Source: Flexithrix dorotheae DSM 6795 (GTDB lineage: Bacteria; Bacteroidota; Bacteroidia; Cytophagales; Flammeovirgaceae). Taken from it: a stretch of 64,000 nucleotides of DNA. Made by a program: the position numbers and the translations under genes. Below, piece after piece: positions 1 to 64,000 of this stretch (position 1 is the stretch's first letter; each line of letters starts with the position of its first letter). Where the stretch lies: assembly GCF_000379765.1 (NCBI RefSeq), contig NZ_KB903487.1, positions 1 through 64,000 on the forward strand. Reading direction: 5' to 3'. Below the pieces are notes generated by a model that ran no database searches, was not told the origin of the DNA, and was given only the letters and a program-made list of their open reading frames with translations.

Positions 1-129
1 CAAGGCCATATACTGATTGACAGTATTGCGGCTGATACCCAGGGTTTTTCCGATTTTACGGTTACTCAACCCATCTAAATGTAGCGTAATAATTTGTTTT
101 AAATCCATAGGATCAAGTTTATTTGCCAT
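1..129 (-). CDS. istA: IS21-family transposase IstA, N-terminal fragment (runs off window)
   Basis: The first 43 codons of a protein that continues off the left edge. The start is the ATG whose complement ends at 129. The residues LDGLSNRKIGKTLGISRNTV form a helix-turn-helix of the kind at the N-terminus of IS21-family IstA transposases, which binds the repeats at the element's ends. The repeat array immediately upstream (182-294) fits this. The DDE catalytic domain and the partner istB lie outside the window, so whether the element is intact cannot be judged. The HTH is seen directly; the family follows from HTH plus repeat array. Confidence 0.75.
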   Translation of the reverse strand, partial: MANKLDPMDLKQIITLHLDGLSNRKIGKTLGISRNTVNQYMAL

Positions 130-300
130 ATCACTGTCTTTTTTTTCAGCGATATAACACATTATACCTGATCTTTTAAAGTGGCACAGTTTAATCCGAA
201 ACCGATGGCACAACTTAATCCGAAAATGGCACAGTTTGAACCGAAATTACTGGCACGGTTCACTCCGTTTTTACTGGCACTGTTTAATCCGGTTTATCCA
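130..300. mobile_element. Terminal region of the IS21-type insertion sequence
   Basis: Non-coding end of the element upstream of istA. It holds five degenerate 20-bp repeats and appears to finish at about 300, where the element's outer end would read 5'-TGGATAAACCGG on the minus strand, giving the TG...CA termini usual for IS21 elements. The exact border is inferred, because the other end and the target duplication are outside the window. Confidence 0.65.
182..294. repeat. Five tandem-like 20-bp repeats, likely transposase binding sites
   Basis: Copies of the consensus TGGCACNGTTTAATCCG start at 182, 206, 227, 251 and 275, all in the same orientation, with steps of 24, 21, 24 and 24 bp. IS21-family ends are known to carry several such repeats that bind IstA. 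The outermost copy (275-294) also provides the stop codon of the interrupted membrane-protein gene. Confidence 0.8.
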
Positions 301-601
301 CATAGAAAAAAGGTAAGGAAATGGACGACAAAACCAGAACACCTGAAGAAATATTGATATTGTATTTAATTAGCTGAGCATATTTTTCCCTTTTGAACAA
401 ACAAAATGTTGAAACAATTAAAAAGGGAAGAAAAGCAGGAATCATCAATAAAACATTGAAAATACCCATGGGGCTATCCCTCAAAGAAAAATCGGAAATT
501 AAAATGAAGCTTATAGTAAAGCCAATTAATTGGTAAATGCTGAGGTACTTATTTATCCTTTTCAGGTTCATAGTTTGCCATAAAACCTGGTTTTTATTCA
601 T
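284..601 (-). pseudogene. Small membrane protein truncated by the IS insertion
   Basis: About 105 residues with two or three hydrophobic stretches (YLSIYQLIGFTISFILI, NVLLMIPAFLPFLIVSTFCLF, GVLVLSSISLPFF). The last codons, VDKPD and the TAA, lie in the IS terminus, so the native C-terminus has been replaced. The chosen ATG at 601 overlaps the stop of the upstream RDD gene by 8 nt, which suggests translational coupling. An in-frame ATG at 634 would overlap further and is less likely. I do not recognise a family. Confidence 0.6.
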
Positions 602-1094
602 AATCGCCAATATCTCTCCAGTCATTATCTTCAATCACTTTGGTTTGAGACCAGCTGTCATGCCATCCCTTTGAATCTTCTCCCAAAAAAGAAAAAATTT
701 CAAATGGAACTAACCTTATCAAATTTCTTTTTATTGAGGTATTCAAATCTATCCTCCTATTGTCAATTGTAACAGCACGAGTTTTGGTTAATAGTTTTCC
801 CAATGTCTTTCCCTTAAAAAGGTATTCCTGAAAAGTGTAATAGGCTGTGATTACTACTAATCCAGTAAGCCATTCCAGTATTTTTGCCTCTGCACTTATT
901 GTTTCTTCTTCTAAAAAATCTTCATTTCCATAAGCAACGGCTAAAACACCAATGATTATTCCGATTATTGAAGAAAAAATAAGGTAGCCTATCAAATCAA
1001 TTATATAATTCCCAAATCGTTTCCCCTTACTTGCTATTGTATAAGTTCGCTCAGGATTATCTCTGCCTTCTAAATAATCAAGTACATCGTCCAT
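594..1094 (-). CDS. RDD-family membrane protein
   Basis: About 166 residues. The segment ASKGKRFGNYIIDLIGYLIF holds the R...D pattern at the start of the first membrane helix that defines RDD proteins. A second and third helix follow (FSSIIGIIIGVLAVAYG, WLTGLVVITAYYTFQEYLF), then the motif KGKTLGKLLTKTRAV that is also typical of the family. The start MDDVLDYLE at 1094 is preferred over an upstream ATG at 1169, which would add an atypical basic extension. Function is unknown, though some RDD proteins act in ion transport. The downstream partner gene is the one cut by the IS. Confidence 0.8.
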   Translation of the reverse strand: MDDVLDYLEGRDNPERTYTIASKGKRFGNYIIDLIGYLIFSSIIGIIIGVLAVAYGNEDFLEEETISAEAKILEWLTGLVVITAYYTFQEYLFKGKTLGKLLTKTRAVTIDNRRIDLNTSIKRNLIRLVPFEIFSFLGEDSKGWHDSWSQTKVIEDNDWRDIGDYE

Positions 1095-1273
1095 TATGTG
1101 TTTTTTAATGTTGCTAAAGAATTGAATTAGGATATATCTAAATTTATTAATGATAAATTGTATTTGCAATAATTATGTTTTTATTATTCTGTAAAGTATG
1201 GTTAAAGGAGTTTAATGTTCTGATTGAAATATTTGATGCTTCCCAAAGATACCAAACATTAAATGGTTGAATT

Positions 1274-2851
1274 CTATTCTTCTCCAATACAAATCAAATG
1301 CTTTAAAGTACGGTGATATAGTTTCCCATTGGCAAATGATGGTGTATTCACCGACCAGGTTTCCCCTTTCGGCCCAAGGTCATTCAGACTGATAAAAGCA
1401 GTTTCATCAAAATCTTCTGTGGAGGCATCAATACAGTAAGTCAGGCCTAACATGGTGGTAAAGAAAATTTTATCATTAATGGCTATCGGGTTGCCATTGA
1501 AGTTCCAATGCCAGCCATCTCTTCGTGACCGCTTATCGTGGGCAACATCCAGACCTTTATTATTAATATTTGTGGTAGTGAGTTCGGTATTCCAGATATA
1601 GGACTTCTGACCATTATTATAAGCCACCTGAACCGGAACTTGCAAGTAAGTTGTTTTTCCTGTTTTTAAGTCCACTCTGCCAATGGAATATTCAGGTCCA
1701 ATATTTTTGCGATACTTTCCCCTTTTAAAACAAAGGAAAAAAAGCTTGTCATTTACGATAATATTAGTGAACCAGGCTGGAAAAACATTTAGTTCAAAAT
1801 CTTGCTGAATATCAATGTTTTCCTGTAAATCATACTTTCCTGTAGAATCATTATAGCTCCTGATATCTACACCGGATGTCAGGGAGATTTTCCTTTGTAA
1901 TTCCCCGGTTTTGGCATTAATAAGATGGATTACGCATTCTTTCTCTGTATACCAGACTGCATAATCCTTATTCCAGGTGGCATGATATAGTGCTAAGCCT
2001 TCATCGGTTTGATACTGCCAAATGGTTTTCCCGTTTTCCAGATCTATTAAAGAATATCCTGTAGGTTTTTCAGGAACTTGATGATGCCCTCCTCTTCCTA
2101 TCATTAAAGCCGATTTCCCTTTTTCAGTTTTGCCAAAAAATGGCGTATTGTAGTGGGTAAGGGCATCTTCGGAAATCCATAAAACTTTTCCTGTAAGTTT
2201 GTCGAGACCATAAATATAATTCCAGCCATAAACCCTTTTTCCATCCTTTTCCCAGTAGGTTTCCATATTCAGAATGGTATTGCTATCAAGAAGTGGCTCA
2301 AATTGTTTGTTGAAGGGAAAATGCACACTTTCTAATTCCTCCACAGGTTTCCAGGTTCTTTCCCATTGTTTGTTTCCCTCAAAATCGAAACAGGAAAGGT
2401 TGCCACTGGCATTATAAAACCAGACATGTTTACCATCCGTGACCGGGCCTGGGGTAGAAGAATCACTAAATCCAGACATGTATTCTGATTTCACACTTCC
2501 TTTCAGTTCGTTTTCCCAAAGTATTTTTCTCTCCTTGGCATCCAGGCAAAGTGCCAGGATATCTGCACCTTTTATTTCCTTCTGTTCTTCTTCTAAATGA
2601 TTGAGGGGTTTCATGACGGTCAGGAAAATTCTGTCCTCCCAAACGGTAATACCACTTTGTCCGCCTTCAGGCAGTTCTGCTTTCCAAAGAATGTTTTCCC
2701 CGGTAGTGACACTAAATGCTGTGGGAACAGGATCATTTGTAGTGACAGTCCAGTTGCCATTTGGCCCGGCAGGCTGAGGCCAGTTGTTTTCATTTCCTTT
2801 TGGAGCACATGACCATAGCAATAGGAAAATAAGAAGTGAAAAAAGTTTCAT
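1274..2851 (-). CDS. PQQ-like beta-propeller lipoprotein
   Basis: 525 residues with an N-terminal lipoprotein signal (LLIFLLLWSC, lipid-anchored Cys at about 15). The mature protein begins with NNWPQPAGPNGNW, like the WPQWRGPN start of many secreted PQQ-like propellers. Blade motifs such as GKVLWISED, GKTIWQY and GELQRKISL recur about every 50-60 residues. Such proteins fold like BamB or quinoprotein dehydrogenases but usually lack the dehydrogenase catalytic site, so an enzyme activity should not be assumed. Probable location is the periplasm or outer membrane. It is monocistronic, with 422 nt of non-coding DNA before the next coding region in its direction. Confidence 0.8.
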   Translation of the reverse strand: MKLFSLLIFLLLWSCAPKGNENNWPQPAGPNGNWTVTTNDPVPTAFSVTTGENILWKAELPEGGQSGITVWEDRIFLTVMKPLNHLEEEQKEIKGADILALCLDAKERKILWENELKGSVKSEYMSGFSDSSTPGPVTDGKHVWFYNASGNLSCFDFEGNKQWERTWKPVEELESVHFPFNKQFEPLLDSNTILNMETYWEKDGKRVYGWNYIYGLDKLTGKVLWISEDALTHYNTPFFGKTEKGKSALMIGRGGHHQVPEKPTGYSLIDLENGKTIWQYQTDEGLALYHATWNKDYAVWYTEKECVIHLINAKTGELQRKISLTSGVDIRSYNDSTGKYDLQENIDIQQDFELNVFPAWFTNIIVNDKLFFLCFKRGKYRKNIGPEYSIGRVDLKTGKTTYLQVPVQVAYNNGQKSYIWNTELTTTNINNKGLDVAHDKRSRRDGWHWNFNGNPIAINDKIFFTTMLGLTYCIDASTEDFDETAFISLNDLGPKGETWSVNTPSFANGKLYHRTLKHLICIGEE

Positions 2852-3298
2852 AAAATGAGTTTATTTGTAGTAATTTAGTAGGGTTTCCACACCAAAAAGT
2901 AAAAGCTTATTTTTGGAAGTTTTAGCACCTTTTTAGATTTTATTAATGACTTTTCACCCAAAACTTCAATATTAAAATATAAGCAAAGGATGATAAATTA
3001 GCTTTTGTCTATTTTTCCAGTCGATGAAAAATAGACGAAAAAATCTTGCCTTCAAAAAGGTTTTCCGAGAAATTTAAGTAGGTATCTGCAATCCTTTCTC
3101 TCTAGGGACTTGAAAAAAATTATCAGTACCTGATAGTCTTTCCCCCACTAATTTTGAAGGCGTTTTACCTAATTTACACCATTATCATAAAATGGTTTTT
3201 TTTAATGAAAAGCAAAAAAAGCTTTACCTTCTTTTGGAGTACCTTAGTAAATTTTGGTGCGGAAACCTTAGTAATTTAGGTGAAAAATGTGAGATAAG
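2852..3298. other. 447-bp intergenic segment bounded by an inverted repeat
   Basis: No convincing ORF. A 16-nt arm GGTTTCCACACCAAAA (2882-2897) is repeated in inverse orientation at 3252-3267 with one mismatch, and weaker complementarity extends outward for about 14-18 nt on each side. The 10-mer ACCTTAGTAA occurs twice in direct orientation (3241-3250 and 3265-3274) at the right arm. The segment could be a miniature non-autonomous element. Confidence 0.5.
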
Positions 3299-4171
3299 TT
3301 AGAGTTTTGTTAAGGACATTATTCTCTTATAATCAGCTTCTAATTGGTTAATTTCCCTAGCCCGATTTCCTTTTTCCTTTAGCATATCCACAGTCTTATT
3401 GATTTCTTCCATTGCATTATCATAAAGCTTCAGTTTTTCGTAAATCCTTATTTTAAGATTTCTAGCCCATTCGTTTTGCTCATCTAATTCAATAGCCTTT
3501 TCAGCTAATTGTAATGCCAAAGCGAAATCTTTACTTTGATAAATTAAAAACTCTACAGCACCAGCATAAATATCCGAATCCTTATGAAGTCCGGTCAGTA
3601 ATTTTTCTTCAATTAATTTTTCAATTTCCTCATTGGTGGAAGTTTCAATATCAAAATGTAACTGAATATTTGCCCAGGAAATGTACAATTTCGAGTTGTT
3701 ATTGATTAGCTCGATATCGAATGTTAATGTCTCATAGAACCTGGGTGATTCATAAGAACTAACCGAAAATCTGGCAACATCCTTTTTATAATCGTAGTCA
3801 TAACTGCCATAAAGCGTAGTATCTGTATTTAAAATAACCATCCATTCTACAGGGTTTGGGATGGTAAACAAAGAGTAATTCCCGGCTGGAATTGCCTGAC
3901 CACCCACAATTACTGGTTTGTTGAAATTAATTTTTGTACAATATCCGGCTCCAGTTCGCCACACTTTATTCCAGGGCACTAATTCTCCTTCTCCAAAAAT
4001 CTTTCTGTTTCTAACTGAAGGTCTTTCATAGTCGATTTCAATTAAAGTATTTCCTACTACCTGGGAAATATTCCCTTTTGGGCTTAAAGAAGGATAAGGA
4101 TACTCCTCTTCCTGAGCAGATAATTGGAGGCTTAATAAAACGAAGCAAAAAATAAGTATTTGGGTTTTCAT
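3299..4171 (-). CDS. DUF2911 domain protein with C-terminal TPR-like helices
   Basis: 290 residues. A signal peptide (residues 1-19, ending QLSAQ) suggests export. Residues about 25-170 match the DUF2911 pattern: SPKGNISQVVGNT, IDYERPSVRNRKIFGE, LVPWNKVWRTGA and GNYSLFTIPN. The C-terminal 90 residues are helical, with TPR-like repeats (FALALQLAEKAIELDEQNEWA, KLYDNAMEEINKTVD). DUF2911 proteins are common exported proteins in Bacteroidota with no known activity. It is probably transcribed alone. Confidence 0.85.
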   Translation of the reverse strand: MKTQILIFCFVLLSLQLSAQEEEYPYPSLSPKGNISQVVGNTLIEIDYERPSVRNRKIFGEGELVPWNKVWRTGAGYCTKINFNKPVIVGGQAIPAGNYSLFTIPNPVEWMVILNTDTTLYGSYDYDYKKDVARFSVSSYESPRFYETLTFDIELINNNSKLYISWANIQLHFDIETSTNEEIEKLIEEKLLTGLHKDSDIYAGAVEFLIYQSKDFALALQLAEKAIELDEQNEWARNLKIRIYEKLKLYDNAMEEINKTVDMLKEKGNRAREINQLEADYKRIMSLTKL

Positions 4172-4276
4172 TCTTTATGGCAAATATTTGAGATAAAAAA
4201 TATTTGCCTTAAGTTACCGACTTCATGAAAGAATTTCCAAACGATGAATAACCATTAGGATATCTTTAACAAAATC

Positions 4277-4696
4277 TCAGTTTTTTACTAAAGTCTTTAG
4301 CCTATTGGCTACCCTAAGTTCAATAATAGCCAGCAAAACTACAATTAAAACTTCACCAAGAATATAAGCCCACCCCCACAAAGTGATGATATCAAAATGA
4401 AAGACGGCAAATCCTATCGATAGAAAACAATACAGCATATTAAAAATGGCAATTCCTTTTAATAGCCCTGCGTAATTACTTTTTTCTGTCCGGTAGCTGA
4501 AAAAATCATAAATGGCAAAAAGAACCGGAAAAGCGGCCAGCAGATATAAAGTTGAAGCAGGAATACCAAAAATAGCCTCCAGTTTCACCAATATAATTCC
4601 CAACAAAAACGCAGACGAAATCGCCCCTAAGCCATCTATTAGGAAAAGCTTTTTTGGATTTTCATAAAAGAGACTTGTAGCCTTTTTGAACATCAT
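4277..4696 (-). CDS. Small four-helix membrane protein of unknown function
   Basis: 139 residues, with four hydrophobic segments at about 18-38, 44-62, 77-99 and 104-125, a basic N-terminus (FKKATSLFYENPKKLF) and a basic tail (VANRLKTLVKN). The two adjacent ATGs (4696, 4693) are equivalent choices. I do not recognise a characterised family. The S41 peptidase gene lies 33 nt upstream on the same strand, so the two may be cotranscribed. Confidence 0.65.
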   Translation of the reverse strand: MMFKKATSLFYENPKKLFLIDGLGAISSAFLLGIILVKLEAIFGIPASTLYLLAAFPVLFAIYDFFSYRTEKSNYAGLLKGIAIFNMLYCFLSIGFAVFHFDIITLWGWAYILGEVLIVVLLAIIELRVANRLKTLVKN

Positions 4697-4729
4697 TTTA
4701 TGGTCTTGTGGATCGCCTTGGCTCTTGTT

Positions 4730-6385
4730 TTATAATTCACTTAAAAATTCAATGGCTTTTTCAAGTACTTCATCCCTTCCATCTTTTATTCCCTGAATCG
4801 TAGGTTTCACTTCAATGTCGATTTTAACTCCTTTCCTTTGGGTTTCGGTTCCGTCTGGGTAAAAAATACCAATACCACTTATGGCAGTTTTAAACCCACC
4901 AACCATATCAAATCTACTGACGTTTCCATCTGCTCCGGAGGTCTGACTGCCCAATGTAGTGACATTATCTCCTGTTTGTAAACACATTATTGTGAATTCT
5001 GAATGACTTTGTGAGCTTTCATTGACTAATAAAATAATCTTCCCAAGATACTTCAAATCACCATTAATTCCACATTGGTTTCCATCTCTCCAAATAAATT
5101 TTCCTGGATAATCTAAATCAGGGTAGGTTACTTTGTAAAAGTTATTTTTCTTAGATGAAATATGAAGGATTAATGAATATAAAGTACCTTTTGGATAATT
5201 TCTCAAATCAAAAATAATAGCTTTAGTGTCATTTAAAGCTTCCATAGCCTCCTCCACATCTTTATTCTTAATTACGCCCATATTTATATAGCCAATGTTT
5301 CCCTCAAGCACTTTAAAAGGCTTTCTTTCCTTCTTGTTGAAATTAAAATCCTTTCTCAAATACCTTTTTATGGATTTAGAATGTGTTTTCCCATCTCTTG
5401 TGTACTCGATGTTTATTGAGCCAGAGGAACCCATAAAAATGACATGAGATCCAATATATTTTTTCCTTGAGACATTTGAACCATTGATATATTTTTCCTT
5501 TTCTTTAAAAACTTCCCAGACGTCTTTGTCATCAATTTTTGTAATGACATCACCAACTCTAAGGTCATCGATTCTTGCTAAAGAATCATCATAGAATCGG
5601 GTAAGCACAGCCTTATTATCAATTAGTTTGAACCCGGCAGGGACTAAATAGTATCCCCAAAAACTTTCTGTTATATCGCTGAAAAAATTGGCATGGCTAT
5701 CATCTAAGTTTATGATTAACTCCAGCATTGCCAAATGAAAATCCGTTTCGGATTCCGGATACAAAAATTTTGGAATCATTGTGTTTAAAACTTCCTCCCA
5801 ATCCGTATCAGTCTGGTATTTATAAGGAAAAAAATATTCAACAATATTCCAATATCGGAATAAGGAAAGCAATCTTAAATTTTCATCCTGCCAGTCAAAA
5901 TCCTTGTAGTCAATTTCATTTGTTATTATAATATTTCTAACCCTTTTAGCCTGGGACACATAATGTTTTTTGCCCTGATGTCGATTGTCTTCTATAAATT
6001 TTAACTTTTCGGTAAGATCAGGTGTGAAAAGCTTGTTATTTTCCATCCAGGATAAATCGAAATTTTTACTGAAGTATTCCAATTCCGGCTCATTTCCACA
6101 GTTTTTACATTCCTTTACCTTCCCAAGTCGATCAATCCAGTTAATATAGATTTGAGATAATTGTGTTTTGCTTTCAGCTTCTTTTACCTTGGGTAAAACC
6201 TTAAATAACTCTTCATCCCAATTATACTTTCCCTTAGCCACCGAAGGATGATAATATTTCAAAAACCCCCAAACCTGAGCAGTAGCGGCTAGTTTTTCAG
6301 TTTCTGCTAATTTATCTTTAGCAAAAATAAAGGAATGTGAAACACACAGAATTAAGCATAATAAGGCGGTTTTAATATTTTTCAT
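4730..6385 (-). CDS. S41-family (C-terminal processing type) peptidase
   Basis: About 551 residues with a signal peptide (MKNIKTALLCLILCVSHSFIFA). A helical N-terminal region is followed by a PDZ-like segment (IDDLRVGDVITKIDDKDVWEV), then the S41 core: IGYINMGVIKN, AIIFDLRNYP, and the serine region NESSQSHSEFT followed by LGSQTSGADG. These match tail-specific protease and tricorn-like motifs, with the catalytic Ser in the SQSHSE segment. The ATG at 6385 is preferred over a GTG at 6394. Likely periplasmic. Substrate unknown. Confidence 0.8.
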   Translation of the reverse strand: MKNIKTALLCLILCVSHSFIFAKDKLAETEKLAATAQVWGFLKYYHPSVAKGKYNWDEELFKVLPKVKEAESKTQLSQIYINWIDRLGKVKECKNCGNEPELEYFSKNFDLSWMENNKLFTPDLTEKLKFIEDNRHQGKKHYVSQAKRVRNIIITNEIDYKDFDWQDENLRLLSLFRYWNIVEYFFPYKYQTDTDWEEVLNTMIPKFLYPESETDFHLAMLELIINLDDSHANFFSDITESFWGYYLVPAGFKLIDNKAVLTRFYDDSLARIDDLRVGDVITKIDDKDVWEVFKEKEKYINGSNVSRKKYIGSHVIFMGSSGSINIEYTRDGKTHSKSIKRYLRKDFNFNKKERKPFKVLEGNIGYINMGVIKNKDVEEAMEALNDTKAIIFDLRNYPKGTLYSLILHISSKKNNFYKVTYPDLDYPGKFIWRDGNQCGINGDLKYLGKIILLVNESSQSHSEFTIMCLQTGDNVTTLGSQTSGADGNVSRFDMVGGFKTAISGIGIFYPDGTETQRKGVKIDIEVKPTIQGIKDGRDEVLEKAIEFLSEL

Positions 6386-6530
6386 GAAGAGCACAATTGA
6401 ACTTTAGGTAAAATATAATTTACCATTATTGTAAAAAATAGAATTTTAAGTTAGTGTTTTTCTTTTTAATGTTAATACATGGAAGTGAGTTGCCTTAATG
6501 TCGAAATTATAATTGTTTTTTGAGGTGTTG

Positions 6531-6602
6531 CTTGCTGGTTTCAGTTTAATACCTGCAATGGGATGGTGAAACCTTGGGATAAATTTAAGTTTGTAAATTT
6601 GA
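6531..6602. repeat. 72-bp direct repeat, copy A
   Basis: Starts CTTGCTGGTTTCAGTTTAAT and ends just inside the 3' end of the trypsin-like gene's flank. It matches copy B (7544-7615) at 68 of 72 positions by hand alignment; the four differences are all transitions (T/C, G/A, C/T, T/C). Both copies are in the same orientation and sit on either side of the trypsin-like gene. Confidence 0.9.
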
Positions 6603-6603
6603 T

Positions 6604-7416
6604 CTATGGGACAATTTTTTTGTCTAATTGATTTCCATTAATTATTTCTTCAATTACTCTAGCTTTCCAAATTATTCCCAATTGTGCGTCAAAGTTGTTA
6701 TTTGTAACCAACCTACCTGAGTAAACACCAACAAAACCTTGGATAAGACCTATTTCTGCGCCCTCTGTGGGAAAACCATTTTCAAATCCATGAATGCCTG
6801 TTCTTCGAAAGATTACTGGAGAACCAGACATTCCTGGTCTAGAAGCTGTATCCACAAGTATTTTTGGAAGTTTATCGATGAATAAATCAGGTTCTGTAGC
6901 GATACTTCCTCGCTTCCAAATTGGGAAATTTCCTCCTCCTTTAATTGAATAAGGAAAGCCTAAAATATAAATGTCGTCAGCAATTTCTAATTTATATTCA
7001 TCAAAACATATTTTATTTAAGGGTTTTAGGATAGCTTGAGAGTCATTGGAAAATTTAAGTTCAAGAGCAATAACATCAACTTTTTCGCAATGTTCAGGAT
7101 GTATAAACCATAATGGATTATTGTTTTCGTCATATAAACTGAATGAGAAGTCTTTCCAGAGAATGTGGGGTTTTGTTCTACACAAAAGCTTCAAATTAAT
7201 TCTATCTGGAATTCCTCCATGGCTACTTAAAAACTCTTTTGTATCTGGGTTTCTACCTGTCAAATTGTGCCAATTGGTAATTAAATAATATTTTGATTTT
7301 TTCTCAAAAATAAATCCTGTTCCATTAGCCAGAGTTATCATAGTTTCAGAAAATACCATGGTAATAGGTATTGAGCAATAAGATAGTGGGTTGATTTCTA
7401 CTTTAAGAGGTGGCAT
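6604..7416 (-). CDS. Trypsin-like serine peptidase domain protein, no signal peptide
   Basis: 270 residues with a chymotrypsin-like triad visible: His50 in LITNWHNLTG, Asp114 in KVDVIALEL, and Ser197 in RPGMSGSPVI (GxSGxP). The N-terminus is not hydrophobic, so it is probably cytoplasmic, unlike DegP/HtrA proteins, and there is no PDZ domain. Short trypsin-like proteins of this kind are often found in accessory regions, sometimes with effectors, but no partner is adjacent here. The gene lies alone between two 72-bp direct repeats, which suggests it arrived or was duplicated as a cassette. Target unknown. Confidence 0.75.
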   Translation of the reverse strand: MPPLKVEINPLSYCSIPITMVFSETMITLANGTGFIFEKKSKYYLITNWHNLTGRNPDTKEFLSSHGGIPDRINLKLLCRTKPHILWKDFSFSLYDENNNPLWFIHPEHCEKVDVIALELKFSNDSQAILKPLNKICFDEYKLEIADDIYILGFPYSIKGGGNFPIWKRGSIATEPDLFIDKLPKILVDTASRPGMSGSPVIFRRTGIHGFENGFPTEGAEIGLIQGFVGVYSGRLVTNNNFDAQLGIIWKARVIEEIINGNQLDKKIVP

Positions 7417-7543
7417 TTTTTTGAAATAAGCTGTTGCTCAAATTGTTATTGAATTTTATAAAAAAACCAATTAAATTATTATTTTCCTATAAAACACAAC
7501 TAAAAAATATGGTAATACTTTGTTGATAAAAACAAAAAAAGCA

Positions 7544-7615
7544 CTTGCTGGTTTCAGTTTAATACCCGCAATGGAATGGTGAAATCTTGGGATAAATTTA
7601 AGTTTGTAAACTTGA
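7544..7615. repeat. 72-bp direct repeat, copy B
   Basis: Second copy of the repeat at 6531-6602, in the same orientation, 941 bp downstream of the first. It is followed by a perfect 8-bp palindrome CTTAAGTT-GCA-AACTTAAG (7628-7646) that is absent after copy A. Confidence 0.9.
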
Positions 7616-7659
7616 GAAATTGCTAAGCTTAAGTTGCAAACTTAAGCCAGGAGGGCAGG

Positions 7660-7695
7660 AAGAAAAAAGAAGAGCTGCAGAAAATGCAGCCCCTG
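7660..7695 (-). terminator. Intrinsic terminator of the M16 peptidase gene
   Basis: On the minus strand, GGCTGCA-TTTTC-TGCAGCT is followed by a T-rich run (CTTCTTTTTTCTT), 31 nt past the stop of the gene that ends at 7721. Confidence 0.7.
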
Positions 7696-7720
7696 CTTAG
7701 ATTAAAGTTTTTGTAAATTC

Positions 7721-10570
7721 CTACTTCCCTCCTTCCTTAGTCTCAGGATAGAGTACGATTTGGGCGTAGTTATCGAAATTGAAATATTGCTTTGCTGTAT
7801 CCTTTAGTTCTTCGGCTGTCATGGCATCTATTCTTTTGGCGTAATCCATGATGTCTTCGTATTCCCTGCCATAGATATAATGATTTCTTAGCAGGCTCAA
7901 CCAGGTGCCATTTTCCTTCAGCCCTTCCTTCATTTCCAGTTTTTGGGTTTCTTTTATTTTTACCAAATCTTTTTCCAAAGGTCCTTCTTCCTGTAATTTT
8001 TTAATTTCCCCAAATGTAGCATCAATCAGAGCCTGCACATTTTCTGGTGAACAGGTGAAATTGATGTTGATGGAATAATTTTCAACTGGAAGTTGCTGTG
8101 CTGATCCATTGGCCCGGCTTCCATAAACACCACCCATTTCTTCCCTTAATTTTTCAGTCAGTTTTATTTGCAGAATTTCCGTAATCGATCTGATTTTATA
8201 GGCTTCTTTTCTGGAATATTCCAAATCTCCGGTAAAGGCTAAGGTCACCTGGCTTTTGGCATCAGCTCCTTTTTTTACTTCCTCTTTCACTACACCCTCA
8301 GGATAGCGCATGCCCACATCTTTCCAGGTTTCATCTCTTTCAATATCAGGGAGGCTTCCCAAATAGGTTTCCAATAATGGTTTTATCGTTTCTACATCAA
8401 AATTCCCAACCAGAAAGAAAGTAAAATCGCTTGCATCTTTAAATCGTTCCTGATAAACTTCAAAAGCTTTATCCAGGCTGATGGCATCCAATTCCTCCAT
8501 TGTCGGAATTCCTCCTCCCCTTGGATGATTCTGGCTTAAAATTTTTGATACTTCATTGGAATAATAATAATTTGGATCAGAAAGCAGGTTTTGCATATAA
8601 GCTTTAAGTCTGGTCATGTATCCCTGAAATGCCTCAGGATCTTTTCTTGGAGCCGTAAAATACAAATGCGCCAGCTGAAACATGGTTTCCAAATCTTTCG
8701 GAGAACATCTTCCTGAAAGTCCTTCCGTAAGTTGCCTGATATAAGGATTTACTCCGGCAATTTTTCCGGTAAGTAACTTTTGAACATCAGTAATGGAATG
8801 TTCCCCAATTCCTCCCTGGGAAACTAAAACGCTTGCATTACTAGCCGATTGGTAAACCTCATCCGGATAAATGGAACTTCCGCCAAAACTAAATCCATCG
8901 AACAAAATTTCATCATTTTTAAAATCAGTAGGCTTTAAAACCACTTTGGCTCCATTCGATAGAGTTAACTCTGTGACACCATGGGGCTTTTCCACAGAGG
9001 CAGTTACTTTTCCCGGTGTGGGAATATTTTCCATTAAAGCTGCCGAAGCCAGATTATCCACATAGGGTTCAATATTCTTTTCATCTACTTCATTTAAGAT
9101 CGCCAAAACTCTTTCTTCGGAAGGTATTTCCACTCCTTCTTTTTCCGGAGCAGTGATCACCACTACCCTGTTTTCCTCAGTAATCCATTTTTTTGCCAGT
9201 GCATTCACCTCATCAAGTGTGATAGATGGCAGAATGGCTTTTACAAAACCAAATTCGAAAGCTATGCCTGGAATAGGTTCGTTTTCCAAAAAATTCCGCT
9301 GGTATTCCCCTACATATGCACCTGATTCTGTTTTGTCTCTTTCATTGTAGGCTTTTTCGTAACTGGCCATCATTTGCATTTTATACCTGGATAATTCTCC
9401 TTCAGTAAATCCATGAAGCATCACCCGTTTATTTTCTTCTAACAGGGTTTGCAAACCTTTTTCTACCCCATCCTCTGCAGTACCGGCATAAGCGTAATAA
9501 GCATCTTTTGTTCTGATAAGACCACCATATCCGGAGCCACCGAAAATAAATGGAGGATTTGCAGATTGCGTTAATTCTCGCAGCCTCATGCTCAGCATGC
9601 CGTTGTAAAGGGACTGTACAATTCCGGTTTTGTAATCAGCCAGTGTTTTTTGTGCTTCAGTATCATGTTTATAAATTACCTGAACCTGAGTGTTGGAAGC
9701 TTCTTTGTCAGTTACTATGGCTACTAATGTTTCCTTGTGGTCAGGCACATCATATACTTTTCTTTCTTTCGGATTGGAAACCGGTTTAATTTTTCCAAAG
9801 TGTTTTTTTACCCTGGCTTCCATATCTTTTAAATCCATATCTCCTACCACTACAACCGACATTAAATCTGGCCGGTACCAGTCATTGTAAAAGTCTTTAA
9901 TGGTTTCCGGTTTGAAATTCTCTAAAACTTCTACTTTCCCAATAGGAAGCCTTTCCGCATATCTGGAATCTTTAAAGAGAATGGGGAAATATTTTTCCTG
10001 CATTCTGGCATCAGGTCCCAAATCTCTCAATCGCCATTCTTCTATTACTACTCCCCTTTCTTTGTCAATTTCTTCCGGTTCTAAAGTGACATTATGTGCC
10101 CAGTCTTCTAAAATCTGAAAGCCATTTTCCACTACTTCTTCTTTGTCGGAAGGAATAGGCAGAATGTAAACGGTTTCATCAAAAGAAGTGTAAGCGTTGA
10201 GGTGAGCACCAAATTTTACCCCTACAGATTGCAGGTATTCCACCAATTCATTTTTTTGAAAATTTTCAGTACCATTAAAACACATGTGCTCCATAAAGTG
10301 GGCAAGGCCTCGCTGGTCTTCATTTTCCATTAAAGAACCTGCATTGAGTACCAGCCGGAGTTCTATCTTTTCTTCAGGCTTTGCATTTTTTCTTAAATAA
10401 TAAGTAATGCCATTCTTAAGTTTGCCAATTTTCACATTGGGATCAACCGGGATTGGTTTGCTGAGATCGGCAATGTCAATTTTAGGTACCGATACTTTTT
10501 GTGCATTTACCTGGAAAAGGATAAAATAGCTTAAAAAGAATAATATAAGTTTAAAAAAATGCCTTTGCAT
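7721..10570 (-). CDS. M16-family zinc metallopeptidase (pitrilysin/insulinase type)
   Basis: 949 residues, the full double-domain length. A signal peptide (residues 1-23, ending QVNAQ) points to the periplasm. The inverted zinc motif HFMEH is at 91-95, with the third-ligand region ERGVVIEEW at 171-179. A second, inactive M16 domain covers roughly 520-940 and has the R/Y region GVYGSRANGSAQ. This architecture matches the large secreted M16 peptidases of Bacteroidota that degrade peptides. It is transcribed alone, with a terminator just downstream. Confidence 0.92.
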   Translation of the reverse strand: MQRHFFKLILFFLSYFILFQVNAQKVSVPKIDIADLSKPIPVDPNVKIGKLKNGITYYLRKNAKPEEKIELRLVLNAGSLMENEDQRGLAHFMEHMCFNGTENFQKNELVEYLQSVGVKFGAHLNAYTSFDETVYILPIPSDKEEVVENGFQILEDWAHNVTLEPEEIDKERGVVIEEWRLRDLGPDARMQEKYFPILFKDSRYAERLPIGKVEVLENFKPETIKDFYNDWYRPDLMSVVVVGDMDLKDMEARVKKHFGKIKPVSNPKERKVYDVPDHKETLVAIVTDKEASNTQVQVIYKHDTEAQKTLADYKTGIVQSLYNGMLSMRLRELTQSANPPFIFGGSGYGGLIRTKDAYYAYAGTAEDGVEKGLQTLLEENKRVMLHGFTEGELSRYKMQMMASYEKAYNERDKTESGAYVGEYQRNFLENEPIPGIAFEFGFVKAILPSITLDEVNALAKKWITEENRVVVITAPEKEGVEIPSEERVLAILNEVDEKNIEPYVDNLASAALMENIPTPGKVTASVEKPHGVTELTLSNGAKVVLKPTDFKNDEILFDGFSFGGSSIYPDEVYQSASNASVLVSQGGIGEHSITDVQKLLTGKIAGVNPYIRQLTEGLSGRCSPKDLETMFQLAHLYFTAPRKDPEAFQGYMTRLKAYMQNLLSDPNYYYSNEVSKILSQNHPRGGGIPTMEELDAISLDKAFEVYQERFKDASDFTFFLVGNFDVETIKPLLETYLGSLPDIERDETWKDVGMRYPEGVVKEEVKKGADAKSQVTLAFTGDLEYSRKEAYKIRSITEILQIKLTEKLREEMGGVYGSRANGSAQQLPVENYSININFTCSPENVQALIDATFGEIKKLQEEGPLEKDLVKIKETQKLEMKEGLKENGTWLSLLRNHYIYGREYEDIMDYAKRIDAMTAEELKDTAKQYFNFDNYAQIVLYPETKEGGK

Positions 10571-10631
10571 AATGAAATTGGTTTCTGAGCAAGGTTAAAA
10601 ATTAAAAAATGCTCTTATTAAAGAATCAAAT

Positions 10632-10833
10632 AAGAAGTTTCCTGATAATAACACTTTGCGGTGATGCTTAAAAACAGTTAACGGAATTCGCAGCAGGGTC
10701 TGCATTTTTGCGACCCTGCCTTCAATTTAGCACTCTGCCAACTTGCAGGGTCTCTCTGAAGAGAAGACACTGTAAAGAAATGGAGTACTTTTGCTAACTA
10801 TCACCGCAATCCGGTATAATCAAGAAGTTTCTA
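10632..10833. repeat. MITE-like palindromic element (about 200 bp)
   Basis: A perfect 10-bp inverted repeat TTGCGGTGAT (10656-10665) / ATCACCGCAA (10800-10809) is the core of longer imperfect arms; hand alignment gives 19 of 25 matches ending at these cores. The 10-mer AAGAAGTTTC occurs at both outer edges (10632, 10822). Inside is a strong hairpin GCAGGGTC...GACCCTGC near 10692-10718, plus a further GCAGGGTCT. No ORF. Compatible with a non-autonomous transposable or REP-like element between two minus-strand genes. Confidence 0.55.
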
Positions 10834-10956
10834 TCCGAATATTCCGGCTTTAATTTCAGATGTCCAAATTTTATCCTTTTAAAAAGGAAAGAAAATCAGG
10901 TTTGAAATTAAATATTATAAGTATTTGTAAATAAAGTTCAAGTTGAAAAACAATTC

Positions 10957-13503
10957 CTAAACCTCCGATCGAAGAATTTCCAATGGAGGTTTGCCCAAAA
11001 TTCCCCTGGTATTTAACATTCCAATGATGACTGTTAAACCTGTAATGATGGCTAAAACTATCAGGGAAGGAACCGGGTCGGGGACAAAGGGCGAATCGAA
11101 ATTGAAATATGCCAATGCCCAGCTTCCGACAAGCGCCAGTATTATTCCTGATAGCGAGGCAAGACTTCCCAAAAAGAAATATTCCAATGCATTTATTTTC
11201 AAGACCTGTTTTCTGTTAGCCCCGAGTGTTCTGAGTAAAACACTTTCCTGAATTCTTTGATATTTACTGATGATGACTGAGCCAATTAAAACCAAAATCC
11301 CGGTTACAATACTGAATAAAGCCATAAAGCGAATGACAAAAGAAACTTTACCCAACACATCGTCAAGGGTTTTTAAGATTAAGGCAAGGTCTATAGATGA
11401 AACGTTGGGAAAAGATTTAACAAGTGCCTGCTGAAATTTGGCTGATTGTTCGTCCGATTTCACTCTGGTGACTACTACATGGAATTGGGGAGCCTCTTCC
11501 AATACGCCTTTTGGAAATACAATCAGGAAGTTAGTTTGTACCCTGTTCCAGTCTATTTTCCGGAAACTGGATACATAAGTTTTTACAGGAGTTCCCTGCA
11601 CATTAAATAAAATTTCATCTCCTAATTTTACATGCATTCTTCGGGCAAAACCTTCATCAATAGAAATAAAAATAGAATCATTAAAACTTTCAATTTCCCC
11701 TACCCAATTGCCTTTCTCCAAAGTTTCTGAATCTATTAGTGTATCCCTGTAGGTCACCCGGTACTCTCTATTGTAAACCCAGGTATCGATCTCGGAAGTG
11801 GTATCCTGCTCATTTTCAAATTTGGTTACCCCGTTAATTTCCTGCACACCAATATTTACTACAGGTACTTTTTGAATTAAAGGCATATCAAATTCTTCTA
11901 CCAGTTTTTCAACCTCATCTTTTTGAGGAGTCTGGATATCGAATAACACCATATTGGGTTGATTTTCACTCGCAGAAAGTTCTACTTTATCCAATAACAA
12001 ACTTTGGGTGAAAAATAAAGTGGAAATAAGGGCAGTTCCCAGCCCTATGGATACAATTAAAATTAAAGTCTGGTTATTTGGGCGGTACAAATTGGCTATG
12101 CCCTGTCGCCAAACATAACTCCAGGATGCCGGGAAATACTTTTTAACCAACCACATAATGAGGCGACCAATTCCAGTGAGTATCAAAAAGCAAAGCGCAA
12201 TGAATCCGGTAAAGAAAAAAGCTTCTTTAATTTCCCTAATTTGCAAGTATGCAAATCCAAATATAAAAATGGCAATGGCCAGGAAAGCCAGCCACTTCAG
12301 TAAATCTTTGGATGAACTATCTTCTTCAAAAAATGCCCTTAAGGTTCTTAATGGGGAAATTTTCCTTACAGTAAGCAAAGGAAGCAAGGCAAATAAAATA
12401 GAAACAATAAAGCCTGAAAAAATTCCTTCGGCAATGGCAATCCAGGAAATGGAATAGCTGACTTCCAGGGGAAGAAAATCCTGTAATACTTTGGGAAGAA
12501 TCACCTGAATTCCACTTCCCAATATTGCTCCCACAATAGATCCAAATAATCCCATGGCAGAAATCTGGAATAAATAAATCAAAAATGCTCCGGTCCCTTT
12601 TACGCCCAGGCATCGTAAAACCGCAACCGTTCCTATTTTTTCCTTTATGTAAATGTGTACTGCACTGGCTACTCCCACACATCCCAGCAGCAGTGCTACA
12701 AATCCCACCAGATTGAGAAATTGGGTTAAATCAGAAAATGCTTCTCCAACATTCTCCTTTCTTCCTTCTACAGTTTCATACCTTAAAGATTCTGTTTTTA
12801 AAAATTTTTTTCCTTTCTCAACTACTTCCTCAGTCCTTTCCTCAGATTCGAATTTATAGTAATAGGTGTAATTAATCCGGCTTCCTTTTTTTATGAGTCC
12901 GGTTTCTTCCAAATATTTTCCGGGAATATAAACTGTAGGGGCAATGGTGGCATTGAGTCCGATTTCCCCTGGTGCTTTTTCTAATCTTCCCGCAATTAAA
13001 AAGTTGAGCTTACCAATTTTTACAGAATCCCCTACATCTGCTCCAAACTGAATTAAAAGTGTATTGTCCACCAGCGCTTTTCTTCCATTTCTAAAATCCC
13101 TTGCAGCGCTTTGCGGAACAGTTTCAAATTCCCCGTAAAATGGAAAATCGCCTTCCAAACCTTTAATTTGAATCAGTCGGGTACCATCCGAAACGGGGAA
13201 ATAGGCCATAGAGGCAAACCGTACTTCATTGGCCTTGAATAAAGCAAGTGTATCAAAAAAAGCATGAACAGAATCACTCATGGGTAATCTTCCTCTTACA
13301 GAGAGATCCGCACCAATAAGTGATTTTGCCTGATCATCAATATCATTTTTCAGGTTATTGCTAAAAGAATTAATAGCTACCAGTGCAGCAATCCCCAAAA
13401 TGATGGAAGAAGTAAATAACAATAACCTGGAGCGGTTTTTCCGGCTGTCACGCCATGCCATTCTGATAATCCAGGAAAGATTTGTGTTGGGTTGAGGTTC
13501 CAA
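10957..13503 (-). CDS. ABC transporter permease, FtsX/YbbP type
   Basis: 848 residues with the YbbP-like layout: an N-terminal amphipathic start (SWIIRMAWRDSRKNRSR), TM1, a large periplasmic domain, three TMs (about 265-370), more TMs around 405-500, a second periplasmic domain, and three C-terminal TMs (about 715-835). The ATPase gene lies 24 nt upstream and a TesA-like gene is divergent from it, the same neighbourhood as E. coli tesA-ybbA-ybbP. The proposed start at 13503 is TTG; the first ATG is at 13461 inside the conserved motif, so the start is uncertain. Substrate unknown; family members extrude lipids or lipoproteins, or couple ATP to periplasmic partners. Confidence 0.85.
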   Translation of the reverse strand: MEPQPNTNLSWIIRMAWRDSRKNRSRLLLFTSSIILGIAALVAINSFSNNLKNDIDDQAKSLIGADLSVRGRLPMSDSVHAFFDTLALFKANEVRFASMAYFPVSDGTRLIQIKGLEGDFPFYGEFETVPQSAARDFRNGRKALVDNTLLIQFGADVGDSVKIGKLNFLIAGRLEKAPGEIGLNATIAPTVYIPGKYLEETGLIKKGSRINYTYYYKFESEERTEEVVEKGKKFLKTESLRYETVEGRKENVGEAFSDLTQFLNLVGFVALLLGCVGVASAVHIYIKEKIGTVAVLRCLGVKGTGAFLIYLFQISAMGLFGSIVGAILGSGIQVILPKVLQDFLPLEVSYSISWIAIAEGIFSGFIVSILFALLPLLTVRKISPLRTLRAFFEEDSSSKDLLKWLAFLAIAIFIFGFAYLQIREIKEAFFFTGFIALCFLILTGIGRLIMWLVKKYFPASWSYVWRQGIANLYRPNNQTLILIVSIGLGTALISTLFFTQSLLLDKVELSASENQPNMVLFDIQTPQKDEVEKLVEEFDMPLIQKVPVVNIGVQEINGVTKFENEQDTTSEIDTWVYNREYRVTYRDTLIDSETLEKGNWVGEIESFNDSIFISIDEGFARRMHVKLGDEILFNVQGTPVKTYVSSFRKIDWNRVQTNFLIVFPKGVLEEAPQFHVVVTRVKSDEQSAKFQQALVKSFPNVSSIDLALILKTLDDVLGKVSFVIRFMALFSIVTGILVLIGSVIISKYQRIQESVLLRTLGANRKQVLKINALEYFFLGSLASLSGIILALVGSWALAYFNFDSPFVPDPVPSLIVLAIITGLTVIIGMLNTRGILGKPPLEILRSEV

Positions 13504-13527
13504 TTTTTCGATTAGTTTGATCAGGTT

Positions 13528-14250
13528 TTAGCCTTGTTTTAGTTTAATAGCATTTGAAGCAATTCCACTTTCAGTAAGTTGGTCTGAAACTAATTTCCCT
13601 CCCTTTATGCGTACAATTCTTTGAGTTTTTGCTGCCAGTTCCAAATCGTGGGTAACCATTACCAGTGTAGTGCCCAATTCTTTGTTAAGGTTAAAAATCA
13701 GGTTTTCTACCTTTTGCCCGGTTTCTTCATCAAGGTTTCCGGTAGGTTCATCGGCAAAAAGAATTTGAGGACTATTAGAAAAAGCTCTGGCAATAGAAAC
13801 CCTTTGTTGTTCTCCTCCTGAAAGTTGTGTGGGATAATGGTCATCCCGATCGGCCAGACCAACTTTGTCTAATAAATCGAGCGATCTTTTTTTAATATTT
13901 TTTTCTCCCCTCAATTCCAAAGGTACCATTACATTTTCCAGAGCGGTTAATGTAGGAATCAATTGGAAGTTTTGGAAAATAAAACCCACATATTGGTTTC
14001 TTACATAAGCTCGATCGTCTTCACTCAGGTTATCCAAAACAATATCATTCAGAATTACAGAACCCGAGGTGGCCCTATCCAAACCAGCACAGAGACCAAG
14101 CAGGGTGGTTTTTCCACTTCCTGAAGGTCCCACTATAGAAAAAGTTGAGCCTTTTTCTATGGCAAAATTTACAGCATCCAACACGGTAAGTAATCCGCTA
14201 TGACTTTTATATTGTTTAGTTAAATTTTCAACTTTTAAGATTTCCGACAT
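13528..14250 (-). CDS. ABC transporter ATP-binding protein, YbbA/LolD type
   Basis: 240 residues: Walker A GPSGSGKTTL (41-50), signature LSGGEQQRVSIARA (near 145-158), Walker B ILFADEPTGNLDE, and H-loop VMVTHDLELA. The sequence resembles the LolD/MacB/YbbA subgroup that pairs with FtsX-like permeases; the permease gene follows 24 nt downstream in the same direction. The pair most likely forms one inner-membrane complex. Confidence 0.9.
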   Translation of the reverse strand: MSEILKVENLTKQYKSHSGLLTVLDAVNFAIEKGSTFSIVGPSGSGKTTLLGLCAGLDRATSGSVILNDIVLDNLSEDDRAYVRNQYVGFIFQNFQLIPTLTALENVMVPLELRGEKNIKKRSLDLLDKVGLADRDDHYPTQLSGGEQQRVSIARAFSNSPQILFADEPTGNLDEETGQKVENLIFNLNKELGTTLVMVTHDLELAAKTQRIVRIKGGKLVSDQLTESGIASNAIKLKQG

Positions 14251-14721
14251 TATATTTTTAGAAATTTGGAATTTTTATCGATTTGAAAAGAATTATGGAA
14301 ATAAAATTGATAATTTTGAATTGAATCTGAAGAACACAAGGGTTCTAAACTTTTTAGAAAAAATTATTGCTTTTATAGTACCTGTCGACTAAAAATTAAG
14401 GTTTTAAAATTGCAAAACACCAAAACAGAAGTTTGAAATTTTATTTTTTTTAACAATTCAAATTAGTCATTCATCTTCCTTTGAAACTGTATTAAAAACA
14501 AGCTAAATTTAAATAAGTTTATTGGTAAAAAGATATAAACTTTACATTAGAGGTAAATTGAACTGGAAATTCATGATTTTTTAACATTGAATTGAAACGT
14601 GAGACTGATATCAGATTACTCCGGTTATTTCAATTTTTTCTTTGTATTTCAAGCAAACTCTGGACGCAGCAAATTGGTTTCCATTATAAAAAAATCGATT
14701 ACATTTTTAAAAATATCTGGG
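14251..14721. other. Divergent intergenic region between ybbA-like and tesA-like genes
   Basis: 471 bp of AT-rich DNA that should hold the promoters of both divergent units. I see no clear TTTG/TAnnTTTG promoter pair and no RNA gene. An upstream in-frame GTG for the lipase (14599) would extend it by 41 residues, but the lipoprotein signal argues against that. Confidence 0.4.
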
Positions 14722-15438
14722 ATGAAAAGAAATTGGATATCATTATTAAGTCTACTTTTTCTAATTGCCTGTAGCTCAAAGCAAAATGACTCGAAACCAG
14801 AGGTTTCAAAGGATGAAAAAGTACAGCCCAATCTGGAAGAGGAAAATAAAGTTGCTGAGAATTCTGAGCTAAAAACGGTTATATTTTTCGGTAATAGCCT
14901 AAGTGCGGGTTATGGACTTGATGAACCCGATAAATATTCTTTTCCGGCTTTGATCCAGAAAAAGATAAATGAAAAAGGCCTTCCCTACAATGTGGTGAAT
15001 GCCGGGTTGAGCGGGGAAACTACTGCTGCCGGACTTAACAGAATTGATTGGATTTTAAAACAACATGTGGATGTTTTTGTATTGGAATTAGGTGGAAATG
15101 ATGGTCTCAGAGGGATTCCAACTACAGAATCCTATAAAAATTTACAGGGAATAATAGATAAGGTAAAATCGAAGAACCCTGAAGTGAAAATTATTTTGGC
15201 AGGAATGGAGGCTCCTCCAAATATGGGAAATGATTACACTTCAGCATTTAGGAATATGTATCCTGAATTAGCAGATAAAAACCAGGTGGGTCTTATTCCA
15301 TTTTTGTTGGATAAAGTAGGTGGGGAAGCCGATTTAAATCAGTCAGATGGAATTCATCCAAATGTGGATGGTCATGCCATAGTTGCAGAAAATGTTTGGG
15401 AAATATTAGAGGGAGTATTAGAAAAGGAAAGCGTATAA
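14722..15438 (+). CDS. TesA-like SGNH/GDSL esterase lipoprotein (arylesterase/lysophospholipase L1 type)
   Basis: 238 residues from the ATG at 14722, which places a lipoprotein signal at the N-terminus (SLLFLIAC, Cys17). SGNH blocks are present: FFGNSLSAGYGL (nucleophile Ser59), the Gly of GLSGETTAAGL, Asn in ELGGNDGLRG, and Asp209/His212 in DGIHPNVDGH. GNSL replaces the usual GDSL. The order and divergence from the ATPase-permease pair match E. coli tesA-ybbA-ybbP, so it may serve the same envelope process. Lipid anchoring is inferred from the signal. Confidence 0.88.
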   Translation: MKRNWISLLSLLFLIACSSKQNDSKPEVSKDEKVQPNLEEENKVAENSELKTVIFFGNSLSAGYGLDEPDKYSFPALIQKKINEKGLPYNVVNAGLSGETTAAGLNRIDWILKQHVDVFVLELGGNDGLRGIPTTESYKNLQGIIDKVKSKNPEVKIILAGMEAPPNMGNDYTSAFRNMYPELADKNQVGLIPFLLDKVGGEADLNQSDGIHPNVDGHAIVAENVWEILEGVLEKESV

Positions 15439-15450
15439 AGAAGAGAAAAG

Positions 15451-15524
15451 CGCATCCGGAAGGATTCGAACCCTCAACCCCCGGAGCCGAAATCCGGTAT
15501 TCTATCCAGTTGAACTACGGATGC
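15451..15524 (-). tRNA. tRNA-Arg (anticodon TCG)
   Basis: The minus strand folds as a cloverleaf. Acceptor GCATCCG pairs with CGGATGC, and the anticodon stem CCGGA/TCCGG encloses the loop TTTCGGC, giving anticodon TCG. The T arm GAGGGTTCGAATCCTTC is standard. No CCA is encoded. Confidence 0.92.
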
Positions 15525-15880
15525 GTTTTATCTAAATGATAAATTAATGCAAGTGTTCAATAATATAATTAATAAACAGGGCATTAATTTTTTAGAAGTG
15601 CAAATGTAAAAATATTTATTAAATACATGATAAAAATTTTCATTATAATTTGCCTTACTTATTAACCATATACCACCTTACACATTCTTTTAAACCATAG
15701 CTGTTTGATAATGAGATCATTTTTCTCAAACTAATAAACAACCACAAGTGGTACCAGAAGCAAATTAAATTTTATAAAATGGTTTTAATTAGTTTATTAC
15801 CAGATAGTTAAATTATAAAGGAATTTAGTGGACGGGACACTAATACTCAATTTAAAATAAACCTGCTAATCATTTTTTCA
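15525..15880. other. Intergenic region upstream of tRNA-Arg and the 474-aa protein
   Basis: 356 bp. It includes the probable tRNA-Arg -7 element near 15601-15608 and a small palindrome ACCAC-AA-GTGGT at 15741-15752. No ORF or RNA gene is visible. Confidence 0.4.
15601..15608 (-). promoter_or_regulatory. Probable -7 element (TACATTTG) for tRNA-Arg
   Basis: The minus strand reads TACATTTGCAC, matching the TAnnTTTGCAC seen at the tuf and tRNA-Trp promoters in this window. No good -33 TTTG is visible at the usual spacing, so confidence is moderate. Confidence 0.45.
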
Positions 15881-17305
15881 ATGGAATTTAAAAAGAAATT
15901 AACCACAAAGGAAAAGGCATTACAAATAAATCTTGATTCTCAAATTTATGGTTCTTTTGCCGAAATAGGAGCCGGGCAGGATACGGCAGCCAATTTTTTT
16001 AAAGCAGGTGGGGCTTCTGGTACAATTGCCAAAACAATGTCGGCCTATGACATGGCATTTTCAGATGCAATTTATGGTTCGGTGCAAAGTGGAAGGTATG
16101 TTTGTGAACCGAGGTTAATAAAAATGCTGGAGAAAGAATATAATCTTTGTGTAAAAAGATTACAGCATAAGGCACCAAATTCTACATTTTTTGCTTTTGC
16201 CAATACCGTAGAAGCCCTTAATTTCAGCAGGACTAATGAGGGAAAAGGCTGGGTTGGCTTGCGGTTTCAACTTACCCCGGAAAGTGAGCCCAACGAATGT
16301 GTGATTCATATCCGAATGTTTGACAATGATCCAATTTTGCAGCAACAGGCCCTGGGAATAGTTGGGGTAAATCTGGTGTTTGGTTGTTTTTATCTGAATA
16401 AAGATCCAGAAGCTTTGTTGAATTCTTTGCTGGATGAACTGACCTCTCATAGAATGCAAGTTGATTTTTTCAGACTAACTGGCCCTGATTTTCCTGACGT
16501 GGATAATCGGATTTTTAGCTTGAAATTGGTGAAAAACGGATTGGCAAAGGCTACTATGTTCGGGCCAGATGGAAGTGTATTGCAACCCGCTGAGGTCTTA
16601 TACAAGAAAAACATTCTGTTATTAAGAGGAAGATTCCGACCGGTTACCAATGTAAATATTGATATGTTGGAAAAAGGATATGAACTATTCAGAAATGAGG
16701 AGGATGTAAACGAAGAAAATATTATTGCCCTTGCCGAACTAAACCTAAGTGATCTCAAGGACCCGACTAAAGGCCAGATAGATGAAAAGGATTTTCTGGA
16801 CAGAGTGGATATTCTTTGTTCACTTGGACAAACCGTTTTGATTTCCAATTACCCGGAATATTTCAGGTTAACTTCTTATTTGTCCAAATTTTCCAGGAAG
16901 AAGAAAATAGGACTAATTTTAGGTGTTTACAACTTCGAAAAGATTTTCATGGAAAAATACTATGAAAATTTACAGGGTGGTATTTTAGAGTCATTTGGGA
17001 CGCTTTTTGGAGGAAATGTGAAGCTTTATGTTTATCCATCATATGCAAAAGGAAGCCGGGAAATTATTTTCTCTGAGGATATTAAACTTCCCGATCACTT
17101 AGTGCATTTGTTTATGCATCTGGTAGCCAATGATAAAATTGAAAACATCACAGACTTTAAGGAGGAAAACCTGCATATCATTTCCGATGAAATATTAAAA
17201 CTCATCAAAAAAGGTGAAGATGGTTGGGAGACTGCTGTACCTGAAATTGTAGCCAAAACTATTAAAAAAGAAAATTTATTCGATTTTCCCGTAATTGCCA
17301 GATAA
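15881..17305 (+). CDS. Conserved protein of unknown function (474 aa)
   Basis: A cytoplasmic-looking protein with no signal peptide or membrane helix. A strongly patterned N-terminus (IYGSFAEIGAGQDTAANFF, GGASGTIAKTMSAYDM, SDAIYG) suggests a highly conserved ligand-binding or catalytic region. I recall the same N-terminal pattern in cyanobacterial and Bacteroidota proteins carrying inconsistent labels, for example nucleotidyltransferase, but I see no HxGH or other motif that supports one. It is transcribed alone and ends at a strong terminator. Function not assigned. Confidence 0.8.
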   Translation: MEFKKKLTTKEKALQINLDSQIYGSFAEIGAGQDTAANFFKAGGASGTIAKTMSAYDMAFSDAIYGSVQSGRYVCEPRLIKMLEKEYNLCVKRLQHKAPNSTFFAFANTVEALNFSRTNEGKGWVGLRFQLTPESEPNECVIHIRMFDNDPILQQQALGIVGVNLVFGCFYLNKDPEALLNSLLDELTSHRMQVDFFRLTGPDFPDVDNRIFSLKLVKNGLAKATMFGPDGSVLQPAEVLYKKNILLLRGRFRPVTNVNIDMLEKGYELFRNEEDVNEENIIALAELNLSDLKDPTKGQIDEKDFLDRVDILCSLGQTVLISNYPEYFRLTSYLSKFSRKKKIGLILGVYNFEKIFMEKYYENLQGGILESFGTLFGGNVKLYVYPSYAKGSREIIFSEDIKLPDHLVHLFMHLVANDKIENITDFKEENLHIISDEILKLIKKGEDGWETAVPEIVAKTIKKENLFDFPVIAR

Positions 17306-17308
17306 TAT

Positions 17309-17342
17309 AAAAGGCCGGTTTTGAGAAACCGGCCTTTTGTTT
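17309..17342 (+). terminator. Strong, near-symmetric intrinsic terminator
   Basis: AAAAGGCCGGTTT-TGAG-AAACCGGCCTTTT followed by GTTTTTAG, 4 nt after the stop of the 474-aa gene. A-run and T-run on both sides make it bidirectional, serving the convergent GbsR-type gene as well. Confidence 0.9.
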
Positions 17343-17355
17343 TTAGGTTTCCATT

Positions 17356-17859
17356 TCACTTAAATAGTTTTAAGAGAAAATTGAAAAACCAGTTTTTGTT
17401 GGCGGAAATTATTTTATTTAACATACTTTCCGCTTTTGTAGAAAATACATTCAATTCACTCATTATTTTTTCAAATTCCTGAACCTCGTCAGGCTTTCCC
17501 CCTTCAAGTTTTCCAATCTGGCTAAGAGATCTCATCATAGGGTCCAATTCTCTTTTTTTTCTTTGCTCAATAATATGTTTGGACAATTCCCAAATATCCT
17601 TTTCAGCGGTAAAATATTCTTTTCTTTCCCCGGGAATGAATTCTTTAAAGACTATCCCCCAATCAATCAGTGCACGAATGTTCATGTTGGCATTTCCCCT
17701 GGAAATCATCAAATCCTCCATTACTTCCTCTGTAGAAAGCGGTTTGGGGCTAATAAGCAATAAGGCATGGATTTGGGCCATGGTTTTGTTAATTCCCCAG
17801 TTAGAACCCAGGGTGCCCCAGGTCTGAATAAATTTTTCTTTAGCTTGTTGGAATTCCAT
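17356..17859 (-). CDS. GbsR/MarR-type transcriptional regulator
   Basis: 167 residues. The N-terminal half is a winged helix of the GbsR group: EKFIQTWGTLGSNWGINKTMAQIHALL, then the recognition region LSTEEVMEDLMISRGNANMNIRALIDWG and the wing GERKEYFTAE. The C-terminal half is helical and likely dimerises. GbsR proteins are known as osmolyte-responsive repressors, but in Bacteroidota these homologues are mostly unstudied and no target gene is obvious here. The DUF1573 gene lies 85 nt upstream on the same strand. Confidence 0.85.
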   Translation of the reverse strand: MEFQQAKEKFIQTWGTLGSNWGINKTMAQIHALLLISPKPLSTEEVMEDLMISRGNANMNIRALIDWGIVFKEFIPGERKEYFTAEKDIWELSKHIIEQRKKRELDPMMRSLSQIGKLEGGKPDEVQEFEKIMSELNVFSTKAESMLNKIISANKNWFFNFLLKLFK

Positions 17860-17944
17860 TTTTAAGAGGTTAGTAAGTTTTGAATTTTCAGGAAACTATG
17901 AAATAAAAAGTTGTTCGATAAAAAATTTCATGAATTCCCTAGAT

Positions 17945-18355
17945 TTAGTTTTGCTTGGCAGGAAGCACATTTGTGGTAATTTTTACCCTGGTCTGTGGAG
18001 TTTCGGCATTAGAGTAAATAGTGATGATTTTGTTTTGAATTCCAGATTTTCCCCTGCTATCAAACTTAACCAAAATTTCACTTTCCTTTCCTGGTAAAAT
18101 AGGTTCTCTGGACCAGTTGGGGGCAGTGCACCCACAAGTAGTGGCCACATTTGTCAACAGCAAAGGAGCCGAGCCTGTATTTTTTAAAATGAAGGTATGC
18201 TGAACTACATCCCCCTGGTAAATATCTCCAAAGTCAAATGATTCCTCCTCAAAATGAATTTTTGCAACACCTTTGTTTTCAGGTGTTTGAGAAAAGGTTA
18301 TAGATGAAATGAGGATGAAAAAACTAAAAGAAAATATAATTTTTAATGCGTTCAT
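17945..18355 (-). CDS. DUF1573 secreted protein
   Basis: 136 residues with a signal peptide (ending ITFSQ, about residue 23) and one DUF1573 Ig-like domain: FDFGDIYQGDVVQHTFILKN, the Cys motif TTCGCTAP, and the GKSGIQNKIITIYSN strand region. Typically a periplasmic or surface protein in Bacteroidota, of unknown role. It lies between the helicase and GbsR-type genes on the same strand. Confidence 0.88.
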   Translation of the reverse strand: MNALKIIFSFSFFILISSITFSQTPENKGVAKIHFEEESFDFGDIYQGDVVQHTFILKNTGSAPLLLTNVATTCGCTAPNWSREPILPGKESEILVKFDSRGKSGIQNKIITIYSNAETPQTRVKITTNVLPAKQN

Positions 18356-18445
18356 TTTTATTTGATTTAGAGTTTATCCAAAGGAAAAATTAATTAAAGA
18401 TGGGCGGATTACAAAAGTAAAGTTCCTGATTTGTTTATTAGTGTA

Positions 18446-19858
18446 TCAGATGAAAAAATTGTTGGGGAAATTTACAAAGAATAATTCAGAAGTACTTCTG
18501 GTGATCGCTGTATAAATCCATCGCATAAACTCTACATCCATTTGACCTTCCTTATAATAGCCAAGGTCCACAAATACGGCATCCCATTGCCCGCCCTGGG
18601 ATTTATGACAGGTAAGTGCATAAGAAAATTTTACCTGCAGTGCATTGACATACGGATCATTCCGAACCGCTTTCATGATTTCCTTTTCATCACCTAGCTC
18701 GGCATAGGATTCTAAAACTTTTTCATAAACCTGATTACTTTCTTCAAAAGTCAGGTTTGGGGAAAACGAATGCAGGGTATCTAGATAAATTTTAGCATCA
18801 AAATAAGGTTCATTGGGGTAATCCAGAAGTCGAAGCGTTAAATCAGCAAATCTTGCCCCATGGATTTCCTCAAAATTTTTCACCTTCATCACTTCCACAA
18901 ATTCACCATTGGCCAGAAACCCGGCAATGGAGTCCAGAGGTAACCAAAAATAATTGTTTCTAACAATCATTAAATAATCACCTGCCGAGATTTCTTCTTC
19001 CCGAAAGAGGATTTGATTTCGGATAAATTTATTATAAAAGGTAGCTGATTTGTTTGAGCGACAGATTATACAGGTGTTTTCAACACCAAATTTATCATAA
19101 GCATATCTTAAGCCGTCCTCCATTTTCTGGCTGGTCATCCTGAAAGTATCCGGAAAAGCTTTAGTCTGGAGATTTAAATGGAGAGCATTAGATGCAATAA
19201 GTTCCCTTATTCCGGTAGCATTTTCCAAAATACCGGATTTTTCTTTTTGCCTGACGACTTCGGTTAAGGTAAATTCATTTACACAAAGTGAAAAATCATT
19301 AATTAATACCTCAAAGTTTAAGGCTGCACTAATATTTTGTTTCACTGGAGGGAGCTGAGCTGTGTCTCCCACAAGAAGGAGTTTGTTCCCCGCACCCGGG
19401 TCTTCAAAAATAAATGAAACCAATTCATCCAGCAGACCGCCTTTTTTATAATTTTCTGAGGAATTATCAATCATCGAAGCTTCATCGACAATAAATATCG
19501 TATTTCTGGAATAATTTTTTTGTCTTTTGAAAAACAGCCTTCCGGTATTTGGGTCTTCTGTTTGTTTGAATAAAATTTTATGGATAGTAAATGCTTTCCT
19601 TTTGGAATAGGAAGACATGATTTTGGCGGCCCTTCCAGTAGGTGCCATCAGAATAGATTTGATCTGGAAATTCTTTAAGGCTTTTACCAGAGCACTAACC
19701 ATAGTGGTTTTCCCAGTTCCGGCATATCCTTTCAGCAGAAATGTACTTTTCTGATCTTTTTGATTGATAAAAATATCCAGTTGGTGAAATAGGGTTTTTT
19801 GCCCCGGTGTTGGAGCAAACGGGAAATTCCTTTCCAGTGATTCTTCCGCCTCAATCAT
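18446..19858 (-). CDS. RecD-like superfamily 1 DNA helicase (AAA_30/UvrD_C_2)
   Basis: 470 residues. Walker A GYAGTGKTT (44-52), motif Ia MAPTGRAAKIM, Walker B IFIVDEASMID, motif III LLVGDTAQLPPV, and C-terminal motifs SYALTCHKSQGGQWD and YTAITRSTSELFFV. This is the short RecD/Dda-like type without the RecD2 N-terminal domain, expected to be a 5'-3' helicase in repair or recombination. It starts 3 nt after the kynureninase stop, so the two are cotranscribed. No RecB or RecC gene is nearby. Confidence 0.9.
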   Translation of the reverse strand: MIEAEESLERNFPFAPTPGQKTLFHQLDIFINQKDQKSTFLLKGYAGTGKTTMVSALVKALKNFQIKSILMAPTGRAAKIMSSYSKRKAFTIHKILFKQTEDPNTGRLFFKRQKNYSRNTIFIVDEASMIDNSSENYKKGGLLDELVSFIFEDPGAGNKLLLVGDTAQLPPVKQNISAALNFEVLINDFSLCVNEFTLTEVVRQKEKSGILENATGIRELIASNALHLNLQTKAFPDTFRMTSQKMEDGLRYAYDKFGVENTCIICRSNKSATFYNKFIRNQILFREEEISAGDYLMIVRNNYFWLPLDSIAGFLANGEFVEVMKVKNFEEIHGARFADLTLRLLDYPNEPYFDAKIYLDTLHSFSPNLTFEESNQVYEKVLESYAELGDEKEIMKAVRNDPYVNALQVKFSYALTCHKSQGGQWDAVFVDLGYYKEGQMDVEFMRWIYTAITRSTSELFFVNFPNNFFI

Positions 19859-19861
19859 TCA

Positions 19862-21151
19862 TTAGATTATTTTACTTACAACATTATAAAACTGGAAAAC
19901 ATCTGAATAAGAATTATACAAGGGTACTGGAGCCACACGAATAACATCTGGTTCTCTCCAATCACAAACAATTCCTGAATTGGTCAATTCTTCAAATACT
20001 TTTTTCCCATTTTCCAAAAATACTAATGATAATTGACATCCTCTTTCCTGAGGTGATTTTGGAGTGAGAATTTGTATTGCCTCTTTTCCTTTTTCAATAT
20101 TAATTTCATTAACCAGAAACTCTAAATATCCGGTTAATTGCCTGCTTTTTTGAAATAGGTTATCAATTCCAGCCCTGTTAAATATTTCAAGAGAAGCTAA
20201 ATAAGGGGCAATTGAAAATATTTGGGAGTTACTTTGAATCCATCCCTCTGCTCCTTTCATGGGTTTGAATTTTTTGTCCATCAGGAACCTTTCTTTCTGA
20301 TCATGCCCCCACCATCCTGCAAATCTTGGTAATTCAAAATTTGTGGCATGTTTTTCATGAATAAAGACTCCTGAAGTACTGCCTGGTCCGGAATTTAAAT
20401 ATTTATAAGAACACCAAACAGCGAAATCAGTACCCCATTTGTGCAGCTTTAAAGGAATATTTCCCGCTGCATGGGCGAGATCAAATCCTACATAAGCTCC
20501 AGCCTCATGCCCTGCTATTGTAATAGCCTCCATATCGTAGGCCTGGCCTGTGTAATAATTGATGCCACCCATTAATACAAGTGCAAGTTCATCCCCACAT
20601 TCCTTAATGGAATTTAAAATATCACTGGTTCTTAATAAATTTTCTCCTTTTCTTGGGAAAAGCTCAATAATAGCGTTGTCAGGCTTGATTCCTTTGCCTA
20701 AATGCTGCGCTTGAAATTCAACCTGGCTGGCAACTGCATATTGATCTGATGGAAAAGCTCCTCCTTCCATTATAATTTTGAATCTTTTTTGAGTTGGCCG
20801 ATAAAAGGAAACCAACAGGAGGTTGAGATTAACCGTAAGGGAGTTTAAAATAGCAATTTCAATGGGAACAGCTCCTAGTAATTTGCATGAAACGTCAAGC
20901 GATTTTCGATGATAATCGATCCATGGATCAGGTTGTTCAAAGTGGCCATCAACTGCAAGGTTTTTCCATTTTTCGAGTTCTGTTCCGATAAAATCTTTTG
21001 TGATTTTGGGTTGTAAGCCAAGAGAGTTACCGCAAAAATAAATGACTGGATTTCCATTTTTAATAGGAAAGTAAAACTCAGATTTGAAACTTTTCAGAGG
21101 GTCAGAAGCATCTAGTTCTTTTGCAAATTGCAGATTTTTTTGAAAGTTCAT
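19862..21151 (-). CDS. kynU: Kynureninase
   Basis: About 429 residues from the ATG at 21151; the upstream in-frame start is only TTG. It is a PLP-dependent fold-type I enzyme that cleaves kynurenine or 3-hydroxykynurenine to (hydroxy)anthranilate and alanine. Diagnostic stretches are FAKELDASDPLKSF, YFCGNSLGLQPK, the phosphate region EGGAFPSDQYA, VGFDLAHAAGN, and the PLP lysine in WCSYKYLNSGPG. No other tryptophan-catabolic gene (kmo, haaO, TDO) is adjacent. Confidence 0.93.
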   Translation of the reverse strand: MNFQKNLQFAKELDASDPLKSFKSEFYFPIKNGNPVIYFCGNSLGLQPKITKDFIGTELEKWKNLAVDGHFEQPDPWIDYHRKSLDVSCKLLGAVPIEIAILNSLTVNLNLLLVSFYRPTQKRFKIIMEGGAFPSDQYAVASQVEFQAQHLGKGIKPDNAIIELFPRKGENLLRTSDILNSIKECGDELALVLMGGINYYTGQAYDMEAITIAGHEAGAYVGFDLAHAAGNIPLKLHKWGTDFAVWCSYKYLNSGPGSTSGVFIHEKHATNFELPRFAGWWGHDQKERFLMDKKFKPMKGAEGWIQSNSQIFSIAPYLASLEIFNRAGIDNLFQKSRQLTGYLEFLVNEINIEKGKEAIQILTPKSPQERGCQLSLVFLENGKKVFEELTNSGIVCDWREPDVIRVAPVPLYNSYSDVFQFYNVVSKII

Positions 21152-21289
21152 GTGATTATTGATTAAGGATTGTGCATCCAAATTTACCCTATTTTCCTTT
21201 TTAATTGATATACTGGGGCGTATTTTGAAGGTAGATTTTTAATGTAAAAAAAAATAATAAAAAAAAAGTTGTAATTTTTTTGAGAAAAA

Positions 21290-21320
21290 TTTGAACTTAT
21301 TAAAAATCCATATAGCTTTG
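21290..21320 (+). promoter_or_regulatory. Promoter of the tRNA-Tyr/Gly/Thr-tuf unit
   Basis: -33 TTTG (21290-21293), 19-nt spacer, -7 TAGCTTTG (21313-21320) followed by CAC: the Bacteroidota consensus TTTG-N19-TAnnTTTG. It is preceded by a long A/T-rich tract that may act as an UP-like element. Confidence 0.85.
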
Positions 21321-21388
21321 CACACCAAATTCAGGAAAAGGAAAGAAAAAACAAGTTAAAATATACTTGTTTTTCATCTGAAAATTGA

Positions 21389-21471
21389 GGGGGGATACCA
21401 AAGCGGCCAACTGGGACGGACTGTAAATCCGTTGACTTACGTCTTCGCAGGTTCGAATCCTGCTCCCCCCA
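21389..21471 (+). tRNA. tRNA-Tyr (anticodon GTA)
   Basis: 83 nt with a long variable arm. Acceptor GGGGGGA pairs with TCCCCCC; anticodon loop CTGTAAA gives GTA; T arm GCAGGTTCGAATCCTGC. No encoded CCA. Confidence 0.95.
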
Positions 21472-21532
21472 CAAGTTAAACTTTGGAATTTTTTTTTAAA
21501 GTTACAATTAGTAACTTTGAGCTATTAAAAAA

Positions 21533-21605
21533 GCGGGAGTAGCTCAGTTGGTAGAGCGACAGCCTTCCAAGCTGTAGGTCGCGGGTTCGAGCCTCGTCTC
21601 CCGCT
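21533..21605 (+). tRNA. tRNA-Gly (anticodon TCC)
   Basis: Acceptor GCGGGAG/CTCCCGC; D arm AGCTCAGTTGGTAGAGC; anticodon loop CTTCCAA gives TCC. No encoded CCA. Confidence 0.95.
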
Positions 21606-21621
21606 CTCTTTTTTTGGCATT

Positions 21622-21693
21622 GCCGATGTAGCTCAGGGGTAGAGCGCTTCCTTGGTAAGGAAGAGGTCACGGGTTCAATTCCCGTCATTGGCT
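21622..21693 (+). tRNA. tRNA-Thr (anticodon GGT)
   Basis: Acceptor GCCGATG pairs with CATTGGC (one G-T); anticodon loop TTGGTAA gives GGT; T arm CACGGGTTCAATTCCCGT. It lies 55 nt before tuf. Confidence 0.95.
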
Positions 21694-21748
21694 CAAAATT
21701 AGAATCGAATAATTAAAAGAAGTTTATTAATAATTAATATTTGGAAAA

Positions 21749-22936
21749 ATGGCTAAAGAAACGTTTGACCGTTCCAAACCACACTTAAATATTGGTACAA
21801 TTGGACACGTTGACCACGGAAAAACAACATTAACTGCTGCAATTACAAGAGTGCTAGCGGGTGACGGATTAGCAGAGTTGAGAGATTTTGAATCAATTGA
21901 CAACGCTCCTGAAGAAAAAGAAAGGGGTATCACAATTAATACGTCTCACGTAGAATATCAAACTGCCAAAAGGCACTATGCTCACGTAGATTGTCCAGGT
22001 CACGCTGACTATGTGAAAAACATGGTAACTGGTGCGGCTCAAATGGATGGTGCTATTTTAGTAGTTGCTGCTACTGATGGTCCAATGCCTCAAACAAGAG
22101 AGCACATCCTTCTTGCAAGACAGGTAGGTGTTCCTGCTTTGGTTGTTTTTATGAATAAAGTGGATATGGTAGATGATCCTGAATTGTTGGAGCTTGTGGA
22201 GATGGAAGTAAGGGAATTGTTATCATTCTACGAATTTGATGGAGATAATATTCCTGTTATTCAGGGTTCTGCTCTAGGAGCATTGAACGGTGAAGAAAAA
22301 TGGGTTGCTACAGTACAAGAGTTAATGAATGCTGTAGATGAGAATATCCCATTGCCAGAAAGATTGACTGACAAAGATTTCTTAATGCCTGTTGAGGATG
22401 TATTCTCAATTACTGGTAGAGGTACTGTGGCTACTGGTAGAATTGAAAGAGGAATAACTAACACTGGAGATACTGTTGATATTATCGGTATTGGAGCAGA
22501 AAAAATGACCTCTACAATTACTGGTGTTGAGATGTTTAGAAAAATTCTAGATAGAGGTGAAGCTGGTGATAACGTAGGTCTTTTATTAAGAGGTATTGAC
22601 AAGGAGCAGATCAAAAGAGGAATGGTAATTTGTAAGCCAGGATCTGTGAAGCCTCACACTAAGTTTAAGGCAGAAGTTTACGTGCTTTCAAAAGATGAAG
22701 GAGGAAGACATACTCCATTCTTTAAAGGATATAACCCTCAGTTCTATTTCAGAACAACTGACGTGACTGGTGAAATTTCTCTTCCTGATGGAGTTGAAAT
22801 GGTAATGCCAGGTGATAATGTTACTATTACTGTTGAGTTGCAAAAAGAAATTGCTATGGAGCAAAACTTAAGATTTGCGATTAGAGAAGGTGGTAGAACA
22901 GTAGGTGCTGGTCAGGTAACTGAAATTTTAGAATAA
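21749..22936 (+). CDS. tuf: Translation elongation factor Tu
   Basis: 395 residues, full length. G1 GHVDHGKT (19-26), switch I region [14 protein letters not shown]3 DCPGH, G4 NKVD, G5 region GSALGAL; beta-barrel domains II and III to the end. It delivers aminoacyl-tRNA to the ribosome. It sits behind three tRNA genes with one promoter upstream of them and a terminator directly after, so it is a tRNA-tuf unit distinct from the following tRNA-Trp-secE unit. Confidence 0.99.
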
Positions 22937-22955
22937 AATTTTGGGTACAAATATT

Positions 22956-22994
22956 AAAGCCCTGTTAATCATTTAGTTAACAGGGCTTTTTTTT
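22956..22994 (+). terminator. Intrinsic terminator after tuf
   Basis: A perfect 13-bp stem AAAGCCCTGTTAA / TTAACAGGGCTTT with an 8-nt loop, followed by a T8 run that includes the end of the stem. It separates tuf from the next promoter. Confidence 0.92.
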
Positions 22995-23036
22995 CTAAAA
23001 AATCTTGGAAATATTTGCAATTTAACTTTCAAACTC

Positions 23037-23068
23037 TTTGAAAGTTAATAGTTAAATATGTACCTTTG
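23037..23068 (+). promoter_or_regulatory. Promoter of tRNA-Trp-secE-nusG-rplKAJL
   Basis: -33 TTTG (23037-23040), 20-nt spacer, -7 TACCTTTG (23061-23068) then CAC. Same design as the tuf promoter; tRNA-Trp begins 32 nt further on. An imperfect palindrome TTAACTTTCAAACTCTTTGAAAG lies over the -33 box. Confidence 0.85.
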
Positions 23069-23100
23069 CACTCCGATTTTAAAGGTAACTTAGTATATAC

Positions 23101-23173
23101 ACGGGTGTAGCTCAGCTGGTAGAGCAGTGGTCTCCAAAACCAAAGGTCGTGAGTTCGAATCTTACCACCCGTG
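23101..23173 (+). tRNA. tRNA-Trp (anticodon CCA)
   Basis: Acceptor ACGGGTG/CACCCGT, D arm AGCTCAGCTGGTAGAGC, anticodon loop CTCCAAA gives CCA. Located 31 nt before secE, the usual bacterial arrangement. Confidence 0.95.
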
Positions 23174-23204
23174 CTTTTCTAAAAGTTATAGTAATCATAA
23201 GAAA

Positions 23205-23399
23205 ATGATTGGAAGCTTAAAAAAATTTTTAAAGGAATCATACATTGAGATGACTCAGCATGTAACCTGGGCAAAGTACAGTGAGTTGCAAAGCAGTTCT
23301 GTACTTGTTTTGGTAGCATCCCTAATATTTGCATTATTAATAGGGGTAATCGATGCAGGGTTTAAATCTGTGTTAGAAATGTTTTACGGTTCTTTTTAA
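23205..23399 (+). CDS. secE: Preprotein translocase subunit SecE
   Basis: 64 residues, the short single-helix form of SecE. The amphipathic start IGSLKKFLKESYIEMTQHVTWAKYSE ends in the conserved W-P/S..E region and is followed by one TM helix (SSVLVLVASLIFALLIGVID). ATG at 23205 chosen; longer readings enter the tRNA. It stabilises SecY in the translocon. nusG follows 19 nt downstream. Confidence 0.95.
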   Translation: MIGSLKKFLKESYIEMTQHVTWAKYSELQSSSVLVLVASLIFALLIGVIDAGFKSVLEMFYGSF

Positions 23400-23418
23400 C
23401 CTCTTTTTTATTTATAAA

Positions 23419-23991
23419 ATGAGTGATTTAAAATGGTATGTTGTTAGGGCTGTAAGTGGTCAGGAAAAAAAGGTAAAGGCTTATCTTGAAAAAGAAGTAG
23501 TGAGCAGTAATCTGCAAGACTATATCACAGAAATCCTGACCCCGAGTGAAAAGGTATACCAAATCAGGAAGATGAAAGATGGGAAAAGCAAGAAAATTGC
23601 TGTTGAGAAGAATTTCTTTCCTGGTTATGTAATCATTCATGCTAATTTAAGTAATGGGGAGGTATTACATACTGTAAAAAGTATTCCCGGAGTAATAGGG
23701 TTTTTACAAGTAGATGGAAAAGATCCATCAGCGCTTCCAAGACCTATGAGAGAATCTGAGATTAACAGAATTCTTGGTAAGGTAGACGAGGTTGACGATA
23801 CGGAAGTAAAACACGAAACCACATTTGTAGTAGGAGAAACGGTAAAAGTTATGGATGGTCCATTTAATGGATTTACTGGTACCGTTGAGGAAGTTTTTGA
23901 AGAGAAGAAAAAACTAAATGTGATGGTGAAAATATTTGGCAGGAATGCTCCTGTTGAACTTAATTACATGCAAGTAGAAAAAGAGGAATAA
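23419..23991 (+). CDS. nusG: Transcription termination/antitermination factor NusG
   Basis: 190 residues. The NGN domain starts [20 protein letters not shown] and includes [10 protein letters not shown] and IPGVIGFLQ; a C-terminal KOW motif follows ([21 protein letters not shown]). It binds RNA polymerase and couples to the ribosome or Rho. In the classical position between secE and rplK (7 nt gap). Confidence 0.97.
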
Positions 23992-23998
23992 TAAAACG

Positions 23999-24445
23999 AT
24001 GGCAAAAGAAGTTTCTGGCTTTTTAAAGCTACAGATTAAAGGTGGACAAGCAAACCCATCACCTCCGGTAGGTCCGGCATTGGGTAGTAAAGGCTTAAAT
24101 ATCATGGATTTTTGCAAGCAGTTTAATGCAAGAACCCAGGAAAAGCAAGGCGTATTATTGCCGGTGTTAATTACAATTTATTCAGACAAATCATTTGATT
24201 TTGTAATTAAAACACCTCCTGCTCCAGTATTATTAATGGAAGCAGCAAAATTAAAGAAAGGTTCTGCAGAGCCAAACAGGAATAAAGTAGGTTCTGTTTC
24301 ATGGGATCAGGTAAAAGAAATAGCTGAAACCAAAATGCCAGATTTAAATGCATTTACGATTGAATCTGCTATGAAAATGGTTGCAGGAACTGCAAGAAGT
24401 ATGGGGTTAACCGTTTCTGGTGATGCTCCCTGGGCTTCAAACTAA
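23999..24445 (+). CDS. rplK: Ribosomal protein uL11
   Basis: 148 residues. N-terminal domain [24 protein letters not shown] and C-terminal rRNA-binding domain with KAGSAEPN-like [16 protein letters not shown] and [11 protein letters not shown]. It forms the GTPase-associated centre with 23S rRNA. Followed by a structured 86-nt gap before rplA. Confidence 0.98.
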
Positions 24446-24463
24446 TTAATTTAATCTTTAATC

Positions 24464-24520
24464 AAATGTGGTAGGAGAATACAGTTCTGCCGATTGTAAA
24501 AGACTCCGCTTCCCACATTT
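24464..24520 (+). promoter_or_regulatory. Structured RNA in the rplK-rplA gap, candidate L1 control site
   Basis: A nested hairpin: outer stem AAATGTGG/CCACATTT (24464-24471 / 24513-24520), inner stem GGAG/CTCC (24474-24477 / 24504-24507), and an apical ACAGTT-CTGCC-GATTGT stem with two G-U pairs. It ends 11 nt before the rplA start. Its position and asymmetric internal loop fit an autoregulatory r-protein binding site. Protein L1 is inferred as the ligand only from position. Confidence 0.55.
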
Positions 24521-24531
24521 AAATTTAGAAA

Positions 24532-25230
24532 ATGGCAAAATTAACAAAAAAGCAGAAGGCTGCATTTGAGAAATATGACAACACTAAAGCATATTCTCTA
24601 GGCGAAGCCAGTAGTATTGTAAAAGAAATCTCTTACACAAAATTTGATGCTTCTGTTGACCTTGATATTAGATTAGGGGTTGATCCAAGAAAAGCTGATC
24701 AAATGGTAAGGGGTGTTGCTACCCTTCCTCATGGTACAGGAAAGGAAATTAAAGTTTTAGTATTATGTACTCCTGATAAGGAAGAAGAGGCTAAAGCTGC
24801 AGGTGCCGATTATGTAGGTCTTGATGAATATATCAAAAAGATTGAAGGAGGCTGGACTGATGTAGACGTGATTATTACCATGCCAACAGTAATGGCTAAA
24901 GTAGGCCGGCTTGGTAGAGTTTTAGGACCGAGAGGTTTGATGCCTAACCCAAAGGCAGGAACAGTTACTCTTGAAGTAGGAAAGGCTGTGCAAGAGGTGA
25001 AAGCTGGTAAAATTGATTTTAAAGTAGATAAATTTGGAATCATTCATGCCGGTATCGGTAAAGTTTCTTTTAAGCCAGAACAAATAAAGGAAAACGCTGA
25101 AGAGTTAATAAGCATTATTTCAAAGCTAAAACCTTCATCGTCAAAAGGAACCTACTTCAAAAGTGTTACACTTTCTAGCACTATGAGTCCAGGAATTAAA
25201 ATTGAAAAATCATCATTAGCCGGAATATAA
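24532..25230 (+). CDS. rplA: Ribosomal protein uL1
   Basis: 232 residues. Motifs [20 protein letters not shown], the hinge region [31 protein letters not shown], and [17 protein letters not shown]. It binds the 23S L1 stalk and in many bacteria represses its own mRNA. It ends 2 nt before rplJ, suggesting coupling. Confidence 0.98.
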
Positions 25231-25232
25231 TC

Positions 25233-25769
25233 ATGACTAAAGAAGAAAAAATTCAGTTAGTTGGTGAGTTAGGTGAAAAGTTATCTAACACCGACTACTT
25301 TTATATAACAGATGCTTCGGGAATGACTGTTGCTGAGATCAACTCATTCAGAAGACTGTGTTTTGAAAAAGGGTTAGAATACAAAGTAGTTAAAAATACT
25401 TTGATCAATAAAGCGCTGGAATCTTTATCTACTGATTACACTGAGTTTTCAGAAAATGTATTGAAGGGATTTTCAGGAATTATTTTTTCTCCAGAGGCGG
25501 GAAATGCACCTGCTAAATTACTAAAGGAATTTAGAAAGAAAAGTGGAGGAAATAAGCCTTTGTTAAAAGGTGCTTCTATTGATTCTGATACTTTCATTGG
25601 CGAAAATCAACTTGACTTGTTGAGTAGCCTTAAATCGAAGCAGGAACTTGTTGGGGAAATCATTGGATTACTTCAGTCGCCTGCTAAAAATGTTGTTTCT
25701 GCTCTTCAAAGTGGAGGACAAACGCTTAGTGGTTTGTTGAAAGCCTTAGAAGAAAGAGAGCAAAATTAA
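25233..25769 (+). CDS. rplJ: Ribosomal protein uL10
   Basis: 178 residues. The L10 N-terminal domain is visible (LGEKLSNTDYFYITDASGMTVAEINSFRR, YKVVKNTLINKALE), and the C-terminal helix that anchors L7/L12 dimers is at the end (VVSALQSGGQTLSGLLKALEE). It follows rplA by 2 nt, so there is no separate L10 leader here; structured RNA appears instead before rplL. Confidence 0.97.
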   Translation: MTKEEKIQLVGELGEKLSNTDYFYITDASGMTVAEINSFRRLCFEKGLEYKVVKNTLINKALESLSTDYTEFSENVLKGFSGIIFSPEAGNAPAKLLKEFRKKSGGNKPLLKGASIDSDTFIGENQLDLLSSLKSKQELVGEIIGLLQSPAKNVVSALQSGGQTLSGLLKALEEREQN

Positions 25770-25784
25770 TATAAGAAATGTTAC

Positions 25785-25854
25785 GCGTTTGCATTTGTCT
25801 GTATGACAAATAATAATATGCTTCCACATATATAATTATTTTATTTTTAAACGC
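25785..25854 (+). promoter_or_regulatory. Structured rplJ-rplL spacer
   Basis: The 102-nt gap holds a perfect hairpin ATTTGTC-TGTAT-GACAAAT (25793-25811) enclosed by distant complementary GCGTTT (25785-25790) and AAACGC (25849-25854). The gap ends 17 nt before the rplL ATG. It may tune the high rplL expression or serve as an RNA-processing site; no T-run follows the hairpin. Confidence 0.5.
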
Positions 25855-25871
25855 ACTAAATAAATTTTAAA

Positions 25872-26252
25872 ATGGCGGATTTAAAAGAATTTGCAGATCA
25901 GCTTGTTAACCTTACTGTTAAAGAAGTAAATGAGTTAGCAGGAATATTAAAAGACGAGTACGGAATTGAGCCAGCTGCTGCTGCTGCTCCAGTAATGGTT
26001 GCTGCAGGTGGTGGTGAAGGTGGTGAAGCTGCTGCTGAGAAGACTGAGTTTGATGTTATCCTAAAATCAGCTGGAAGCGCTAAGCTTGCAATTGTTAAGT
26101 TGGTGAAAGGTTTAACTGGATTAGGTCTTAAAGAAGCTAAAGCTTTAGTTGATGAGGCTCCATCTCCAATTAAAGAAGCTGTTTCTAAAGAAGAAGCTGA
26201 AAACTTGAAAAAAGAGCTTGAAGAAGCTGGTGCTGAAGTTGAGTTGAAGTAA
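25872..26252 (+). CDS. rplL: Ribosomal protein bL12 (L7/L12)
   Basis: 126 residues. N-terminal dimerisation domain ([28 protein letters not shown]), an Ala/Gly-rich hinge, and the C-terminal domain [22 protein letters not shown]...[13 protein letters not shown] that recruits translation factors. It is the last gene of the unit; a terminator lies about 20 nt past the stop. Confidence 0.98.
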
Positions 26253-26272
26253 TCTCAAGTTTAAAAAATTTG

Positions 26273-26304
26273 AAAAGGGCTGCCCAAAAGGCAGCCCTTT
26301 TTTT
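26273..26304 (+). terminator. Strong terminator after rplL
   Basis: AAAAGGGCTGCC-CAAAA-GGCAGCCCTTTT followed by TTTT. A GC-rich 12-bp stem. It ends the ribosomal unit where rpoB would normally follow. Confidence 0.93.
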
Positions 26305-26619
26305 GTGTCTAAATTTCTTCACTTCATTTTCTATAATTGTTCTTTGAATTGATACTAATTTTTGGTTTTGGGTAAGGTATTTTGATAAAGCATTTTGTGA
26401 TTTATATTTTTCACATTTTTTAACGCATTACACCCATGATAACCTGTTATTTTAACAATTTTTAGAACCTTCCTTTTTGTTTATCCTACTCAAAAAAGGC
26501 TTAATTTGTAATGTTTGTTTTTGGATAAAAGACAATCCATGGAATCTTTTGTCAAAACCAAGTTTTTTTATTTTTTGAACAGACTTTTTGGGAAAAACTG
26601 TAATCAATAAATTAAAGTA
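26305..26619. other. Intergenic region before the Bat operon
   Basis: 315 bp, AT-rich. It must contain the promoter of the moxR-bat operon, but no pair of elements stands out. No rpoB remnant is visible in any frame. Confidence 0.4.
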
Positions 26620-27621
26620 ATGAGCGAAACCACTAACATTGATATCAAAGAAATCAATGAAAAAATAAGTAGAGAAAGTGCCTTTGTTGATTTGGTGCTG
26701 ATGGAAATGAATAAGGTAATTGTCGGCCAGAAACATCTTACCGAAAGGCTTTTAATGGGCTTGTTGGCCAATGGCCATATCTTATTGGAAGGAGTTCCGG
26801 GTTTGGCGAAAACCCTAGCTATAAATACACTTGCCAACACAGTTGATGCTAAATTTAGCAGATTGCAATTTACGCCTGACCTACTTCCTGCTGATTTGCT
26901 GGGAACAATGATTTATAGCATAAAAAAGGAGGAATTTATTACAAAAAAAGGACCTCTGTTCTCCAACTTTATTTTGGCCGATGAGATTAACAGGGCCCCA
27001 GCTAAGGTACAGAGTGCCTTATTGGAGGTAATGCAGGAAAGACAGGTAACTATCGGAGATGAGACTTTTAAACTGGAAGAACCATTTTTAGTTATGGCCA
27101 CCCAAAATCCTGTAGAGCAGGAAGGAACATATCCCTTACCAGAAGCCCAGGTGGACAGGTTCATGCTGAAAGTAATTATCGATTATCCGAAAAGAGAGGA
27201 AGAAAAACTTATTATCAGACAGAATATTTCAAAAAGTTTTCCAAAGGCTAACAAGATTCTTTCTACTGACCAGATTTTAAAGGGAAGGGAAGTTTTGAAG
27301 GAAGTTTATATAGATGAAAAAATAGAGAAATATATTGTTGATATTGTTTTTGCGACAAGGTTCCCGGAGGAAGCAAAATTACCACACCTGAAAAATCTGA
27401 TCAATTTCGGTGGATCGCCCAGAGCCAGTATCAATTTGGCTTTGGCAGCCAGGGCTTATGCTTTTATTAAAAGAAGAGGTTATGTGATTCCAGAAGATGT
27501 GAGGGCTGTATGCCATGATGTTCTCAGACACAGACTGGGTTTAACTTATGAGGCAGAAGCAGAAAATGTTAAAGCTGATGACATCATTAAGGAAATTCTT
27601 AACACCATAGAAGTTCCATAG
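26620..27621 (+). CDS. MoxR-family AAA+ ATPase (first gene of Bat operon)
   Basis: 333 residues. Walker A GVPGLAKT (58-65), Walker B LADEINRAPAKVQSALLEVMQE, sensor-1 VMATQNPVEQEGTYPLPEAQVDRFM, and sensor-2 GGSPRASINLALAARAYA. MoxR ATPases act as chaperones or activators with VWA-domain partners, several of which are encoded downstream. The DUF58 gene follows 48 nt later. Confidence 0.95.
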   Translation: MSETTNIDIKEINEKISRESAFVDLVLMEMNKVIVGQKHLTERLLMGLLANGHILLEGVPGLAKTLAINTLANTVDAKFSRLQFTPDLLPADLLGTMIYSIKKEEFITKKGPLFSNFILADEINRAPAKVQSALLEVMQERQVTIGDETFKLEEPFLVMATQNPVEQEGTYPLPEAQVDRFMLKVIIDYPKREEEKLIIRQNISKSFPKANKILSTDQILKGREVLKEVYIDEKIEKYIVDIVFATRFPEEAKLPHLKNLINFGGSPRASINLALAARAYAFIKRRGYVIPEDVRAVCHDVLRHRLGLTYEAEAENVKADDIIKEILNTIEVP

Positions 27622-27669
27622 GGGTCGGAACTAAGGTGAAACCTTTTTAAAGAAGCAATTATTTAAACT

Positions 27670-28539
27670 ATGGAGACCTCAGAATTACTAAAAAAGGTAA
27701 GGAAGATTGAAATTAAAACACGTGGACTTTCCCGAAATATTTTTGCCGGAGAATATCACAGTGCTTTTAAGGGAAGAGGCATGGCTTTTAGTGAAGTAAG
27801 AGAATACCAGCCTGGAGATGATATCAGGACTATTGACTGGAAAGTTACTGCCAGATTTAATCATCCTTATATTAAGATTTTTGAAGAGGAAAGAGAACTG
27901 ACCATTATGTTGATAGTGGATGTAAGTGGGTCGAAGGAATTTGGCTCTGAAATCCAGCTGAAACAGGAAATGGTTACTGAGATAGCTGCGGTTTTGGCTT
28001 TTTCTGCTATCCAGAATAATGATAAAATTGGAGTGATATTTTTTAGTGATAAAATTGAAAAGTTCATTCCTCCAAAAAAGGGAAAGACTCATGTACTAAG
28101 AATAATCAGGGAATTAATTGATTTTGAGCCTGAAAATAAAACCACCGATATTTCTGAAGCCTTAAAGTATTTTTCAAATGCGATCAAAAAAAGGTGTACT
28201 GCCTTTCTGATTTCCGATTTTATTGATCAGGGATTTGAAAATGCTTTGAAAGCTTCTAATAATAAGCATGATGTAATTGCCCTTAAAGTTTATGATAAAA
28301 GGGAAACTGAGCTTCCGGAAGTAGGGCTTTTAAAGGTAAGAGATGCAGAAACCGGAAAGGATATCTGGGTGGATACTTCCAGCAAAAAGGTAAGGGAAAC
28401 CTTTAAAAAATCCTGGTTGATTTCTTCGAAAAAGCTTAAGGATTTATTTAATAAATCGGGTGTAGATTATGCGGAGCTTAGAACAGATCAGTCTTATGTA
28501 TTACCGTTAATGAACTTATTTAAGAAAAGAGAAGCATAA
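27670..28539 (+). CDS. DUF58 domain protein of the Bat operon
   Basis: 289 residues. The DUF58 signature FSEVREYQPGDDIRTIDWKVTAR is followed by a VWA-like fold with MLIVDVSGSKEFG (MIDAS DxSxS). No signal peptide. DUF58 proteins always accompany MoxR and VWA proteins and probably bridge the ATPase to the membrane complex. Confidence 0.93.
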   Translation: METSELLKKVRKIEIKTRGLSRNIFAGEYHSAFKGRGMAFSEVREYQPGDDIRTIDWKVTARFNHPYIKIFEEERELTIMLIVDVSGSKEFGSEIQLKQEMVTEIAAVLAFSAIQNNDKIGVIFFSDKIEKFIPPKKGKTHVLRIIRELIDFEPENKTTDISEALKYFSNAIKKRCTAFLISDFIDQGFENALKASNNKHDVIALKVYDKRETELPEVGLLKVRDAETGKDIWVDTSSKKVRETFKKSWLISSKKLKDLFNKSGVDYAELRTDQSYVLPLMNLFKKREA

Positions 28540-28570
28540 AAAACTGTTTGAAATTATCACCGAGGATATT

Positions 28571-29527
28571 ATGGCTAGAAGTTTTTTTATAAAATCTTTA
28601 TTTCTTATTTGCCTGTGGTTGGGTTTTGGGGAAGGCTATGCACAAAAAATTGAAGTAGCCGCATTACCCGATACCAATACATTTTTAATTGGGGAACAAA
28701 TCAAAATTAAACTAGAAGCGAAAATTCCTGAAAATGGGGATATTAATTTTCCGGTTTTTAGTGATACCTTGATAAGTGAAGTTGAAATTTTGGAAGCTTC
28801 ATCCGTAGATTCAGTGGAAGAAAAAGGCTATAAAAAGTTATGGATGGATCTTACGGTGACTTCTTTCGACAGCGGATTTCATGCCATTCCTCCGCTCCAA
28901 TTTATAGGCCGTGAACCTGGTAATCCGCTCAAATCTTATCATACAGAAGCATTTTTATTGGAGGTACAAACCGTTGCTGTAGATACCTCTAAGGCCATAA
29001 TGAGTATAAAAGAACCTATTGTGGTGCCGGTGTCTTTCCAGGAAATGTTACCTTATATCCTTTCAGGAATACTTGTGCTCGGACTTGCCGCACTCGGTTT
29101 CTGGTTTTGGAAGAAACAGCAGAATAAGCCTGTAGAAGAAAAAAAGGAAACTATTCCGCAAGATCCTCCACATGTAATTGCATTAAGAGATTTAGAACAA
29201 CTGGAAGCCAAACAGGTGTGGCAAAAAGGAGAGTTTAAGGATTACCACAGTGAACTGACCGAAATTATCAGGAGATATATTGAAAACAGATATAAAATTC
29301 CTGCCCTGGAGCAGGTTTCTGATGAAATTTTGCAAAGTTTTTCTAATTCAGGCGTGCTCAAAGAAAAGGAGTATGATAACCTGAGAAGTATGCTTAACCT
29401 GGCGGATATGGTAAAGTTTGCCAAAGTTCATCCGCTACCCAATGAGAATGAAAGAAGTATGGAACTGGCGGTGGAATTTGTAGATAATACAAAGTATTCA
29501 GAGAACATTGAAAAGGAAGTAGTATGA
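28571..29527 (+). CDS. Bat operon membrane protein with BatD-like exported region
   Basis: 318 residues. Signal peptide (to about AYAQ, residue 25), an exported beta-rich region (residues 26-150), one TM helix (ILSGILVLGLAALGFWFW, about 160-178) and a cytoplasmic helical tail including YHSELTEIIRRYIENRYKIPALEQVSDEIL. The tail resembles the C-terminal region of BatD-like proteins. The stop overlaps the batA start by 4 nt (ATGA), a sign of coupling. Exact role unknown. Confidence 0.8.
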   Translation: MARSFFIKSLFLICLWLGFGEGYAQKIEVAALPDTNTFLIGEQIKIKLEAKIPENGDINFPVFSDTLISEVEILEASSVDSVEEKGYKKLWMDLTVTSFDSGFHAIPPLQFIGREPGNPLKSYHTEAFLLEVQTVAVDTSKAIMSIKEPIVVPVSFQEMLPYILSGILVLGLAALGFWFWKKQQNKPVEEKKETIPQDPPHVIALRDLEQLEAKQVWQKGEFKDYHSELTEIIRRYIENRYKIPALEQVSDEILQSFSNSGVLKEKEYDNLRSMLNLADMVKFAKVHPLPNENERSMELAVEFVDNTKYSENIEKEVV

Positions 29528-30522
29528 ACCTGAATAATATAACATTTGCTAACCCGGAGTATTTCTTTTTACTCCTCATTATTATTCCCATGATTGCATG
29601 GTATGTGATGAATAGGAATAAGGCTTATGCTTCTTTACAGGTTTCAGATATCAGTGCCCTTGCACTGGCTGGGAGGACCTATAAATATTATCTGCAGCAT
29701 CTTCCTTTTTTCTTACGTGTAATTACCATCGCTTTATTTATTACTATTCTTGCCCGGCCGCAGTCTCAGGATAGCTGGGAAAATACCAATATTGAAGGTA
29801 TTGATATTGTAATTGCCACAGATATTTCCGGAAGCATGCTTGCCAGAGACTTTGAACCCGACCGACTTGAGGCTGCAAAAAATGTGGCTAAGGAATTTAT
29901 TAAGGGACGGCCCAATGACAGGGTCGGGCTTGTTGTTTTTGCAGGAGAGAGTTTCACCCAATGTCCCCTAACTACCGACCACTCGGTTTTGGTTAATCTG
30001 TTTGAAGATATAAAAAGTGGTATGGTAAAGGATGGAACTGCCATTGGAATGGGGCTGGCAAGTGCAGTAAACAGACTAAAAGAAAGTGAAGCCATTAGTA
30101 AAGTAGCCATTTTGCTTACTGATGGGGTAAATAATTCAGGTTCCATTGCTCCAGTTACAGCAGCTGAAATCGCTGATGAGTTTGATATAAGAGTATATAC
30201 CGTGGGTATGGGGACAAATGGAGTTGCGCCAATGCCTGTGCAAACCCCTTTTGGTATGCAATATAAAAATGTAGAGGTGGAAATTGATGAAGATGCCTTA
30301 CAAAAAATTGCCGAAATGACAGGAGGAAAGTATTTCAGGGCAACTGATAATGAATCTTTAAAAAAGATCTATGAAGAAATTGATCAGTTGGAAAAATCAA
30401 AAATTGATGTCACTGAGTTCAGCAAGAAGAAGGAGGAATTTTTACCTTTCGCCTTACTTGCTGCTATTTTATTATTTATGGAAATTACATTGAGAAATAC
30501 TGTTTTAAGAACCATTCCTTAA
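29524..30522 (+). CDS. batA: BatA: VWA-domain aerotolerance protein
   Basis: 332 residues. Two N-terminal TMs (about 14-28 and 58-78), a VWA domain with MIDAS IVIATDISGSMLARDFEP and the later motifs VVFAGESFTQCPLTTD and ILLTDGVNNSG, and a C-terminal TM (FALLAAILLFMEITL). It is anchored in the inner membrane with the VWA domain cytoplasmic or periplasmic (topology not decided here). In Bacteroides the bat genes affect aerotolerance. Confidence 0.93.
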   Translation: MNLNNITFANPEYFFLLLIIIPMIAWYVMNRNKAYASLQVSDISALALAGRTYKYYLQHLPFFLRVITIALFITILARPQSQDSWENTNIEGIDIVIATDISGSMLARDFEPDRLEAAKNVAKEFIKGRPNDRVGLVVFAGESFTQCPLTTDHSVLVNLFEDIKSGMVKDGTAIGMGLASAVNRLKESEAISKVAILLTDGVNNSGSIAPVTAAEIADEFDIRVYTVGMGTNGVAPMPVQTPFGMQYKNVEVEIDEDALQKIAEMTGGKYFRATDNESLKKIYEEIDQLEKSKIDVTEFSKKKEEFLPFALLAAILLFMEITLRNTVLRTIP

Positions 30523-30526
30523 GAAA

Positions 30527-31012
30527 ATGACAGATATTGAAGCTATAAAAAGGAACTTAGCCGATGGGCCATTATTTCTGGGAAGCATAATCAGAGATAT
30601 TCCGGATAGCTTATTAAAGGAAAGGAGGATTAAAGGCAAATGGAGTATTCATGAACATGCCTGCCATCTGGTGGATGTCCAGCAAATGATAAATGCCAGG
30701 TTTATAAAATTTAGAGATGATGAAAAACCAGAAGTAAAACCCTATTTGCCAGGAACAAATGTGGCAGATGATTTTTTAATGGATTTGCCATTAAAAGAAA
30801 CGGTTGAAAAGTTTGCAGGCTATAGGAAAAGTTTATTGGATATCGTGGACGGTTTCGATGAAAAAACCTGGCAAAAAAAAGTGATTCATCCTGAGTATGA
30901 ACCCTTTAATCCATATATATTTTTAAGACATGTTATGATGCACGATCATTTTCATATGTACCGAATTGAGGAGTTGTGGTTGACAAACCAGGAGTTTTTG
31001 AGAAGTGTTTAA
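30527..31012 (+). CDS. DinB-family protein inserted in the Bat operon
   Basis: 161 residues, a four-helix DinB/YfiT fold. Possible metal-binding histidines: WSIHEHACHLVDVQ near 45-53 and RHVMMHDHFHMYRIEEL near 137-149. DinB-like proteins include metal-dependent thiol transferases and many unknowns. It starts 4 nt after batA and ends 19 nt before batB, so it is part of the transcript. This is not a usual Bat gene, and its tie to the system is only by context. Confidence 0.85.
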   Translation: MTDIEAIKRNLADGPLFLGSIIRDIPDSLLKERRIKGKWSIHEHACHLVDVQQMINARFIKFRDDEKPEVKPYLPGTNVADDFLMDLPLKETVEKFAGYRKSLLDIVDGFDEKTWQKKVIHPEYEPFNPYIFLRHVMMHDHFHMYRIEELWLTNQEFLRSV

Positions 31013-31031
31013 AAATTAAAAAAGTATTAAA

Positions 31032-32069
31032 ATGTTCAGGTTCGAGCATAGTGATTTTTTGTATGGACTTATTCTGATCCCAATTTTAGTCATCTTGTTT
31101 TGGCTGGAGGGAAGGATGAGAAAAAAGGCTATCCGGTCATTGGGAAGTCTTTCGGTGATTAAGCAATTAATGCCCGAATATTCCCGAACCCGGCCTGTAT
31201 GGAAAAATTTATTTATCATATTATCAGTACTTTCCTTAATAATTGCTGTAGCTAATCCTCAGGTAGGTTCTAAAATGGAAATTGTGAAAAGGAAAGGAGT
31301 GGAAATCATCATTGCCATTGATGTTTCCAACAGTATGCTTGCGGAAGATATTCGACCTAACCGGCTTGAAAAAGCCAAACAATCCATCGCTCAATTGGTA
31401 AAAAGGCTTCATAATGATAAGCTGGGATTAATAGTTTTTGCTGGAGATGCCTATACCCAGTTACCTATTACCACCGATTATTCTGCTGCAAGGATGTTCC
31501 TGAGAAGTGTGAAAACGAATATCGTTCCGGTTCAGGGGACGGCAATAGGAAAAGCCATTGAATTAGGGATGAATTCTTTTAGTAAAGATGAAACTAAAAA
31601 TAAGGCTTTAATTGTAATTACTGATGGGGAGAATCATGAAGATGATGCATTGGAAATGGCTAAAAAGGCAGCTGAAGCTGGAATAATTGTAAATACCATT
31701 GGTATGGGTCAGGCAAAAGGTGCTCCCATTCCGGTTTATAACAATTATGGGCAAAAAGATTTCCGAAAGGACAACCAGGGAAATGTGATTGTGACCAAGC
31801 TGAATGAAACCATGCTGAGGCAAATCGCTCAGGCGGGCAATGGAACTTTTATTCGGGCAACCAATTCGGGAACAGGGTTAAATATTTTGTTTGATAAAAT
31901 AAATGAACTGGAGAAAAAGGAATTTGAGTCCAAACTTTATACAGATTATGAAGACGGATTTCCCATATTTATCAGCTTAGCATTATTCTTTTTATTACTG
32001 GAGTTTTTGATTTTGCCCAGAAAAAATAAATGGATGAGTAAAATTGATCTATTTAAATTTAAGGTTTAA
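31032..32069 (+). CDS. batB: BatB: VWA-domain aerotolerance protein
   Basis: 345 residues, paralogous to BatA. N-terminal TMs (about 10-25 and 58-75), MIDAS IIIAIDVSNSMLAEDIRPNR, IVFAGDAYTQLPITTDY, ALIVITDGENHEDDA, and a C-terminal TM. The MIDAS is DVSNS rather than DISGS but keeps the D-S-S ligands. It probably forms a membrane complex with BatA. Confidence 0.93.
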   Translation: MFRFEHSDFLYGLILIPILVILFWLEGRMRKKAIRSLGSLSVIKQLMPEYSRTRPVWKNLFIILSVLSLIIAVANPQVGSKMEIVKRKGVEIIIAIDVSNSMLAEDIRPNRLEKAKQSIAQLVKRLHNDKLGLIVFAGDAYTQLPITTDYSAARMFLRSVKTNIVPVQGTAIGKAIELGMNSFSKDETKNKALIVITDGENHEDDALEMAKKAAEAGIIVNTIGMGQAKGAPIPVYNNYGQKDFRKDNQGNVIVTKLNETMLRQIAQAGNGTFIRATNSGTGLNILFDKINELEKKEFESKLYTDYEDGFPIFISLALFFLLLEFLILPRKNKWMSKIDLFKFKV

Positions 32070-32083
32070 ACCTGTATTAAATT

Positions 32084-32875
32084 ATGAAACATATTTTTCT
32101 ATCAATCTTTATCGCTATTATTCATCAAATGGCTTTTGCGCAGAGTGAAAGAAAATACATTCGTGAAGGGAATGAATATTATGCGCAGGAAAATTATGAG
32201 AAAGCCCAGGAAGCCTATTTAAAAGGAATTGAAGAAAATAAAGATTCTTATGAAGCTGCTTTCAATTTGGGAGATGCGCTTTATAAAAAAGAAAAATACG
32301 AAGAGGCTGCAGAGCAGTTTGAAATGTTAGCCAACACTTCTTCCGACAAACAACAACTGGCTCAGGCTTACCACAATTTGGGAAATAGTTTGCTGAAAGC
32401 ACAGAAATATCAGGAAAGTGTAGAAGCCTATAAAAATGCTCTACGAAATAATCCGACTGATGAAGAAACCAGATATAATTTAGCTTATGCCATGGAAAAA
32501 TTAAAAGAGCAACAGCAGCAAAATCAACAGAATCAGAATAATCAGGATAATCAAGATAAGAATCAGCAGGATCAGGAAAATAAAGAAAACCAGGAGAATA
32601 AAGATCAGGAAAACCAAAATCAGGATCAGCAGGATCAGCAAAATCAAGATCAAAAAGACCAACAAAATCAGGATCAACAAAACCAACAACAACAGCAGCA
32701 ACAAGGAGATGAACAGCCTCCAAAGCAGGGGCAATCTCCTCAAAAACAGGGTATCTCCAAAGAGGATGCTCAAAGATTGTTAGAGGCTTTGCAAAATCAG
32801 GAGCAGCAATTGCAAAATGACATGAAGAAGAAAAAAATGAAGGGGAATCCTGTGAAAATCGAAAAAGACTGGTGA
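32084..32875 (+). CDS. batC: BatC: TPR protein with Q/N/D/E-rich tail
   Basis: 263 residues. Signal peptide (ending MAFAQ), TPRs in residues about 20-140 (YYAQENYEKAQEAYLKGIEE, AAFNLGDALYKKEKYEEAAEQF, AYHNLGNSLLKAQKYQESVEAYKNAL), then about 70 residues of almost pure Gln/Asn/Asp/Glu/Lys (32505-32715). Low-complexity tails are usual for BatC but this one is long. Protein-protein scaffold in the periplasm. Confidence 0.9.
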   Translation: MKHIFLSIFIAIIHQMAFAQSERKYIREGNEYYAQENYEKAQEAYLKGIEENKDSYEAAFNLGDALYKKEKYEEAAEQFEMLANTSSDKQQLAQAYHNLGNSLLKAQKYQESVEAYKNALRNNPTDEETRYNLAYAMEKLKEQQQQNQQNQNNQDNQDKNQQDQENKENQENKDQENQNQDQQDQQNQDQKDQQNQDQQNQQQQQQQGDEQPPKQGQSPQKQGISKEDAQRLLEALQNQEQQLQNDMKKKKMKGNPVKIEKDW

Positions 32876-32915
32876 TAATAAAGGAAGATTAGGTGATTTT
32901 CCAAATCTAGAAAAA

Positions 32916-34745
32916 ATGAAATTTTTAATCCAAATAATATTTATAGTATTCCTAAGTCATATGGCATTGGGGCAGGATGTCAAATTTACAGCTTCTGCAC
33001 CAATTGCTGTGGCCAATGGTGATAGGTTTCGCCTGGTTTATGAAGTGAATGCTGAAGGGGAAAATTTTAAGCATGGAGATCTGGAAGGTTTTTCTGTATT
33101 ATCAGGACCAAACCTCTCTACCAGTAGTAGTGTGCAGATCATAAATGGAAAAATGAGCCAAAGTGTTTCCTATTCCTATGTTTTTATCCTTCAGGCTACC
33201 AGGGAGGGAAAATTTTCACTGCCCGCAGCAACCATTACGGTAGATGGAAAGGAATATACTTCAAATAGCCCAAAAATTGAGGTGGCCAAGGCCAGACAAG
33301 GGCAACAGAATCAAAACAACAGCGCTAATGGTCAAAATGGACAAATCTCCGATCAAGACCTTTTTGTGAGGGTAATTGTACCTGATCAAGAAGTTTTTCA
33401 GGGAGAGCATGTACAGGCTACTGTGAAAATTTATACCAGGGTTAATCTTGTAGGATTTGAAAACACCAAATTTCCGGCATTTAATGGGTTTTGGAGTGAA
33501 GATTTAGATTTACCAAATCAGATTTCGATCCAAAGGGAAGTTTACAATGGAGAAGTATTTAATGTAGGTGTTTTAAAAAGTTCTATATTATTCCCACAAC
33601 GATCGGGGGATTTGGTGATAGAACCTGCGGAATTAGGTTGCGTGGTCAGGGTAAAAACCAGAAGGAGAAGTAATAGCCCATTCGATGATTTTTTTGGAAC
33701 TTCCAGTGTGGAATTAAAAAAGACTGTTTCCAGTCCGAAAGTAACTGTAAAAGTGAAATCTTTACCCCTCAACACCAGACCCAGTACTTTCAACGGAGCT
33801 GTTGGTAAGTTAAAGATGACCACTACTATCGATAAATTGGAAGCTACTTCAAATGATCCCATTACCCTAAAAGTAAATGTGGCAGGCAATGGAACACTGA
33901 AATTTTTAGAACCACCAAAAATCGAATTTCCCGCAGATTTTGAGGTTTATGATCCGAAAGTTCAAAATAATTTAAGTACCACTTCCTCAGGGGTTTCAGG
34001 AACAAAAACTTTTGAATACCTGATGATTCCCAGACATCATGGTGATTATTCCATTCCCCCAATAAAGTTCTCTTATTTCAACCCTGAAACAAAAAAATAT
34101 GAGACAGATCAGTCTGAAGAATTTAAAATTCATGTGGTAAAAGGGGAAAACGATGAAGTAGCAGAGCTTTCTACTCCGGGAACAACCAGGGAAAATGTGA
34201 AAATGATAGGAAGTGATATTCGGTATATTAAAACCAATGATTTTGAACTCCAAAAAGAAGATACTTACTTATTTGGTTCTACTGTTTTCAATACAGTTTA
34301 TATAGTTTCTTCCAGTCTTTTTCTTTTAGCATTTGTTTTCATTAAACAAAAAAGAAAGCAGGAATCTGATATCACACTCGTGAAAAATAAGAAAGCAGGG
34401 AAAATGGCCAAAAAGCGCTTAAAACAGGCAGAGTTGTTTTTAAAAGAAGAGAAAAAGGACCCATTCTATAAGGAGTTGCTCAATGCCATGTGGGGTTATA
34501 TTGGCGATAAGTTGAATATGCCTTTATCTGAGTTGACAAAAGATAATGTAAAAGAGCGATTACAGGCACGGGAGGTTGGTGAGGAATTGATAGAAAAATT
34601 TATTGCTTTTATGAACGATTGCGAATTTGCCCAGTTTTCACCATCTGGAGGCTCAGGGGCAATGGACAAAGATTATAATCAGGCCATCGATTTGATCAGC
34701 GAACTTGAAGGAAATATAAAAGGAAAAGTTGCGGCCAGGGTTTAA
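32916..34745 (+). CDS. batD: BatD: oxygen-tolerance membrane protein
   Basis: 609 residues. Signal peptide (ending MALGQ), several beta-sandwich domains (residues 20-440; e.g. VKFTASAPIAVANGDRFRL and DLFVRVIVPDQEVFQGEHV), one TM (VFNTVYIVSSSLFLLAFVFI, about 457-476) and a cytoplasmic tail rich in helices. The segment DLFVRVIV.D...VFQGEHV is typical of BatD. A large exported part suggests a periplasmic role in the complex. Confidence 0.92.
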   Translation: MKFLIQIIFIVFLSHMALGQDVKFTASAPIAVANGDRFRLVYEVNAEGENFKHGDLEGFSVLSGPNLSTSSSVQIINGKMSQSVSYSYVFILQATREGKFSLPAATITVDGKEYTSNSPKIEVAKARQGQQNQNNSANGQNGQISDQDLFVRVIVPDQEVFQGEHVQATVKIYTRVNLVGFENTKFPAFNGFWSEDLDLPNQISIQREVYNGEVFNVGVLKSSILFPQRSGDLVIEPAELGCVVRVKTRRRSNSPFDDFFGTSSVELKKTVSSPKVTVKVKSLPLNTRPSTFNGAVGKLKMTTTIDKLEATSNDPITLKVNVAGNGTLKFLEPPKIEFPADFEVYDPKVQNNLSTTSSGVSGTKTFEYLMIPRHHGDYSIPPIKFSYFNPETKKYETDQSEEFKIHVVKGENDEVAELSTPGTTRENVKMIGSDIRYIKTNDFELQKEDTYLFGSTVFNTVYIVSSSLFLLAFVFIKQKRKQESDITLVKNKKAGKMAKKRLKQAELFLKEEKKDPFYKELLNAMWGYIGDKLNMPLSELTKDNVKERLQAREVGEELIEKFIAFMNDCEFAQFSPSGGSGAMDKDYNQAIDLISELEGNIKGKVAARV

Positions 34746-34778
34746 TTGAATGGACCTAAACATCAAGAATCTTAAGAA

Positions 34779-35534
34779 ATGAAAAATATACTCTTTTTAA
34801 GTCTGCTTTTATTGGTAAGTAAATTGGCAACTGCAGCCGATTTTTCTCAGGAATTAAAACAAGCTGAAGAGGCTTATAATGCAGGTCAGTATGAGGAGGC
34901 TATTAGTAATTATGAGAAAATTGCCAGTCAGGGATATGAAGCATTTGAGTTATATTATAATTTGGGAAATGCATATTATAAGTCGGAAAATTATGCGGCA
35001 GCCATTCTAAATTATGAAAGAGCCAAAAAGCTCGATCCCGATCAGGAAGATTTACTATTTAACTTGTCTTTAGCCCAGGAACATACTGTGGATAAGTTTG
35101 ATAAATTACCCGAATTGTCAGTAGCGAAGTGGTATAAATCTTTTATCAATGCGGTTTCTTCGAATGGTTGGTCCATTATGAGTATGATTACTTTTGTGGT
35201 GTTCCTGGCAGGATTATCTATCTTTTTATTTTTTTACGACATACAAATAAAGAAAATAGCCATTTGGGTCACACTGGTATTTTTTATTTTTTCAGGAACC
35301 TCTTTTGTTTTTGCCTGGCAACAGAAAAAGTTTGCAGAAGAAAATCTGGAGGCTATTGTTTTTGAGCCAAGTGTTACGGTAAAAAGTATGCCTGATGATA
35401 ACGGAACAAGATTATTTGTAATCCATGAAGGAACTAAGGTGAAAGTGATGGAAATAAAGGAAAACTGGAAAAAAATAAAACTGAGTGATGGAAATGTGGG
35501 TTGGCTAAAAGGGGAAACCATTCAGGAAATCTGA
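34779..35534 (+). CDS. batE: BatE: TPR and SH3-like protein
   Basis: 251 residues. Signal peptide (ending ATAA), TPRs (about 25-100: QAEEAYNAGQYEEAISNYEKIA, LYYNLGNAYYKSENYAAAILNYERA), two TMs (about 132-150 and 157-176), and a C-terminal bacterial SH3-like domain (VTVKSMPDDNGTRLFVIHEGTKVKVMEIKENWKKIKL). This is the standard layout of BatE, the last gene of the operon. Confidence 0.92.
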   Translation: MKNILFLSLLLLVSKLATAADFSQELKQAEEAYNAGQYEEAISNYEKIASQGYEAFELYYNLGNAYYKSENYAAAILNYERAKKLDPDQEDLLFNLSLAQEHTVDKFDKLPELSVAKWYKSFINAVSSNGWSIMSMITFVVFLAGLSIFLFFYDIQIKKIAIWVTLVFFIFSGTSFVFAWQQKKFAEENLEAIVFEPSVTVKSMPDDNGTRLFVIHEGTKVKVMEIKENWKKIKLSDGNVGWLKGETIQEI

Positions 35535-35610
35535 TTTTTCAGCCATTTTGAATTAGGTTTTATATTTTTGAATTATTATACCAACTTACAAACAACTTTA
35601 GCGCCTTATT

Positions 35611-36033
35611 ATGGATCTTTTAATCATTAACCTGTCAGATTTACTTAAAGGAGAAACTTCAGCACAAGTCCTTACTTCAGCCATTTTGGCTATTTTATTT
35701 CTCCAATCTGGTTTGGATAAAGTATTCGACTGGAAAGGAAATTTTGACTGGCTGAAAGGTCATTTTGAAAAAAGTCCATTGAAAGGACAAGTGCCATTTC
35801 TTTTATTTGTAATCACTATTTTCGAAATTTCAGCAGGGTTGCTCTCGGCAGTCGGGGTAGTTTTTATCATTTTTGCGGAATCAACAGGTCTTTCCTTAAT
35901 CGGAGCACAATTATCTGCCCTAAGTATTGTAATGTTGTTTTTTGGGCAAAGACTAGCTAAAGATTATGAAGGAGCAGCCACTCTGGTTCCTTATTTTATT
36001 TTGGCTATTTTAGGTATTTTGATTTTGGGATAA
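35611..36033 (+). CDS. DoxX-like membrane protein
   Basis: 140 residues with four TM segments (about 20-34, 61-82, 83-101, 121-139). The start LLFLQSGLDKVFDWKGNFDWLKGHF matches the first part of DoxX-like proteins, where L.SGL.K.. and W..... motifs recur. Same strand as the Bat operon, 76 nt after batE, possibly its own unit. DoxX proteins have been linked to redox or thiol stress, but no role is shown here. Confidence 0.8.
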   Translation: MDLLIINLSDLLKGETSAQVLTSAILAILFLQSGLDKVFDWKGNFDWLKGHFEKSPLKGQVPFLLFVITIFEISAGLLSAVGVVFIIFAESTGLSLIGAQLSALSIVMLFFGQRLAKDYEGAATLVPYFILAILGILILG

Positions 36034-36034
36034 A

Positions 36035-36070
36035 TGAAAAAAGCCAGATAAATTATTATTTACCTGGCTC
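36035..36070 (-). terminator. Intrinsic terminator of guaB
   Basis: AGCCAGnTAAAT-loop-ATTTAnCTGGCT (36042-36069), read on the minus strand and followed by TTTTTT, 22 nt past the guaB stop. It may also stop plus-strand transcription from the DoxX-like gene, though there the T-run is weaker. Confidence 0.8.
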
Positions 36071-36091
36071 AATCTGAATAATATTATTTTT

Positions 36092-37567
36092 TTAATTTTT
36101 TCTGCTATAGTTTGGAGCTTCCCTGGTGATGTAAATATCATGTGGATGACTTTCCTGAACGCCTGCAGCAGAAATTTTGGTGAACTTAGCCTGTTTCATG
36201 GTCTCGATATCAGGAGCTCCACAATAACCCATTCCAGCTTTTAATCCACCAATCATTTGATATAAAACTTCATTTACCCTGCCTTTGTAAGGAACTCTTC
36301 CTGAAATTCCTTCTGGAACTAATTTCTTCACATCATCTTCAGCATCCTGAAAATACCTGTCTTTAGAACCATGTTCCATGGCCTCAACAGAACCCATTCC
36401 ACGGTAAGACTTGAATTTTCGCCCTTCATAAATGATCATTTCTCCTGGAGCTTCTTCTGTTCCAGCCAAAAGAGAACCAATCATAATGCTGCTAGCTCCC
36501 CCAGCGATGGCTTTCACAATATCACCGGAAAAACGAATACCACCATCCGCAATAAACGGAACACCTGTATCTTTTAAAGCCTCTGCAACTGCAAAAACAG
36601 CTGATAATTGAGGAACACCAACTCCTGCAATTACCCTTGTAGTACAAATACTCCCAGGTCCCACTCCTACTTTTATGCCATCGGCACCAGCATCAGCTAA
36701 TGCTTTTGCTCCTTCTCCCGTAGCCACATTTCCTACAATAACTTCCAGATTGGGGAATTTAGCTTTCACTGCCTTAAGAGAATCAATAACACCTTTAGAG
36801 TGACCATGGGCCGTATCAATAGTCACCACATCAACTCCGGCATTTTTCAATGCCTGAATTCTATCAATAATATCAGGTGTAACCCCAACTGCAGCTCCTA
36901 CCCTAAGTCTACCGAATTCATCCTTGCAGGCATTTGGCCGATCTTTATTTTTTAGGATATCTTTATAAGTGATTAACCCAATTAATTTATTGTTTTCATC
37001 TACAATTGGAAGTTTTTCAATTTTATATTCCTGCAAAATTTCTTCCGCCTGTTCCAAACCTATTCCTTCTGGGGCAGTTATCAGGTTATCTTTCGTCATG
37101 ATTTCCAAAACTTTTCTGGATAAATCCTTCTGAAATCTTAAATCCCTGTTGGTTAAAATACCAATAAGTTTGTTTGAAGCATCAATTACCGGGATACCGC
37201 CAATTTTATATTCCCGCATTATTCTATTGGCATCGGCAAGTGTTTCATCTGGTTTTAGCGTGATAGGGTCCAGGATCATTCCACTTTGAGAACGTTTCAC
37301 TTTTCTCACTTGCGAAGCCTGGCTTTCAATGGACATGTTTTTATGGATAAAACCAATTCCTCCTTCCAAAGCCATGGCAATTGCCAACTCTCCTTCAGTA
37401 ACAGTATCCATTGCAGCTGAAACTAAGGGAATATTCAACTTAATTTTTTTTGTCAGAAAAGTTGAAGTATCGGTATCGCGGGGGAGGATTTCCGAATAAG
37501 CCGGAATTAACAAGACATCATCATAGGTTAATGCCTCGTATGAAATTTTGGATGAATTTAATGACAT
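36092..37567 (-). CDS. guaB: Inosine-5'-monophosphate dehydrogenase
   Basis: 491 residues, full length. (beta/alpha)8 barrel with catalytic Cys308 in [15 protein letters not shown]; two CBS domains are inserted at about 100-210 ([28 protein letters not shown]); IMP site [22 protein letters not shown] and flap KRYRGMGS-like [15 protein letters not shown]-dependent oxidation of IMP to XMP in guanine nucleotide synthesis. Monocistronic. Confidence 0.98.
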
Positions 37568-38042
37568 AGCAAATAATTTTAGCTTCTTTTATTTGCCGCA
37601 CAAAATTAGAGTGTTATTCTGATATTTACTAGCACCCCAAAAAAATTTATTAATAAATTAATTTTAATGAATTTAAAGTGTTGAAAATCAGTGGTTTTTG
37701 TTTTTGTCTGGTAGAAAGCAAATGAAAGATTGTATTGAGTTTTAAAAGCGGTTATAAACTGTGAACAATGTAATGTGTGAATAATTCTATATTTATTCAG
37801 GAATAATGAATAAATGTGGATTTGAAATGCTATTAACCTATAGCTTAAATAAATTATTAACTATTTTTGGAAATAAGTGGCTGGGCTTAATTAATGATAT
37901 TTTATTTTTGCGAAAGCTTTATTCTTATTTGAAAGAGATAAGCTGATAGTGAAAATAATATAAAGGTTCAGTGACGAATAATTAAACTAAACTACATCCA
38001 GAACTGGTTTCCGGGAATTGTTCCGGATTTATTTTAACCCCA
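37568..38042. other. Divergent intergenic region guaB / small basic protein
   Basis: 475 bp. A possible guaB -7 element TAATTTTG on the minus strand (37601-37608), a possible plus-strand -7 TATTTTTG (37903-37910), a hairpin ATTTATTC...GAATAAAT (37791-37815), and a small CCGG-based hairpin (38011-38026) just 16 nt before the start at 38043. No ORF. Confidence 0.4.
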
Positions 38043-38288
38043 ATGCCCAGAAGAAGAAAAAAAATAAGAAGAACAGAAAGGCTGACTTTAAGTTTAACTT
38101 CTAAAGAAAAAAGTTTTATTAAAGCTTTTAGAAGAAAATTTAATGAGAAGCTCGAGACTAATTTTTCTTATGGAGAAATTTTCTTGTTACTGTGCGATGA
38201 TGAGGCAACCAAACAAAAGGTAAGGCCTGTATTGAAACAGTTATCTTTGTTTGAAAGCTGCGCTGATGAAAATTGTGCAGAGTTGTAG
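38043..38288 (+). CDS. Small basic protein, possible ribbon-helix-helix DNA-binding fold
   Basis: 81 residues. A very basic N-terminus (PRRRKKIRRTER) is followed by LTLSLTSKEKSFIKAFRRKFNEK...FSYGEIFLLLCDDE, a strand-helix-helix order like ribbon-helix-helix proteins. The tail holds two Cys (SCADENCAEL). It lies 97 nt upstream of the exonuclease/GIY-YIG gene, same strand. RHH assignment is by pattern only. Confidence 0.55.
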   Translation: MPRRRKKIRRTERLTLSLTSKEKSFIKAFRRKFNEKLETNFSYGEIFLLLCDDEATKQKVRPVLKQLSLFESCADENCAEL

Positions 38289-38385
38289 AAAAGGCCTTTG
38301 GTTGGAGATTTACTTAACTAAGTGAATCTATATATTCAAAATTACATAGACATGGAAAGTGTCTCTATTTTTCAGGAAGGATAAG

Positions 38386-39756
38386 ATGTATGCAATTGTA
38401 GATATAGAAAGTACTGGAGGAATTTCATTTACTGATAAAATTACAGAAATCGCTATTTTTATTCATGATGGGGAAAAAATAGTAGATGAATTTACCTCAC
38501 TTGTCAATCCTGAAAGAGATATCCCTCCTTTTATTTCCCGCCTGACAGGAATTACCAACGAGATGGTAGCCGATGCTCCCAAATTTTACGAAATCGCTAA
38601 GCAAATTGTAGAAATTACTAAGGACTGCATATTTGTGGCACATAATGTAGGATTTGATTATAATTTTCTAAAAAGTGAGTTTAAGGCCCTGGGATTCAAT
38701 TATCGCAGGAATAATTTGTGTACAATCCAAACAAGCAGACAACTGATAAAAGGAATGTCTTCTTATGGCCTGGGGAAGTTGTGCACAGAATTGGGAATAA
38801 AAATAGAAGGAAGGCATAGGGCCAGAGGAGACGCTTTTGCTACCGTAAAAGTTTTTGAGTTATTGCTTTCAAAAAACTATGAGCCTGTTTTTGAGCAATT
38901 ATTAAATATTGATACTTATAGTATTAAGCATCATCCGAATATTTCAAAAGAAACGATAGATAACCTGGATGAAAAAACAGGGATTTACTATATGCATGAT
39001 AAAAATGGAGAGATTATTTATGTAGGGAAGAGTAAAAATATCAGGCATAGGGTGATGAGCCATTTCGCTGCAGCACAAACTAAAAAAGGTCAGCTTTTAA
39101 AAAATGAAGTTTCAGATATTACCTATGAGGAAACCGGAAGTGAACTAGTTGCCCTTTTATTAGAATCCCATGAAATAAAAAAGAACCAGCCCAAATTTAA
39201 TAGTGCACAAAAGTGGGGGAAGTTCAGGTATGGAATTTATCAGTTCTTTTCACCTGAGGGTTATATTACTTTTTCTGTGCAAAGGTTAAAAGATTTTAAG
39301 AAAGAACCAGTAGCAAGAGTTTATGCCAAGTCTCATGGACTAAACCTCCTGGAAAAGGCACTAAAAAAATATAGGCTTTGCCAAAAATTATGTGGTTTAT
39401 ATGAATCTAGGAAAGAATGTTTTAATTATTTGGTTCAGGAATGTAATGGGGCTTGTGTTCAAAAAGAAGGAGTGGAGATTTATAATGAAAGAGCCAGGAT
39501 TGCTATTAAGTTCTTTCTTTATGAAAATGAAAACTTTTTTATCATAGAGCCTGGAAGGCATGATCAGGAAAAGTCTGTGATTCATGTGGAAAATGGAACT
39601 TACCAGGGGTTCGGTTTTGTGGATATTACTGAAGGTTTTTCTGCCCCTGAGCAATTAAAAGAGGTAATTAAACCATTTGAAGATAATAAAGATACTGCCA
39701 GAATAATAAGCAGCTTTATCAGGAAAGGGAAATATGAAAAGCTAATAAAATATTAA
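38386..39756 (+). CDS. DnaQ-like exonuclease fused to GIY-YIG endonuclease domain
   Basis: 456 residues. ATG at 38386 follows AGGAAGG, one of the few clear Shine-Dalgarno sites here. Residues about 1-165 form a DEDDh exonuclease: IVDIESTGG (Asp6, Glu8), FVAHNVGFDYNFL, HRARGDAFAT. Residues about 200-280 are a GIY-YIG nuclease: GIYYMHDKNGEIIYVGKSKNIRHRVMSHF, plus an E at VALLLESHEIK. The C-terminal third resembles the Cys-containing region of UvrC/Cho (LCGLYESRKECFNYLVQECNGAC). The fusion is a known Bacteroidota form, probably in nucleotide excision repair-like processing. Confidence 0.9.
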   Translation: MYAIVDIESTGGISFTDKITEIAIFIHDGEKIVDEFTSLVNPERDIPPFISRLTGITNEMVADAPKFYEIAKQIVEITKDCIFVAHNVGFDYNFLKSEFKALGFNYRRNNLCTIQTSRQLIKGMSSYGLGKLCTELGIKIEGRHRARGDAFATVKVFELLLSKNYEPVFEQLLNIDTYSIKHHPNISKETIDNLDEKTGIYYMHDKNGEIIYVGKSKNIRHRVMSHFAAAQTKKGQLLKNEVSDITYEETGSELVALLLESHEIKKNQPKFNSAQKWGKFRYGIYQFFSPEGYITFSVQRLKDFKKEPVARVYAKSHGLNLLEKALKKYRLCQKLCGLYESRKECFNYLVQECNGACVQKEGVEIYNERARIAIKFFLYENENFFIIEPGRHDQEKSVIHVENGTYQGFGFVDITEGFSAPEQLKEVIKPFEDNKDTARIISSFIRKGKYEKLIKY

Positions 39757-39766
39757 CGTTACTCTC

Positions 39767-41335
39767 CTAAAATTTAAACCTTAGAAAACCTGCCGCCAGT
39801 GAAATGGTGCTGCCTCCGCCCAGGTTAGCAAAAAATGTGGTGAGGTCTCTGGTGGCAATGCCACTTTCATAAAATCCTTTACGAGCAATGTAGGTAATAC
39901 CAAAAGGTATATTAACTTTACTTGTATTGTTCCCACCATAATTTAATCCTGTGGATATTTTAAATATTTTACTCGGACGATAATCACCACCGATTGCATA
40001 AAGCGTATTTTCAAGGTTTCCTGGCGCTTTATTTCTTGGGGCGATAATATCAAAACCAATATGAAAAGTATTGTAAAGTTCGTAGCTGGCACCCAATCGT
40101 ATAGTACTTGGTAATTGTACTTTCAAACTATTTGAGCCTTCCCAGGCTAATGGGGATTTGTCACCGGCAAATTGGAAAGCCCCAGCATCACTCGCGAGAA
40201 TATTGAAATTATTAAAACCAGCTCCGGCAAATTGAACAAGTTTTCCATCATTTACCTTATACACATTTCCATCCCAGTTTATACTTCCTACATTAGTTAC
40301 TGCAAGCCCAATGTATAAATTTCTTTTAACTACCATGGTAATTCCAAGATCGAAGCCAAAACCCCTGCCTACTGGTTTAGGATAAGCTAACCTTCGAAAA
40401 GTACTTACATCCTTCGGAGGCCTGAAAGTAGGGCTTGAAACTGAGGCTGAATCACCAAAGTCCAATCCAAAATCTGCAGAAAGGGAAATATTAGAGGAAA
40501 CCAGTTCATTTCCGTTTGCCTCCATTTCTATCATTAAAATACCTAAAATATATCTGGCCCCAATCCCTGCAAAAAGAGAAAAATCATAAGTGTCGACTAG
40601 CTGCTTTCCATAACTGACATTGATTTCTCTAAACCAGGAACTTGAAACTTTTGAACCATCCATTATTCTGGAATAAAATTTAGCGGAATCACTATTATTA
40701 TATAATCCCAGAATTACCTGATCCTGAATTTCCTGTGGCAAATCATCCATACCCTGGTTGGACGGATGCCTTGGGTTTCTGATCGTGCTTCCGTCCGAAA
40801 GCAATAATTGAGGAAAGTAACCTGCATTAGCACCTAAAAAGGCCAATTCAGATGTTGTTTGATTAATTTTTGAAAAAACCTGAATTCTATCTCTTACACT
40901 AAAAGCTACTCCCTGGTTTTTGGGAAGTCTCAAACTACCCCCAATTAACATTATATCAGCATTTACCGCCTGTATGGTGTTGGCGAACTTTTCTGCTGCT
41001 GCTTGTTTTTCCTCACTTGTAAATTTTATTTCACTGGAATTAAACAATGTTTGCTTAAGTTCTCTTCTTGAAAGCGCTTCCGAAAACCAGGTGGCATTTA
41101 CTTCAAAAAAACCAAATGTAATTTTGGGATCTCTAAAACTCTTATGAAAACCTAAGTTAGCCGGGTTAATACCAATACTCTGATAATCAGTTACGAACGT
41201 GGTGGCAACGCCTCCTCTTCCGGTTGCTGAAAATGCGGTTGACTCCATTTGTCCAAATGAATAATTGGAATAAATAAGTGCAGTAGCCGCAATTATTAAC
41301 TTATATATGTTGGTATGTTTTTTTCTGAAGGCCAT
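39767..41335 (-). CDS. Outer-membrane beta-barrel protein (DUF5723-like)
   Basis: About 522 residues from the ATG at 41335, which gives a signal peptide (KLIIAATALIYSNYSFGQ). The mature start ESTAFSATGRGGVATTFVTDYQSIGINPANLGF is typical of Bacteroidota conserved outer-membrane proteins (the FadL-like 'GINPANLG' motif). The rest is rich in alternating beta strands and ends in a strand with a terminal Phe (LAAGFLRFKF). Likely a barrel; substrate unknown. It converges with the exonuclease gene at 10 nt. Confidence 0.75.
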   Translation of the reverse strand: MAFRKKHTNIYKLIIAATALIYSNYSFGQMESTAFSATGRGGVATTFVTDYQSIGINPANLGFHKSFRDPKITFGFFEVNATWFSEALSRRELKQTLFNSSEIKFTSEEKQAAAEKFANTIQAVNADIMLIGGSLRLPKNQGVAFSVRDRIQVFSKINQTTSELAFLGANAGYFPQLLLSDGSTIRNPRHPSNQGMDDLPQEIQDQVILGLYNNSDSAKFYSRIMDGSKVSSSWFREINVSYGKQLVDTYDFSLFAGIGARYILGILMIEMEANGNELVSSNISLSADFGLDFGDSASVSSPTFRPPKDVSTFRRLAYPKPVGRGFGFDLGITMVVKRNLYIGLAVTNVGSINWDGNVYKVNDGKLVQFAGAGFNNFNILASDAGAFQFAGDKSPLAWEGSNSLKVQLPSTIRLGASYELYNTFHIGFDIIAPRNKAPGNLENTLYAIGGDYRPSKIFKISTGLNYGGNNTSKVNIPFGITYIARKGFYESGIATRDLTTFFANLGGGSTISLAAGFLRFKF

Positions 41336-41800
41336 TTTAAGAGATTCCAAAAAAATATTAAGCTGGAAAAAGATCATTCAAAAACTTGATGCGCTGTCAT
41401 AACGCAATATCATATCAATCATTATTTTTTGTCATGGGAATTAAAAATACCCTCCTTCATTCACTCAATCGCCTTTAATCAAAAAATACATTATGATGCA
41501 TGCCTAAGTTTTCAAATATGGGGTTTGGTAAAGGTAACTTCTGGTCACTATTAAAAAAGGCAGGAATACCGGAATGGGAAACTCAAAACTTATGGTTTAG
41601 ACAACTTTAATAGGAGTAGAAATATTTTGATGAAACCTGACTGCATTCCATTATAATATTAGGGTTTTTCTGTAATAATTCCCTTAAATATTGGTTCATC
41701 AAACAGGAAAATTATACTACAATCGTAGTTAAAGGGCCCCGAATGAATTTATAACTAAAATTTTAATCGGGGCTTCGTATATTCAATATCAATCGATTCT
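41336..41800. other. Intergenic region upstream of the ABC ATPase
   Basis: 465 bp without a gene. It ends in a strong hairpin with the perfect 7-bp stem GCCCCGA/TCGGGGC (41736-41742 / 41767-41773) and a long AT loop, 28 nt upstream of the next ATG. No T-run follows, so it looks like a leader structure rather than a terminator. Confidence 0.5.
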
Positions 41801-43663
41801 ATGATTAGAAAATATACTATAGATCAGGATACCATTCTTTCTGTAAGAAATTTAACAATTGAATTTCACAATCAGGAAGGTAAAATTACTGCAGTAAATA
41901 ATATAAGTTTTGATTTAAAAAGGGGGCAGACTTTGGGAATCGTTGGAGAGTCTGGATCGGGAAAATCTGTTACCTCTATGAGTTTGTTACAACTCATTCA
42001 GTCTCCTCCGGGAAAAATTACTAGTGGAGAAATTATCTTTAATTCCCGAAAATTTGGGATTGTAGATATCTTACAGCTAAGTCCCAAGCAAATGAGAGCT
42101 ATAAGAGGAGGTGAAATTTCCATGATTTTTCAGGATCCCATGAGTTCTCTAAACCCGGTTTATACTTGTGGAAATCAGGTAATGGAAACCATTCTTCACC
42201 ATGAAAATATTTCCAGAAAAGAAGCCAGAAAAAGAACGATTGAGCTTTTTGAAAAAGTAAAAATTAATGAACCCGAAAGAATATTCAGTTCATACCCACA
42301 TAAAATATCTGGAGGCCAGAAGCAAAGGGTAATGATTGCCATGGCTTTATCGTGCAAACCTTCAATTTTATTAGCCGATGAACCCACTACAGCATTGGAT
42401 GTTACCGTTCAGGCTACCATTTTGGAATTATTACAGGAATTTCGTGATGACAAAGATACTTCAATAATTTTCATAACTCATGATCTGGGGGTTGTGGCTG
42501 AAATTGCGGAAGAAATCATGGTGATGTTTCGTGGAGATGTGGTAGAATCAGGCTCGGTATGGGATATTTTTTCAAAACCTACACATCCGTATACCAATGG
42601 ATTACTTGCCTGTAGGCCCAGATTAGATATAAAATTGGAAACACTCCCGGTGATTACAGACTTTCTTCATATCAATTCTGATGGCTCCATTCCAACTGTG
42701 GTAAATGCCAGGTTCAAGTCAGTTGGGGAGGCTATCATGAAGAATTACCAAAGCGAATTGGACTTGAGGGAGCAATTTGAAGAGTTGGAAAAGAAAGAAC
42801 CAATCTTAAAGGTAAAAAATCTATGTACCTTCTTTCCTGAAAAAACAGATTGGCTTGGCAGACCAGTTGAATTCAAAAAAGCAGTCAACGATATTTCTTT
42901 CGAAGTGTATCCCGGAGAAACTTTGGGGCTGGTGGGAGAGTCTGGTTGTGGAAAAACAACTCTGGGAAGAAGTTTGTTAAGGTTAATTGAACCAACTTCA
43001 GGGGAGATAGTTTTTGAAAATAAAAACTTATTGGAGCTAAACAGTAAGCAATTAGGGGCGATCAGAAAGGATATGCAAATAGTTTTTCAGGATCCATATT
43101 CCAGCCTGAATCCTCGAAAAGGTATAGGTGATGCTATCATTGAACCCATGAAGGTTCATAAAGTTTATGATACAGAAAAGGAAATGAATGAAAGGGCTAT
43201 AGAATTGCTGGAAATGGTAAACTTAAGTGGTGCACATTTTAACAGGTATCCCCATGAATTTTCTGGTGGCCAAAGGCAAAGAATCTGCATTGCCCGAACG
43301 CTTGCATTACAACCAAAGTTTTTAATTTGTGATGAATCAGTTTCGGCCCTGGATGTTTCCGTACAAGCTCAGGTGTTAAATTTGCTAAATAACTTAAAGA
43401 ATAAATTGAACCTTACGCTAATTTTCATTTCCCATGATTTGGCGGTGGTAAAGTTTATTGCAGATAGAATTTTGGTGATGAACAAGGGTAGAAAAGAAGA
43501 ATTAAACTTTGCGGAAGATATTTATAAAGACCCCCAATCAGAATACACCAAAAAATTAATTAATGCCATCCCCAGAGGAGATCTTGATGATATCAGAAAG
43601 GCTATTATTAAACGGAAAATGATTAAAAAGGCCAAACAGGAAGAAAGAAAGCTTTCTGCATAA
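41801..43663 (+). CDS. Duplicated ABC ATPase of dipeptide/oligopeptide type (DppD-DppF fusion)
   Basis: 620 residues, two full ATPase domains. First: [52 protein letters not shown]. Second: [53 protein letters not shown]. This is the YejF/GsiA layout, powering peptide import with two permeases and a binding protein. None of those partners is adjacent. A hairpin lies in the leader. Confidence 0.93.
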
Positions 43664-43672
43664 AGTTTTTGG

Positions 43673-44155
43673 CTAATCTTCACTTTTGGCCACCTTTAAT
43701 CCTATAGCAGTGATATCAGGTAAGGAGTCCATTCTCATATATTGATTGATTTTTAAAGAATATTTTCCTGGAGACTGGAATTTAAAATCTGAAAAGATAT
43801 TCATCTCATTATTATAAAAATCTCCTACTCCTGATCCTAAAGGTCTTCCTGTTGTGGGATCCATCAGAGAGGTTTCTTTCATTTCAGATGATAAAACTGT
43901 ATTTTTTTTATCATCCAATAATTCGTACTTCACATAAAGATTATAAAATGGATAAGATAATCCATTTCTAATATACACTGATAAGTCATATGGTACTCCG
44001 GAATCCTGAATTTCAAAAGCAAATTCAAGTTGATTATCCTCTGCCCAATAATTATCATTCAGGTCGATGTAATTTTCATAAACTACCTGATTGGAACAAC
44101 CTGATGAAAGGATGAGAATGGAAAAAATTAAACAGAGTGTATAATTTTTAGTCAT
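43673..44155 (-). CDS. gldH: Gliding motility lipoprotein GldH
   Basis: 160 residues from the ATG at 44155, which gives a lipoprotein signal (YTLCLIFSILILSSGC, Cys about 19). The GldH pattern follows: VYENYIDLNDNYWAEDNQLEFAFEI, VYIRNGLSYPFYNLYVKYEL, SGVGDFYNNEMNIF. It is an essential part of the Bacteroidota gliding/type IX secretion-associated machinery in Flavobacterium. ricT precedes it by 52 nt on the same strand, a familiar pairing. Longer upstream readings run into ricT and are rejected. Confidence 0.88.
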   Translation of the reverse strand: MTKNYTLCLIFSILILSSGCSNQVVYENYIDLNDNYWAEDNQLEFAFEIQDSGVPYDLSVYIRNGLSYPFYNLYVKYELLDDKKNTVLSSEMKETSLMDPTTGRPLGSGVGDFYNNEMNIFSDFKFQSPGKYSLKINQYMRMDSLPDITAIGLKVAKSED

Positions 44156-44207
44156 AAGTAATATCAATAACTTTAGTTCAATTAGGGATTGGAAACCAAA
44201 AAAAAAA

Positions 44208-45359
44208 TTATTTCTTTGGAGGTTTGGGTTTATTTTTCCTATTCCTTCTTCTTTTTTTGTTTGATCTTTTTTTCTGGTTTGAATTTTTTTTGGGTAAAGT
44301 ATCATTGAGTTTAGACTCGAAGTCCAGGGTTTTGATTTCCTCCTCAACCTTGAAAAATTCTACCGGTTTTCCTGCTTTATTAGTATCAATTGCACCTTTT
44401 ACTTCTATCACATTAAGTGAAAACCAGGAATTTTCTCCCTCAATACAAAACCACATTACCTTTTTAAAAATATCTACTTTTTGTAAAAGAGCTTTTCCTT
44501 TGCTGAAAAGTAATGGTTTTTCAATTTTGGGAATATCAACCAGAGCATCCATATAAGTTTCCAGTTCATAATTTAAGCAACACTTAAGCCTTCCACACTG
44601 ACCGGATAATTTATGGGGATTTAAGGAAAGGTTTTGGTATCTGGCTGCACCGGTAGAAACACTTTTAAAATCAGTTAGCCAGGTAGAGCAACAAAGTTCT
44701 CTTCCACAGGAACCAAGCCCTCCTATCCTGCTGGCTTCCTGCCTGAGACTTATCTGACGCATCTCTACCCTGATTTTAAATTCCCCGGCAATTATCTTAA
44801 TCAACTCTCTGAAGTCAACCCTTTCATCAGCAGAGTAATAAAATGTTGCCTTGGTATTATCCGCCTGAAACTCTACATCCGATAATTTCATCTGTAGTTT
44901 TTGATTTTGGATAATTTCCCGTGTACGGAACATGGTAGGCAATTCCCGTTTTTTTACCTTTTCAAACTTTTCAAGGTCTTTTTCACTCGCCTTACGATAA
45001 ATCTGTTTTACCTTGTCATCGTCTTTTATATTTTTCTTAATCATCTGAAGCCTTACCAGTTCTCCCTGTAAGGCCACAAAACCTAGATGATACCCATTTT
45101 GAACCTCTACTACCACTGAATCACCAGTGGTAAGGTCCAAATTATTAATATTTCTGAAAAACTCCTTTCTGCCACCTTTGAACTTTACCTCAACAATATT
45201 AAAAGAGGTTTCTCCGGGAAGATCCATATTTCCCAGCCAGTCAAAGGAGTTCATTTTACTGCACCCGCCCGAACTACATTTCCCATTTGTGTTGCTTTGG
45301 ATAGTAGATTCTGCAGCAACCGAACCACAAGCACCTGTGGAGCAAGAGCCACAACCCAT
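44208..45359 (-). CDS. ricT: RicT/PSP1-domain protein (YaaT homologue)
   Basis: 383 residues. A Cys-rich N-terminal extension (GCGSCSTGACGS, CSSGGCSK) precedes the PSP1 core with the hallmark cysteines LGSCGRELCCSTWL and LSGQCGRLKCCLNYE. The C-terminus is Lys/Arg-rich (about 350-383: LPKKNSNQKKRSNKKRRRN). In Bacillus, RicT forms a [4Fe-4S] complex involved in RNase Y control; here the role is inferred from homology only. Confidence 0.9.
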   Translation of the reverse strand: MGCGSCSTGACGSVAAESTIQSNTNGKCSSGGCSKMNSFDWLGNMDLPGETSFNIVEVKFKGGRKEFFRNINNLDLTTGDSVVVEVQNGYHLGFVALQGELVRLQMIKKNIKDDDKVKQIYRKASEKDLEKFEKVKKRELPTMFRTREIIQNQKLQMKLSDVEFQADNTKATFYYSADERVDFRELIKIIAGEFKIRVEMRQISLRQEASRIGGLGSCGRELCCSTWLTDFKSVSTGAARYQNLSLNPHKLSGQCGRLKCCLNYELETYMDALVDIPKIEKPLLFSKGKALLQKVDIFKKVMWFCIEGENSWFSLNVIEVKGAIDTNKAGKPVEFFKVEEEIKTLDFESKLNDTLPKKNSNQKKRSNKKRRRNRKNKPKPPKK

Positions 45360-45768
45360 ATATTTATAATTCTTTAGATCAAAAAAATGAAAAATTATTT
45401 TTTGTAAAAATCCCCTTCACTCTATCAAAAAATAACAAAAAATAAAGTGTTCAAAACACTAAATTAAGCATAGTAATTACGAATTACCAGAATAAGGAGA
45501 AATTTCTGAAGTGAGTACCAAATGGTATTATCCCATAATTCAATAAAAAAATTAAGAGATTTAAAATATAACCTGAAATAAATTAACAACCTACCTCCTG
45601 CCAGCTGAAATCACTTAAGGTAAAACAATTAATAATCGCCAATTCCATGGCTATTAAAATGTGGAATTAATGTAGAAAAATTAACAATATAAATGTTAAC
45701 CAGGCATTAAAAACATGGATATTCATAAAGTATCCAAAATGAGACCAATTCAAAATTAAATAACAACC
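45360..45768. other. Intergenic region with several small hairpins
   Basis: 409 bp between divergent genes. Hairpins AATTCCA...TGGAATT (45641-45668), TTAACA-ATATAAA-TGTTAA (45679-45697) and AGTGTT-CAA-AACACT (45446-45460). Ends 1 nt before the sensor gene's ATG. No ORF. Confidence 0.4.
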
Positions 45769-47406
45769 ATGAAGTTTAGGTTTTTTGATACGATAAGAGG
45801 AAAAATTATTACAGGCTTTTTTATTTTGGTAATACTCTTTTCTGTAAGTGCAGTATTTAACTACATCATTATTCAAAAATCAGAATCCATCATCAGTGAT
45901 TTATATGATGGAAAAGATCCTTCCTTAAGTTCCTTGAATGAATTTAAATTACTGGTTACCCATTCCAGAGAGCTAACTACCAATTGGGTTTACCTGATTA
46001 AGGATGAGGAAGACAAGGTGGAATTAAGGAAGATTAATAAGGAAGGTTATCCTCTGCTAAAAGGAAAGCTTCAAAAACTTGCTCAGGATTGGGATTCGGA
46101 ATCTCAGGCCTCATTGGATTCTACGTTTGCAAAATATGAGGAAATTCAAGCCATGCAGCTTGAAATAATGACTTCACTATCTGAATTTGAATCGTATGAT
46201 GATCCTCAAATAAAATTTGAAGCTGAAGAAAATCTGGATTTTCATATCCTGCCTTTAAGTAAAAGTCTAGTTGCCGATCTGGAAACATTAATAGACCAAA
46301 AAGTTTTAGAAAAAAACACTGCCAGAGAAGAACTCCTAACTAATAACTATTATATAACCATTAGTATCATTATTAGTGGATTGGTAATTATGGCCATTTC
46401 TATACTTACCTCTTTACTTACTGCCAACAGGATTACTGTACCGGTGAAAGAGATTCAATTAACTGTAGAAAAGCTTAGTAAAGGTCAATTGGCAGAAAAT
46501 CTAAATTATACATTAAAGGATGAAATAGGAGCCACAATGGAATCTGTAAACCATTTGGTTTCAGGGTTAAAAGAAACTTCAAAATTTGCCAATGAAATTG
46601 GGAAAGGAAATTATGACATGGAATACCATGCATTAAGCGAAGAGGATGAATTGGGAAATTCTTTATTAGCTATGCGTGATAACCTGAAAATGGTTGCTGA
46701 GGAAGATAAGTTTAGAAATTGGGCGAATGAAGGTTATGCGAAATTCGGAGAATTATTAAGAAGTAGTACCGATTCATTTGAAGAATTAGGTCCAAAATTA
46801 ATTTCTGAATTGGTGAAGTATATGGATGCCAATCAGGGAGCATTCTTTATCCTGAATGAAGAAAACCTGGATGATAAACACTTAGAACTGATTGGATGTT
46901 ATGCCTGGAAAAAGCGAAAACACCTTAAAAAGAGAGTAAACTATGGAGAAGGCATTGCTGGTCAGGTTTGGAGAGAAAAGGATACTGTATTTATGACGGA
47001 TGTGCCTGAAGAATTTGTACAAATTACTTCCGGGCTGGGCAAGTCGAATCCAAGATCAATTTTGGTAGTTCCTCTGAAATTTAATGAGGAAATTTATGGG
47101 GTTATCGAAATAGCTTCATTTAAAGTATTTTCCAAACATGATATTGAGTTCATTGAGCGACTTTCTGAAAGTATTGCCTCTACAATATCAAGTATTTCGG
47201 TGAATAAAAGGACAAAGAGTTTATTGGAAGAATCTCAAATTCAGTCAGAAGAATTGAGAATGAAGGACGAGGAAATGAGACAGAATATGGAAGAAATGCA
47301 GGCAACTCAGGAACAGGTTCAAAGAAAAGAAAGGGAATACATGGCAAAAATTGAAAAATTAGAGAAAATGGTAGGCAAACTCCCGGATGAATCTGTAGAA
47401 AGTTAA
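45769..47406 (+). CDS. Membrane sensor with HAMP and GAF domains, no output domain
   Basis: 545 residues. TM1 (IITGFFILVILFSVSAVFNYIII, about 12-34), an extracytoplasmic helical bundle (about 35-190) like a CHASE3/4-helix sensor, TM2 (YYITISIIISGLVIMAISILT, about 194-214), a HAMP domain (about 215-275), a GAF domain (about 325-480, including SRSILVVPLKF-like PRSILVVPLKFNEEIYGVIEIA), and a C-terminal coiled coil. No histidine kinase or MCP signalling domain is present, so it must act through partners. The neighbouring convergent kinase-regulator operon is a candidate. Confidence 0.85.
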   Translation: MKFRFFDTIRGKIITGFFILVILFSVSAVFNYIIIQKSESIISDLYDGKDPSLSSLNEFKLLVTHSRELTTNWVYLIKDEEDKVELRKINKEGYPLLKGKLQKLAQDWDSESQASLDSTFAKYEEIQAMQLEIMTSLSEFESYDDPQIKFEAEENLDFHILPLSKSLVADLETLIDQKVLEKNTAREELLTNNYYITISIIISGLVIMAISILTSLLTANRITVPVKEIQLTVEKLSKGQLAENLNYTLKDEIGATMESVNHLVSGLKETSKFANEIGKGNYDMEYHALSEEDELGNSLLAMRDNLKMVAEEDKFRNWANEGYAKFGELLRSSTDSFEELGPKLISELVKYMDANQGAFFILNEENLDDKHLELIGCYAWKKRKHLKKRVNYGEGIAGQVWREKDTVFMTDVPEEFVQITSGLGKSNPRSILVVPLKFNEEIYGVIEIASFKVFSKHDIEFIERLSESIASTISSISVNKRTKSLLEESQIQSEELRMKDEEMRQNMEEMQATQEQVQRKEREYMAKIEKLEKMVGKLPDESVES

Positions 47407-47423
47407 TTTCCAGTTAATGCTAA

Positions 47424-47466
47424 AAAAAACGGACTACCAAAACTATTTGACAGTCCGTTTTTTTTT
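47424..47466. terminator. Bidirectional terminator between sensor and response-regulator genes
   Basis: AAAACGGACT...AGTCCGTTTT with A-run before and T-run after; works in both orientations between the two convergent units. Confidence 0.85.
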
Positions 47467-47471
47467 ATTTT

Positions 47472-47954
47472 TTACCCTTGTTTCTTTAATATTTCAAATA
47501 ATGTTTCCTGATCAGTAAGAGGAAGATATTTTTGGTAGTCCAACCCAGTTTTTAAAATAAACCTGGTCAGTAATTTCTTTACCGACTTTATCAATTCTTC
47601 CTTATTCCAGGGTTTTTCCAGATATTGATTAATACTGGCTGAATTAATTGCTTCAATTGTATCCTGATGAGTAGCTAATCCGGTGAGTAATATTTTTTGG
47701 GTATTAGGAAATCGCTCATCTTTATTGACATCACTCAGGAAATCAACCCCACTTTTCCCAGGCATTACATGGTCGGAAATAATTAAAGCAACAAAATCCC
47801 CTTCCGAATCAATTTCATCAATAAGTTCTTCTGCTTCTGTAGCCGATTCACATTCTTCGATTATCAGGTCATTTTCGAAAACTGCTAAATCTTTGGCTAT
47901 AGTTGATAAAACTTCTCTTTGGTCGTCAACACAAATTATATACAGCTTTTCCAT
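47472..47954 (-). CDS. Stand-alone response regulator (receiver domain)
   Basis: 160 residues. Receiver domain: acidic pocket CVDDQREVL (Asp10, Asp11), phospho-acceptor Asp61 in IISDHVMPG, Thr in LLTGLA, and Lys114 in YLEKPWNKEE. The remaining 35 residues are too short for a DNA-binding domain, so it most likely signals by protein contact. It is 11 nt downstream of the histidine kinase gene. Confidence 0.92.
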   Translation of the reverse strand: MEKLYIICVDDQREVLSTIAKDLAVFENDLIIEECESATEAEELIDEIDSEGDFVALIISDHVMPGKSGVDFLSDVNKDERFPNTQKILLTGLATHQDTIEAINSASINQYLEKPWNKEELIKSVKKLLTRFILKTGLDYQKYLPLTDQETLFEILKKQG

Positions 47955-47965
47955 TTTCTTTTAAT

Positions 47966-49324
47966 TTAGGAAACAGGTAATTTTATTTTAAATGTTGTTT
48001 TTCCGGGTCGGCTTTCAACCCCAATTTTTCCACTATAATTTTCAACCAACCTCTGCACTATGGCTAACCCTAAACCCAGACCAAAAGATAACCCATCTTT
48101 TTTGGTGGTAAAACTGGGTTGAAATATCTTATCTTTTAAATCATCGGGAATTCCAGGGCCATTGTCTTCAATTATTACATTAATCCACCTACCTTTCATA
48201 GTAGATTTTACCAAAATTGTTGGTGACACGGTATTGCTGTTCAGCATACTTTCACAACCATTTTTGATGATATTAAGCCAAATCTGAACGAGTTCTCCAC
48301 TATTGGCAGAAATAGTTTTTAATTCTCCCAACTCTAGTTTTAGATCAACTCTTCTCAAGATACTTTTTAGTAAGGAAAGTGCCTCCTTAATGGATTCATT
48401 AAGATCAAGATCTTCAGTTTTTCCCACATTGGCTACTCCCAATTGTTTCACAGATTTCACTACATGAACTGCATGATTTGACGCCAAAAGCATATCGTGA
48501 AATGTAGATCCTATTTCCCAATAATAATTCATTCGCTCTGCACCTTCCAAGATCTCTTCCTTAAATGGTAAAAGTTCATCATCGGTTAACCCGGTTTTTG
48601 CCAGTTTTTTCGCCAGGTTATTGTCAAGTGGATATTTGCTTTGTAATTCTTTTTGCCTTTTCCTCACGTCTGAACTGGAAAGGAATTGTCCTTTTTTTAA
48701 TCCGATTTTGAAAAAGGAAAACATTCCTTTAGTATCCTTTTCATTAAGGTATTCAGATATTTCTTCGGAAAGCCATTCTGTTTTTCTTTGAAGTACACCA
48801 ATGGCATTGTTTAATTCATGAGCTAATCCTGCAGCCATTTGGCCAAGTGTTGCCATTTTTTCAGTTTGTAGCAGTTTTTTTAAGGTATTTTCCTTCTCCA
48901 TAGCTACTCTTTGAGCCATGAGCTGTCTTGCAGAAATTTCGCTCACCACAATAGGCATAAAATGCTCTACAAAAGTTCGGCATTCATCATCTTCTACCAC
49001 ATCCTGATGGGAATCAATGAAAGCCAGTTCACTATCTTCTTCTGCCAGTATAGTAGCATAACTCGAAAAAGTTTTTGAAAAAAAGCTATAAACCCCAACA
49101 AACATATCGGTAGTGGACCGAAAAACCTCAAAATTATTTCCTTCCTCATTTGTTAAATGCGCAACTAAACTTCCGCTTAGAATGAGATATAATTTATCAT
49201 TTTTCTCACCCTGTTTCATCAGGACATCCCCCTTTTTCAGGCTTCTGCGCTGTTCAGGGTTTGAAAAGTAGGCCTCCTTTAGCCAGTCTAAATCTACACT
49301 TTGTAAAAAACGTTTACTACTCAC
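47966..49324 (-). CDS. Soluble histidine kinase with N-terminal cNMP-binding domain
   Basis: 452 residues from a GTG start; there is no upstream ATG before a stop. Residues about 10-120 are a cyclic-nucleotide-binding-like domain (LMKQGEKNDKLYLILSGSLVAHL). DHp helix with His169 in MAAGLAHELNNAIGVL, then the ATPase: N-box WLNIIKNGCESML, G1 DNGPGIPDDLK, G2 SFGLGLGLAIVQRLV. No TM segment, so it is cytosolic. It lies 15 nt after the DASS transporter gene and 11 nt before the regulator, in one operon. Confidence 0.92.
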   Translation of the reverse strand: MSSKRFLQSVDLDWLKEAYFSNPEQRRSLKKGDVLMKQGEKNDKLYLILSGSLVAHLTNEEGNNFEVFRSTTDMFVGVYSFFSKTFSSYATILAEEDSELAFIDSHQDVVEDDECRTFVEHFMPIVVSEISARQLMAQRVAMEKENTLKKLLQTEKMATLGQMAAGLAHELNNAIGVLQRKTEWLSEEISEYLNEKDTKGMFSFFKIGLKKGQFLSSSDVRKRQKELQSKYPLDNNLAKKLAKTGLTDDELLPFKEEILEGAERMNYYWEIGSTFHDMLLASNHAVHVVKSVKQLGVANVGKTEDLDLNESIKEALSLLKSILRRVDLKLELGELKTISANSGELVQIWLNIIKNGCESMLNSNTVSPTILVKSTMKGRWINVIIEDNGPGIPDDLKDKIFQPSFTTKKDGLSFGLGLGLAIVQRLVENYSGKIGVESRPGKTTFKIKLPVS

Positions 49325-49339
49325 CTCTATAAATTTTCC

Positions 49340-50755
49340 TTAAAAAAAGTTGATTAGGTTCATAATATACAACATTAAATAGGTAAGTAACACTCCTGAA
49401 AGTCCTACAATTAACCCCACTTTTGTCATTTGATTTGTCTGAATTAGTCCTGTGGCATGGGCCAGCGCATTGGGAGGTGTACTGATAGGCAAAGCCATTC
49501 CCATAGAAGCTGCAAAGGTTACCGCCAGAATAAGCATTTGATTGCCTCCAAAGTCATCAAGACTACTTAGAGATGTGCCAAGAGCAGCAATAATCGGAAG
49601 CAGTAGGTTAGCCGTAGCGGTGTTTGACATAAAATTGGCCATAGTAAGAGCTAATATTGATGCGGCAACCACAATCAATAATGGGGGGAAATTTTCAAAA
49701 GGGATACTTTCCACCGCAGTTAAAGCCAGCCCACTTTTTTCCAGAGCAATACCCAGGGCAATTCCTCCTGAAACCAGCCACAAAACATCCCAACTCAATT
49801 TTTTTAAGTCCTCTTTGTTGATTATACTCAAAGCAGAAAATACGGCCACCGGGATAAGGGCAACCACATATGAATTCATTCCATGGATAAAATCGGTTAA
49901 CCAGAGTAAAATCGTAATGCTGAAAGTAAAGTAGACAATAATCGCCTTTTGAGACTTCAAAAACTTTCCCTTTATATCCAGATTAATTTCTTTGGTTTCA
50001 ATGGGAAACAAAACAGCCAATAAAACCCACGAAAAAAGTAAAAGAATAATCACAAATGGTATCCCAAACCCCATCCATTGGCTGAAAGTTACCAAATCGT
50101 CACCGATAAGATATTTAAGTGCAATAGCATTAGGTGGGGTTCCAATAGGAGTACCAATTCCCCCAATATTTGCTGCAACCGGAATTGCCAATGCAAATGC
50201 TACTTTTCCCTTATCATTTGGTGTAAAAACTGCTAAAACCGGTGTGAGAATAGAAAGCATCATAGCGGTGGTAGCGGTATTACTCATGAACATGGAAAAT
50301 ATAGCTGTAATACTCATCAACCCAAGCATGACCATTTTCGGATTTTTACCAAATGGTTTTAACAACACTCTTGCTAAATTTTGATCAAGTCTGTACTTAG
50401 TGGCTGACATGGCAAGGAAAAAACCGCCCAGAAAAAGCATAATGATAGGAGAAGCAAAAGTTCCCATTATTTCTTTATAGCTCAGATAATTCCCAAAGTT
50501 TTCTCTGTTCCCATGATCCTGGAACAGCACAAAGCTACTTTCTGTGAGCATCATAAGTTCCAGTACAATTATCAAAACTGAAGTAGCATAAATAGGAATG
50601 GGTTCTAATACCCAAAAAAGGGCAGCCAGAAAGAAAATAGCTACCACCCTTTGTTCTATAATGGTAAAATTTTCAAAAGGGAAAACTGATTGGGGTAGTA
50701 TCAGGATTAATAATGGAATTCCTATCGAGATAAGCAGGTTGAGGCTTTTTCTCAT
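49340..50755 (-). CDS. DASS/SLC13-family anion transporter
   Basis: 471 residues, about 11-12 TMs. The two SNT motifs of the family are present: SNTATTAMMLSILTPV and SNTATANLLLPIIAAL, plus PIGTPPNAIALKYL and PISTPPNALAHATG. Members carry Na+/dicarboxylate, sulfate or citrate. It is the first gene of the operon with the histidine kinase and response regulator, suggesting the transporter is either regulated by, or itself a sensor for, the pair. Substrate not inferable. Confidence 0.92.
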   Translation of the reverse strand: MRKSLNLLISIGIPLLILILPQSVFPFENFTIIEQRVVAIFFLAALFWVLEPIPIYATSVLIIVLELMMLTESSFVLFQDHGNRENFGNYLSYKEIMGTFASPIIMLFLGGFFLAMSATKYRLDQNLARVLLKPFGKNPKMVMLGLMSITAIFSMFMSNTATTAMMLSILTPVLAVFTPNDKGKVAFALAIPVAANIGGIGTPIGTPPNAIALKYLIGDDLVTFSQWMGFGIPFVIILLLFSWVLLAVLFPIETKEINLDIKGKFLKSQKAIIVYFTFSITILLWLTDFIHGMNSYVVALIPVAVFSALSIINKEDLKKLSWDVLWLVSGGIALGIALEKSGLALTAVESIPFENFPPLLIVVAASILALTMANFMSNTATANLLLPIIAALGTSLSSLDDFGGNQMLILAVTFAASMGMALPISTPPNALAHATGLIQTNQMTKVGLIVGLSGVLLTYLMLYIMNLINFF

Positions 50756-51082
50756 ATTCTAAATTGGTTTGAACAAAAAATCCGAAAAAAATGATCGTTT
50801 AATGTTGTCTTAGGATAGGCTTTAAAGCTGCTCAATATTAGGATGTAATGTGCTTAAACACAAAACAACCTGATAGAAAATTGTGAATTATCTTTTGACA
50901 TAGAAAGGATAATGATTATTAAGCGTATTTTTGAATTATTCCCAAATTTTCATTATAATATGCCTACTGACACTTTATGTACCTGATACGCGTTTTTATT
51001 AATAGACCCATCTAAAAGCTACTAACATTTTTACCATTGATTCCTTTAAAGAAAAGTTAATTTTTTCTTAATTAAATTATAT
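50756..51082. other. Divergent intergenic region (transporter operon / hydrolase)
   Basis: 327 bp, AT-rich, expected to hold the promoters of both sides. No clear promoter pair; no ORF. Confidence 0.35.
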
Positions 51083-51979
51083 TTGATTGGGGCGCCAGGC
51101 CCGAGTGATTCACCTTATTCCAATAACAACCAGCAATTTTTTGTGACTGAGCTTATTCAAAAATATACCAATGAACATTCACGGTTCTTACCTGTAAAAG
51201 GAACCTTGATTCACTATCGAAAAGAAGGAAGGGGTCCCAATTTGCTTCTCCTTCACGGTTCATTTTCTTCCCTTCACACTTTTGATGAATGGACTAAAAT
51301 CCTTTCGAAAAAATTTACAGTGATCCGGCTGGATTTGCCTGCTTTTGGTTTAACCGGGCCAATGCCGAATGATCAATATAATATTCCAACTTACCTGAGA
51401 TATATTGATTGCTTCCTGAGAATGTTGAAAATTGAAAAAGTAAGTATTGCCGGAAGTTCCCTTGGAGGTTGGATTGCATGGGAATATGCCCTTCAGTTTC
51501 CCAAAAAAGTAAAAAAGCTGATTTTAATTGATGCAGCGGGCTTTATCACCGACAATCAATTACCACTTCCTTTCAGAATGGCTAAAACGCCATTTTTAAA
51601 CAAGGTTATCAAATTTGTAATCAGGAAATCTTTATTAGAAGATTTTGTAAGGGAAGTTTATTTTAATAAGTCGAAAGTAACTCAGGAGTTGGCCGACCGT
51701 TATTACGACTTGTTTACCAGAGAAGGAAACCCTGAGGCTTTTCTCAAGATGGTAAACAGTCGTTATAAGGATAACTCAAATCACCTAAAGGATTTAAAAG
51801 TACCAACTTTAATCCTGTGGGGAAAAGAAGATTGCTGGATTCCTGTGGCAAATGCCTACAGATTCCATGAAATAATTCCTACCAATGATTTAATTATTTA
51901 TGATTTAGTCGGGCATCTACCCATGGAGGAAATACCAGAAGATTCTGCACTGGATGTGACCTCCTTTTTATTGGGTTAA
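51083..51979 (+). CDS. Alpha/beta hydrolase
   Basis: 298 residues. Oxyanion region LLLLHGSFSSLHTFDEW, nucleophile elbow GSSLGG (Ser126), VPTLILWGKEDCWIP and the catalytic His in LVGHLPMEE. No ATG exists at the start: the frame is open from about 51050 and the first usable codons are TTG at 51083 or GTG at 51143. So the N-terminus is uncertain and the first 20 residues may not be translated. Its stop overlaps the convergent gene by 4 nt. Confidence 0.85.
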   Translation: MIGAPGPSDSPYSNNNQQFFVTELIQKYTNEHSRFLPVKGTLIHYRKEGRGPNLLLLHGSFSSLHTFDEWTKILSKKFTVIRLDLPAFGLTGPMPNDQYNIPTYLRYIDCFLRMLKIEKVSIAGSSLGGWIAWEYALQFPKKVKKLILIDAAGFITDNQLPLPFRMAKTPFLNKVIKFVIRKSLLEDFVREVYFNKSKVTQELADRYYDLFTREGNPEAFLKMVNSRYKDNSNHLKDLKVPTLILWGKEDCWIPVANAYRFHEIIPTNDLIIYDLVGHLPMEEIPEDSALDVTSFLLG

Positions 51980-52743
51980 AATGCAAAACCAATTCGAAAA
52001 TTTGTTCTGTTCATAGTATAAGAGTCGGTTACATTACCAGAATTTCCCCATCCCCAGCCAGAATAATTAGTGGACATTTTCTGACTTTTATAACCTAAAT
52101 AAAAAGTAAAAGCATGGTGTGAGGCTCCAGTATAGACTTTTAAACCACCTCCTATTTCGTAAGTTGTTCCTCCTTTGTAAACAGTTTCACCATCATTTTT
52201 TAGCCAAACCATACCATGACCCAATGCCGCTACATAAAAGGGCGTTATTTTGGTTGGAGCAATATCCCCAGTGACTTGTAAAGTAAGGGGCATCATCACC
52301 ATAGTTTGGTATCCATCAATCCCAAATCCAGCCCCAATTCCAAATCCCCGAGTAACCTGAATTCCATTAAAAGTATGAAGGCTTAAGGAGGCCTCAGTGG
52401 GGCTGGAAAAACTATTGAAATTACTGCCAAATGATCGGCCAATCAACAAGCCAATTGAACTAAGGTTTACAAACCTTGGTCCATTGGCTGCTATGGATTT
52501 ATTTTTTGTTTTTACAGGAATGATGGTTTTACTTTCAATTTCATCGTGAGTAAATACCCAGATGCTTTTGTCATATGTCTGAATTTCGATTTTCTCTGTA
52601 TCTTCCAAAATTATTTTTCCCTTTATTTCACTTCCGTTTTTGAGTTTTACTATATCTGATTCTCCTTTTTGGGAAAACCCATAAATCGAAATGAGCAAAA
52701 AGATGATAAATAGTCCCGGTCTTAAAAATTTATTGAAAGTCAT
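51976..52743 (-). CDS. Secreted protein with predicted outer-membrane barrel
   Basis: 255 residues. Signal peptide (RPGLFIIFLLISIYGFSQ). Residues 25-75 include KLKNGSEIKGKIILEDTEKIEIQT, a small beta domain common in Bacteroidota exported proteins. The second part is made of Gly/aromatic-rich strands ending in RTNFRIGFAF, the C-terminal Phe typical of outer-membrane barrels. Unknown function. It lies 27 nt after the LVIVD-repeat gene, same strand. Confidence 0.7.
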   Translation of the reverse strand: MTFNKFLRPGLFIIFLLISIYGFSQKGESDIVKLKNGSEIKGKIILEDTEKIEIQTYDKSIWVFTHDEIESKTIIPVKTKNKSIAANGPRFVNLSSIGLLIGRSFGSNFNSFSSPTEASLSLHTFNGIQVTRGFGIGAGFGIDGYQTMVMMPLTLQVTGDIAPTKITPFYVAALGHGMVWLKNDGETVYKGGTTYEIGGGLKVYTGASHHAFTFYLGYKSQKMSTNYSGWGWGNSGNVTDSYTMNRTNFRIGFAF

Positions 52744-52770
52744 TCCTGGTATATTTTAGATGGAGATTTT

Positions 52771-54063
52771 TTAAGGTTTTGGTACAATCGTTAAGGTACT
52801 TAAAAGTTTTAATTCATTTCCAGAATAATCATATTGGTACAATCCATCATTACCAATCATCATCAATCGGTTATCATAAGGAATTACATCAAAAGCATGC
52901 ATATCGTCAAAATGGGAAATCATGTTTTCACCAACTTTTAGTGGATCAGCGGCATCAAAATGTTTAAGACCAAATTCTCCTTCACATATAAATAAATTGT
53001 TTCCATCTATACCCAGCCCATGGGGATTTTGCATAGAAAAAGACTTAAGCAGTTTGGGATTCTCAATTTCAGAAATATCAAGTACATCCAATTGATTGAC
53101 AACCTCTACACAGGGATTTCCACTTCTGAGGGTTACATAGGCATAATCGTCATTTACCACTACAGGATCACAGCTATTGATATGTGCATAATTGGAAACA
53201 AACTCTGGGGCAGCTGCATTTTTCAGACTGAATATTTGCATTCCTGTCTGTCCGCCAAGAAATAAATGATCTTTGTAAGGGAAAATGGTTTCAATCCCAA
53301 ATCCAGTCCAGATTTGGTCTCCTTTCACTGGATCGGATGGGGATGATATATCGAATGGATTAAGCGAGGATTCATCAACAGTATATAAATAATTATCCAC
53401 CACAGTAAACCTCGCCATTGAACCTCCAATACTTGTTGGGGAGGAAGGAGGAGTAAAGTTTGTACTATTGCCTCTTTGCGCATTTGAAAGGTCAAAAAAT
53501 ACGCCTTCTCTCCAAACGCTTACCTGATTTGATCCACAATCTCTGGTTTCTGTTACTTCATTTTCTATCCAGTCTGTTACAACTCCCTGGCTTTGATCAA
53601 AAGTAAAATGTCTTTCCCAATTTACATGAATTGGAAATACATCCTCCACCCGGTTTACTTCCTTCACAGAATTGATATCAGAAATATCCAACACTACCAA
53701 ATCCACATAGCTGTCAGCATATAAAAAACCGTTTTTTACCGCCATATCCACATTTCCGGGAATCTCAATAAATTTTAATTTCTGGGGAGAAGCGGGATTT
53801 TCATTATCAATTACATGAATTCCCTTATTTACTTCATTGATGAGGAGATAATTATCATACAAATAAATTTTCCCCGGAGTTTCTATGGTTTGGGGAGTAG
53901 TTTCAGTAATAGCACTCCTCAGCTCAGCAAAAGACATATATACAGGTTCGTAAGTCATGTAGGTGTAAACACTTTCGCATTTATCCTCGCAGCCTTGCAG
54001 CCCCATTAAAACCAGAAAAAAGAATGCTGGCCAAAGTTTAATTATCTTGGGAAAGATTTTCAT
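52771..54063 (-). CDS. LVIVD-repeat surface lipoprotein
   Basis: 430 residues. Lipoprotein signal (WPAFFFLVLMGLQGC, Cys about 25). Repeats such as GIHVIDNENPASPQKLKFIEIPG, LVVLDISDINSVKEVNRV and VLDISEIENPKLLKSFS mark LVIVD repeats that fold as a beta-propeller. Likely exposed at the cell surface. Function unknown. Confidence 0.88.
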   Translation of the reverse strand: MKIFPKIIKLWPAFFFLVLMGLQGCEDKCESVYTYMTYEPVYMSFAELRSAITETTPQTIETPGKIYLYDNYLLINEVNKGIHVIDNENPASPQKLKFIEIPGNVDMAVKNGFLYADSYVDLVVLDISDINSVKEVNRVEDVFPIHVNWERHFTFDQSQGVVTDWIENEVTETRDCGSNQVSVWREGVFFDLSNAQRGNSTNFTPPSSPTSIGGSMARFTVVDNYLYTVDESSLNPFDISSPSDPVKGDQIWTGFGIETIFPYKDHLFLGGQTGMQIFSLKNAAAPEFVSNYAHINSCDPVVVNDDYAYVTLRSGNPCVEVVNQLDVLDISEIENPKLLKSFSMQNPHGLGIDGNNLFICEGEFGLKHFDAADPLKVGENMISHFDDMHAFDVIPYDNRLMMIGNDGLYQYDYSGNELKLLSTLTIVPKP

Positions 54064-54686
54064 AATTATTTAAAGTTGAGTTTTTTAACAAATAAGATTT
54101 CGCATAATCCCCAGGCTAAATTAGATAGCCATAAAGAGATTGAATTAAAGTGTCAGGTTACCAAAACCATTACCTAATTTAATGATTTTGATACTTTAAT
54201 TTCCACAATTATGTGGTCTGATTTCAATTAGATTACCAGTTCAGGTATTGAATTTAATTAGTGAATTGAGGAAATTTTTGCGGGTTTTAATCCACAAACA
54301 TCCTGAGTAATTTAATAAATTAGCCAATGGTGAAGAGCTCCATTACCAATTGATTATTTTGTAGGCCTAAATGAGTTAGTTGAGCTTATTTTTAATTTAA
54401 AGAAAATAAGCTGGTTGAAAGATTATTTACGCTGTGTCTGTTTTTAATCACGGAAGAAACTTCCAAAACGCTGCGACTAATTAGCGATTTTTGTAGGTGA
54501 ATTTTGTTAATGCCTGAAATTATACTACAAATTGGGGGATAGGCTTTGTTTGGTGATTGATTAAATGTGCTCGGACACATTTTTTTTATAATTTTACTTT
54601 CCAGTTTTTATCTGGCGACTTTACTTGAATTTCAGGTATGGGTAAATGAGAAATTCTCAGGCTTGAAATTTTTATTTTTAAATTAT
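54064..54686. other. Long intergenic region with a perfect 10-bp hairpin
   Basis: 623 bp, AT-rich. A perfect hairpin AGCTTATTTT-10 nt-AAAATAAGCT (54383-54412) without a T-run on either strand. A smaller hairpin AATGG...CCATT lies at about 54329-54345. An open frame from 54567 in the acyltransferase frame begins only at GTG and was rejected in favour of the ATG at 54687. Confidence 0.45.
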
Positions 54687-55790
54687 ATGGAAGCAACAAA
54701 AACAGCAACAAACAAAACTCAGCAACGGTTAATTTCCCTTGATGCCTTCAGAGGGCTTACCATTGCAGGAATGATTATAGTAAATACACCAGGTTCATGG
54801 TCAAATGTTTACCCTCCGCTTTTACATGCGTCATGGCATGGTGTTACTCCAACTGACCTGGTATTTCCTTTCTTTGTTTTTATAATGGGAGTTTCCATTA
54901 CGCTCGCATTTACCAAACAATTAGAAGTAAATAAACCTAAGTCAGAAATAATAAAAAAATTAGTAATAAGGTCTTTAAAGATTTTTGCTTTGGGGATATT
55001 TCTGGCTCTTTTTCCAAAATTCGATTTTATGAATTTAAGAATTCCGGGTGTCCTTCAGAGAATCGCAATCTGTTATTTTGCCTGTGGGCTTTTATTTCTT
55101 CATACAGATTGGAAAACCCAGGCTAAAATTGGAGGAATAACCTTGTTGCTTTACTGGGCGGCTATGATGCTAATTCCTGTTCCGGGTGTAGGGATTGGAG
55201 TTTTAGAACCAGGAAAAAACCTGGCAGCCTATATTGATAGTCTGCTAGTTCCTGGCAGGCTATATCAGGGAAACTGGGACCCTGAAGGGTTGTTAAGTAC
55301 TTTCCCGGCTATTGTCACAGGAATTACGGGAATGTTGGCCGGACACCTGATTATTAGCAACATGGATCAAAATAAAAAAATAGTGTGGTTATTCACCTTT
55401 GGATTTCTAAGTTTTATTCTGGGGGGAATTTGGGATTGGTTCTTCCCTATAAACAAAAACCTTTGGTCAAGTTCTTATGTGTTATATTCTTCAGGCCTGG
55501 CGGGTCTTACTCTAGCCTGTTCAATTTGGTTTGTGGATGTTTTAGGATATAAAAAATGGACAAAAATAGGACTGATATTCGGAGCCAATGCCATTACTGC
55601 TTATGTATTGTCCGGAATTCTTTATACAATTTTCAATTTATTTTCTTTGCGGTCAGTTTTTTATAATGGTCTAGTGGATTTTGGAATGGATCCTAAAATG
55701 GCCTCATTGCTTTGGGCCTTGTTTTATGCATTCATGTGCTTTATCCCAGTTTGGATACTCTACCGAAAGAAAATTTATATCAAGTTGTAA
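54687..55790 (+). CDS. HGSNAT-like acyltransferase membrane protein (COG4299/DUF5009)
   Basis: About 367 residues with roughly 10 TMs. RLISLDAFRGLTIAGMIIVNTPGSW and HASWHGVTPTDLVFPFFVFIMGVSI are the family's hallmark: an acyl-acceptor His in HGVT and DLVFP. Related to human heparan-alpha-glucosaminide N-acetyltransferase, which acetylates sugars across a membrane. The ATG at 54687 begins the conserved region; a GTG 120 nt upstream gives a hydrophobic extension and is less likely. A terminator follows. Confidence 0.9.
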   Translation: MEATKTATNKTQQRLISLDAFRGLTIAGMIIVNTPGSWSNVYPPLLHASWHGVTPTDLVFPFFVFIMGVSITLAFTKQLEVNKPKSEIIKKLVIRSLKIFALGIFLALFPKFDFMNLRIPGVLQRIAICYFACGLLFLHTDWKTQAKIGGITLLLYWAAMMLIPVPGVGIGVLEPGKNLAAYIDSLLVPGRLYQGNWDPEGLLSTFPAIVTGITGMLAGHLIISNMDQNKKIVWLFTFGFLSFILGGIWDWFFPINKNLWSSSYVLYSSGLAGLTLACSIWFVDVLGYKKWTKIGLIFGANAITAYVLSGILYTIFNLFSLRSVFYNGLVDFGMDPKMASLLWALFYAFMCFIPVWILYRKKIYIKL

Positions 55791-55816
55791 TTCTATTAAT
55801 TTGATCTAAAATAATT

Positions 55817-55855
55817 AGCCTTTCTCGATAAATGGGAAAGGCTTTATTTTTATCT
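55817..55855 (+). terminator. Terminator after the acyltransferase gene
   Basis: AGCCTTTC...GAAAGGCT followed by TTATTTTTAT, 27 nt past the stop. Confidence 0.75.
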
Positions 55856-56079
55856 GCTTAGAAAGAATTTAAAATGGTTTGCAATTTTAATTAATAGAGG
55901 AAAAAGATATGGGGCAATCAATTTAGGATTGGAATGAAAAATAATCCTTTGAAAAGGCCTTTTTATTCACAAAAGAGCATTTTTTTAATTATTTTGAACC
56001 TGGAAAATATTTATCTTCCAATTTTTAATGTTGATTTAGTAGATAACCTTTAATTCGTTTTGTCAGTTTTCTAATTATA

Positions 56080-56796
56080 ATGAATCCATTCTTTAAGATA
56101 TTAATATTGGTAATTTGTCTTTCCCCATTTACTGTAAATGCACAGTGGACAGATTCCATGTACCAGGATTTCGAGTATACTACCTTTCAGAAATATGAGC
56201 CAGTACACGAGAGAATCAATTTTGAAGAAATAGATTATGCATTACTTCATGCGGCTATTTTTTATGAAACTAACCGGCAAAGAGTTTTAAATGCTCTCCC
56301 CCCTTTCAAATATTCCAAGGCATTGGAAAAAGCGGCTTTTGAACATTCCAGAGATATGGTAAAGTACAGGTTTGTAAGTCATACCAGTAAAGTAAAAGGG
56401 AAAAAGCATTTGAGTGACCGGCTAAAGCTGGTGGGATTGGAAAATATTTATGCCGGTGAAAATATTGCCTATTCTTACGCTCTTGAAATGAAAGAAGGGG
56501 AATCCTTTTATCTTCCTTCACAAAACGGGGGGTATTTCAGCCTGGAATTTAGAGGAGAGCCTATAAAAAATCATACTTATTGGAATGCTGCAAGAGCGAT
56601 GGTAACCCAATGGATGAAATCTCCAGGTCACAGGGCAAATATCGAAAACCAGAAATATGTGTTTTTGGGTTGTGGTGTTTTTCTGGATGTGCCTAAAGAT
56701 TCAGATCAACCGCCTATGTTTAAGGCTACCCAGAATTTTTCTTCTGATGATGCTGATTATTCAAAGTTTCCTGCTAAAATTAATTATCAGAAATAA
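56080..56796 (+). CDS. CAP-domain (SCP-like) secreted protein
   Basis: 238 residues. Signal peptide (ILILVICLSPFTVNAQ). CAP domain: ETNRQRVLNALPPFKYSKALEKAAFEHSRDMV, GLENIYAGENIAYSY, and MVTQWMKSPGHRANIENQKYVFLGCGVF. CAP proteins bind Ca2+ or lipids in some systems, but bacterial members are mostly unknown. It is transcribed alone. Confidence 0.92.
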   Translation: MNPFFKILILVICLSPFTVNAQWTDSMYQDFEYTTFQKYEPVHERINFEEIDYALLHAAIFYETNRQRVLNALPPFKYSKALEKAAFEHSRDMVKYRFVSHTSKVKGKKHLSDRLKLVGLENIYAGENIAYSYALEMKEGESFYLPSQNGGYFSLEFRGEPIKNHTYWNAARAMVTQWMKSPGHRANIENQKYVFLGCGVFLDVPKDSDQPPMFKATQNFSSDDADYSKFPAKINYQK

Positions 56797-56971
56797 AGCT
56801 TGTGGGACCTTTCATTCAAAGTGTGATTATACTTTCAATTTCTCCGAAATTAATGAGGCTCATATCTGATTTTGCCACAAGCATATTATTTGTGGTTTCA
56901 AGACCTTCTTATTCGGCTGTACTCACTTCCATGTCCAAATCAATTCGAGTATTTTAAACAATATCAAAAAT

Positions 56972-57592
56972 ATGAGATTTTTTACCAATGAAATTTGTTT
57001 TGACATCCTGCCTGCCCAAACTCAATATATAGAAAGTGAAAAAATGTATGTTTTGGGTAATGCTTCATTTTCGCAAATTTGGGAACATTACCAGATGGCA
57101 GTGGAAAGCAAAATAAAAGGCAAGGCTCATATGGTATTTAAGGTAAGTGATTATAAAAAAGTGATTGAGAAGCTCAAATCAAAATTTAAGCTTATTGAAG
57201 CGGCAGGAGGTCTTGTAAAAAAGGATGAGCAGTTTTTATTTATTTCCAGGTGGAAAAAGTGGGATTTACCAAAAGGAAAGGTGGAAAAAGGGGAGGAAAT
57301 TGAATTAGCGGCAGTGAGAGAAGTAAACGAAGAATGTGGTATTGAAGTAAGTCTAAATCAAAAAATTGGAGAAACCTGGCATACTTATATTCAAAAAGGA
57401 AAGGATATTTTAAAAGAGACCCATTGGTATTTGATGAATTGTGAAAATGATCAAAATGCAAAACCACAATTGGAGGAAGATATTGAAGAAATTAGATGGT
57501 TTACTGCTAATGAAGTGGAATCTGTTGCATTTAACAATACTTATGAATCAATAAAAGATATTTATAACCGATATATAAATAAGCCGGTTTAA
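56972..57592 (+). CDS. Nudix hydrolase
   Basis: 206 residues. The full Nudix box GX5EX7REUXEEXGU at 102-124: GKVEKGEEIELAAVREVNEE. An N-terminal extension of about 75 residues precedes it. Substrate class (for example ADP-ribose or nucleotide) cannot be told from the sequence. Followed by a terminator. Confidence 0.92.
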   Translation: MRFFTNEICFDILPAQTQYIESEKMYVLGNASFSQIWEHYQMAVESKIKGKAHMVFKVSDYKKVIEKLKSKFKLIEAAGGLVKKDEQFLFISRWKKWDLPKGKVEKGEEIELAAVREVNEECGIEVSLNQKIGETWHTYIQKGKDILKETHWYLMNCENDQNAKPQLEEDIEEIRWFTANEVESVAFNNTYESIKDIYNRYINKPV

Positions 57593-57636
57593 ATCCTAAA
57601 GATTGTTTCATAAGGAATTAAGCAAGCTAAATTCAG

Positions 57637-57660
57637 CCCAAAGCCATACCTTTGGGTTTT
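57637..57660 (+). terminator. Terminator after the Nudix gene
   Basis: A perfect 7-bp stem CCCAAAG-CCATAC-CTTTGGG followed by TTTT. Confidence 0.65.
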
Positions 57661-57696
57661 AAGAAAAAGTAATACCCGAAAGGATACGTGTTGGCA

Positions 57697-60060
57697 ATGA
57701 AATTTTTTAAACTTTCCAAAACCATTTTGGAATTAGCTTTTAGTATTTTTTTTACCTGTATTTTATCAAATCTGGTTTGGGGCCAATCGGAATTTCCCGT
57801 CCCTTTTCAATCGGAAGAAAATCAGCTTTTTGGTTATATCCTGCCATCGAAAAATAAAATAGTGGTAGAGCCTATTTTCCAAAAAGCCTCTCCATTTGCT
57901 GAAGGAAATGCAATTGTGAAATTGGATGGAAAATTTGGACTAATCAATAAAAAAGGAAAATACCTGATTGATTGTAAATACGATTCACTGGGCTGGGCCA
58001 ATACAGATAGCCTGCCCAAATTTTATAATGATAAAGTAGGCTTTAAACAAGGTAGTTTTTGGGGTTTGATTACGGTGAAGGGTGAAGAAGTTGTTTCTCC
58101 TCAATTCCATTCCATTAATTTTTTTGAACAACAGATTGCAAAGGTTGGGATGCTCAATAGTGACAACTGGGCCATTACCTATGGAGCAATTGCTGAAGAT
58201 GGAAGTTTTGTAATTCAACCTCAGTTTACCCAACTGGAAAGAGATGAAACAGGCCAGTTTTTTAAAACACAAATTCAAACTGAAGACCAGCGAAAAGTTG
58301 GGCTTTATTCCCTCAACGGAAAGGAATTGATTCCCTGTAAATACAATCAGTTGAAGGAGCTTGGTGACGGTATTTTTGCCGGGTTAAATGATATGCAATT
58401 GTGGGAAATCTATAATTCTAAAGGGGAGAAAATAAGTGACTTATCTTTTATTGAAGTATTTCCTTTCGAACACGGAAAAGCCATTGCAATAAAAGATTAT
58501 CGCTTTGGAATTATTGAGCCCAACGGAAATGTGTTGGTTGATTTTAGAAATAAATCAATTGTGGGCAAAAACCAGGAATTGAACATTACTCCCTTCACGC
58601 GGTTTTCCCTTGCAAAACCCTCTTCAGAAAAAGAATTGGATTTATATTGTGACAGTCTTCAAAATATTGCTCCAGATGTTTTTCAAATTTTTATGAATGG
58701 AAAAGCAGGATGGGTAAATAAAGAGAATGAACTCTTTGGCTTTGATACAAATCTTAATCTCACACATCTGGTTGACGATTTATTAATCATAAAAAGTGGA
58801 AATAAGGTTGGTGTGATTAATTCTAAATGGCAAAATATTATCCCGATAGCCTATGATAAAATCTCACTGGACAAATCAGGCTTAATTAGAGCAACAAAGC
58901 TTAATCAGCCAGAACTATTCAATACCAAAGGCGAAAATATTACCAATGGAAATTACGATTTTATTAGTGAATTTTCCAATGAGTTTTACCTGATAGAAGC
59001 AAATGGGCAGAAAATCTTTACTGATAAAAAACTGAACCCGGTGTTTTCTTTTGAAAATGCCAAACCTTTTAAGCACGATTATGCTCCTGTAGCAGAAGGC
59101 GGTCTTTTTGGTGTAATTGACAGCGATGGTAAGTGGATAATTAGTCCTTATATTGATGATATTCAGGTTATTAACCATAAATATTTTGTTTTCCATGACA
59201 ACAACGAATGGGGAACTGTTAATCCTTCGGGAATTGAGCTATACAAAAGCTCCCTGAAATATAAAGTGCTGGAAAGTGGCTGCGTAGAAATCGAAGAGAA
59301 GGGAAAGAAGGGCCTGCTTAATCAATTTGGATCACTTATGCTGGAACCAGTATACGATTCAATATCAAAACCATCGGACGATGGCATCATAAAAGTTTAC
59401 AAAAAAGGGCAGATGACTTTCATGGATATTGAGGAAAAAGATGCGCCCAACTTTAAGGCTTTTAGCGGACTTGAAGTAGACCAACAGTCGGGTGAAAAAT
59501 TATTCAGGGCCAAAATTATGAATAGTTATGGCTTTCTTGATTACTTGGGGAGAATCAGAATTTCTAACAGGTATGAAAATGTGCAGAATTTTTCCGAAAA
59601 CCTGGCCGGCTTTCAACTTAATGGTCGATGGGGCTATATTGACAAAAGAGAATCATTCGTAATCCAACCAAAATTTGAAGAAGTATATCCTTTTAAAAAG
59701 GGATTTGCTAAAATAAAGCAGGAGGGCAAGTTTGGCATTATAAATAAACAGGAAAAAAAAGTCATTGCTCCCGAATGGGATAATATTCAAAGATCAGCTT
59801 TCGGCAACTTCATTATAAAAAAAGATGGAAAATACGGAATGATTTCAAGTAAGGATTTTTCAATTCTTTACCCACGATATGAGGAAGTGCAGGATTGTGG
59901 GAATGACTATATTATTTTGCTAAGAGATGGGAAATATGGTGTGAACCAGATAAACGGTATTACCTTTATTTACCCTGAGTATCAGGAAGTTATTTTTAAT
60001 CAAATAGATAACAGTTTTTTCACCATTACCCGGAAGGCGAGCTATACACTTGCTAATTAA
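57697..60060 (+). CDS. WG-repeat protein, exported
   Basis: About 787 residues from the ATG at 57697 (a GTG at 57688 is less likely). Signal peptide (ILELAFSIFFTCILSNLVWGQ). WG repeats throughout, e.g. GKFGLINKKGKYLIDCKYDS, NGRWGYIDKRESFVIQPKFEEV, EGKFGIINKQEKKVIAPEWD: an aromatic-Gly-hydrophobic-I unit about every 45-70 residues. Such repeats fold as beta-hairpins; the protein is likely a surface or periplasmic binding scaffold. Ligand unknown. Confidence 0.9.
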   Translation: MKFFKLSKTILELAFSIFFTCILSNLVWGQSEFPVPFQSEENQLFGYILPSKNKIVVEPIFQKASPFAEGNAIVKLDGKFGLINKKGKYLIDCKYDSLGWANTDSLPKFYNDKVGFKQGSFWGLITVKGEEVVSPQFHSINFFEQQIAKVGMLNSDNWAITYGAIAEDGSFVIQPQFTQLERDETGQFFKTQIQTEDQRKVGLYSLNGKELIPCKYNQLKELGDGIFAGLNDMQLWEIYNSKGEKISDLSFIEVFPFEHGKAIAIKDYRFGIIEPNGNVLVDFRNKSIVGKNQELNITPFTRFSLAKPSSEKELDLYCDSLQNIAPDVFQIFMNGKAGWVNKENELFGFDTNLNLTHLVDDLLIIKSGNKVGVINSKWQNIIPIAYDKISLDKSGLIRATKLNQPELFNTKGENITNGNYDFISEFSNEFYLIEANGQKIFTDKKLNPVFSFENAKPFKHDYAPVAEGGLFGVIDSDGKWIISPYIDDIQVINHKYFVFHDNNEWGTVNPSGIELYKSSLKYKVLESGCVEIEEKGKKGLLNQFGSLMLEPVYDSISKPSDDGIIKVYKKGQMTFMDIEEKDAPNFKAFSGLEVDQQSGEKLFRAKIMNSYGFLDYLGRIRISNRYENVQNFSENLAGFQLNGRWGYIDKRESFVIQPKFEEVYPFKKGFAKIKQEGKFGIINKQEKKVIAPEWDNIQRSAFGNFIIKKDGKYGMISSKDFSILYPRYEEVQDCGNDYIILLRDGKYGVNQINGITFIYPEYQEVIFNQIDNSFFTITRKASYTLAN

Positions 60061-60143
60061 CGAGCCTGATTTTTTTAAATTGAAGGAAGTAAGATAGCAT
60101 TAAAGCTTGAATGCTTTTTCGCAGCCTTTAACTAAAGAATTAC

Positions 60144-60151
60144 TAACTTTG
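60144..60151 (+). promoter_or_regulatory. Probable -7 element (TAACTTTG) of ribH
   Basis: TAACTTTGCATCC matches the TAnnTTTGCA form seen at tuf and tRNA-Trp. A good -33 TTTG is not visible at the usual distance. Confidence 0.5.
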
Positions 60152-60190
60152 CATCCTTTGAATGAAACCCAAAAATATAATTAATAATAA

Positions 60191-60670
60191 ATGGCCTCTT
60201 CATTAAAAAGTTTAAGTGAATATAATAAGGAAAACCTGGCAGATATTTCCCAGAAAAAGTTTGGTATAGTCATTTCTGAATATAATGAGCAGATTACCAA
60301 TCCACTTTATCAAGGCGTGGAAGAAACACTTTTGAAAGAAGGTGCCCTAAAAGATAATATCATTAAAAGAGAAGTTCCCGGAGCTTATGAACTAAGCCTG
60401 GGTGCTCAATATATGGCCCAGCTTGAGGAAATTGATGCTGTGATTTGCCTTGGTTGTGTCATTCAGGGAGAGACCAAACATTTTGATTTTATTTGTGATG
60501 CAGTAGCTCATGGATTGACCAATGTATCGCTTAAATATAACAAACCTGTCATTTTTGGAGTATTAACACCTAACAATTTGCAACAAGCATTGGACAGAGC
60601 TGGAGGAAAACATGGGAATAAGGGGGTAGAAGCAGCTGTTGCGGCAATTAAAATGTTAAACTTTTACTAA
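60191..60670 (+). CDS. ribH: 6,7-Dimethyl-8-ribityllumazine synthase
   Basis: 159 residues. Lumazine synthase motifs: FGIVISEYNEQITNPLYQGVEETL, the substrate site VPGAYELSLGAQYMA, LGCVIQGETKHFDFICDAVAHG with catalytic His, and PVIFGVLTPNNLQQALDRAGG. Makes lumazine in riboflavin synthesis as an icosahedral or pentameric enzyme. Other rib genes are not adjacent. Confidence 0.97.
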   Translation: MASSLKSLSEYNKENLADISQKKFGIVISEYNEQITNPLYQGVEETLLKEGALKDNIIKREVPGAYELSLGAQYMAQLEEIDAVICLGCVIQGETKHFDFICDAVAHGLTNVSLKYNKPVIFGVLTPNNLQQALDRAGGKHGNKGVEAAVAAIKMLNFY

Positions 60671-60780
60671 AAAGTTTAGTCCGATAATCGGACCTAAACC
60701 TTAAATAAATAATTTCAGCCCTGATTTTTTGTTGGGCATCAATAAAATTCAAACCCTGTTGAGGGAAATTCATTAGTAAC

Positions 60781-63189
60781 ATGTGGACCTGGCTGGCAAA
60801 ATTTATTCTTAAAAACCGACTTTCCCTGATCATTGGTCTGGTGGTTTTAACAGCATTAATGGGATTTTTTGGTAGAAAAGCTGAACTATCATATGACTTT
60901 ATGAAGATAGTTCCTCCCGATGATCCTGATATGATTTATTACAGTGAATTCAATCGGGTGTTTGGAGAAGATGCCAATATGTTTGCCATAGGGATAAAAG
61001 ACAGTTCTCTTTACCAACTGGAAAAGTTTAATGCCTTTGCTGAATTCAATGATTTTATTTCAGAACAGGAAGGTATAATAGATGTAGTATCCATCCCAAA
61101 AACTTATTATCTTTTAAATAATAAGGCAGAAAAAAAGTTTGAAAGTCCAAAAATATTTAGTCAAAACCCCACTACTCAGGCAGAACTGGATAGTATTTTA
61201 AAATTTACCTTTCAGTTAAAATACTTTGAAGGGCGGCTTTTTAATCCTGAAAATTTAGCTACAGTGATCCTGATTTCAATGGATGAGAAATATCTCAATT
61301 CGAAAAGAAGGGGAAATGTGGTGGATAAAATTACCGAGGCAGGGGAGGAATTTAGTGAATCTACCGGAATCCATCTTCACTATGCTGGGCTTCCTTATGT
61401 GAGAACTTCAATTCAGTCTCAGGTAAAAAAGGAGCTTAATATGTTCCTTGTATTTTCACTGATCATTACCGGAGTAATCCTTTTTTTATTTTTCCGTTCC
61501 TTTTCTCCAGTAATATTTTCTCTCGCAGTGATAGGAATGGTGGTCATCTGGACACTTGGAACCATTGCCCTACTGGGTTACAAAATTACCATGCTTACCG
61601 GATTACTACCTCCAATTTTGGTAGTAATCGGTATTCCCAATTGTATTTACCTTTTAAATAAATACCATCAGGAATATGCTCTCCATGGCGATAAAAACAA
61701 GGCATTAAGTAGAATTATCAGGAAAATAGGTATAGTAACTTTAATTACCAATACGACTACTGCCATAGGTTTTTTCGTACTAACTTTTACTGATATAAGT
61801 GTTTTAAAAGAATTTGGAATTGTTGCTACCATCAATATCATTGGAACTTTCCTTATCAGTATTATTTTTATTCCAGCAGTATTCTCCTACCGGCCGGCAC
61901 CAGAAAGCAGGCATATCAGGCATTTAAGTTTTGAGCCGATCAACAAAATTCTGTTGTTTTTTGATAAATTAATTAATTATCATCGAGGGACAGTTTATGC
62001 TATTACCATTGTTTTGGTTTGTGTTTCATTAGTTGGTATGTGGAAAATCAGGGCAATTGCCTTTATGGTAGATGATATCCCTGAAGATAGCATCATTAGG
62101 AAGGACCTGGCTTTCTTTGAAAGTAATTTTAAGGGAATAATGCCTTTGGAGATTGTGGTAGATACCAAAAAGAAAAAGGGAATAAGAAAAAGATCAAATA
62201 TCCAAAAAGTGGAAGAACTGGAGACATATCTTTCTTCACTTCCTGAAGTTACTAACCCGGTTTCCTTAGTGAGTTTTTATAAGGCTGCCAACCAGGCCTA
62301 TTTCAATAATAATCCCAAGGATTATAAACTTCCGGCAAAGAGAGACGAAGCCTTTATTCAACGATATCTTAAAAATGCCGATCAGCAAAATGATGTTCTT
62401 AATTCATTTGTGGATACCTCTGGCCAGATTATCAGGGTTTCGATGAAAGTGGCGGATTTGGGATCAATTAAAATGGATACGCTGGTGAATCAAAAAATTC
62501 GCCCGGCCATTGATTCTATCTTTGCAGAAACAGAGAATGAAGTCCATGTTACAGGAACAACCCTGCTTTTTATAAAAGGAAATCAGTACCTGATCAGCAA
62601 CCTGAGGACCAGTATGATTATCGCATTTTTCCTAATTGCCTTAATCATGGGTACATTATTTAAAAATGTCAGGATGATTATCATTTCCCTTGTTCCTAAC
62701 ATGGTTCCATTGATAGTCACTGCCGGGTTAATGGGCTTTTTAAATGTGCCATTGAAACCAAGTACTGTTTTGGTGTTTAGTATTGCTTTTGGGATATCAG
62801 TGGATGATTCCATCCACTTTCTGGCCAAATACCGGCAGGAATTGGTGGCCCATAATTTCGATGTAGTCAAGGCAATTTCCATAAGTTTGAAAGAAACGGG
62901 AACCAGTATGATTTATACTTCAATTGTATTGTTTTTCGGTTTTGTGATTTTCGGAGCATCTGATTTTGGAGGAACAGTAGCCTTAGGCGCTTTGACCTCA
63001 ACGACTCTTTTAATCGCCATGATTACCAACCTTATTTTACTTCCTTGTTTACTCAGGTCATTCGATATCACTAAGGAAAGAATTTCTCTTCAATCATTAT
63101 TTGAGAAATATGATAATTTTTATGTGGAAGATGAAGATGAAGAAATTGATATTTCTTTAATTGAAGTGAAACCGGAAATAAAAAATTAA
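60781..63189 (+). CDS. RND-superfamily exporter (MMPL/HpnN type)
   Basis: 802 residues. Twelve TM segments in two halves (TM1 about 15-32, five TMs at about 220-365, TM7 about 410-428, five TMs at about 610-760), each half with a large periplasmic loop. The motif ISVDDSIHFLAKYRQEL in the second half and GIPNCIYLLNKYHQEYALHGDKNKAL in the first are typical of the SSD/MMPL group, which moves lipids or hopanoids. No adaptor or outer-membrane partner is adjacent. A terminator is about 130 nt downstream. Confidence 0.9.
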   Translation: MWTWLAKFILKNRLSLIIGLVVLTALMGFFGRKAELSYDFMKIVPPDDPDMIYYSEFNRVFGEDANMFAIGIKDSSLYQLEKFNAFAEFNDFISEQEGIIDVVSIPKTYYLLNNKAEKKFESPKIFSQNPTTQAELDSILKFTFQLKYFEGRLFNPENLATVILISMDEKYLNSKRRGNVVDKITEAGEEFSESTGIHLHYAGLPYVRTSIQSQVKKELNMFLVFSLIITGVILFLFFRSFSPVIFSLAVIGMVVIWTLGTIALLGYKITMLTGLLPPILVVIGIPNCIYLLNKYHQEYALHGDKNKALSRIIRKIGIVTLITNTTTAIGFFVLTFTDISVLKEFGIVATINIIGTFLISIIFIPAVFSYRPAPESRHIRHLSFEPINKILLFFDKLINYHRGTVYAITIVLVCVSLVGMWKIRAIAFMVDDIPEDSIIRKDLAFFESNFKGIMPLEIVVDTKKKKGIRKRSNIQKVEELETYLSSLPEVTNPVSLVSFYKAANQAYFNNNPKDYKLPAKRDEAFIQRYLKNADQQNDVLNSFVDTSGQIIRVSMKVADLGSIKMDTLVNQKIRPAIDSIFAETENEVHVTGTTLLFIKGNQYLISNLRTSMIIAFFLIALIMGTLFKNVRMIIISLVPNMVPLIVTAGLMGFLNVPLKPSTVLVFSIAFGISVDDSIHFLAKYRQELVAHNFDVVKAISISLKETGTSMIYTSIVLFFGFVIFGASDFGGTVALGALTSTTLLIAMITNLILLPCLLRSFDITKERISLQSLFEKYDNFYVEDEDEEIDISLIEVKPEIKN

Positions 63190-63250
63190 CCTTAGGAAAA
63201 CATAATTCTATTTGTATTTATTTTTTGATCTGATAACTTTAAAGGAATTA

Positions 63251-63344
63251 TATAAGTGCTAGGACAGAAAAAAATACCATATAATTTGTAACCCGTAGCG
63301 AAATTCTGGCACTTATAAAGGTGGAATTTAATTTCACCTTTTTT
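63251..63344 (+). promoter_or_regulatory. Structured leader plus terminator upstream of terC (riboswitch-like)
   Basis: A perfect 9-bp stem TATAAGTGC/GCACTTATA (63251-63259 / 63309-63317), a 5-nt bulge, then CAGAA/TTCTG (63265-63269 / 63304-63308), enclose a 34-nt loop containing ACCCGTAGCGAAA. Directly after it comes the intrinsic terminator AAAGGTG...CACCTTT-TTT (63317-63344), 37 nt before the terC ATG. The order 'stem domain, terminator, gene' is that of a transcriptional riboswitch. It lacks the GGGGAGUA motif of the known Mn2+ (yybP-ykoY) riboswitch that controls other terC genes. The loop also contains TATAATTTG, so a promoter there cannot be excluded. Confidence 0.5.
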
Positions 63345-63381
63345 CATTAGAAATGATAACTAACCTGAAAAAACAAACAAC

Positions 63382-64000
63382 ATGATTGAAAATATCCTAA
63401 CCCTGTTAATGCTGGTTTTGCTTCAGGCAGTTCTTGGCCTTGATAATTTGTTATATATTTCCCTGGAATCTCAAAGAGTGGCCAAAGAGAAACAGGCATT
63501 TGTTAGAAAGATGGGCATAGGGGTGGCAATGATCCTTAGAATTGGGTTATTATTCGTGCTTATCTCCGTAATAGAATATTTTCAGGATCCATTCTTAAAA
63601 TTCGATATTCCCGATATTTTATCTGCTAAAATGAATGTCCACAGCCTTATTGTGCTGATTGGTGGCATTTTTATTCTTTATACCGCAACAAAGGAAATTA
63701 TCCATATGCTAAGTCTTGAAGAGGCTGATCATGGAAAAAAGAAAGAAGCTTCTGTAAATACCATTATATTCTGGATAATATTAATGAATATCGTTTTCTC
63801 TTTCGATTCCATCCTTAGTGCCATGGCACTCACTAAAGTTTTCTGGGTAATGGCTACAGCCATAATCATAGGAGGTTTACTGATGATTTGGCTATCGGGT
63901 ACAGTTTCTACATTCTTGCAAAAAAACAGAATGTATGAAGTGCTTGGGTTATTTATTCTTTTTATTGTCGGTATTATGTTATTAACAGAAGGTGGTCATT
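63382..64000 (+). CDS. TerC-family membrane protein, 5' part (runs off window)
   Basis: The first 206 codons. LLQAVLGLDNLLYISLESQRV has the family's first conserved acidic motif (GxDN), and LMNIVFSFDSILSAMALTK the second (FxxDS). Six or more TMs are visible. TerC proteins act in Mn2+ efflux or tellurite resistance; the Asp residues likely bind metal. Start at ATG 63382. Confidence 0.88.
   Translation, partial: MIENILTLLMLVLLQAVLGLDNLLYISLESQRVAKEKQAFVRKMGIGVAMILRIGLLFVLISVIEYFQDPFLKFDIPDILSAKMNVHSLIVLIGGIFILYTATKEIIHMLSLEEADHGKKKEASVNTIIFWIILMNIVFSFDSILSAMALTKVFWVMATAIIIGGLLMIWLSGTVSTFLQKNRMYEVLGLFILFIVGIMLLTEGGH

Follow-up and report, generated by a model that had tools for sequence, protein, structure and literature searches.

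Do a transporter, a presumably soluble histidine kinase, a stand-alone receiver and a membrane sensor that are encoded side by side form one signalling system, and how would such a system act if none of its parts binds DNA? The four genes lie in a 64,000-nucleotide stretch of the Flexithrix dorotheae DSM 6795 genome (the window), and an earlier note had proposed that they make up a sensory system in which the transporter or the membrane sensor feeds the kinase, with output by protein contact. All four are present as open reading frames. Three of them, on the minus strand, are arranged as the operon that the note had described: a DASS/SLC13 transporter of 471 residues (49340-50755) comes first, followed after 15 nt by a cNBD histidine kinase of 452 residues with a GTG start (47966-49324) and, after another 11 nt, by a receiver of 160 residues (47472-47954). 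The transporter matches Na_sulph_symp (PF00939; E 3.9e-40, 138.7 bits against a cut-off of 27) and TIGR00785 (DASS; 256 bits against a curated cut-off of 198.6), and Response_reg (E 6.4e-16) is the sole Pfam family in the receiver. The fourth gene (45769-47406, plus strand) encodes a membrane HAMP-GAF protein of 545 residues that ends in a coiled coil, RQNMEEMQATQE. A Pfam search (E <= 0.001) found no DNA-binding domain in any of the four proteins, in agreement with the note.

We judged the HAMP-GAF protein to lie outside the system. It was correctly described as a convergent membrane sensor with no output domain: GAF_2 (1.3e-16) and HAMP (7.6e-9) are recognized, and nothing after the GAF domain matches a Pfam or NCBIfam family. 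The gene also adjoins the operon both in the window and in a relative from the same genus, which would favor a four-part system with this sensor feeding the kinase. However, these are the only two of 30 kinase loci at which it was found; it was not found beside the other 28 (most loci spanning 15 kb, L092 5 kb). It also has 15 other matches in the window genome (E <= 1e-6) and belongs to a family with the same GAF domain and coiled coil elsewhere in that genome. Between the convergent gene ends lies a perfect 14-bp inverted repeat with a 16-nt loop (aaaaaaaacggact...agtccgtttttttt; 47422-47465, no strand assigned), which was read by eye, lies beyond the reach of our terminator scan (loops <= 8 only) and so is absent from its output; it is probably a shared two-way terminator. 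The sensor thus looks like a mere neighbor, and we rejected it as a member; a four-part system is hardly credible, and of the original proposal only the transporter-kinase-receiver part stands.

That part proved to be a conserved unit. From an initial 21 loci we dropped four (L044-L047; 22-33% identity, partial matches), and from 19 further genomes eight loci that repeated ones already in the set. Among the 30 kinase loci compared, 28 have the receiver directly after the kinase and 25 have the transporter directly before it, a recurrence that shows the gene order not to be due to chance. The linkage expected by the earlier note therefore holds for these three genes, and there was no sign of the kinase pairing with another regulator. 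Conserved loci occur in records that carry the names Bacteroidota, Calditrichota and KSB1; one operon belongs to the named strain Chryseotalea sanaruensis Ys (L039). When each gene is given its longest possible start, transporter and kinase genes overlap or are separated by less than 25 nt in 23 out of 25 triads. Among 390 genomes drawn from the order, including that of the window, the receiver (E <= 1e-35) and the kinase (E <= 1e-50) were detected in the same four genomes. Distances among the three proteins also correlate over the 25 triads (r 0.74-0.83, species tree not factored in). Upstream of the operons, no shared motif emerged, the commonest 8-mers occurring in six out of 20 regions, whereas in shuffled sequences the maximum was 5.0 on average and 8 at most. 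Matches to the Bacteroidetes -7 box are found in the 50 nt preceding the transporter start in 13 out of 24 upstream regions, the window not among them. The L092 sequence starts inside the transporter gene, placing its upstream neighbor outside the sequence.

The transporter is the less constant member. Five of the 30 kinase loci lack an adjoining transporter gene; one of these genomes (G771) encodes a close transporter at another place (66% identity), two contain distant matches only and two contain none. As most of them have no close copy elsewhere, the transporter cannot be an obligate partner of the kinase, and a strictly obligate partnership was weakened accordingly. Conversely, four out of eight genomes with this transporter subfamily in the 390-genome draw have no such kinase. 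Both findings speak against a strict transporter-as-sensor model. Three of the exceptional loci (L035, L040, L103) retain a kinase-receiver pair, and in the other two the kinase has neither transporter nor receiver next to it and adjoins 2-oxoacid oxidoreductase genes. Both arrangements speak for a different reading, in which kinase and receiver are an ordinary intracellular metabolic or redox sensor, the receiver passes its signal to a remote phosphorelay or DNA-binding regulator, and the transporter is merely co-transcribed. Cross-talk partners for such a relay exist, since the kinase query has 140 matching places in the window genome (E <= 1e-3). Against it stand the leading position of the transporter gene in 25 out of 30 loci, mostly with overlaps or short gaps, and the near absence of candidate regulators nearby: a single DNA-binding regulator (GntR family, L100) was found among the Pfam-scanned neighbors (30 flanking proteins, part of the set), and none recurred. 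We regard this reading as rather unlikely.

The kinase appears catalytically intact but unusual in its sensory part. Its phospho-acceptor His169, in GLAHELNN (48818-48820, minus strand, as are all further features of the operon), is invariant in 30/30 kinases, as are Asn351, Asn355, Asp387, Gly389 and the GLGLGL stretch, with Asn388 present in 29/30. The HATPase_c catalytic domain (residues 344-451; 47972-48295) is recognized by Pfam (E 5.6e-20). HisKA gave no Pfam match at E <= 0.001, and the structure model places both long DHp helices, split by an insert of about 60 residues (197-257; 48554-48736) that forms four short helices. The best 50 Foldseek matches of this model (pTM 0.41) are kinases in general. 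The N-terminal cNMP_binding-like domain (residues 26-105; 49010-49249; PF00027, E 5.2e-12) contains a degenerate phosphate-binding cassette, FVGVYSFFS...S (residues 75-88; 49061-49102). In all 30 kinases position 78 is V, A or I and position 88 is Ser; we take these positions to be Glu72 and Arg82 of CRP, with residue roles assumed from CRP and the register set by the equal-length spans 33-103 and 28-98. With the phosphate-holding residues missing throughout, we rejected canonical cAMP/cGMP sensing: judging by its sequence, the kinase does not appear to read these nucleotides in the canonical manner.

The receiver, in turn, retains Asp11, the phospho-acceptor Asp61, Thr91 and Lys114 in 28/28 cases. 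Its model (pLDDT 89.8) shows two helices beyond the receiver fold, formed by a C-terminal extension (residues 137-160; 47475-47546) whose stretch is present in all 28 receivers. Lengths are 157-167 residues in 26 out of 28; the others are L030 (184, longer start) and L031 (219, with a masked stretch of X, kept in set A4 and the residue counts and dropped from set A6). The best 50 Foldseek matches are receivers in general, led by HupR. Judged by alignment and length only, none of the three proteins carries an added domain in the relatives. As the receiver has neither a DNA-binding nor an enzymatic domain and only a conserved tail, the simplest reading is that its output would be exerted by binding another protein. 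The proposed output by protein contact is thereby upheld at that strength, in line with the lack of Pfam DNA-binding domains in the three proteins of the window.

Candidate targets come from the flanking genes. PEPCK (ATP or GTP type), PEPC or 2-oxoacid oxidoreductase flanks 11 out of 30 loci, representing six out of 23 clades, which are our own grouping on the kinase tree and may not be independent; two PEPCK groups sit in one supported group of seven kinases. The four enzyme families were confirmed by Pfam on L032, L038, L029 and L033 and the remainder by BLAST to these; a partial PEPC-like match at L096 (36% over 113 aa, at the locus end, ~7 kb off) was not counted. As a control we used a sister system of the order, in which a cNBD kinase is accompanied by a receiver-thioredoxin reductase fusion (for example L026; fusion matches in 46 out of 148 genomes). 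Both proteins are related to those of the window, the kinase at 26% (472 positions) and the receiver at 36% (121 aa), and the fusion likewise has no DNA-binding family; unlike the window receiver, it is joined to a flavoenzyme. Compared with the DASS, porin, DUF2490 and node-enzyme references, the 20 fetched sister loci gave no match, although the window genome's own sister operon has an adjoining PEPCK, making the control 0/20, or 1/21 with it. With that operon left out, Fisher's test gave P 0.0016 for 11/30 versus 0/20 loci and P 0.023 for 6/23 clades versus 0/20. At guessed rates of 0.25 to 3% per locus, the binomial P for 6/23 clades ranges from 2.4e-11 to 4.7e-5. The enzyme set was chosen after the loci had been seen, and the control used the same families. 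No node enzyme lies next to the window's own operon. The next gene after the triad is Porin_O_P-like in eight out of 25 triads and DUF2490 in six.

What the transporter carries bears on all of this. In the window protein, the two SNT motifs and the two PPN loops are all intact. Among 30 transporters (25 from triads, five stand-alone), the first SNT and both PPN loops are invariant, a feature shared with 5ul7, a transporter of the NadC family, but not with Pho90, which as aligned has SNV, SPQN and GFPN at the motif places. The second motif is SNT in 23/30 and SHT, as in Pho90, in 7/30. The most likely substrate would be a C4- or other TCA-cycle carboxylate. We also weighed whether the transporter might carry an inorganic anion (phosphate or sulfate), the system managing that nutrient and the PEPCK/PEPC neighbors reflecting phosphate or energy state. 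In the PDB, the transporter profile indeed matches the phosphate transporter Pho90 best (192 bits, as compared with 182 for 5ul7 and 175 for VcINDY, 4f35), the neighboring porins are of Porin_O_P, named after phosphate-selective porins, and a sulfatase flanks L101; the SHT variants point the same way. Yet Pho90 differs at the three invariant motifs, 2-oxoacid oxidoreductase neighbors fit carboxylates better, and two out of four scanned Porin_O_P proteins fall just below the family cut-off. Sulfate carriers of the DASS family may share SNT motifs, so the motifs do not exclude sulfate. On balance, we consider an inorganic substrate quite improbable.

The reading that we favor, by a modest degree of confidence, is a carboxylate-uptake operon that brings along a local two-component system, which would act through protein contact. 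Gene content and order, intact catalytic residues, the missing output domain, the altered cNBD cassette and the neighboring enzymes are observed, and from these we infer substrate, signal, phosphotransfer and target. The SLC13/DASS symporter, putatively sodium-coupled, would import an anion, most likely a carboxylate; in many relatives, the fourth gene encodes a porin-like protein through which the anion would first pass. The altered cNBD of the kinase would read another ligand or the state of a partner, most economically the transporter or the imported substrate. The kinase would then phosphorylate the co-encoded receiver on Asp61, and the receiver would bind a protein, be it the transporter or one of the enzymes at the PEP/oxaloacetate/2-oxoacid node. 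A bolder version, which we think unlikely, is a transceptor in trans that closes the loop without transcription: the loaded or cycling DASS transporter might bind the kinase through the altered cNBD or the DHp insert, and the receiver, phosphorylated by the kinase, might bind back through its tail, gating the transporter and adjusting enzymes of the PEP/oxaloacetate node.

Two-component systems linked to transporters have been described, and in all those known to us the last component is a transcription factor. DctA does not belong to the DASS family and DcuR has a DNA-binding output, while CbrB, the partner of CbrA, is a transcription factor. Unlike DctA-DcuS-DcuR, the window system has a receiver without an output domain; its transporter and kinase are tied together by gene linkage and correlated distances. 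Work on Escherichia coli reports that DctA sets the responsive state of the kinase DcuS by contact; carboxylate transporter, kinase and receiver are separate proteins as in the window, whereas DcuS sits in the membrane and has a cytosolic PAS domain and the window kinase has a cNBD-like domain (PMC8307970). CbrA of Pseudomonas is a transporter-histidine kinase unit that controls carbon metabolism (PMC13022988). It has an SLC5 transporter and a STAC domain in one polypeptide, in contrast to three genes and an SLC13 transporter here. A receiver without an output domain has a parallel in EpsW, a single-domain response regulator of Myxococcus xanthus that acts post-translationally on the membrane protein EpsZ; it serves a chemosensory pathway and a transferase, with no transporter operon (PMC12802240). 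The transporter itself shares its family with VcINDY of Vibrio cholerae (4f35), and in 5ul7, a VcINDY relative, the SNT and PPN motifs occupy the positions that they have in the window protein. We know of no kinase partner of VcINDY. Among the titles and abstract starts found by searches of open-licence papers, none describes a DASS-cNBD kinase-receiver operon. By analogy, the system would work like DctA-DcuS or CbrA but be built from other parts.

If this reading is true, the operon would lend itself to testing whether two-component systems can control carbon uptake and flux at the level of proteins: the unit is conserved, lacks a DNA-binding part and, in several lineages, has gluconeogenic and anaplerotic enzymes as neighbors. 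In Chryseotalea sanaruensis Ys, the operon is found in a strain rather than a metagenome bin.

Domain search and inspection of the window ORFs bore out the positions and domain calls that the earlier note had given for four genes. On the minus strand, a DASS/SLC13 symporter, a histidine kinase with a cyclic-nucleotide-binding-like domain (cNBD) and a stand-alone receiver follow one another, separated by 15 and 11 nt, and a HAMP-GAF sensor gene (window 45769-47406, plus strand) lies convergent to this operon. A perfect 14-bp inverted repeat, read by eye at 47422-47465 between the ends of the operon and the HAMP-GAF gene, is probably a shared terminator. The genome containing the window measures 9.5 Mb. 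Elsewhere in the window (21389-21486), ARAGORN called a plus-strand tRNA-Tyr and an overlapping minus-strand tRNA-Arg at nearly the same place, the latter probably spurious.

Conservation of the operon was assessed across 30 kinase loci: the window, 17 taken out of 21 returned from GTDB contigs, 11 new loci out of 176 genomes from a single family of the order (kinase present in 19, eight already in the set) and one out of 395 genomes drawn phylum-wide, two of which, counting the window genome, held the kinase at E <= 1e-100. The receiver gene directly follows the kinase in 28 of the 30 loci, and the transporter gene directly precedes it in 25. Taking the longest possible starts, transporter and kinase overlap or lie less than 25 nt apart in 23 of these 25, with wider gaps in L027 (125 nt) and L028 (88 nt). 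L028 lies on contig CAKZMZ010000400.1 (G002), whose record title reads Thalassobius; a genome search puts the contig in the window's family, its genes are close to those of the window, and the MAG appears to be mistitled. A sample of 390 genomes from the order contained the kinase and the receiver in the same four, and the transporter subfamily (E <= 1e-100) in eight, four of them without the kinase. A search of 76 genomes from the family of genome G454 returned no further kinase. Five genomes have a kinase without an adjoining transporter: a close transporter is encoded elsewhere in one, only distant ones in two and none in two. By these counts, kinase and receiver form a tight core, which the transporter usually but not obligatorily accompanies. 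In the midpoint-rooted kinase tree, the five transporter-less kinases and that of L036 form one group of six (support 92/88); in the transporter tree, rooted likewise, three of the five stand-alone transporters cluster by themselves, and the remaining two fall with L036.

The four-part sensory system proposed in the earlier note shrinks to three parts: transporter, kinase and receiver hold, and the GAF sensor drops out, as it adjoins the operon in only two of the 30 loci, the window and a same-genus relative. The sensor has 15 further matches in the window genome at E <= 1e-6. In all eight paralogous GAF proteins read, the window's included, the GAF region is followed by a coiled coil of the pattern RQNxEE(M/L)xx(T/S)QE, and their sensor parts (HAMP, CHASE3, Cache) vary. 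Four (window, L014, L016, L018) end at the coiled coil without an output domain; beyond it, L017 continues into PAS and L019 into PAS and SpoIIE by Pfam, and L015 and L020 into PAS-like stretches by eye. The window protein belongs to a sensor family and does not form part of this operon, and since half of the eight lack an output domain after the coil, the coil itself may be a docking module.

The operon's proteins retain their phosphorelay residues: the catalytic boxes of the kinase are intact, and receiver residues Asp11, Asp61, Thr91 and Lys114 occur in 28/28. In the cNBD, kinase residues 33-103 match CRP 28-98 over equal-length spans. In all 30 kinases, within an otherwise conserved GVYSFFS motif, the cassette glutamate and arginine, which in CRP hold the cyclic-nucleotide phosphate, are replaced by V, A or I and by Ser, respectively. 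Judged from these replacements, the pocket seems to be kept for a purpose other than canonical cAMP/cGMP binding. In the kinase model (pLDDT 77.6, pTM 0.41), a long helix extends into the DHp, whose two helices are separated by four short ones, an insertion that accounts for the missing HisKA hit. The receiver has no output domain, and its tail is modelled as two extra helices (pLDDT 89.8). Aligned with the NadC-family chain 5ul7, the transporter shows the same SNT and PPN motifs; the second SNT motif reads SHT in 7/30 transporters.

A sister system in the same genome (L026; G000 contig C5, 144000-158000) has a related cNBD kinase, and the receiver encoded after it is fused to a thioredoxin-reductase-like flavoenzyme. 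Of 148 genomes from the order, 46 contain a match to the fusion, and its kinase adjoins it in 24 of 30 fusion loci retrieved (1.5 kb flanks, one locus cut by the contig). Both kinase branches pair with receivers without DNA-binding domains, enzyme-fused in the sister and free in the window operon, which supports output at the protein level only by analogy.

Enzymes of the PEP/oxaloacetate/2-oxoacid node recur beside the operon. Five loci have ATP-type PEP carboxykinase as the flanking gene (L031, L032, L093 and L094 divergently, L102 on the same strand), three have the GTP-type enzyme (L038, L039, L043) and L029 has PEP carboxylase; L033 and L037, which lack transporter and receiver, have the alpha and beta subunits of a 2-oxoacid:acceptor oxidoreductase (family-level assignment) directly upstream of the kinase. 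In all, 11 of the 30 loci, spread over 6 of 23 clades, have a node enzyme as flanking gene, the clades being our own grouping on the kinase tree and the enzyme set having been picked after the loci were inspected. The two carboxykinases, members of different Pfam families, share one position, which has been filled twice or replaced in place. No node enzyme was found within the fetched 10-13 kb of 20 sister-kinase operons of the order; at the 21st, L026, an ATP-type PEP carboxykinase adjoins convergently. At other loci, the flanking genes that were scanned are diverse (glucuronyl esterase, ABC ATPase, TonB-type barrel, DUF547, GntR regulator, sulfatase, aminotransferase, amidohydrolase, transposases and others). 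The operon's fourth gene is Porin_O_P-like in eight of 25 triads (four Porin_O_P proteins were scanned, two of which scored slightly below the Pfam cut-off, and the remainder are relatives by BLAST) and DUF2490, an outer-membrane barrel, in six. Stand-alone transporters likewise adjoin a porin-like gene (L056 by Pfam, L054 and L055 by eye); L054 and L055 are bordered on their opposite side by a universal stress protein gene (Pfam for L054), an arrangement that suggests a form of the uptake operon that lacks the kinase.

In the mechanism we propose, the transporter would import a TCA-type carboxylate, the kinase would sense the transporter or its cargo, and the phosphorylated receiver would act by contact on the transporter or the node enzymes. 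Transporters are able to feed kinases, as in DctA-DcuS (PMC8307970) and CbrA (PMC13022988), and a single-domain receiver acts on a membrane protein in EpsW-EpsZ (PMC12802240); the present system is none of these. The transporter-kinase-receiver operon is a real and conserved form of transporter-linked two-component system that, as far as our searches show, is undescribed in the literature.
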